From IMG/VR virus record IMGVR_UViG_3300019776_000549, positions 1 through 26,866 of that record: 26,866 nucleotides of DNA. One strand, written 5' to 3'. The notes below the pieces were generated by a model. It was not told the DNA's origin. It made no database searches and saw nothing but the letters and a program-made list of their open reading frames with translations. This document shows, piece after piece, positions 1 to 26,866 of this stretch. A program made the translations under genes and the position numbers. The number at the start of each line of letters is the position of its first letter. Positions within the stretch are counted from its first letter, which is position 1. The DNA is from a virus.

Positions 1-1
1 C

Positions 2-412
2 CGCGCAAGGGTTGGAAATTCACCTAATAAAGTTGTTCGAAGAACCGCTTCAATGCAGGCTATTAATGGCAAGCGAATTACACAAACCAACAGACGTTCA
101 GCAAAAAATAAAAAGCAACAGTTTATTCGTGCTGCAATCTACGCACAAACCAAAGGCGATGGGCTTGTTTTAGCTCATAGAACTGGAAACGGTGGGCGCA
201 CGTTATTTCGTGTTGATCGCTTAGCGCAAAACATTCGTTCGCGTAAATTGCAACTGAAATTAACACCTTTGTATAATGTGAAAAAAGGGCGTAAAGTTGA
301 CGTAAAAGCAACACATTTCATGGAGGAAGCTACAAACCACACCATGAAAAAAGTTGAAAAAATATTCAAAGAAAATTCAGAGTTCCAATTTCAAAAACAC
401 CTTAAAGTATGA
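2..412 (+). CDS. Phage tail-associated protein, C-terminal part (gene starts before the window)
   Basis: The reading frame is open from the first bases of the window, so the Met at 53 is probably internal and the gene begins upstream. The visible part is very basic (many Lys/Arg) and includes a Gly-rich stretch followed by an LFRVDRLAQ segment and an amphipathic helix at the C-terminus. Its stop overlaps the next start as ATGA (409-412), so it is translationally coupled to the gpN-like baseplate gene. In Mu-like phages the gene before gpN is the tape measure, so this could be the end of a tape measure or of a small tail-completion protein. The sequence alone does not settle which. Confidence 0.6.
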   Translation, partial: RARVGNSPNKVVRRTASMQAINGKRITQTNRRSAKNKKQQFIRAAIYAQTKGDGLVLAHRTGNGGRTLFRVDRLAQNIRSRKLQLKLTPLYNVKKGRKVDVKATHFMEEATNHTMKKVEKIFKENSEFQFQKHLKV

Positions 413-1641
413 GTTGGGTTGAAAAGATAAAATCAAAAATGCAAATTACAACGGGCGATGGCAAGTTGTATGATGTGCTTTACAAATTGGACACGGTCAA
501 AGGTTCTTATGATTTCAACATTTCGGAGTTCCATTTTCCAGAGGTTGACGGAACGAAAGTTGATCGAAGATTGCGAAAAGGAAAACGGTACCCACTTGAA
601 TTTTATTTTCAGGGTGAAAACCACATTGACCAATGGAACGAATTTGACGCATCATGTAGCGATGTTCGACCATGGGAAGTATTGCACCCAATTTACGGTT
701 TGATTGTTTGCCAGCCAATTAGTATTGCGTTTGATTCTTCGTCAATTGGAATTACAAAGGTTGATGTTACGGTTGTTGAGTCGCTTACCAATGCAGGCCC
801 AAAAACAGTATTGCGACCTGGTGAAAATGCACGTTCGATTGTGACACTTTCCCGTGCTAATAATGAAACGTTTTTTAATTCTCAAATCACGCCATCGGTA
901 AGCGATGTTACATTAATGAAATCAAATGTTGATTCAATGTACACGCAGGCGTCAAGTGTTGTGACTGACAACACGATTTCAGCGAATTATTACAATGCTT
1001 TTCAAAAGGCCTACCAGTCAATAAATACTTCAATGAGTGTTGCTGGAAACGCAATTACTTTGGTGAATGATTTTATCAACCATCCAGCACAATTTTCACT
1101 TTCAGTAAAAGAACGGATTTCAATTTTTGCAAGTCAATTGGCAATTTTATACGCCAAACTTGAAAACATTACAACGCCAAACGAAAAAAAGATATTTGAG
1201 CAGCAAGCAGGATCCATTATTAATGGAATAATTGACACAGCCGTTACACCTCAAAGTGGCGACTATTCCAATTCCGTTGATGTAATTTATGTCATTGAGT
1301 TGGTGATTAATTATTACAATGGATTCATTGAAAACTTGCAAACATTGCAAACGGTAAATGGTTTTGAGTCTGATTCTTATTTGCCAGATGCTACGTTTAT
1401 TGATTCACTAAATTACGCGGTAAATTATGCTGTTTCAAACCTTTACGAAATTGCGTTAAATGCACGTCAAGAACGCATTATTTGCCTCGAAGAAGATTCG
1501 AACATAATCATTTTGGCGCACCGTTTTTATGGATTAAGCGAGGATGATTCTACAATTGATTATTTTGCTCAAACAAATAACATCGGCCTTTCAGAAACAT
1601 TTCAAGTGGAAAAAGGTCGTAAAATAGTTTACTACGTATGA
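409..1641 (+). CDS. Mu gpN/gp43-like baseplate protein (DNA circularisation protein family)
   Basis: This 410-residue protein begins with a WVEKIKSKMQ segment and a DGTKVDRRLRKGKRYPLEF segment, followed by DQWNEFDASC and WEVLHPIYG. These resemble the N-terminal part of the Mu N family, which is often labelled DNA circularisation protein but is structurally a baseplate component. The middle (about residues 140-300) is helical and poorly conserved. It is coupled by ATGA overlaps to the genes on both sides, and the next gene is a clear gpP-like hub, which is the expected N-P-gp45 order of a contractile tail. The function is inferred from family resemblance and order. Confidence 0.75.
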   Translation: MSWVEKIKSKMQITTGDGKLYDVLYKLDTVKGSYDFNISEFHFPEVDGTKVDRRLRKGKRYPLEFYFQGENHIDQWNEFDASCSDVRPWEVLHPIYGLIVCQPISIAFDSSSIGITKVDVTVVESLTNAGPKTVLRPGENARSIVTLSRANNETFFNSQITPSVSDVTLMKSNVDSMYTQASSVVTDNTISANYYNAFQKAYQSINTSMSVAGNAITLVNDFINHPAQFSLSVKERISIFASQLAILYAKLENITTPNEKKIFEQQAGSIINGIIDTAVTPQSGDYSNSVDVIYVIELVINYYNGFIENLQTLQTVNGFESDSYLPDATFIDSLNYAVNYAVSNLYEIALNARQERIICLEEDSNIIILAHRFYGLSEDDSTIDYFAQTNNIGLSETFQVEKGRKIVYYV

Positions 1642-2723
1642 AGCTACACATAAATGATCGGTTCAAGTGGCGAACGGTTGAATTTTTTAGCGACTTTCAA
1701 TTTTCGCTGAATTATGATGCGTTTGGATCAACATTTTCATTTAGCTTTTATTTTGATCCGAATAATCCGGACCATAAAGAATTAGCGTGCGTAACGCATT
1801 TTCATGAATGCAAAGTTGAACACAATGATGAGGTTCTTGTTACTGGATTTGCATTGAGCCAAAACTTTACGTATCGATCAGAAAAAACACTTGCAACGAT
1901 TTCCGGGTATTCAAAGCCTGGTTTTTTTGAGGATTGCAATATTCCACCTGAATTATACCCGTTGCAATCGGACGGTTTGAATTTAATTCAAATTGCACAA
2001 AAATTAACCGCTCCATGGAATGCAGGAACAAAATACGGAATTGATTTAATTGTTGATCCAGACGTCCGAGATTTGGCAAGCAAGGCGCTTAAATCGTCAA
2101 CAGCGAGCGAAACGGACACAATTGCAGGATATTTAAAGACACTTGCACAACAAAAAAAGATCATTATTTCGCACGATGAAAAAGGAAACCTACTTTTCAC
2201 GAAAGCAAAAACAGACTTAAAACCAATTTTAAGTTTGGATTTTTCCAACGGAATGATTCCAGGAACTGAATACGCGTTGAATTTCAACGGTCAAGGTGTG
2301 CACTCTCACATTACGGTAATGAAACAAGCGAGTTCGGACGGTGGTAATGCAGGGGAATACACCGTTAAGAACCCTTATTGTCCAGTTGTTTACCGACCAA
2401 AAACAGTAACTCAAAGTAGCGGCGATGATGTGGACACGCAAGAGGTGGCACTTCGTGAACTTGCTGCAGAATGGGAAAATCTAACGCTTACGATTTCAAC
2501 GGACCGTTGGGAAATTGACGGCAAAATCATTAAGCCAAACAATACGCTTGAAATAATTGCACCAGAATTGTATCTTTACAACGTTTCCAAATGGTTTATT
2601 CGTTCAGTTGACTACGTTGGAGATAGTGAAAAAACAACGGCAACGCTTAATTGTGTTATTCCGGAAGTGGTAAATAATGAAATGGCAAAATCTATTTTTG
2701 CCGGAATAAATATGCACCCATAG
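1638..2723 (+). CDS. Baseplate hub protein, Mu gpP/gp44-like (late control gpD superfamily)
   Basis: This is a 361-residue hub protein of the gp27/gp44 fold, which forms the ring above the central spike at the tail tip. Recognisable features are the SGYSKPGFFEDCNIP segment (about residues 87-101), the following LNLIQIAQKL segment that fits the family's disc-like domain, and a C-terminal YRPKTVTQ motif followed by an Ala/Glu-rich helix (RELAAEWENL). That C-terminal pattern is typical of the gpD/gp44 group. It starts at an ATGA overlap with the gpN-like gene and is followed two bases after its stop by the spike gene. Confidence 0.85.
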   Translation: MKLHINDRFKWRTVEFFSDFQFSLNYDAFGSTFSFSFYFDPNNPDHKELACVTHFHECKVEHNDEVLVTGFALSQNFTYRSEKTLATISGYSKPGFFEDCNIPPELYPLQSDGLNLIQIAQKLTAPWNAGTKYGIDLIVDPDVRDLASKALKSSTASETDTIAGYLKTLAQQKKIIISHDEKGNLLFTKAKTDLKPILSLDFSNGMIPGTEYALNFNGQGVHSHITVMKQASSDGGNAGEYTVKNPYCPVVYRPKTVTQSSGDDVDTQEVALRELAAEWENLTLTISTDRWEIDGKIIKPNNTLEIIAPELYLYNVSKWFIRSVDYVGDSEKTTATLNCVIPEVVNNEMAKSIFAGINMHP

Positions 2724-2725
2724 AA

Positions 2726-3238
2726 ATGAACTTTGTTAAAATACTTCAAACGCGACTTGCAAATGGTAAGGTTTTACCAAAGTTTTTGCGCATGGGTAAA
2801 AGTGATGTTCGGGAATGCAAGCAGTCAACGCCTTATGGATTTGAAAGCAATCCAGTAAAGGACACAATTGCGGTGTATTCAACGACTGATGTTATTGGCG
2901 ATGATGTTGTTATTGGTTACATTCCAAAAGAAGCATTGACGGATATTGGAGAGAGCCGTGTATTTTCAACGGATGACAACGGAAATTTAAAAGTTTACAT
3001 TCATTTCAAAAATAATGGCGAAATTCATTTTGGTGGCACGAATGGAAATTTAACACGTTACCAAGAATTGGAAAGCGGATTTAATCAATTGAAAGCAGAC
3101 TTCAATAATTTAGTTACTATTTTTAATTCACATATTCATGCAACGCCAGCAGGAGCAGCTTCACCAACAGCAACTCCAGGAACGCAATCTACAGCCGATA
3201 TATCAAACGCCAAAATAAACGAATTCAAAACATTATGA
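2726..3238 (+). CDS. Baseplate central spike protein, Mu gp45-like
   Basis: This is a 170-residue tail-tip spike. The N-terminal 30-95 residues have the character of an OB-like/beta domain (TPYGFESNPVKDTIAVYS, then VVIGYIPK). A short beta-repeat region with YIHF and EIHFGG follows. Near the C-terminus there is an HIHATPAG motif with His136 and His138. In Mu gp45 and P2 gpV a His-x-His pair near the tip binds iron inside the trimeric needle, so the same is inferred here. It lies directly after the hub gene, and its stop overlaps the next start (ATGA). Only the membrane-piercing tip is represented, with no lysozyme domain. Confidence 0.85.
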   Translation: MNFVKILQTRLANGKVLPKFLRMGKSDVRECKQSTPYGFESNPVKDTIAVYSTTDVIGDDVVIGYIPKEALTDIGESRVFSTDDNGNLKVYIHFKNNGEIHFGGTNGNLTRYQELESGFNQLKADFNNLVTIFNSHIHATPAGAASPTATPGTQSTADISNAKINEFKTL

Positions 3239-3552
3239 CGAATTTACTTGTTTATAAAATTCCAACAGATACACGCAATAGAGCGCAAATTTTGGCTTTA
3301 ATTGCTCAAATTGACGCAATCATTAATGAGTTAATGACAACAGCAATGAAATCGGTATCAACTGGAAATCATGCCGAATATGAGTTGGACACGGGCCAAA
3401 CACGTACACGCGTAAAATACACATCTGTTTCGAGTGTGATTAAGTCGGTTGAAGATTTCGAAAGACTACGTACGTACTACATGAATAAAATCAACGGCAC
3501 AACTGGAATGGTTCGATTGGTTGATGGTCGCAATTTTAATAGAGGTTGTTAA
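3235..3552 (+). CDS. gpW-like head-tail joining protein
   Basis: This 105-residue protein has a helical N-terminus (ILALIAQIDAIINELM), a central ELDTGQTRTRVKY hairpin and a C-terminal helix (VEDFERLRTYYMNKI). The helix-hairpin-helix layout and the position immediately before a lambda-type portal gene match lambda gpW, which sits beneath the portal and prepares the head for tail attachment. It is longer than lambda gpW (68 residues), with extra residues at the C-terminus (VRLVDGRNF). The start overlaps the spike gene stop (ATGA). The assignment is by layout and order, not by strong sequence identity. Confidence 0.6.
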   Translation: MTNLLVYKIPTDTRNRAQILALIAQIDAIINELMTTAMKSVSTGNHAEYELDTGQTRTRVKYTSVSSVIKSVEDFERLRTYYMNKINGTTGMVRLVDGRNFNRGC

Positions 3553-3554
3553 TT

Positions 3555-5174
3555 ATGGGATTTTTAGGAATTAAAACACGATCGGAGCGCGAAATGAGCG
3601 CGCAAATTATTGATTTGCAAAGTAGAATTGAAAATCAATCGAGCGAATTAAAAGCTGTATTGGAATATTCGAACATTACGCCAATTGGTAGCCGTGTGTT
3701 GCCGTTTGATGGTGAAAAGAACTTAGGCAATATTGGGCCAATTATATCGTACATTCCAGATTATTACAAGCTATCAACGCGCGCATGGCAGGCGTATATT
3801 GAAACCCCACTTGCAAAAACGGTGGCCGATAAGTGGGTGGGATGGATTATTGACCAAGGTTTGAAACTAAAAGCAAATCCAGCGCGCATTGTTCTGGAAA
3901 GCGAGGGAATTCAAATGACCAAACAAGCCAGCGAAAAATTCAACGATATTGTTGAGAGTAGATTTGATGTTTGGGCGAATTCGAAACACTCATCATTTAC
4001 CAATGAAGATACTTTTGCCGAAACAACACGCTCCGTTTATATCGGTTCAAAAATTGGCGGTGATCAGTTGGTTGTTATTCGCTACATTAACAACACGGTA
4101 AAAATTCAAGTGATCGACGGCCAGCGCGTTAAAGGTCAATATTTAGTCAATCCAACAAGCAAAAACATTATTTCAAACGGCGTTGAAATTAGCGTAACAG
4201 GTCGCACGGTTGGTTACTGGGTTTGTATGCCAAACACTTTGGAATATGAGTTTATTCCAGCTTATTCGGCATCTACTGGACTTCGCACGGCTTTTTTGGT
4301 CAAAGGTACACGATGGAGATTTGACTACCATAGAGGGTTGCCAGTTGTAACCACCGTTTTGGAATCGCTTAAAAAAATCGAACGGTACCAAGAAGCGTCT
4401 ATTGCGTCAGCTGAAGAAGTAGCGAAAGTGGCCTACCAAGTTATACATCAGAATTTCTCAGATGGTAGTTCGCCAATGCTCAATCAAATGGCCAAAACAT
4501 TTGGTGATGGAAACATTGACGATCCTGTGGATGCTTTGGGTCAAAAATTAGCTGAAAATTTAGCGGCCACAACCAACAAAATGGCTTACAACAACCCAAA
4601 AGGTGCAAAGATTGAAACAATCAATCAGTCGAACAACTTAAACGGGTTTGAAACATTCTACCAAACAAATGCTCATATTATTTGTTCGGCAATTGGAATA
4701 CCGCCAAACGTGGCGTTGTCAATTTACAACGATTCTTTTTCAGCTTCACGCGCGGCAACAAAAGACTGGGATCATTCGATGGACGTTGAGCGTGAATTTT
4801 TCAGCGCTCAGTATTACAACTACATTTACAAGTTTTGGTTATACACCGAAATTTTGAAAAACAAAATTCAAGCACCTGGATATTTAAGTGCATTCGAAAA
4901 CGGCGACTTTATGGTAACGGAAAGTTACGAGCGTGCGCGTTTTACTGGTCCACATTTCCCGCATATTAATCCACTTGTTGAGGTTCAGGCTGAACGCTTA
5001 AAATTGGGTGAAGCTGGTAAAAACATACCATTAACAACGGCTGAATTGGCAACTGAAATGCTCGGAACTGGTGACAGCGATAGCAACGCGGTACAATTTG
5101 CTGATGAGTTAAAAACGGCTGAAACGTTAGGAATTAAAACAGAGCCAAAGCAAGTGCAACAACCTCAGAAATAA
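3555..5174 (+). CDS. Portal protein, lambda gpB family
   Basis: This 539-residue protein forms the dodecameric channel through which DNA enters and leaves the head. Family features include the N-terminal STRAWQAYIETPLAKTVADK region (about residues 73-92), the VQVIDGQRV-like strand, the YHRGLPVVTTVLE segment with the crown/clip region, and the AASIY-like NDSFSASRAATKDW motif typical of lambda-type portals (about residues 390-404). I chose the ATG at 3555, three bases after the gpW-like stop. An in-frame TTG at 3546 would overlap that stop and add only three residues. The protease gene follows after 52 AT-rich bases. Confidence 0.9.
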   Translation: MGFLGIKTRSEREMSAQIIDLQSRIENQSSELKAVLEYSNITPIGSRVLPFDGEKNLGNIGPIISYIPDYYKLSTRAWQAYIETPLAKTVADKWVGWIIDQGLKLKANPARIVLESEGIQMTKQASEKFNDIVESRFDVWANSKHSSFTNEDTFAETTRSVYIGSKIGGDQLVVIRYINNTVKIQVIDGQRVKGQYLVNPTSKNIISNGVEISVTGRTVGYWVCMPNTLEYEFIPAYSASTGLRTAFLVKGTRWRFDYHRGLPVVTTVLESLKKIERYQEASIASAEEVAKVAYQVIHQNFSDGSSPMLNQMAKTFGDGNIDDPVDALGQKLAENLAATTNKMAYNNPKGAKIETINQSNNLNGFETFYQTNAHIICSAIGIPPNVALSIYNDSFSASRAATKDWDHSMDVEREFFSAQYYNYIYKFWLYTEILKNKIQAPGYLSAFENGDFMVTESYERARFTGPHFPHINPLVEVQAERLKLGEAGKNIPLTTAELATEMLGTGDSDSNAVQFADELKTAETLGIKTEPKQVQQPQK

Positions 5175-5226
5175 TATTTTTATCGAAATAACCTATTGTT
5201 TTTGAGAATTTATATAAATTAGCAGT

Positions 5227-6255
5227 ATGAATGAGGTATTAATTTACGGTCCTATTTATTCGGAAAACACGCGAGAGTTCTTTGAGTCTTTTAGCGAGAT
5301 TGAAGGTGACGCGGTTACTTTGCGTATTAATACGGGTGGTGGTTCGGTTGAGGATGGCTGGGCAATGATTGGTAAATTCAACGAATTTCAAGGAACAAAA
5401 GTTGCGAAAGTTGACGGAAAAGCATACTCAATGGGGGCGTTTATTTGCCTTTATGCAGATGCGGTTGAATGTTTTGATGTTTCTCAATTCATGTTTCATC
5501 GTGCTTCGTATGGCGTTTACTACGAAAAAGAGTGGATGTCAGATGCTGAAAAAACCAACCTTGCAAACGTAAACAAGAAATTACGTGAAGCGTTTGAAGC
5601 TAAGATTGACGTTGCCAAATTCGAAGCGTTGAAAGTTTGTAAAGATAACGGAATTACCGTTAACCGCTTGTTTTCAATGGATGAGCGCATTGATGTTTAT
5701 TTAACAGCAGACGAAGCAAAGAAAATCGGATTGGTAAAAACGGTCAACAAACTAACGCCTCAAAAAGCAGCTTCAATTAACTCAATGGTTAGCGATGTAT
5801 ACAAAAAAGCAGCTTCGTCAAATGAGGTTGAAAACCTTTTTGTCGCTGCAATTGTAGCTGAAAATCCTGTAAATGCAGGTACTGAAAATGTAAATTTAAT
5901 AGTGATGAATAGATCAGAGTTACAGGCGAAACATCCTGAATTGTTTGCTGAAATCATTGGACTGGGTGTGGCGCAAGAACGCGACCGCGTTGGTGCATGG
6001 ACAGCATTCATCGATGTTGACGCAAAAGCAGTTAAAGATGGTATCGCAGGTGGCGAATCTTTAACACAAACGGCAATGGCTGAATTTAGCTTGAAAATGT
6101 TTTCAAACCAACGAAATGCTGGTTTAGAAGCTGAAAGCAAAGAAACTCCAGGAGCAAATGCAGGTGCGCAAACACCTCCAAATGCAGATGGTGAGCAGTC
6201 GGAAGCTCAGAAATTGGAAGCGTCAATTAAGACGCAATTGGGTATTAAATCTTAA
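5227..6255 (+). CDS. ClpP-fold prohead protease fused to scaffold-like C-terminus
   Basis: This 342-residue protein probably processes the procapsid. The N-terminal domain is ClpP-like (S14): NTGGGSVEDGW at residues 35-45, the nucleophile region KAYSMGAF with Ser68, a FMFHRASYG segment with His91, and a TADEAKKIGLV end of the fold. Residues after about 200 are not protease-like: they are Ala/Glu/Gln-rich with a Pro/Gly-rich tail, as in scaffold domains such as lambda C/Nu3. An in-frame ATG at 5905 (residue 227) follows an AT-rich stretch and could give a separate scaffold product. It is the gene before the decoration and capsid genes, as expected. Confidence 0.88.
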   Translation: MNEVLIYGPIYSENTREFFESFSEIEGDAVTLRINTGGGSVEDGWAMIGKFNEFQGTKVAKVDGKAYSMGAFICLYADAVECFDVSQFMFHRASYGVYYEKEWMSDAEKTNLANVNKKLREAFEAKIDVAKFEALKVCKDNGITVNRLFSMDERIDVYLTADEAKKIGLVKTVNKLTPQKAASINSMVSDVYKKAASSNEVENLFVAAIVAENPVNAGTENVNLIVMNRSELQAKHPELFAEIIGLGVAQERDRVGAWTAFIDVDAKAVKDGIAGGESLTQTAMAEFSLKMFSNQRNAGLEAESKETPGANAGAQTPPNADGEQSEAQKLEASIKTQLGIKS

Positions 6256-6266
6256 TCGAGTAAAAG

Positions 6267-6704
6267 ATGAGTGTTACTAATACTGTAAGCGGCGGAATGT
6301 TGATTTCAAACCGTGACGCTTCAAAAATGTTTTTGTTCAATAACGATTACATTTCAGGAAACGTAAGCAATTCCGATTACGACGATTTGACGTTGCCAGC
6401 TGGTACGTTGATGGGTCGAATTTCGGCAACTGGTTTGTTGACTCCATTAGCAAGTGGAGCTTCAGATGGTTCTCAATTTCCGGTTGGAATTTTAGCGACT
6501 GATTATACAATTGGCGCTGGAGATACTATCGAGGTTCGTATTTGCGTGTCAGGTGAGGTTGATGAGAATATGATCGAGTTACAAGGTAGCGATACTTTGA
6601 ATACGGTTATTTCTTCACGCCGTTTACGTGACCGCATTGGATCAGATACGGTTGGAATTATCCTACGTTCAGTTGAGGAGTTGTCAGGTTACGACAATCA
6701 ATAA
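6267..6704 (+). CDS. Head decoration protein, lambda gpD-like
   Basis: This 145-residue protein contains the typical decoration-protein pattern: LPAGTLMGRISATGLLTPL at about residues 42-60, followed by GASDGSQFPVGIL and the TIEVRICVSGEV strand. In lambda, gpD trimers bind the expanded capsid and hold it together against packaged DNA. It lies 11 bases after the protease/scaffold gene and 21 bases before the capsid gene, which is the lambda C-D-E order. The C-terminal part (SSRRLRDRIGSDTVGIILRSVEE) extends beyond the core and is probably helical. Confidence 0.85.
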   Translation: MSVTNTVSGGMLISNRDASKMFLFNNDYISGNVSNSDYDDLTLPAGTLMGRISATGLLTPLASGASDGSQFPVGILATDYTIGAGDTIEVRICVSGEVDENMIELQGSDTLNTVISSRRLRDRIGSDTVGIILRSVEELSGYDNQ

Positions 6705-6725
6705 TCATTTAATTTTCAAGTTAAG

Positions 6726-7937
6726 ATGAAAAAGTTATTTTCTTTATTATTCGCGGTTTTTGCAATTGCAACGATTTCAACCGCAGTTTTTGAGCCAAAT
6801 GAGTTGACCGCGGTCAATGTATTGGCAGTTACCGCCGTTATGACGGTTGCGTCTTTGGGTGTGGCTAAAGTTTCAGGTGTAGCAATTATGTCAGTTTCCG
6901 TTAATGATGCACGTCAAGTATTGACCAATGCAATCATTGCGGTATATGCTGAGCGCACTCAGGTAACATCGTTTTTACGATCGTTTTTCCCTCCTGTTTA
7001 TAGCAATACAAAGTTTGTAAGCATTGCAGTTAAGCGTGGAACTGAAAAAATAGCCGTTGACGTATTACGCGGTACTGGATCAAACCTAAACAAAAAGAAA
7101 CGCGATACGTTGAAAACATTGGAGCCACCTCACTATTCAGAGGCTTCAAATGTTAACGAGTTGGATATTTACGATATCGCTTTTGGAACATTGGACCCTG
7201 CAATGATGGCTAATTTAGCAGTTGAACAAGCCGAGGCTATCATGGATATGACCGATAAAATTGATCGCGCAATTGAAAAGCAATGTGCTGATATTTTACA
7301 TTCTGGAATTATTCAGTTGTCAAATCATGACAACATCGACTTTAAGCGTAAGGCTGGTTCAATGGTTGATTTGGGTGCTGGTAACTACTGGTCTACGTCA
7401 ACAGTTGATCCAATGACGGCACTTGAAGATGCTGGAAAGTTCTTACGTGAGGTTGGAAAAGTTCAAGGTGGTACATACAACGCGATTTTTGGTAGCGATG
7501 CTTTGAATGCGATGTTGAACAATCCGAAATTCCAAGCGAAATACGGTTCATTGAAAGATATTACTTTGGGTGAAATTCGCGAACCGCAAAGAATGGCAAC
7601 AGGCGCTTCATTACATGGTCGTGTAACAGCTGGTGCATACACATTTATCGTGTGGACTTACCCAGAGGGTTACGAAGATGCAAACGGCGACTTCCAGTAC
7701 TACATTGAGTCAAACAAAGTTATCGTATTGCCAGAGGTTACAAACTTCGTTACGGCTTATGCTTTGGTACCTCAATTACCTGGAGATAACGCAAACACAT
7801 CTGTAAGCGGTGGACGTTATATTTTACGTGAATATATCGACAACAAGCATTCAAACCACGTTCAAGAGGTTAAGTCTGCTCCAGTTGCCGTTCCAGTTGG
7901 AATTGACCGCATCTATACGGTGCAAGTATTAGCTTAA
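6726..7937 (+). CDS. Major capsid protein, lambda gpE-like, with hydrophobic N-terminal extension
   Basis: This 403-residue capsid protein has features of the lambda gpE family: VTSFLRSFFPPVYSNTKFVS near residues 79-98, the IAVDVLRGTG strand, an EPPHYSEA segment, and a C-terminal AYTFIVWTYPEGYED then KVIVLPE. The family usually begins close to the MSVSVNDARQVL helix, which here starts at Met55 (6888). The 54 residues before it look like a secretory signal plus a second hydrophobic stretch (MKKLFSLLFAVFAIATISTA). The start at 6726 has a well-spaced AT-rich leader, so I keep it. Either the extension is real and perhaps cleaved during maturation, or the start is at 6888. Confidence 0.85.
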   Translation: MKKLFSLLFAVFAIATISTAVFEPNELTAVNVLAVTAVMTVASLGVAKVSGVAIMSVSVNDARQVLTNAIIAVYAERTQVTSFLRSFFPPVYSNTKFVSIAVKRGTEKIAVDVLRGTGSNLNKKKRDTLKTLEPPHYSEASNVNELDIYDIAFGTLDPAMMANLAVEQAEAIMDMTDKIDRAIEKQCADILHSGIIQLSNHDNIDFKRKAGSMVDLGAGNYWSTSTVDPMTALEDAGKFLREVGKVQGGTYNAIFGSDALNAMLNNPKFQAKYGSLKDITLGEIREPQRMATGASLHGRVTAGAYTFIVWTYPEGYEDANGDFQYYIESNKVIVLPEVTNFVTAYALVPQLPGDNANTSVSGGRYILREYIDNKHSNHVQEVKSAPVAVPVGIDRIYTVQVLA

Positions 7938-7949
7938 TCGAATCGAGCC

Positions 7950-8366
7950 ATGAAAAAGACACACATAGTAGTTTCGCTTTATTTGTCTGGTAAGGGCAAA
8001 AAAATATTTAAATCTGGGGACCATGTAGAGTCCTCAGATTTGAACAACTTCTCGGAGGCTTTGGCGGGCGGTTACATTCGTCCATTGGATGAAAAAGAAC
8101 AGTCCGCACCTGCTTCACAAGAGCCAGCTCCGACTGATGAACCGCCAATTTTGGATTTACCTCCAGTTGATGGTGATGCTTCACAAGAGCCAGCTCCGAC
8201 AAAGGTGCCATTATTCATTGTTGAGCGTGATGGTGAGTTAGTGGATGTTTTCGAGGAAAAAGATATTCACAAGCCTGAAATCATTGCTATTTTGGAGCAA
8301 AGAGGTGTTGAATTTGACTCAAGTGAGCGAAAATCAATCCTTTGGGATTTGCTTACAGCGAAATAA
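7950..8366 (+). CDS. Head-associated protein with C-terminal HeH/LEM-like motif
   Basis: This is a 138-residue protein. The N-terminal 45 residues (VVSLYLSGKGKKIF, then ALAGGYIRPL) form a small globular part seen in capsid-adjacent phage proteins. The middle is a Pro/Ala-rich acidic linker containing an exact 24-bp direct repeat, which encodes a repeated ASQEPAPT. The C-terminal KPEIIAILEQRGVEFD then WDLL matches the HeH/LEM-like helix-hairpin-helix used in phage head proteins to bind DNA or partners. It is 12 bases after the capsid gene, and a strong terminator follows it. A packaging-accessory (gpFI-like) role is inferred from position. Confidence 0.6.
   Translation: MKKTHIVVSLYLSGKGKKIFKSGDHVESSDLNNFSEALAGGYIRPLDEKEQSAPASQEPAPTDEPPILDLPPVDGDASQEPAPTKVPLFIVERDGELVDVFEEKDIHKPEIIAILEQRGVEFDSSERKSILWDLLTAK
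8111..8200 (+). repeat. Two exact 24-bp direct repeats inside the HeH/LEM-like gene
   Basis: The same 24 bases lie at 8111-8134 and 8177-8200, 66 bases apart and in the same reading frame. They encode the repeated Ala-Ser-Gln-Glu-Pro-Ala-Pro-Thr linker. The identity is exact at DNA level, which points to a recent duplication and makes this linker prone to length change by recombination. Confidence 0.9.
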
Positions 8367-8390
8367 ATAAAACATAGTTAGTTGATATTG

Positions 8391-8422
8391 AAAGGCGTTC
8401 ATTGATTGAACGCCTTTTTTTT
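8391..8422 (+). terminator. Rho-independent terminator after the capsid genes
   Basis: A perfect 10-bp stem (AAAGGCGTTC at 8391-8400 with GAACGCCTTT at 8408-8417) closes a 7-base loop. It is followed by an uninterrupted run of T to 8422. It ends the head operon (protease to HeH/LEM protein) and merges directly into the promoter at 8402-8431. Confidence 0.9.
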
Positions 8423-8431
8423 GTACATTTG
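8402..8431 (+). promoter_or_regulatory. Bacteroidota-type promoter overlapping the terminator
   Basis: TTG at 8402-8404 is spaced 19 bases from TACATTTG at 8424-8431, matching the Bacteroidota consensus TTG-N17..23-TAnnTTTG. The -33 element lies inside the terminator loop, so termination and re-initiation share DNA. The next ATG is only four bases after the -7 box (8436), so the mRNA would have almost no leader. Confidence 0.7.
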
Positions 8432-8435
8432 GTCC

Positions 8436-8813
8436 ATGGGATTAATGGAGCAAGTTAAAATTGATACGCAATCTTTCGTTCAAAATAAAGTTGATTTTGG
8501 CGTTGATTTGACTTTTACAAGTCCAGCAAATTCAGTTGTTACGGTTGCTGGTTATTATTCGGACCACTCGCTAACATTTGACGAAAACGGCGCTCCAATT
8601 ACTGGAAAAAAAGCAACGGTTTGTGTGCATGAACAATCATTGATTGATGCTGGCTATGTTTCAGTAAGAACGCAGGCTGGATTAATTTCATTTAAAAACC
8701 ATAAGGTTACAATTGCTTATGCAGACGGCAGTTCAAAAACTTACAGAATCAACGAATGGCAGCCAGATTACACCATTAATTTAGTAACGCTATTTTTAGA
8801 AGAATATGCCTAA
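8436..8813 (+). CDS. Head-tail stopper/joining protein (lambda gpFII-like, by order)
   Basis: This 125-residue, beta-rich protein has FTSPANSVVTVAGYYSDHSLTF, ATVCVHEQSL, and KVTIAYADGSSKTYRINEW. The small beta-barrel plan, with a parallel to a short target-loop then a YRI-like strand, and its place between the capsid genes and a tail-terminator-like gene fit a stopper of the gpFII class. I start at ATG 8436 because any earlier start would lie within the terminator hairpin; a second ATG at 8445 is also possible. The initiation site is four bases from the promoter box, suggesting a leaderless transcript. It overlaps the next gene by eight bases. Confidence 0.55.
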   Translation: MGLMEQVKIDTQSFVQNKVDFGVDLTFTSPANSVVTVAGYYSDHSLTFDENGAPITGKKATVCVHEQSLIDAGYVSVRTQAGLISFKNHKVTIAYADGSSKTYRINEWQPDYTINLVTLFLEEYA

Positions 8814-9405
8814 GATTACAACAGCAATCGCACCGCGCGTACATGAAATCATTCGCGATCGAGTAGCGTACATTATAGCGGATGAATACGGCTATCAAAC
8901 GAATATCACTTACGATTTGCCACAAATGCCAGTTTACACGCATCGTTACAAACCTGTAATGCCGGATGAATTGCCAATTGCGGTTGTGACCAATTCAACT
9001 GGAAATTTTGACAATCAAACGGTTATTAAATCTGATGGAACATTCATAATAAGCATTGATGTATATCAAAACGGTGTTTCATCGGATGATCAAGGCGGTG
9101 ACGAAGTGGCGAGTATCGCAGCGCATCGCATTGCAGGTGTTGTTATGGGTATTTTGGAGGATCCGATTTATAAAATTTTAGATTTTGATCCTGGATTCAT
9201 TATGTCAAGCCATGTGACTTCATTTGAAAGCGGTGAGATTGACCGTCAAGATTCAACGTCAATTAATGCAGTTCGCATTACGTTAACTGTAAAGGCGGTT
9301 CAATCTGAAAAAACACAAAACGCAATTCCAATAGCTGGAAACGATACCACGGTAATGATGGGTGAAAGCGAAAAAGGATATTTTTATCAATTTAATGCGA
9401 TTTAG
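8806..9405 (+). CDS. Tail terminator/completion-like protein
   Basis: This 199-residue protein has a helical N-terminus (RVHEIIRDRVAYIIADEY), a central strand region (ELPIAVVTNSTGNFDNQTV), and FIISIDVYQNGVS followed by a helix with EVASIAAHRIAGVVMGILED. The helix-strand-helix layout with a regular ISIDVY strand resembles small tail-terminator proteins of the lambda gpU/HK97 gp10-neighbour type that cap the tail tube. It overlaps the stopper gene by eight bases, and the fibre-like gene begins three bases after its stop. The family resemblance is weak, so the role rests mostly on gene order. Confidence 0.5.
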   Translation: MPKITTAIAPRVHEIIRDRVAYIIADEYGYQTNITYDLPQMPVYTHRYKPVMPDELPIAVVTNSTGNFDNQTVIKSDGTFIISIDVYQNGVSSDDQGGDEVASIAAHRIAGVVMGILEDPIYKILDFDPGFIMSSHVTSFESGEIDRQDSTSINAVRITLTVKAVQSEKTQNAIPIAGNDTTVMMGESEKGYFYQFNAI

Positions 9406-9407
9406 TT

Positions 9408-10946
9408 ATGTATAAGATATACGTACGAGGAAATTATTTTTTCATTGAAAATACAGACACAAATGAAGAAATGGAAGGTCTTGCTTCGAATGTTATGGTT
9501 CATCGTAAGCTAAACAGTTCTACATCGTGGATGTTTCATAATTTGAATGGAATTACAGATGGAATCGAAATAGACGAATCGAACATTAAAGATGAAAACG
9601 GAATATCTTATGCTGATTTTAACTTATGGCGTTCCGAAAATACCGGAAGTCCAGTTACTGTAAGTGGTGGCGCAAGTGTAGGTCTTACTGATGCACAATT
9701 AAGAGCCACACCAGTACCAGTAACGGTTAGTAATCAAATTGATTTAGCTACGGTTCAAGCGAGTTTATCAAGTATTTTAACTCAAGTTACAGCAATCAAC
9801 GCAAACACGGATACAGTTGAAACAAAACTATCTGACATCTTAACTGAAATTGATGCGAACGGTACTATTAACCACAACGACTTATTGAATGTTATTACAG
9901 AGTTGCAAGGTATCGACGCGAATACTGACGGCTTAGAAGCTAGTTTATTGTCGATTATTACCAATACAACTGGTAGTGCTACGAGTGCGAAACAAGACCA
10001 AATTATAGCCTCAATTGGTTCGACAAGTGATAGTGCTGCTTCAAGCGACATTGGTACTTTTTCAATAATTTCATTCATTAAACGTGGGTTGCAAAACTGG
10101 TCTACTTTTTTTAGTAGATTTCCAGCGTCACTTGGCACTCGCGGTGGCTTAAGAGTTGAAAAGCCAGATCAAGTTAACTTTGCATACTCACAAGCTGGCG
10201 TTATTGCAATAAACTCGGATTTATTGATTATCGATTGTACTGGTTTGTCTTCAGTTTCAATTCAATGTACTTCGATGGGCACAACAGGTGTTGTTACTCC
10301 AGCATGGTCAAACGATAATGCTACTTATCCAGCTGCAACATCTACTTTAACAACTGCTTCTGGTTCATCTCCTGCAACAATTACAGCAGCAGGTATTTGG
10401 ACAACACAAATATACGGCCGTTATTTGCGTTTAAGACTTACAACAGCAACAACTGGAGGTACAACAACATTTGTTGTTCAAGGTATGTTTAATACTAACA
10501 ACCTACCTACAGCTGGGCAGGTTATGACATTAGCTTCAACAACTATAACTTCAATTTCAGCAGGTACGAACTTGCTTGGTGATGTTGGTTTACAAGTACG
10601 TGCGAATGCAACTGGCGCGCCAACACCAACCACATTGAATAGTCCAGCCACACCAGCATTACAAACAATTAAGGCTACTGCAGGTCGAGTTATGAGTTTA
10701 AACGTATCGAATACAGCAGCAACACCGCGATACATTAAGATATTCAACACTACTACCGTAACACTGGGAACAACAGCAGCAATTTATGAATTTATGGTGC
10801 CAGCTGGTGGTGTAAGGGACGTTGATTGGCCTATTGGAGTTGCAGCCACAGGAGCAATTGCCGTTGCTATTACAGGAGGTAAGGGGTTAACTGATAACAC
10901 CGCTATTACACTAAATGATGTTAGTGGATTTATTACATTTGCATAA
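9408..10946 (+). CDS. Tail-fibre or receptor-binding-like structural protein
   Basis: This 512-residue protein is rich in Thr, Ala, Ser and Val. Residues 1-78 form a small N-terminal domain. The GLTDAQLRATPVPVTVSN motif at about 92-109 is common in phage tail-fibre and head-fibre proteins. Residues 110-205 carry Leu/Ile heptads with repeated ANTD units, a probable trimeric coiled coil. Beta-rich C-terminal domains follow, one containing FMVPAGGVRDVDWPIG (about 450-465), a jelly-roll-like signature. No chaperone domain or assembly gene is visible downstream. It could be a virion fibre attached to head or tail; the host receptor is unknown. Confidence 0.65.
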   Translation: MYKIYVRGNYFFIENTDTNEEMEGLASNVMVHRKLNSSTSWMFHNLNGITDGIEIDESNIKDENGISYADFNLWRSENTGSPVTVSGGASVGLTDAQLRATPVPVTVSNQIDLATVQASLSSILTQVTAINANTDTVETKLSDILTEIDANGTINHNDLLNVITELQGIDANTDGLEASLLSIITNTTGSATSAKQDQIIASIGSTSDSAASSDIGTFSIISFIKRGLQNWSTFFSRFPASLGTRGGLRVEKPDQVNFAYSQAGVIAINSDLLIIDCTGLSSVSIQCTSMGTTGVVTPAWSNDNATYPAATSTLTTASGSSPATITAAGIWTTQIYGRYLRLRLTTATTGGTTTFVVQGMFNTNNLPTAGQVMTLASTTITSISAGTNLLGDVGLQVRANATGAPTPTTLNSPATPALQTIKATAGRVMSLNVSNTAATPRYIKIFNTTTVTLGTTAAIYEFMVPAGGVRDVDWPIGVAATGAIAVAITGGKGLTDNTAITLNDVSGFITFA

Positions 10947-10965
10947 TTTGTTTAATTTAAAAACC

Positions 10966-11106
10966 ATGAAAGAGGTAACTATCACAGTTGGAGACGTAAA
11001 ACAAGTGTTTGAATTTCCAGAAGAAACAACAGACGATCAAATTTTGACAGCCATCGTTACAGGTGTCGAAGTAATTGGAGGTCGTCCGAAACGCTTTAAC
11101 AACTAA
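10966..11106 (+). CDS. Small conserved-looking acidic protein, unknown function
   Basis: This 46-residue protein starts at ATG 10966, after an ACC triplet. Longer in-frame reading would begin inside the fibre gene and is not supported. Residues alternate in a strand-like pattern (EVTITVGDVKQVFEF) followed by a helix (TTDDQILTAIVTGVEVI) and a basic end (RPKRFNN). It sits between the fibre and the first membrane protein of the lysis cassette, five bases before the latter. No family is recognised. Confidence 0.6.
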   Translation: MKEVTITVGDVKQVFEFPEETTDDQILTAIVTGVEVIGGRPKRFNN

Positions 11107-11110
11107 ATCC

Positions 11111-11512
11111 ATGAGAACATTTGCAGTTTATTTATTTGGCTGGATGTTAAGTTTGGCGGGGTTCACTTATGTGAACCTTGCCATTTCATTCAAGCATTGG
11201 AATTTAAGCGGTGTTGATTATGTATACGGGTGTTCTTTTGCGCTTGTTTTGGTAGTAACATTGCTATTCACCTACAATTTAATTTACCGGCACGAACCAA
11301 ACGAAACAATTAAATTAAAAAGCCTTAGAATCAAGTTAAGACGATTAAAATTAAACACTACCATTTTCTTTTTATTCGTGTCAATCAATAACTTAGTGGA
11401 TGAAATGCTATTTGATCCGTATGTTGTAAACTGGTACGAATACGTCACAGCATTAATTTTACTTATCTTAGCTATCCATGTGGTTAACAGAATTGAAAAA
11501 AATAGGATATGA
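11111..11512 (+). CDS. Four-helix membrane protein of the lysis region
   Basis: This is a 133-residue protein with hydrophobic segments at about residues 5-25, 39-58, 83-99 and 110-126, and a strongly basic loop between the second and third (about 68-81, LKSLRIKLRRLKL), consistent with an inner-membrane protein with that loop in the cytoplasm. It starts at ATG 11111 after a TCC triplet. Its end overlaps the next (holin-like) gene by 35 bases in another frame. A role in lysis (holin accessory or antiholin) is possible by position only; no family is recognised. Confidence 0.6.
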   Translation: MRTFAVYLFGWMLSLAGFTYVNLAISFKHWNLSGVDYVYGCSFALVLVVTLLFTYNLIYRHEPNETIKLKSLRIKLRRLKLNTTIFFLFVSINNLVDEMLFDPYVVNWYEYVTALILLILAIHVVNRIEKNRI

Positions 11513-11768
11513 TGTCGTTTTATTCATGTCGGGAATGGCAGGCACTTTCGTGTTGAAACGAAAGGATAAAGATTTCAAATGGTGGGTTTTTTGCCTTGAT
11601 CTTATCGCTGGTGGACTTGTGGCTATGCACTTAACGCCTTTGTTCATGTTGTTTTTGCGAGTGAGTGAAAAGGTTGAACTTGCAATTGCGTTCTGCATTG
11701 GATTATTAGGTTACAGAGCCGTTGATTTGGTTATAAATTTCATAATCAATAACTTTAAGAAAAACTAA
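11478..11768 (+). CDS. Holin candidate (three membrane segments)
   Basis: This 96-residue protein has hydrophobic stretches at about residues 10-26, 36-60 and 66-91, with a short charged segment (KRKDKDFKWW) between the first two and a basic C-terminus (NNFKKN). Size, helix number and basic tail fit a class I-like holin that permeabilises the inner membrane at the end of infection. It overlaps the preceding membrane gene by 35 bases and is followed 12 bases later by the spanin gene, placing it in the lysis cassette. The family name is not certain. Confidence 0.6.
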   Translation: MWLTELKKIGYDVVLFMSGMAGTFVLKRKDKDFKWWVFCLDLIAGGLVAMHLTPLFMLFLRVSEKVELAIAFCIGLLGYRAVDLVINFIINNFKKN

Positions 11769-11780
11769 ATCCAAATCGAA

Positions 11781-12221
11781 ATGAAACAAGTGTTAATAAT
11801 TGGACTGATTGCATTGATTGCAAGTTGTTCCGTAAAATTCCATGAAAAGAAATTCTACCAAAAAGGCGGTACATTTAAGTGCAACGTCGATACTATTACA
11901 ATTCATGACACTATTGTCAATGAGCGCGGTGATACTATTGTTATTCATCGAGATTCTATTGTAACAAATCCGGTTATTGAGTACGTACCAAAATACGTGC
12001 TGAAATACCGTTACAAAACAGTTAAAGAGCAAACGAAACAAGTTGTTTCCAATAATAAAGTTGAAATCCAACAGGCTAAAACCGATCGATCAAACGTTAA
12101 GCAGGTCGAAAAAACAAAGCGAGCTGGTAAGTTTTGGCCGTGTGTTGTGGCTTATTTCATTGGTGCATTGTGTGCCATAGTTGTCATATTTATTATTAAC
12201 CAATTCAAAGAAAAAAAATGA
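11781..12221 (+). CDS. Unimolecular spanin (outer-membrane lipoprotein with C-terminal membrane helix)
   Basis: This is a 146-residue protein. The N-terminus MKQVLIIGLIALIASC is a lipoprotein signal with a lipobox ending at Cys16; residue 17 is Ser, which does not retain the protein in the inner membrane. The middle is a hydrophilic periplasmic region with beta-like repeats (TITIHDTIV, DTIVIHRDSIV) and a helical Lys/Gln-rich part (about 80-110). Residues 118-140 form a strong hydrophobic helix followed by basic FKEKK. One protein anchored in both membranes is the plan of phage T1-type u-spanins, which fuse the membranes in the last lysis step. It overlaps the next gene by ATGA. Confidence 0.78.
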   Translation: MKQVLIIGLIALIASCSVKFHEKKFYQKGGTFKCNVDTITIHDTIVNERGDTIVIHRDSIVTNPVIEYVPKYVLKYRYKTVKEQTKQVVSNNKVEIQQAKTDRSNVKQVEKTKRAGKFWPCVVAYFIGALCAIVVIFIINQFKEKK

Positions 12222-12433
12222 ACGTATTTCAAAAGTGGAGATCAAAAACTCCGAAAAAGAATAAGGATATCGGTCGATTATTGACCGTTGTTGCAGGTGC
12301 GCTGGTTAGCATGGAAACGTATTTCATTGCGAACGGTGTTCAATTGCCAAGCTGGGTGCATGGCGTAATTGTTATTGTAGGTGGTTTGTCGGTGTTTTTC
12401 GCCGCGCTGCATGGTGCTAAAGTTGAAAAGTAG
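12218..12433 (+). CDS. Small two-helix membrane protein, second holin-like candidate
   Basis: This 71-residue protein has a very basic N-terminus (residues 1-20, with KKNK) and two hydrophobic segments at about 20-38 and 46-65, ending in a short charged tail. This hairpin topology is that of class II holins or of pinholins. It begins at an ATGA overlap with the spanin gene and ends four bases before the endolysin candidate, so it is the gene immediately upstream of the lytic enzyme. Which of this protein and the 96-residue protein is the true holin, or whether one is an antiholin, cannot be told from sequence. Confidence 0.6.
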   Translation: MNVFQKWRSKTPKKNKDIGRLLTVVAGALVSMETYFIANGVQLPSWVHGVIVIVGGLSVFFAALHGAKVEK

Positions 12434-12436
12434 GTT

Positions 12437-13015
12437 ATGGATGCAACAAGTGTAGAAAGTGCCGTAAAAGCGAAAGGTTTTGCGTGGTTCGAAAATGGGG
12501 ATTTCAATTTGAACATTGTTGGTTTTCGTTCACCAGGAAATACCGTTACTAATTTGTTTGACGACAAATTAACGCTAACATACAAAGAAAACGGAATTAT
12601 TAAATTCCATGAATGGACAATTACAACCGACCCAGGAAAATACTTCATGCAAGTGAAGTTAGGAAATCCAAAAGGAACGGCAAAATTGAAGTCTGGACAA
12701 TACCGAGGTGTATATCAAATCGGAATGCACAACGGAAAGTATGAAGCCTTAGTTCAAACAGGTGGAAAAGTTACAGCTTGGAGAGATGGCGACAAAGATG
12801 CTATTTACGACGAGGAAAAAACCGAAACGGGTTATTTTGGAATCAACATTCACAAAGCTGGTAAAAGCAGTTCCAAAGTAGACAATTGGAGCGCAGGTTG
12901 TCAAGTGTTCAAAAATGAAGCTGATTTCAATGAGTTTATGGAAATTGTTCGAAAAGCACGTAAATTGTGGGGTAACAAATTCACTTACACGTTGATTGAT
13001 TTGGACGAAAAGTAA
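12437..13015 (+). CDS. Putative endolysin with L,D-transpeptidase-like catalytic pair
   Basis: This 192-residue protein without signal peptide sits in the endolysin position of the cassette. The key region is FGINIHKAG followed by NWSAGCQVF: His139 and Cys155 separated by 15 residues, with Ser152 and Gly154, close to the H-x(14-17)-[ST]-x-G-C signature of YkuD L,D-transpeptidases. The rest includes beta-rich stretches (KLTLTYKENG, YRGVYQIGMHNGKYEAL). A cysteine peptidase acting on peptidoglycan cross-links is inferred. No amidase or lysozyme motif is seen. Access to the cell wall would need the upstream holin. A terminator follows. Confidence 0.55.
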   Translation: MDATSVESAVKAKGFAWFENGDFNLNIVGFRSPGNTVTNLFDDKLTLTYKENGIIKFHEWTITTDPGKYFMQVKLGNPKGTAKLKSGQYRGVYQIGMHNGKYEALVQTGGKVTAWRDGDKDAIYDEEKTETGYFGINIHKAGKSSSKVDNWSAGCQVFKNEADFNEFMEIVRKARKLWGNKFTYTLIDLDEK

Positions 13016-13034
13016 ATTTCACATTTAAAGATTG

Positions 13035-13066
13035 AAAACCGATGCTGTAAAGTATCGGTTTTTTTT
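13035..13066 (+). terminator. Rho-independent terminator after the lysis cassette
   Basis: A perfect 9-bp stem (AAAACCGAT at 13035-13043 with ATCGGTTTT at 13054-13062) closes a 10-base loop, with T continuing to 13066. It ends the late operon 20 bases after the endolysin stop. The T run and following bases (eight T, then GTACATTT) are identical to those after the terminator at 8391-8422. Confidence 0.9.
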
Positions 13067-13067
13067 G

Positions 13068-13075
13068 TACATTTA
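13068..13075 (+). promoter_or_regulatory. Weak promoter-like -7 box after the terminator
   Basis: TACATTTA differs from the Bacteroidota TAnnTTTG box only at the last base. No TTG lies at the right distance upstream. It may be a decayed copy of the terminator-promoter element seen at 8391-8431. Confidence 0.3.
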
Positions 13076-13289
13076 CCTCATCATTGGTGGTGAATTTTTA
13101 GCTTACAGCACAAAGATAGTTTATTTTCTAACGAAAAGAATCCTCTATCTTTTTAAAAATTCAAGAGCCGAAAAACTTAAACTAAAAAAGGAGCAAAGTA
13201 ACATAATACCCATTATAAAACACTCGTTTCCTCGTGTTGGTTATAATGAAATTTTATGTTAAATTGCCGAGCTGTTAAAACTGGAAAGT

Positions 13290-13463
13290 ATGAGCATTGA
13301 ATCGAATTCATCAACAAATAAAAAGGAAGAAAAAGCTGTTACTTGGGAGGTTTGGTGCGAAAAGTATAGAGAAAGATTTCAAAAACTTTCTTTAGCACAA
13401 AAGAGATATGTAAACAACGAATTGATTAAACGTTCACTACATTACCGTTCTCATCAATCTTGA
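13290..13463 (+). CDS. Small hypothetical protein, possible remnant of a longer gene
   Basis: This 57-residue reading frame starts at ATG 13290 and has a charged Ser/Lys/Glu N-terminus and an amphipathic helix region (VWCEKYRERFQKLSL). The frame upstream is open for about 60 codons but broken by a single TAA at 13260-13262. The two parts together would read as one continuous protein-like sequence. The C-terminus overlaps the tail of the reverse-strand gene (13426-13608) by 38 bases. No family is recognised, and whether it is expressed is uncertain. Confidence 0.45.
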   Translation: MSIESNSSTNKKEEKAVTWEVWCEKYRERFQKLSLAQKRYVNNELIKRSLHYRSHQS

Positions 13464-13608
13464 AATTTGCAGAATCAATGATTTCATCAATGATATCTTC
13501 TGGTAGTGTATTTTTGTTTGATTGAAAAAAAATGTCATTTTTCAAATCTTCAATATTTGAGTTCAATTGCTCTAGCAAATAAATAATTCTATCTAATTTT
13601 TCTTCCAT
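13426..13608 (-). CDS. Small coiled-coil protein on the reverse strand
   Basis: This 60-residue protein is the only convincing gene on the - strand. Its N-terminal half has regular Leu/Ile heptads (MEEKLDRIIYLLEQLN then IEDLKND), a likely dimer-forming coiled coil, and its C-terminus is acidic with a FKIDENGNVV hairpin-like end. I chose the ATG at 13608; a GTG one codon earlier is possible. It is convergent with, and overlaps, the 13290-13463 frame. No Bacteroidota-type promoter is obvious upstream, but an inverted repeat at 13644-13700 lies there. A regulatory role is possible but not shown. Confidence 0.55.
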   Translation of the reverse strand: MEEKLDRIIYLLEQLNSNIEDLKNDIFFQSNKNTLPEDIIDEIIDSANFKIDENGNVVNV

Positions 13609-13643
13609 CACATTAAATCAGCTGAACGCTCGTTTTTTAGTTT

Positions 13644-13700
13644 ATTCTTAATTCATGGCTTTCTTTTTCATTAGCATGAAAACCGCCATTCTTTAAGAAT
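13644..13700. repeat. Imperfect 16-bp inverted repeat in the late/early gap
   Basis: The arms at 13644-13659 and 13685-13700 match in 13 of 16 positions as an inverted repeat with a 25-base spacer. The second arm contains its own palindrome (ATTCTT-T-AAGAAT at 13688-13700). It lies between the reverse-strand gene and the early promoter, a natural place for an operator. It is not followed by a T run, so it is unlikely to be a terminator. Confidence 0.6.
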
Positions 13701-13715
13701 CGTTTTTCGGGCAAT

Positions 13716-13734
13716 TAGGTTTTTGCAAAACCTA
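13716..13734. repeat. Short perfect inverted repeat (TAGGTTTT-tgc-AAAACCTA)
   Basis: Two perfect 8-bp arms enclose three bases. The element lies about 45 bases upstream of the -33 element of the early promoter. It could be a protein-binding site or a small hairpin; there is no T run in the + direction after it. Confidence 0.6.
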
Positions 13735-13778
13735 TTCAAACCAATTAGACCAAAAAATTAATTTATTTTTCATCAAAT

Positions 13779-13810
13779 TTGCTTTTTATATTAATTAATT
13801 AATATATTTG
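13779..13810 (+). promoter_or_regulatory. Early promoter 1 with internal palindromic operator
   Basis: TTG at 13779-13781 (part of TTTG) is 21 bases from TATATTTG at 13803-13810, a full match to the Bacteroidota promoter. The spacer contains an 18-bp sequence at 13785-13802 built on the palindrome TTAATTAATTAA, which is identical to the one in the promoter at 19527-19556. It drives the operon beginning at 13833, 22 bases downstream. Confidence 0.78.
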
Positions 13811-13832
13811 TACACAACAAAAGCAATGAAAC

Positions 13833-14276
13833 ATGAAATTTAAGTACAATAAACAAGCGTTTGCGGAATTAAGAAGTCAAATCGAATTCTTAGAAACAAA
13901 GGAAAACACGCGCTTGCAGTTCGGAATGACGCAAGTAAATCCAACTACTCCAGATGAAAAACTACTCCAATTGATTTGGGATCATCCGTGTTCGTCTTAT
14001 CCATACGTGCATAATTTCCAACGCTCGTTAAATCTTCGAAAGCTATCATTTTCAAAGCGTCAATTATTATTCGCAAAGCGCGGTTTGGTAGTTATTGGAC
14101 TTGGTATGTACACGCTTGTTGCATGGTATTTCATCGAGATTCGCCACGCTGGGAAACAAACCCAAAACTTAAAATCAAGCTTTCCATCGGATGCAATTAA
14201 TTTTGATACGGACACGGTTTACAACGAACGTGTTGAAGACTTACCGTTTCAAAACGAACAATGGTATGCAGAATAA
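13833..14276 (+). CDS. First early gene, single-pass membrane-protein candidate, unknown function
   Basis: This is a 147-residue protein. Residues 1-80 are charged and helical with several Arg/Lys near the end (SLNLRKLSFSKRQ). One hydrophobic stretch at about 84-103 (GLVVIGLGMYTLVAWYFIEI) could span the membrane with the basic N-terminal part in the cytoplasm. The C-terminal 40 residues are acidic. It is the first gene after the strong promoter at 13779-13810, so it should be among the earliest expressed. No family is recognised; an early host-takeover or superinfection role would be a guess. Confidence 0.65.
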   Translation: MKFKYNKQAFAELRSQIEFLETKENTRLQFGMTQVNPTTPDEKLLQLIWDHPCSSYPYVHNFQRSLNLRKLSFSKRQLLFAKRGLVVIGLGMYTLVAWYFIEIRHAGKQTQNLKSSFPSDAINFDTDTVYNERVEDLPFQNEQWYAE

Positions 14277-14310
14277 TCAAAACAGTTACACATTTTAAAA
14301 ACAAACAGAA

Positions 14311-14667
14311 ATGCAAGTAAAAGCATCATTAACAGTTGGTCAATTAGTTGAACTAATCATGAAAGCCAAAGGGATTTCACGCAAACAATTAGCGATTGAA
14401 TTAGGTGTATCACAACCAGATGTCACCATGAAGTTAAACGCTTCAAAAAATCACATGGTTGAAACGGTACAAAAGATTTTCAAAGCAATCGATGAAGACT
14501 TTATCGTATTGGATCAAAACATGGAATTGCGCAAAATTGAAAACATGAGCGTTAACACAATGTCACAACTCCGAAAACGACTTGGAAAGGTGTATTTCCA
14601 ATTTACCAATGGTTCGGTTTATGAGATTTTACCGTTCGATCATTTTGATCCGGTTGATAATTTTTAA
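14311..14667 (+). CDS. XRE-family helix-turn-helix regulator
   Basis: This 118-residue protein carries an N-terminal helix-turn-helix of the Cro/C1 type at about residues 12-45: LVELIMKAKGISRKQLAIEL, then GVSQPDVTMKLN. The C-terminal half (about 60-118) is not a known sensor domain; it has a beta-like YFQFTNGSVYEILPFDHF end. It is the second gene of the first early operon and the most likely candidate to bind the palindromic sequence found in both early promoters, which would be negative autoregulation. That link is inferred. No second, divergent repressor is visible. Confidence 0.75.
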   Translation: MQVKASLTVGQLVELIMKAKGISRKQLAIELGVSQPDVTMKLNASKNHMVETVQKIFKAIDEDFIVLDQNMELRKIENMSVNTMSQLRKRLGKVYFQFTNGSVYEILPFDHFDPVDNF

Positions 14668-14670
14668 GCC

Positions 14671-14898
14671 ATGAAAGACGGCGTTAAAAAAGTCACCATT
14701 GAAATTGAGTGCGTATCACTTAAAGATGCTGCAGAACTTTTACGTAAAATCAACTACATTGATTTAAAAGTCGAGCGAAAGATTTCAAATGGTGGTGCCA
14801 CAGCAAAAATTAAATCAAAACAATACATATCATTAGAGCCACAACGAACTGAAATAATTAACGGTAAATTGTGCGCGATATTTAAGTCGAGAATGTAG
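14671..14898 (+). CDS. Small hypothetical protein
   Basis: This 75-residue, basic protein has alternating strand-like residues (KVTIEIECVSLKDAAELL, then DLKVERKIS) suggesting a small alpha/beta fold. It starts three bases after the regulator's stop, in the recurring stop-gcc-ATG arrangement, and is followed one base after its stop by pcfK. Co-transcription with the regulator and PcfK is clear, but no family is recognised. Confidence 0.6.
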   Translation: MKDGVKKVTIEIECVSLKDAAELLRKINYIDLKVERKISNGGATAKIKSKQYISLEPQRTEIINGKLCAIFKSRM

Positions 14899-14899
14899 T

Positions 14900-15271
14900 A
14901 TGAAAAAAACTGAAAAAACATTGAATGAGTTTGAGATTCAAATTCAACAATACTTAGAAAACAGATGCAAAACAGATGAATTATTTTTGAATTTTTACTC
15001 CAATGAGAGTAAAGATATCCACGAATGTTGTCGTTACATCGTTTCCGAGGTTCAAAAACAAAAAAGAGTAGCTTTTGCGGATTCTGAAATATTTGATTTG
15101 GCGGTGCATTATTACATGGAAAATGATTTGGTGGTTACAAAAACACCTCCACAAGTCACAGTCAAACATTCATCATCAAAAGTAGAGCCACAGCCAAAAG
15201 CAAAGAAAGATAAACCAGTTTCAACTCCATCTGTAGCGGAAAATGGTTGGATTCAGCCAACTCTATTTTAA
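14900..15271 (+). CDS. pcfK: PcfK-like protein
   Basis: This 123-residue protein matches the PcfK family pattern: FEIQIQQYLENRCKTDELF at residues 11-29, KDIHECCRYIVSEVQKQ, then a DSEIFDLAVHYYMENDL segment. The last 45 residues are a Lys/Pro-rich linker ending in GWIQPTLF. PcfK was named on a conjugative plasmid and is common in Bacteroidota mobile elements and phages; its biochemical role is not established. It is immediately followed by the PcfJ-like gene, six bases away, and the pair is normally found together. I am confident of the family but not of any function. Confidence 0.8.
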   Translation: MKKTEKTLNEFEIQIQQYLENRCKTDELFLNFYSNESKDIHECCRYIVSEVQKQKRVAFADSEIFDLAVHYYMENDLVVTKTPPQVTVKHSSSKVEPQPKAKKDKPVSTPSVAENGWIQPTLF

Positions 15272-15277
15272 TACCTT

Positions 15278-16567
15278 ATGAAGCCAAGAACAAAGTTGCA
15301 ACATGATATTGTTTACTGGGCAAAATATTTGCCACAGCTAACAAAAAAACAATCCGATTGGGCGCAAGATAAGTGTCTATTACATTTAGCTTTCGCAACA
15401 ACCCATCAAGTATATTGTATGGATTGTGGAGAGAAAATGAAATCGAATTTAATTGTTGGTGATTCCATTAAATGTACTGGTTGCAAGCAACAATTAACGG
15501 TTAGACATACTCGAAACAGAACCTTTGATCAATTTGCTTATTTTGCAATTGTGGATTTAATCAATGAGTATGAAATTGTTCGATATTTTAAAGTTTCATC
15601 AGGACATAAAGCAGGTTGGAAAAAAGTTGAACATTGCATGGAAGTGTGTCAGCATTGGTACCATGAAAATGGTAAAATGGAAGTGTTTTCACGTCTGAAT
15701 TATAGTACATATTATAATTGCCATGAGTCATGGAGTGGTGATTTTGAAATCAGAAATAAAAACAATCTAAGAAAGTATGAAATTCTTCAGGAAGCATTTC
15801 ATCCATCATCAAAATTCAAAGATGAGTACACGTTTTACGGCATTAATTCTGATTTGAGAGGGTTAACATACCAAGATGCAAAACGAATTATTCCATATAA
15901 TTCGAAAGCTGAAACTTTAGCGAAATGCGGTCAGTATCAATTGTTAAATGTAATGTTGTCCAATCAATGGGAGATACACCATTGTTGGCCCTCAATTAAA
16001 ATAGCCATTCGAAATAATTACATTGTAGAAGACGCCAGAACATGGCTTGATTACTTAACGCTACTTCATTCATTTGGCAAAGATTTGCGAAGCCCTAAAT
16101 ATTTGTTTCCATCAAATTTGAAAGAAGCGCATGATAAGTTGGTCGAAAAGCGCAGAGAATTGCAGCGTAAAGAGGACGAAAAAAAGCAATTTGAAAAAAT
16201 GATTGAAAATGAGAAAATCTACAAAGAAACTCATTCGCAATTTTTTCACTTGAATTGGAGTTACCGCAATTTCACGTTTACAGTTTTGCAAAGTATTTTC
16301 GACTTTAAAATGGAAGGCGACCAATTGAAGCATTGCGTTTACACCAATAATTATTTTTTGAAAGAAAATTCATTGTGTATTTCGATTAAAAGAGAAAACG
16401 AACATTACGCAACTTGTGAAATCGATATAAAGGGTTTGAAAGTTCTACAATTGTACGGTAAGCGAAATAGTGTAGTTGAGCAAAATGATGAACTTTTAAC
16501 CTACGTCAAAAGCAAAGTATTGCCAGTAATTGAAAAAATATCTCACTCACAAAAGAAAACAGCGTAA
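15278..16567 (+). CDS. pcfJ: PcfJ-like protein
   Basis: This 429-residue protein belongs to the PcfJ family. A zinc-ribbon-like site is formed by Cys47/Cys50 (CMDC) and Cys66/Cys69 (CTGC). The C-terminal domain has the family's most conserved region: QLKHCVYTNNYF at about residues 347-358, then SLCISIKRENEHYATCEI and VLQLYGKRNSVVE. Residues 280-315 form a Lys/Glu-rich helix. It pairs with the PcfK-like gene just upstream. The zinc site and basic helix suggest nucleic-acid binding, but this is inferred; the family has no proven activity. Confidence 0.8.
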   Translation: MKPRTKLQHDIVYWAKYLPQLTKKQSDWAQDKCLLHLAFATTHQVYCMDCGEKMKSNLIVGDSIKCTGCKQQLTVRHTRNRTFDQFAYFAIVDLINEYEIVRYFKVSSGHKAGWKKVEHCMEVCQHWYHENGKMEVFSRLNYSTYYNCHESWSGDFEIRNKNNLRKYEILQEAFHPSSKFKDEYTFYGINSDLRGLTYQDAKRIIPYNSKAETLAKCGQYQLLNVMLSNQWEIHHCWPSIKIAIRNNYIVEDARTWLDYLTLLHSFGKDLRSPKYLFPSNLKEAHDKLVEKRRELQRKEDEKKQFEKMIENEKIYKETHSQFFHLNWSYRNFTFTVLQSIFDFKMEGDQLKHCVYTNNYFLKENSLCISIKRENEHYATCEIDIKGLKVLQLYGKRNSVVEQNDELLTYVKSKVLPVIEKISHSQKKTA

Positions 16568-16570
16568 TCT

Positions 16571-16816
16571 ATGAAATACACAACTCAACACGAAAAACAG
16601 CAAATAGAGCGCGAATTCAAAGCGCTCTTAGCAAAAAACGGAATGACTTTAAAGCGTTTTTGTTCCAGAAATAAACTGAATTACGCCACTGTGTACGGAC
16701 GTTTTACCCGTAATTCATTGGAGCATGACTTTGTGAACGAACTCATCCATAAAGTGGATAAAAACCTTTATTTGATTTCCCAAAATGGAAAGCTGATTAT
16801 TTCACGTAAATTTTAG
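16571..16816 (+). CDS. Small HTH-like protein
   Basis: This 81-residue basic protein has helices that could form a DNA-binding turn: FKALLAKNGMTLKRFCSR, then KLNYATVYGRFTRNS at about residues 18-52. The spacing and the TLKRFCSRNKLNYATVY segment resemble minimal helix-turn-helix proteins. It lies four bases after PcfJ and four bases before the YfiM-like gene. A similar size and layout recurs in the 25003-25209 gene, whose HTH-like core also ends in an SLSTVYRLL-type helix. No exact family is recognised. Confidence 0.5.
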   Translation: MKYTTQHEKQQIEREFKALLAKNGMTLKRFCSRNKLNYATVYGRFTRNSLEHDFVNELIHKVDKNLYLISQNGKLIISRKF

Positions 16817-16819
16817 AGA

Positions 16820-17116
16820 ATGAAAACAATGATTTTATTACTATTGCCACTTTTAACCACGGCACAAATCCAACCCGACAAGGTAAAACATTTCGTTGCA
16901 GGTGCGGTTATCGGTGGAACTACTCAATACCTAACCTACAAAGCCACAGGAAACAAAAACACGGCTTTCTTCGTTGGGTTAGGTGTTTCAACTTTGGCAG
17001 GCGTAGCGAAAGAACTTTACGACAAACAAGGTCACGGAACACCAAGCGTAAAGGATGCAGTTTGGACTTCAATAGGCGGTTTGTCTTCGTGTGTAACTTT
17101 AAGAATTGTGCTATGA
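16820..17116 (+). CDS. YfiM-like small secreted or membrane protein
   Basis: This is a 98-residue protein. Residues 1-15 form a short signal peptide (MKTMILLLLPLLTTA) with probable cleavage before Gln16. The mature part has the YfiM/DUF2279 pattern: DKVKHFVAGAVIGG at residues 20-33, a Gly/Ala hydrophobic segment, GVAKELYDKQGHG at 61-73, and KDAVWTSIGG. Family members sit in the envelope and their function is not known. It is unusual to find it in an early DNA-metabolism operon, but it is coupled to the next gene by ATGA (17113-17116). A role in modifying the envelope of the infected cell is possible. Confidence 0.7.
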   Translation: MKTMILLLLPLLTTAQIQPDKVKHFVAGAVIGGTTQYLTYKATGNKNTAFFVGLGVSTLAGVAKELYDKQGHGTPSVKDAVWTSIGGLSSCVTLRIVL

Positions 17117-17361
17117 GCCTACAACATTGCAACTGCTTCAATAACGGCACATTCGATGAGTACAAGCAAATTAATTCAATTGCATTTCCAGCATTAAGCC
17201 CAAACGCAAAAAGAGAACTCGCAAAAACAATGCACGTGCGAAAGGGTGTGTTTTACTCCGAAAGAAAGCAATCTTTAATTCCCTGCAAATTAAAAGATTC
17301 AGCAATTCCATTGGAATTCAAAACTTTTGTTTCAAAACTCAAAAAAACAGTTATAAAATAG
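17113..17361 (+). CDS. Small Cys- and Lys-rich hypothetical protein
   Basis: This 82-residue protein starts at the ATGA overlap with the YfiM-like gene. Earlier in-frame starts lie inside that gene and are unlikely. The N-terminus holds a cluster of cysteines (LQHCNCFNNG) with a further Cys near the middle (LIPCKLKD). The rest is basic and helical. No family is recognised. It is the last gene before the 126-base structured gap. Confidence 0.55.
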   Translation: MSLQHCNCFNNGTFDEYKQINSIAFPALSPNAKRELAKTMHVRKGVFYSERKQSLIPCKLKDSAIPLEFKTFVSKLKKTVIK

Positions 17362-17365
17362 CTAA

Positions 17366-17466
17366 TTTAGTCGTTCATGTGTGTTTTTACGCACTTGGTT
17401 TCGATTTGGTTAGGTGGTGGGGTTGTTTGCCTTGGTTTGCAACCTCACTTAACCTAATAGACTAAA
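17366..17466 (+). ncRNA. Candidate structured RNA (three-way junction) upstream of the initiator gene
   Basis: A perfect 7-bp outer stem (17366-17372 with 17460-17466) encloses two hairpins. The first is GTGTG/CGCAC (17379-17383 with 17390-17394, one G-U pair) with a 6-base loop. The second is long: 17408-17416 with 17446-17454 and 17420-17425 with 17440-17445, about 15 pairs including G-U, one 3-base bulge and a 14-base loop. There is no T run and no gene in these 126 bases. It may be a regulatory leader or a replication-origin element. Confidence 0.5.
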
Positions 17467-17487
17467 CAAAAACATCATTGTTGCAAC

Positions 17488-18264
17488 ATGGGTCGAAAAC
17501 TCAAACATACCGTAGATTACTATCCTCACTCAGTCCACAATGGACGGAAAATGCAGGCGGTTGAAAGTGCGTTTGGCAATGATGGTTACGCCACATGGCA
17601 CAAAATACTCGAGTTGCTGGGAAAAACTGAATACCACTTTCTCAATTTATCAAATCCTTTGGTTCAATCGTATGTTTCTAAGTATTGCAAGGTAAGCGAA
17701 CAAAAACTAATTGAAATCATTGAATTATTAGTTGAACTTGGTAAATTCGATGAGGTGTGCTGGAGCGAAAAAATCATTTTTTGCAAAGATTTCATTGATT
17801 CACTTGAAATGTTTTACCGTAAAAGATCAATCACACCTCCAACTCGATCAGAAATAATGCGTATAGCATTTGAACCGCAAAAAACAACCGCGTATTTGAA
17901 GCGCGGACCAAAACAGAATACTAACTCAAACATTAATGACATGGCAAAAACAGACAATTCACCAGAAGCATTGAATAGATTTAAAACTTGGTGGAACATT
18001 TACGACAAAAAAGTAGGTTACAAGAAATGCAAAGAGAAGTTCTTGAAACTTAAACCAGCAAAACAATTAAAGTGTTTGGAACATTCGCCGTTGTATGTTT
18101 TATCAACTCCAGACAAACAGTACCGAAAGCACCCTTTAACCTACTTAAACGGGGAATGTTATAACGACGAAATCATCATTCCAGGACAAAAAGGACAAGT
18201 TGAGCATTTGAATTCTGGGGATGGTACCGACTGGGATAGCGAATTAAAGCAATTAACAAAATGA
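17488..18264 (+). CDS. Lin1244/DUF4373-type replication initiator-like protein
   Basis: This 258-residue protein has an N-terminal domain KHTVDYYPHSVHNGRKMQAV followed by FGNDGYATWHKILELLGKTE (residues 5-47), matching the Lin1244/Lin1753 N-terminal (DUF4373) domain. A winged-helix-like IIELLVELGKFDEVCWSEKIIF segment and a linker then lead to a C-terminal helical domain with TWWNIYDKKVGYKKC. Proteins of this type sit with DnaC-like loaders in phages and plasmids and probably bind the origin. Here the DnaC-like gene overlaps the stop (ATGA at 18261), and a structured non-coding segment lies just upstream, both consistent with that role. Confidence 0.75.
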   Translation: MGRKLKHTVDYYPHSVHNGRKMQAVESAFGNDGYATWHKILELLGKTEYHFLNLSNPLVQSYVSKYCKVSEQKLIEIIELLVELGKFDEVCWSEKIIFCKDFIDSLEMFYRKRSITPPTRSEIMRIAFEPQKTTAYLKRGPKQNTNSNINDMAKTDNSPEALNRFKTWWNIYDKKVGYKKCKEKFLKLKPAKQLKCLEHSPLYVLSTPDKQYRKHPLTYLNGECYNDEIIIPGQKGQVEHLNSGDGTDWDSELKQLTK

Positions 18265-18977
18265 AATCGCTATTCGAAATCAATTCCCAAATTATTAAAT
18301 CCATTGACGGGAATTACCAACGTCCGGAGCAACTTATGGATCAAACGAAGTTCAATGCAATCATGCTAAATGAGCTAAATATTTTGGCGTTGCAACGGTC
18401 CAAAGGAAAACGAAACTTTCAGATTACACCTGAAAACGAATGGTTGTTAAAAGTGGTTTTTGCCTATTTAAATAGAAATGCCGATGACAACGAATTGACC
18501 TACACGCGAACCATTCAAGATGAAACAATAACCAAAACTTTGGATTTACATAAGGGGCTTATGTTGCTGGGGAATTTCGGAGTTGGAAAAACATTACTAA
18601 TGCAGGCAATTCACAGCAAAATGCAAATGTGCAAGCTAACTGGTAGATTTGTGAGTTCTCGCAAAATTTACGAAACAAAACAAGTCGATTGGGATGTAAC
18701 ATTAGGCAAACCTCAATACGGTATCTTTATTGATGATTTAGGCGACGAACCCACGAAAACGGTTGAATTTGGAAATGAAGATGCCCCCGTGGCGCTTGTT
18801 TTAAAAAACAGAATGGATGCATGGGAACAATTGCCCGAAAGTCCGAAAATGTTTATTACCTCAAATTGCGCTCCCAAAGTATTGGAGCAAAAATACGGCG
18901 GTCGTATTGTGTCAAGAATGCACGCTGCTATGAATGTAATTATTACAAACCAAAAAACAGATTGGAGAAAATTATGA
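18261..18977 (+). CDS. DnaC-like AAA+ helicase loader
   Basis: This 238-residue AAA+ ATPase has Walker A GNFGVGKT at residues 104-111, Walker B GIFIDDLGDE at 154-163, a sensor-1-like ITSN at 199-202, and GGRIVSRM at 213-220 carrying the likely arginine finger. The N-terminal 90 residues, before the P-loop, are helical, as in loaders that bind the replicative helicase. It is translationally coupled to the Lin1244-type gene. No helicase gene is visible in the window, so it may recruit the host helicase or a phage one outside. Its stop overlaps the next gene (ATGA at 18974). Confidence 0.85.
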   Translation: MKSLFEINSQIIKSIDGNYQRPEQLMDQTKFNAIMLNELNILALQRSKGKRNFQITPENEWLLKVVFAYLNRNADDNELTYTRTIQDETITKTLDLHKGLMLLGNFGVGKTLLMQAIHSKMQMCKLTGRFVSSRKIYETKQVDWDVTLGKPQYGIFIDDLGDEPTKTVEFGNEDAPVALVLKNRMDAWEQLPESPKMFITSNCAPKVLEQKYGGRIVSRMHAAMNVIITNQKTDWRKL

Positions 18978-19258
18978 ATAATCTATCACTCGAGCAACGC
19001 CAAAAAATAACAGCGGTTTTTGCAATTTTACCCGTTTTAGCGGACTATTTGCAAGACCTTGAAGAAGATGAAGTGTTTCCAGCTGCAGTTCGCCAAAAGC
19101 ACACGAAAAACCTGATTTATAAAATCCGAAAGTTTGACGAAATGATGTTGAATTCAACAACCGCGGAAACAATTAAATGCCAGCATGACGTTCAATTGTG
19201 GTTCAGAAACGAAATCAAAAACAACTTTATTGACGATGGAACAAAATCTAACATTTAA
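18974..19258 (+). CDS. Small hypothetical protein coupled to the helicase loader
   Basis: This 94-residue protein starts at the ATGA overlap with the loader gene; an upstream in-frame start would be inside that gene. Residues 1-60 form amphipathic helices (QKITAVFAILPVLADYLQDL, then RKFDEMML) and the C-terminus is basic. Its gene overlaps the next by 23 bases in another frame. No family is recognised; the tight coupling suggests it works with the loader or replisome. Confidence 0.6.
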   Translation: MNNLSLEQRQKITAVFAILPVLADYLQDLEEDEVFPAAVRQKHTKNLIYKIRKFDEMMLNSTTAETIKCQHDVQLWFRNEIKNNFIDDGTKSNI

Positions 19259-19508
19259 CGAACTTGCAACAGAGGTGTTGAAATACCCGAATTGCCAAAT
19301 CGAAACTCAAGACGTTATTGTGTTTGATGTTCACCATTACGTAAATCGCGCCGTTGACCATGTTAACGGCGTTGTTTTGAATGGAAAGAATCCAAAGCAT
19401 GACCAGCGATCAAAAGTTTATAAGCGTAATTTGGTGCAATTGCTATCTTGCCTACGCTTAAATACTGGAAAATTCTCCAAAAAATTAGGCGTTTTGAAAA
19501 TTTCTTAA
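19236..19508 (+). CDS. Small hypothetical protein, end of early operon 1
   Basis: This 90-residue protein starts at ATG 19236 (the 17 residues before it in frame lie inside the upstream gene). It contains VIVFDVHHYVNRAVDHVNGV (about residues 26-45), with several His/Asp that could bind a metal, then a basic C-terminal half (SKVYKRNLVQLL, then KFSKKLGVLK). It overlaps the previous gene by 23 bases. An AT-rich hairpin with a T run covers its stop codon. No family is recognised. Confidence 0.55.
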   Translation: MEQNLTFNELATEVLKYPNCQIETQDVIVFDVHHYVNRAVDHVNGVVLNGKNPKHDQRSKVYKRNLVQLLSCLRLNTGKFSKKLGVLKIS

Positions 19509-19517
19509 TTTTTTTTC
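19497..19517 (+). terminator. Weak AT-only terminator candidate
   Basis: AAAATT at 19497-19502 and AATTTT at 19507-19512 can pair around a 4-base loop, with further T after the stem. The stem is entirely A-T, so termination would be inefficient. It overlaps the stop codon of the preceding gene. Confidence 0.35.
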
Positions 19518-19526
19518 AGTTTTTGC

Positions 19527-19556
19527 TTGTTTATATTAATTAATTAAGTAATTTTG
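19527..19556 (+). promoter_or_regulatory. Early promoter 2 with the same internal operator
   Basis: TTG at 19527-19529, 19 bases of spacer, then TAATTTTG at 19549-19556 match the Bacteroidota promoter. The 18 bases at 19530-19547 are identical to 13785-13802 in early promoter 1, at almost the same distance from the -7 box. It drives the operon from 19581 onward, including the tRNA-like RNA and the recombination genes. Confidence 0.72.
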
Positions 19557-19580
19557 AAGAAACAAAAACAAAAAGGAATT

Positions 19581-19769
19581 ATGAAAGCAACAGATAAAAA
19601 AGAGGGTAAAAGATTTCAAGTTAAACCTATAATTCAATTTGAAATGTTGACAGGTTATAGAGTGGTCGATACGATGACTAACAAAGCGTTGCCATGGCAT
19701 TTTGATGAACATGAATTATATTTAGCTGAAAGTAAAGCAGAACTAAAAAACGCACTTTCTGGAAATTAA
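19581..19769 (+). CDS. Small hypothetical protein at the head of early operon 2
   Basis: This 62-residue protein starts at ATG 19581, about 25 bases after the promoter box. A TTG at 19554 overlapping the -7 box is not a credible start. The sequence has a beta-like core (FQVKPIIQFEMLTGYRVVDT) and a helical end (ELYLAESKAELKNAL). It precedes the tRNA-like RNA by 38 bases and should be the first protein made from promoter 2. No family is recognised. Confidence 0.6.
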   Translation: MKATDKKEGKRFQVKPIIQFEMLTGYRVVDTMTNKALPWHFDEHELYLAESKAELKNALSGN

Positions 19770-19807
19770 TTAACCCCGTTGGGCGAAAACGTTAAGCGCA
19801 AATAATT

Positions 19808-19958
19808 GAAGTAGTGACGGAATTGGATAGACGCTATGGCATTAGGTAGATACGACTCGGTGAGGAGAAATCCCGTGGGAAAAATTTTGGAAGTCAGTTC
19901 GGCTGCTACCCGTTGCGCAAGAAAAGCTACCATACAGGTTCGAATCCTGTCTACTTCA
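19808..19958 (+). ncRNA. tRNA-like RNA: Leu-type 5' half and canonical T arm with an abnormal middle
   Basis: The 5' bases GAAGTAG (19808-19814) pair perfectly with CTACTTC (19951-19957), a 7-bp acceptor stem. Next comes a Leu-like D arm (ACGGAATTGGATAGACG) with T8, A14 and G18-G19, then ATGGC and ATTAGGT, which aligns to the anticodon loop of tRNA-Leu(UAG). The 3' end has a perfect 5-bp T stem (ACAGG/CCTGT) around TTCGAAT. But 86 bases lie between the anticodon loop and the T arm, and no GCCAT closes the anticodon stem. Instead GGTAG/CTACC or ATGG/CCAT can form an extended helix. No CCA is encoded. Not an ordinary tRNA. Confidence 0.6.
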
Positions 19959-19977
19959 CTAAAATAAAAACAACATC

Positions 19978-21915
19978 ATGAAAACAATTCTTATTCAAAC
20001 GTTGCAAATCCGTAATTTCAAAGGAATTCAAGCGTTAACAATCAACTTTAACCCAGTTGGACAAACAAACATTTCAGGCGACAACGGAACAGGTAAAACA
20101 ACCGTTTTCGACGCCTTTAACTGGTTGTTGTGGGGTAAAAACTCACAAAACGAAAGTGACTTTCCAATCAAAACATTGGACTTAAACGGTCAAACCTCAG
20201 ATATTGAACACGAGGTTAGTGGCGTGTTAATTGTTGACGGCTCACCTATTGAATTAAAGCGCATTTACTCCGAAAAATGGACCAAAAAACGCGGTTCAGA
20301 AACACGTGAATTAACCGGTCACGAAACGCAATTATTCATCAATGACGTGCCAAAGTCGCTTGCTGAATACAAAGCATTCATTGACGGAATCATTAACCCT
20401 GCATTTGCTCGAATGATTACCGATCCATTGTATTTCAACACTCAAATCAATTGGAAAGAACGCCGTAAAATTTTGACGGATATTGCCGGAACCGTTTCCG
20501 ATATTGATTTGTTCAATCAGTTGCTTTCACAGGATCCGTCTGTTTTGGAAATCCAGCCTTTGGTTAATGCTGGAATGTCACTTGTGGACCAAAAAACAAA
20601 AATTTTCAGTCAAAAAACAAAAGTTCGCGAGGAATTAAATCAGATTCCAAGCCGTTTGGATGAGGTTAACCGCAATATGCCACAGCCTTTGAACTGGGAT
20701 GAAATAAACGATAAAATATCAACATTAAACGTTGATAAATCGACTAAACAAGCGGAATTGAACGATTTGCAAAAGGCACAACAAGCGGATTTTGAAGCAA
20801 TCAGAAACAAGCAATCCGAAAAATTCCAATTGGAACAAAAGTTGACCGCGCTTAAAAATCAAATCGAAATCGACTTAAACAAAGATCGAAACGCACAACT
20901 TCAAAACAAGCGAATCCAGGACAATGAAGTACAGGCAAAGAAAAACGAACTTGCAACACTCGAAAGCAAAAAAGCTGGAAACGTTGCGCGCATTGAAGAA
21001 TTGCGCAAAAACGTTGAAACATTGCGTGCTCAATGGACTGAATTAAACGCAAAACCAATTCAATCGGTTGAAGCGATCCGAGAAAATTGCCCATCTTGTG
21101 GAAATCGTTTGAATGAAAGTGAAATTGAAAGCCAACGTGAACAAATCGCAAAACGTGCAAATGAGGCGCGAGCAAACGAATTGAACACAATTACAGGACG
21201 TGCAACGCAAATCAACGGCGAAATTCAATCATTGCAGGCGCTAAATTCCAACATTGAAACGCAAATCAATGAAATCAATACATGGTTTGCAACTACAAAA
21301 GAAATTACCGTACTCGATTATGTTTCATTTGTGGCAACTCCAGAGTACTTGAATTTACAAAACCAAATTGAAAACTTCGTTATTCCAGCGCCAAAGGAAT
21401 TTGACGCGGTTACACTACAAAACGAGTTACACGCAATCAATACGCAAATTGGAGAGCTGCAGCAACAACTCTCAATCAAATCTCAAATTGAGCAAATCCA
21501 AAAGCGTGAAACGGAACTTCGCAATCAACAACAAACACTTTCACAACAAATTGCAGACTTTGAAAGAACTGAAATGGCAATCGATGCGTTCAATAAATTC
21601 AAAATTGAGCAAGTAGAGCTATCAGTTAACAAAATGTTCAAACACGTTAAATTCAAAATGTTTGAAAAGCAATTGAACGGTGGAGAGCAACCAATTTGCG
21701 AAGCTACAATTGACGGCAAACCATGGCAAGCGATGAACACAGCCTTGCAAATCAACGCTGGGCTTGACATCGTAAATACTTTACAATCTGCTTATGGTAC
21801 ATTTGCACCCGTGTTCATTGACAACCGAGAATCAATTACCGAAATACAACCGATGAATTGCCAAATCATTAATTTGATTAAGGTAACAGGGCTTAAACAA
21901 TTGGAAATTCTTTAA
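19978..21915 (+). CDS. SbcC/Rad50-like ATPase
   Basis: This 645-residue SMC-type protein has an N-terminal IRNFKGIQ motif and Walker A GDNGTGKTT at residues 34-42. Long Gln/Glu/Lys coiled coils flank a zinc hook, CPSC, at Cys371-Cys374. The C-terminal head domain has a NGGEQPICEATIDGKPW segment, an INAGLDIVNTL helix and Walker B-like APVFIDNRE near residues 610-618, where the final Glu would activate water. It is shorter than cellular SbcC (about 1,000 residues), as is usual in phages. RecT follows directly. No SbcD-type nuclease is adjacent, so its nuclease partner is unclear. Confidence 0.85.
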   Translation: MKTILIQTLQIRNFKGIQALTINFNPVGQTNISGDNGTGKTTVFDAFNWLLWGKNSQNESDFPIKTLDLNGQTSDIEHEVSGVLIVDGSPIELKRIYSEKWTKKRGSETRELTGHETQLFINDVPKSLAEYKAFIDGIINPAFARMITDPLYFNTQINWKERRKILTDIAGTVSDIDLFNQLLSQDPSVLEIQPLVNAGMSLVDQKTKIFSQKTKVREELNQIPSRLDEVNRNMPQPLNWDEINDKISTLNVDKSTKQAELNDLQKAQQADFEAIRNKQSEKFQLEQKLTALKNQIEIDLNKDRNAQLQNKRIQDNEVQAKKNELATLESKKAGNVARIEELRKNVETLRAQWTELNAKPIQSVEAIRENCPSCGNRLNESEIESQREQIAKRANEARANELNTITGRATQINGEIQSLQALNSNIETQINEINTWFATTKEITVLDYVSFVATPEYLNLQNQIENFVIPAPKEFDAVTLQNELHAINTQIGELQQQLSIKSQIEQIQKRETELRNQQQTLSQQIADFERTEMAIDAFNKFKIEQVELSVNKMFKHVKFKMFEKQLNGGEQPICEATIDGKPWQAMNTALQINAGLDIVNTLQSAYGTFAPVFIDNRESITEIQPMNCQIINLIKVTGLKQLEIL

Positions 21916-21952
21916 ATAGGCTGCTCGCCTGTCAGAGCGTAATTTTAACAAA

Positions 21953-22828
21953 ATGTCAACACAAAAAAACGTCGAAACTCCAGTGAAATCAGAAAAAAAC
22001 ATTACTGAACTGGTAACAACACGAATCCAAGCATTGGTATCAACTGGAGAATTGAAGATTCCATCTGATTATTCAGCTGAAAACGCAATGAAAAGCGCAT
22101 ACTTGCACCTTGTTGAATTAAAGGACAAGAACGGAAAACCAGTTCTTGAAGTGTGTACACGTGAATCCATTGCAAACTCACTTATGCGCATGGTTGTGCA
22201 AGGTTTGAATGTAGCGAAAAATCAATGCTACTTTATTCCGTACGGTGACCAATTGAATTTCCAACGAAGCTATCAAGGTTCAATTGCACTTGCCAAACGC
22301 GTTGGAGGTGTAAAACAAATCAATCCAGTCATCATTTACGATAACGATGAATTCGATTTTGAAATCGACGTAATGACCGGAACGAAGCGAATTACAAAAC
22401 ACGTTCAAAAGTTCGAAAACATCGACAACGGGAAAATCAAAGGCGCCTACGCCGTTCGTATCAACAACGATGGAACGATTTCAACCGAAATCATGACCAT
22501 TGCAGAAATCGAACAAGCATGGCAACAAGGCGCAACAAAAGGAAATTCACCAGCACACAAAAATTTCCGTCAAGAAATGGCAAAGAAAACGGTTATTTCA
22601 CGATCATGCAAAGAACCAATTGCGACATCATCCGATTATCATTTACTAATGGATGAAGAATTCATTCAAGTGGAAACGGTTAAAGATTCAGTTGCAAAGG
22701 AAATCGAATCCAACGCCAATTCAACACCGTTCACAATTCCCGTGAATGAAGTAAAACAAGAACCAAATCCACAACCAGTACAAGCGCAAAACGCAACCGC
22801 TGGAGTTATGGATTTCCCAACTGAATAA
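21953..22828 (+). CDS. recT: RecT-family single-strand annealing protein
   Basis: This 291-residue protein matches RecT: an N-terminal helical lead, then ESIANSLMRMVVQGLNVAKN at about residues 65-84, CYFIPYGDQLNFQRSYQG at 86-103, LAKRVGGVKQI, and a C-terminal KTVISRSCKEP motif. RecT anneals complementary strands after resection and supports phage recombination-dependent replication. The last 45 residues are Gln/Pro-rich and probably flexible, perhaps binding SSB. It lies between the SbcC-like ATPase and DUF3850, with exonuclease-like genes downstream. The start is clear, about 37 bases after the SbcC-like stop. Confidence 0.9.
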   Translation: MSTQKNVETPVKSEKNITELVTTRIQALVSTGELKIPSDYSAENAMKSAYLHLVELKDKNGKPVLEVCTRESIANSLMRMVVQGLNVAKNQCYFIPYGDQLNFQRSYQGSIALAKRVGGVKQINPVIIYDNDEFDFEIDVMTGTKRITKHVQKFENIDNGKIKGAYAVRINNDGTISTEIMTIAEIEQAWQQGATKGNSPAHKNFRQEMAKKTVISRSCKEPIATSSDYHLLMDEEFIQVETVKDSVAKEIESNANSTPFTIPVNEVKQEPNPQPVQAQNATAGVMDFPTE

Positions 22829-22831
22829 GCC

Positions 22832-23080
22832 ATGGCCGTACACGATTTAAAAACATTGCCAAATTATTTCAAGGCGGTGGAAACTGGAAAAAAGAATTTT
22901 GAAGTACGCAGCACAAGCGATGGAACATTCAAAGTAGGCGACCGCGTGCATTTACACGAATTCGAAGCAAACAAACAACAATACACAGGCAAAATGCTTT
23001 CACGAAGAATCACTTATGTGCTTTCTGAATTTGAAGGATTAGCACCTGGATATGTTTGTTTTGGAATAGAGCCAATTTAA
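22832..23080 (+). CDS. DUF3850 (ASCH/PUA-like) protein
   Basis: This is an 82-residue protein. HDLKTLPNYFKAVETGKKNF at residues 4-23, then FKVGDRVHLHEFEANKQQYTG and ITYVLSEFEGLAPGYVCFGI, match DUF3850, a small ASCH/PUA-superfamily domain thought to bind RNA or modified nucleotides. It starts three bases after recT in the stop-gcc-ATG arrangement. It is often found with recombination genes in phages, but its task is unknown. Confidence 0.8.
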   Translation: MAVHDLKTLPNYFKAVETGKKNFEVRSTSDGTFKVGDRVHLHEFEANKQQYTGKMLSRRITYVLSEFEGLAPGYVCFGIEPI

Positions 23081-23083
23081 ATC

Positions 23084-23785
23084 ATGGCGTCTGGAATAAA
23101 GCAAGGCGACAAAGTGAAGTACAAGCAACATGAATGCAAAGTGCTTCACTTGTTGCTAAATTACGTAATCATTGAGTATTTACAAGATGGCAAACCGATT
23201 AAAGAAAAGGTGAGCTATCAACAATTGAAGCAGATGAAAATTTTAATAATAGACATTGAAACTACTGGATTCTTGAACAATGGGGGTAAAATTGTTGAAG
23301 TAGGTATGGTTGAACTTGATTTAACAAACGGTCAAAAACGAATAGTTTACGATCAAGTTTGCTATGAAAAAGGAATAACGCGACAAGAGTGTGAAAACAG
23401 CTGGATTGTGAAAAATTCAGACTTAACAGTTGAACAAATTAGAAATTCAAAAAATTTAGAAGTTCAAAGACAATCAATTCAATCAATTATTAATGCTTAT
23501 CCATTGGGGTGTACCGCATTTAACAATGTGTTTGACTTTGGATTTATGGAAAATAGAGGTTTTACTTTTCCTGTAAAATTAGGTTGTCCTATGAAGATTT
23601 CAACAAACATTTGCCAAATACCATCACCGCGTGGTGGATATAAATGGCCAAATGTTCAAGAAGCATACGAATTCTTTTTTGGAAAAACAGATTATATTGA
23701 AAAGCACAGAGGTGCAGATGATGCTTTTCATGAGGCTGATATAGTTTTTGAACTCTACAAAAGAGGTGAATTCAAACTAAATTGA
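23084..23785 (+). CDS. DEDDh 3'-5' exonuclease with N-terminal SH3-like extension
   Basis: This is a 233-residue protein. Residues 52-233 are a DnaQ/RNase T-type exonuclease: ILIIDIETTG with Asp57 and Glu59, a middle motif FNNVFDFGFM, and a C-terminal AFHEADIVFE holding the catalytic His and Asp. Residues 1-50 (GDKVKYKQHECKVLHLLL, then VIIEYLQDGK) look like a small SH3/KOW-type barrel fused in front. An internal ATG at 23234 would give the exonuclease alone. It lies three bases after DUF3850 and eight before the next gene. As a nuclease in a recT operon it could resect DNA ends, edit DNA or trim RNA. Confidence 0.78.
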   Translation: MASGIKQGDKVKYKQHECKVLHLLLNYVIIEYLQDGKPIKEKVSYQQLKQMKILIIDIETTGFLNNGGKIVEVGMVELDLTNGQKRIVYDQVCYEKGITRQECENSWIVKNSDLTVEQIRNSKNLEVQRQSIQSIINAYPLGCTAFNNVFDFGFMENRGFTFPVKLGCPMKISTNICQIPSPRGGYKWPNVQEAYEFFFGKTDYIEKHRGADDAFHEADIVFELYKRGEFKLN

Positions 23786-23792
23786 CAAAAAC

Positions 23793-24266
23793 ATGAAATA
23801 TCCTGTATTATTGAAATTGACTTCAAGAAAAACTGAGGTTCATTGTGCAACATCAGTACATTCATTTTTTCATAATCCTTTAAATAATGAAGAAACAAAT
23901 GTTCGATTGAATAATGGAAGCGTAATTTCTTGCGATCATTCCATTGAAGAAATTTACATTAAAATAAAAAACGCCTTAAATCCAGATTCAAACATCGAAG
24001 CGCTTAAACATCAAAATTCACAGCTCATTCAAGAACTTGAAAGCACAAAAGCCAAACTTGAAGCATACAAAGGCGAAATAGAAGATATTCGCGATTTGGT
24101 TGGAGCAAATGACGATGAAAGCGCGTTTGATGAGGTGCAAAGACTACACAACAAAAACATTTCAACTTACATCGCTTTTGCTGGATTCTTTGAAAAAACA
24201 ATTGATCTTATTCCAAATGATTTAGTTGTTGAAGTTCAAAAAATATTAAACGAATTGAAGCCATGA
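23793..24266 (+). CDS. Coiled-coil hypothetical protein
   Basis: This is a 157-residue protein. The N-terminal 60 residues form a small beta-rich part (RLNNGSVISCDHSIEEIYIK). Residues 68-100 are a clear Leu-containing coiled coil (LKHQNSQLIQELESTKAKLE). The C-terminus is helical. It is coupled to the MBL-fold gene by ATGA (24263-24266), suggesting the two proteins act together. No family is recognised. Confidence 0.6.
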   Translation: MKYPVLLKLTSRKTEVHCATSVHSFFHNPLNNEETNVRLNNGSVISCDHSIEEIYIKIKNALNPDSNIEALKHQNSQLIQELESTKAKLEAYKGEIEDIRDLVGANDDESAFDEVQRLHNKNISTYIAFAGFFEKTIDLIPNDLVVEVQKILNELKP

Positions 24267-25000
24267 AACTCAAAATCATTAACTCAGGATCCGCAGGTAA
24301 TGCCTACATTCTCGAAAACGAACATGAAGCATTGCTCATTGAGTGTGGCGTTCCATTCATTGAAATCAAAAAAGCACTCAATTTCAACTTAAATAAACTT
24401 GTAGGTTGTTTATTGACGCATGAACATTTGGACCATGCGAAGTGCATTTGGGATGTTTGGGGAGCTGGAATTCCAATTGTTTCAAGCGAAAAAACGCTCC
24501 ATAAGCTATCAATGCAAAAAGGATTTCCAGCGCTTTTTGTTGATGATTTACCTGAATTCATTGGAAATTTCACAATCCATACATTCAAAGTCAACCACGA
24601 TGCAGTTGATCCAATTGGATTCTATATTCAACATCCAGATTGCGAAAATGTTCTATTTGCAACCGATACTTATTATTTGAAGCACACATTCCCAAACCTC
24701 AACAACATCATTATTGAAGCAAACTATTGTGAGGATATTCTCAAAAATCGAGAGGAAAACGGAAATGCAAACACGTACATTTCAAACCGCGTTCGACGTT
24801 CTCACATGAGCATTCAGCAATGTTTGAGCACCCTTGGAGCAAACGACCTTTCAAACGTCAACAACATTGTGCTAATTCACCTTTCTGATGGCAATTCACA
24901 CGAAGTAGAATTCAAGAAAAAAACAGAATTAGCAACAGGAAAAACAGTTCACGTTGCATCGAAAGGACTTGAAATCGAATTCAACAAAACACCGTTTTAG
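24263..25000 (+). CDS. Metallo-beta-lactamase-fold hydrolase
   Basis: This 245-residue protein has an N-terminal INSGSAGNAYIL strand (residues 5-16) and the zinc-binding motif THEHLDH at 52-58 (His53, His55, Asp57, His58). A later VNHDAVDPIGF His and an FATDTYYL Asp complete the usual ligand set. This is the phosphodiesterase/nuclease-type MBL fold (RNase Z, YycJ-like) rather than an antibiotic-hydrolysing enzyme. MBL proteins occur next to recT in some phages of other phyla, so a nuclease role in recombination is plausible but inferred. It overlaps the preceding coiled-coil gene by ATGA. Confidence 0.82.
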   Translation: MKLKIINSGSAGNAYILENEHEALLIECGVPFIEIKKALNFNLNKLVGCLLTHEHLDHAKCIWDVWGAGIPIVSSEKTLHKLSMQKGFPALFVDDLPEFIGNFTIHTFKVNHDAVDPIGFYIQHPDCENVLFATDTYYLKHTFPNLNNIIIEANYCEDILKNREENGNANTYISNRVRRSHMSIQQCLSTLGANDLSNVNNIVLIHLSDGNSHEVEFKKKTELATGKTVHVASKGLEIEFNKTPF

Positions 25001-25002
25001 CC

Positions 25003-25209
25003 ATGATTGCCAACACGCGCAAAAATCGAGAATTCAGATATTCCAATTTGCAAAACAAACTCAAACAACACCTTAAAAAGAATTTGTTGCACCCTTATCA
25101 ATTCGCGGAAAAACACAACGTTTCACTTTCAACAGTTTATCGCTTATTGTCCGGAATCAACATTTCAGCTAAAAATTACGAAATCATTAAAGAATTGATC
25201 CATGAATAA
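25003..25209 (+). CDS. Small HTH-like protein
   Basis: This 68-residue basic protein has a probable helix-turn-helix, PYQFAEKHNVSLSTVYRLLS at about residues 31-50, and a Lys-rich N-terminus. It starts two bases after the MBL-fold stop and overlaps the next gene by eight bases. Like the 81-residue protein at 16571-16816, it may be a Cro-like regulator of late-early genes, but the target is unknown. Confidence 0.6.
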   Translation: MIANTRKNREFRYSNLQNKLKQHLKKNLLHPYQFAEKHNVSLSTVYRLLSGINISAKNYEIIKELIHE

Positions 25210-25834
25210 ATACAATAAATGCTTGGAATTATTCCTTGCTCAAGACGTTGCTTTCAACCATTGGATGGAAAAACCATTCCAAATTGGCAACAAAGCCGTT
25301 GCAACAAATTCGCATAATGCTATTTTTATTCCAATTGAATTGACTGATGGTGTTAATCCTTTGCAAGATTTGAGTGAAAATAAAATCATATCAATTGAAA
25401 AAGTGCTAACTTATGTTGAATCAGAATCAAAAAAAACAATCAAAGTATCGGACATTGTATTGACACTTGCAGAAACTCCACTAACAGATGACATTGAGGA
25501 ATGTTCTGAATGCCTTGGAACTGGAAAAGTAGATTGGACTTACAATCACTTTGAGCAAGAATTTGATTGTCCATATTGCGATGGTGATGGTGAAGTACGA
25601 AATTCACACAACAAAGAAGTTGACAAAAAGTGGTTAATTCAAATTGACGGGCTTAGATTTCAACATCAATACATCTCCAAATTGGTTGAAGTTTGCAATA
25701 TTTTAAATGCTGAAACGGTTGATATTTTTTCGAAAAATGAAACAAACTTAGTGTTTAAAATTAATGAATGTGAATTGCTTATGATGCACAATTACGGAAC
25801 TGATGGATATACTGAATTAATTGAAACACCATGA
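25202..25834 (+). CDS. Protein with DnaJ-like CxxCxGxG zinc motifs, unknown function
   Basis: This is a 210-residue protein. Two copies of the DnaJ-type cysteine motif, CSECLGTG (Cys101, Cys104) and CPYCDGDG (Cys123, Cys126), would bind one zinc. The parts before and after are alpha/beta, the N-terminal 90 residues being acidic and the C-terminal part ending in [16 protein letters not shown]. There is no J domain and no chaperone neighbour. It overlaps both neighbours by a few bases. A role in binding protein or nucleic acid via the zinc site is possible; the overall family is not recognised. Confidence 0.55.
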
Positions 25835-26160
25835 ACCCAACAATTAAACAAATCGCACAAAAAACAGGATATCCGTTTCATGTAGTGTTGCAACTCAAAA
25901 CAACTTACAAGAACATGAAACGGCGCTGTTTATCACATACGCATCCGAAGTACAAACATTACGGTGCCCGTGGTATTAGCATTTGCCCTGAATGGCTGAA
26001 ATCATTTGAGCAGTTCGTTATTGATATGGGACCTCGACCAAACCCGAAACTATCAATTGAACGAATCAACAATGATGGGCATTATTCCCCCGACAATTGC
26101 AAATGGGCAACACAAAAAGAACAACAAAACAACAAACGAAATAATATTGGAAAGAGATGA
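25831..26160 (+). CDS. HNH-like nuclease family protein
   Basis: This 109-residue basic protein contains a region similar to phage HNH-type proteins: [20 protein letters not shown] at about residues 30-49, [39 protein letters not shown], then [17 protein letters not shown]. The [16 protein letters not shown] pair corresponds to the catalytic/His-Asn part in related sequences. It starts and ends in ATG-stop overlaps with its neighbours. It may be a homing-type or packaging-linked nuclease; it could equally be a host-takeover DNA-binding protein, and activity is not proven. Confidence 0.65.
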
Positions 26161-26513
26161 GAAGAAATAAAAAAACTGCACTTCAAATGGCGCCAAATTG
26201 GAATTCGGAAACAATGAAATGGGAAGACCTGCAAAACACATATACAAAGAAAAAGTTTGCTTTTAATGTACCAAAAATAGAAGTTATTGACTGTTTTGGT
26301 CAACAATCTACACGCACTCAAAGCGTATCAGATAAGATAGGCGCGCGTAAGAGAAAAGGATTGAGCGTTTTGATGAAGCATATTAGAGTTGAGCATTCAC
26401 GTAAGGATATGTTATTCATGCAAGAGTATTGCCCACAAAATAGATTGCTTATGGATTTAAATGCACAACGCACCATAAGCTATAATATTATTGATTGTCC
26501 AGATAACGATTAA
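26157..26513 (+). CDS. Basic hypothetical protein
   Basis: This is a 118-residue protein with a Lys/Arg-rich N-terminus and a central basic helix region ([20 protein letters not shown], about residues 61-80). It overlaps the HNH-like gene by ATGA. The composition fits nucleic-acid binding, possibly a small transcription or terminase-linked factor, but no family or motif is recognised. Confidence 0.55.
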
Positions 26514-26515
26514 CC

Positions 26516-26761
26516 ATGAGCATTCAAAGAATTAAAGGACGTCACCTGCATTTTATCTCACGTGTGTTGAGAGATGGCAGCGGTGTTGAACCATGTGATG
26601 ATATGGACTATCTCGACAATGATACGTTCACCGTAATGCGCTTATCTATTAGCGAGGATACGTACATGGCTATTGGATTCAATACGTACGTGGTGCGCAA
26701 GAAGATTGAACAAATTGCAATGACGCGACCATGTGAGCCGTTAGGATCATTTAAACGATAG
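26516..26761 (+). CDS. Small hypothetical protein, last gene in the window
   Basis: This 81-residue protein begins two bases after the preceding stop with an ACC before its ATG. The sequence is beta-rich with acidic residues (EPCDDMDYLDNDTFTVMRLS) and a basic C-terminus (RPCEPLGSFKR). It is followed by a possible promoter at 26762-26792 and no further gene in the window. No family is recognised. Confidence 0.55.
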   Translation: MSIQRIKGRHLHFISRVLRDGSGVEPCDDMDYLDNDTFTVMRLSISEDTYMAIGFNTYVVRKKIEQIAMTRPCEPLGSFKR

Positions 26762-26792
26762 TTAGTACTAAATAAATAGTAGTATATATTTG
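26762..26792 (+). promoter_or_regulatory. Candidate promoter with a 10-bp palindrome
   Basis: TATATTTG at 26785-26792 matches the Bacteroidota -7 box. At the -33 position only a TTA is found, within the perfect palindrome TTAGTACTAA (26762-26771). It would serve genes beyond the window. The 74 bases after it hold no recognisable gene. Confidence 0.4.
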
Positions 26793-26866
26793 TGTTAACT
26801 TGTTGTTGTTCAGTGTGTTCTAAGGTACTGTGAAACGGTTTGTAAGTATCGCAATAAATGCGAAGC

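Follow-up and report, generated by a model that had tools for sequence, protein, structure and literature searches.

A conserved tRNA-like RNA without an anticodon arm in a phage genome and its place in a wider class of capped phage RNAs

The RNA and its locus

The window, which is the whole analysed stretch of 26,866 nucleotides of viral DNA, contains a tRNA-like RNA on the plus strand at positions 19808-19958, with a length of 151 nt including the unpaired A19958. The limits of the full element are given by matches to both the Rfam tRNA model and R1, a covariance model built from homologues. It is encoded between small ORFs and the genes of an SbcC-like ATPase, RecT, and an exonuclease, downstream of the replication genes, which agrees with the location ahead of recombination genes given in a preliminary description of this DNA. 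Further upstream, at 19522-19556, there is a possible promoter of the Bacteroidota type (TTTG ... TAATTTTG), which is a consensus match only. The early promoter that had been proposed thus corresponds to a weak match, and sites of this type occur 4 times versus 3.25 times expected, a number not above chance. Near-identical AT-rich promoter-like sequences (TTTGCTT..TTATATTAATTAATTAA..TA..TTTG) are found at 13778-13810 and 19522-19556, and they are possibly a phage promoter that is repeated ahead of two operons. As no obvious Shine-Dalgarno site was detected in the main ORFs (0 of 34), and as the TTTG/TAATTTTG element lies upstream of the RNA, the host likely belongs to the Bacteroidota, as far as can be judged from these sequence signals.

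The two ends of the RNA form an acceptor helix, the 5' strand of which is GAAGTAG (19808-19814) and the 3' strand CTACTTC (19951-19957), with all seven pairs formed and with double-sided changes at each of the seven pairs across the homologues; no CCA is encoded after the 3' strand. The T arm ACAGG-TTCGAAT-CCTGT (19934-19950) has a perfect stem, covaries in the family, and folds in isolation with a z of -3.2, so that both the perfect acceptor and the perfect T arm with TTCGAAT had been described correctly. The D arm (19817-19834) has the expected G18-G19 in its loop, but one of the three pairs of its stem (A.C, C-G, G-C) is an A.C mismatch at a place where the family D arm has GCG/CGC. It is followed by a linker of 10 nt (TATGGCATTA, 19835-19844) that has an equal length and T..TA-type ends in the subfamily members and possibly forms a mini-hairpin of 2-3 bp. 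What had been taken for a seven-base anticodon loop is really the end of this linker together with the first base of the next helix, P4, and not a loop. The 3' strand GCCAT of an anticodon stem is indeed missing, and as there is no anticodon arm, the RNA is unable to decode.

P4 is formed by GGTAG (19845-19849) and its partner CTACC (19927-19931), and it covaries in the relatives, where GGTAG/CTACC, GATAG/CTATC, GGTGG/CCACT, GGCAG/CTGCT, GATCGG/CCGATC, and GACTATG/CATAGTC are found. Of the extended helix in the preliminary description, this GGTAG/CTACC part is conserved and covarying, whereas the ATGG/CCAT part is not conserved. P4 encloses the core (19850-19926), which consists of ATACGACTCGGTGAG, a small hairpin (19864-19873), CCGTGGGAA, and GGAAGTCAGTTCGGCTGCTACCCGTT, and which holds most of the positions that are invariant in the subfamily; the small hairpin (19864-19866 with 19871-19873) shows covariation at all three pairs. 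The minimum-energy fold of the window RNA is no better than that of shuffled sequences (z +0.94), and as such a fold of a single sequence is uninformative, the structural case depends on the comparison with homologues. With this comparison, it is close to certain that the RNA is composed of a tRNA-like cap, a short linker, the variable helix P4, and a core of some 75 nt that hardly varies.

Relation to known RNA models

The Rfam tRNA model (RF00005) matches exactly 19808-19958 with 24.9 bits, which is below the gathering score of 29, and the tRNA features present are the 7-bp acceptor and the 5-bp T stem with a TTCRANY loop. An anticodon arm with its own stem was sought in the RNA and is absent, its place being taken by the linker, P4, and the core. 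A TAG or AAG triplet does occur at the anticodon-like position in nine of nine members, but its G opens P4 and the preceding A closes the linker, for which reason the anticodon reading was rejected and the triplet is taken as a coincidence. ARAGORN with default settings found neither a tRNA nor a tmRNA in the window, and when introns were allowed, it forced a tRNA-Arg with a 55-base intron for which the homologues give no support. The tmRNA model (RF00023) did not match either, and identity with tmRNA is therefore ruled out by Rfam and by the tmRNA mode of ARAGORN. There is also no Rfam match to the catalytic core of group I introns (RF00028) in the window RNA, whereas a positive control, the intron of a phage tRNA-Leu (L238), reached 45.4 bits with Intron_gpI, just below the threshold; this L238 gene (6153-6442) is a phage tRNA-Leu split by a likely group I intron. 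With Rfam 15, the window RNA and four relatives gave no convincing family match beyond the general tRNA.

Relatives sharing the core

Relatives were first found by a sensitive DNA search of plasmids, and then with core-derived patterns in viral contigs. The DNA search yielded two matching pieces on one plasmid of Paenibacillus urinalis, and this locus has the layout of the window RNA, with the common core AGATACGACTCGGTGAG ... CCGTGGGAA ... GGAAGTCAGTTNGGCTGCTACCCGT. The patterns led to L093, L095, L109, L110, L131, L251, and L254 among the viral contigs. An exact 21-base pattern of the 5' part gave zero matches, and a degenerate core pattern gave only chance-level matches in 84,980 species genomes. 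In viral contigs with homologues of the SbcC-like protein or RecT, the element was absent upstream of those genes, and the RNA is thus not tied to the recombination module.

R1 was built from five other phage sequences with the window excluded, and it nevertheless matched the window RNA over its full length (positions 1-159 of 159) with 100.4 bits and an E of 7e-23. In the alignment of these five members, which had not been fitted to the model, there are compensating changes in the acceptor, the T stem, P4, and the core hairpin. In the alignment of nine members, 99.3% of the modelled cells are paired, versus 82% in shuffles and 28-41% with slid partners; changes on both sides occur at 19 of 34 pairs, and covariation was found at 7/7 pairs of the acceptor, 5/6 of P4, 3/3 of the core hairpin, and 4/6 of the T stem. 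The nine-member alignment leans toward the model, to which it had been fitted, but the covariation is already present in the unfitted alignment. The core recurs, with about 60 invariant positions, in the window, the Paenibacillus plasmid, and phages of Bacillota and other phages. The inner core helices ACG/CGT, ACT/AGT, and CAG/CTG and two of the three D-stem pairs show no variation, and these are therefore proposals only.

The check for compensating changes, which the preliminary description had suggested, thus came out positive in the acceptor, the T stem, and the central helix, and a normal tRNA-Leu, which had been named there as speaking against a special RNA, does not replace the element in any of the relatives examined. 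On this comparative evidence, the window RNA is a conserved structured RNA, and nine or more phages and plasmids carry it. Both a broken tRNA and an intron are excluded, because the insert itself is a conserved and compensated fold, and the suggestion of a tRNA broken by insertion had to be given up. The other two readings of the preliminary description, a tRNA mimic and a processed scaffold, may still apply. As the core is common to phages of hosts that probably belong to different phyla, a widely conserved host partner is suggested.

A wider class with a constant cap and changing inserts

A similarity search with L109 led to many phages of Lactobacillus, Enterococcus, Bacillus, and Geobacillus that match only in part, at the RNA ends, and the loci in these phages have the identical cap layout around wholly different inserts, a class that the preliminary description had not recognized. 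Most members of this class were gathered with an exact D-arm pattern. After removal of 25 ordinary tRNA-Leu-like genes, the class counts at least 88 distinct members, the majority of them in phages of Bacillota. Due to this search pattern, the invariance of the D arm is partly built in, but the statistics of the T loop, the acceptor, and P4 are unaffected. Among the 88 members listed, the acceptor has 7/7 pairs in 79, with 60 distinct acceptor sequences, and the T loop, which was outside the search pattern, is TGCAAAT in 74, most members having a G55. The stack of acceptor and T stem comprises 13 bp in 80 of the 88, as opposed to 12 bp in all 25 tRNA controls. The window RNA shares with the class the paired acceptor, the D arm, the P4 helix, the AT connector, and the T arm, and it is together with L251 one of the few members with a canonical 12-bp stack and a TTCGA T loop. 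The P4 helix inside the AT connector has a mean length of 5.25 bp, which falls to 3.62 bp (sd 0.15) if members exchange their inserts. For the four outer helices (acceptor, D, P4, and T), 98.3% pairing was found across 85 members, and 455 cells show double changes versus 124 in shuffled sequences.

The inserts range from 8 to 214 nt and fall into 71 clusters among the 88 members listed, the largest cluster being the core of the window RNA. There are minimal members with virtually no insert, namely a 51-nt RNA of phage phiFL2A (L271, 1497-1547) and a 61-nt RNA (L178, 5678-5738), and the cap thus persists also without a payload. At the other end, the insert of L205 (4903-5104, minus strand) holds a complete tRNA-Lys(UUU), a tRNA nested in a tRNA-like RNA, and nested T arms are found in L224, L162, and L184. 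Tandem members with differing inserts are present in L157 (12085-12387), L095 (7739-8111), and L123 (1303-1630), the weaker match in the latter being the upstream copy, and in the Enterococcus phage vB_Edu_21C1 (L125, 1150-1500) a class member abuts a phage-encoded tmRNA.

In 398 genomes of a single phylum, that of a Ruminococcus, there were four matches above the threshold, of which, judging by their loci, about three are probably class members and one an ordinary tRNA-Leu. A Ruminococcus genome (L265, 1348-1630, minus strand) carries an intact tRNA-Leu gene and, about 160 nt upstream of it, a second copy of its 5' half.

Possible function and alternative explanations

There is an even chance that the RNA of the window is a phage-encoded, trans-acting non-coding RNA of two parts, a cap that is processed like a tRNA and a core that is specific to the phage. 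Such an RNA would be transcribed together with the early genes, and RNase P and RNase Z of the host would trim its ends like those of a pre-tRNA. Besides pre-tRNAs, RNase P is known to process other RNAs that have a tRNA-like top, tmRNA and MALAT-1 among them (PMC4919913). The cap may then protect the RNA and dock a host tRNA-binding factor, which could be RNase P, the CCA-adding enzyme, or an elbow-binding or ribosomal factor, and the core would carry the phage-specific activity, its partner most likely being a host component that is conserved across phyla. The 13-bp stack and the G55 of most members could impair tRNA enzymes, and as the window RNA and L251 differ in this respect, with their 12 bp and TTCGA, the cap may not have a uniform function in the class. 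Likewise, with 71 insert clusters, most payloads need not function alike. An extension to the entire class, in which the cap hijacks the tRNA machinery and the exchangeable domain evolves as an effector, with many functions in a widespread group of anticodon-less phage tRNA mimics, is somewhat less likely than not.

The main rivals are a decoy and a scaffold, and the present evidence separates neither of them cleanly from the two-part RNA that is favoured here. As a pure decoy, the cap alone would titrate a host enzyme or a defence protein that acts on the acceptor end or the elbow of tRNAs, and the insert would be a freely varying spacer. The insert-less minimal members and the many insert clusters fit well to this, as the cap is the sole common feature, but a spacer needs neither a core that is strongly conserved across unrelated phages, as in the window, nor a P4 helix that is maintained by compensation, and a pure decoy is therefore a rather improbable explanation, albeit one to be taken seriously. 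Engineered tRNA scaffolds are used for expressing recombinant RNA, and as a natural tRNA scaffold of this kind, the cap would be a mere stabilizer of interchangeable payload RNAs. This would account for the constancy of the cap, the swapping of inserts, and the complete tRNA-Lys as an insert in L205, but payload-less members persist, and the near-uniform TGCAAAT T loop and the 13-bp stack of most members are superfluous for a mere stabilizer, which makes it unlikely that the cap does nothing else.

Alternatively, the RNA could be cis-acting punctuation, with a cut by RNase P or RNase Z that divides the phage transcript at a module boundary, in the window between the small ORF and the gene of the SbcC-like protein. 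In 30 class loci whose choice did not depend on their gene content, the first upstream ORF with at least 100 codons encodes a late transcription activator in 11 cases, and in phiFL2A the minimal RNA lies between ArpU and the gene just before the large terminase, both of which would suit such a role. The remaining neighbours are varied, however, and include lysis, SSB, primase, terminase, DNA polymerase, tail, and other genes, and a conserved core would not be needed for a cut, so that punctuation has only a small probability. The varied neighbours rather indicate an RNA that acts independently, in trans, and often is encoded at module boundaries. The related idea of a late-operon leader appeared strong in a gene-length-biased sample and was abandoned with the 11 of 30 in the unselected sample. 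A tRNA-Leu gene with an insertion or intron is hardly conceivable and is refuted as far as the sequence allows: although the 5' half is tRNA-Leu-like and ARAGORN can force an intron-bearing tRNA-Arg, no pair of exons gives an anticodon stem and a variable arm, the insert folds by itself and is conserved in nine members, and a group I match like that of the L238 intron is lacking.

Significance and comparison with known systems

Mimicry of tRNA has been described before in tmRNA, in Y RNAs, and in plant viruses. A large class of anticodon-less tRNA mimics of DNA phages with a constant top and a swapped remainder is apparently undescribed: the class members checked are without annotation in public records, and the open-access literature, to which the search was confined with subscription journals outside its scope, contains no description. 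Such RNAs are skipped by tRNA finders and left unannotated in the public records examined, and the class has thus been overlooked. If host tRNA enzymes cut and hold the cap, the class would offer a direct route to the question of how tRNA handling is exploited by phages, and it would also be a natural equivalent of the engineered tRNA scaffold.

Like in ordinary phage tRNA-Leu, there is a GTGGCGGAATNGGTAGACGC-type D arm and the acceptor/T layout in the window RNA, but while the tRNA controls have the ordinary tRNA length and their 12-bp stack in all 25 cases, the window RNA has neither an anticodon arm nor a variable arm. The tRNA-like domain of tmRNA (RF00023) resembles it in having a tRNA acceptor and T arm and a long helix to another domain that replaces the anticodon arm. 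The resemblance to tmRNA that had been pointed out in the preliminary description is one of layout only, as neither Rfam nor ARAGORN recognizes a tmRNA, and the window RNA differs in its paired D arm.

YrlA, a bacterial Y RNA, is likewise a non-coding RNA of bacteria and phages that mimics the top of a tRNA. Y RNAs are circularly permuted relative to tRNA (PMC11472068), whereas the acceptor helix of the window RNA is formed by its 5' and 3' ends. Identity with YrlA is ruled out by this permutation of its tRNA-like part and by the lack of any such Rfam match for the window RNA even at an E of 10. The mascRNA that is derived from MALAT1 is tRNA-like, has no decoding role, and is excised from a longer transcript by tRNA-processing enzymes. 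The first two properties are shared by the window RNA, and an excision by tRNA enzymes, known for mascRNA, would be expected here; mascRNA, however, is eukaryotic, much shorter, and without an inserted conserved core.

ROOL and GOLLD are structured phage RNAs of unknown function that often occur near tRNA genes (PMC12286853). In the Lactobacillus phage Lb338-1 (L117), a ROOL RNA at 1875-2447 is followed 62 nt downstream by a class member at 2510-2612. In comparison to the window RNA, ROOL and GOLLD have no sequence match, are far larger, and do not possess a tRNA cap.
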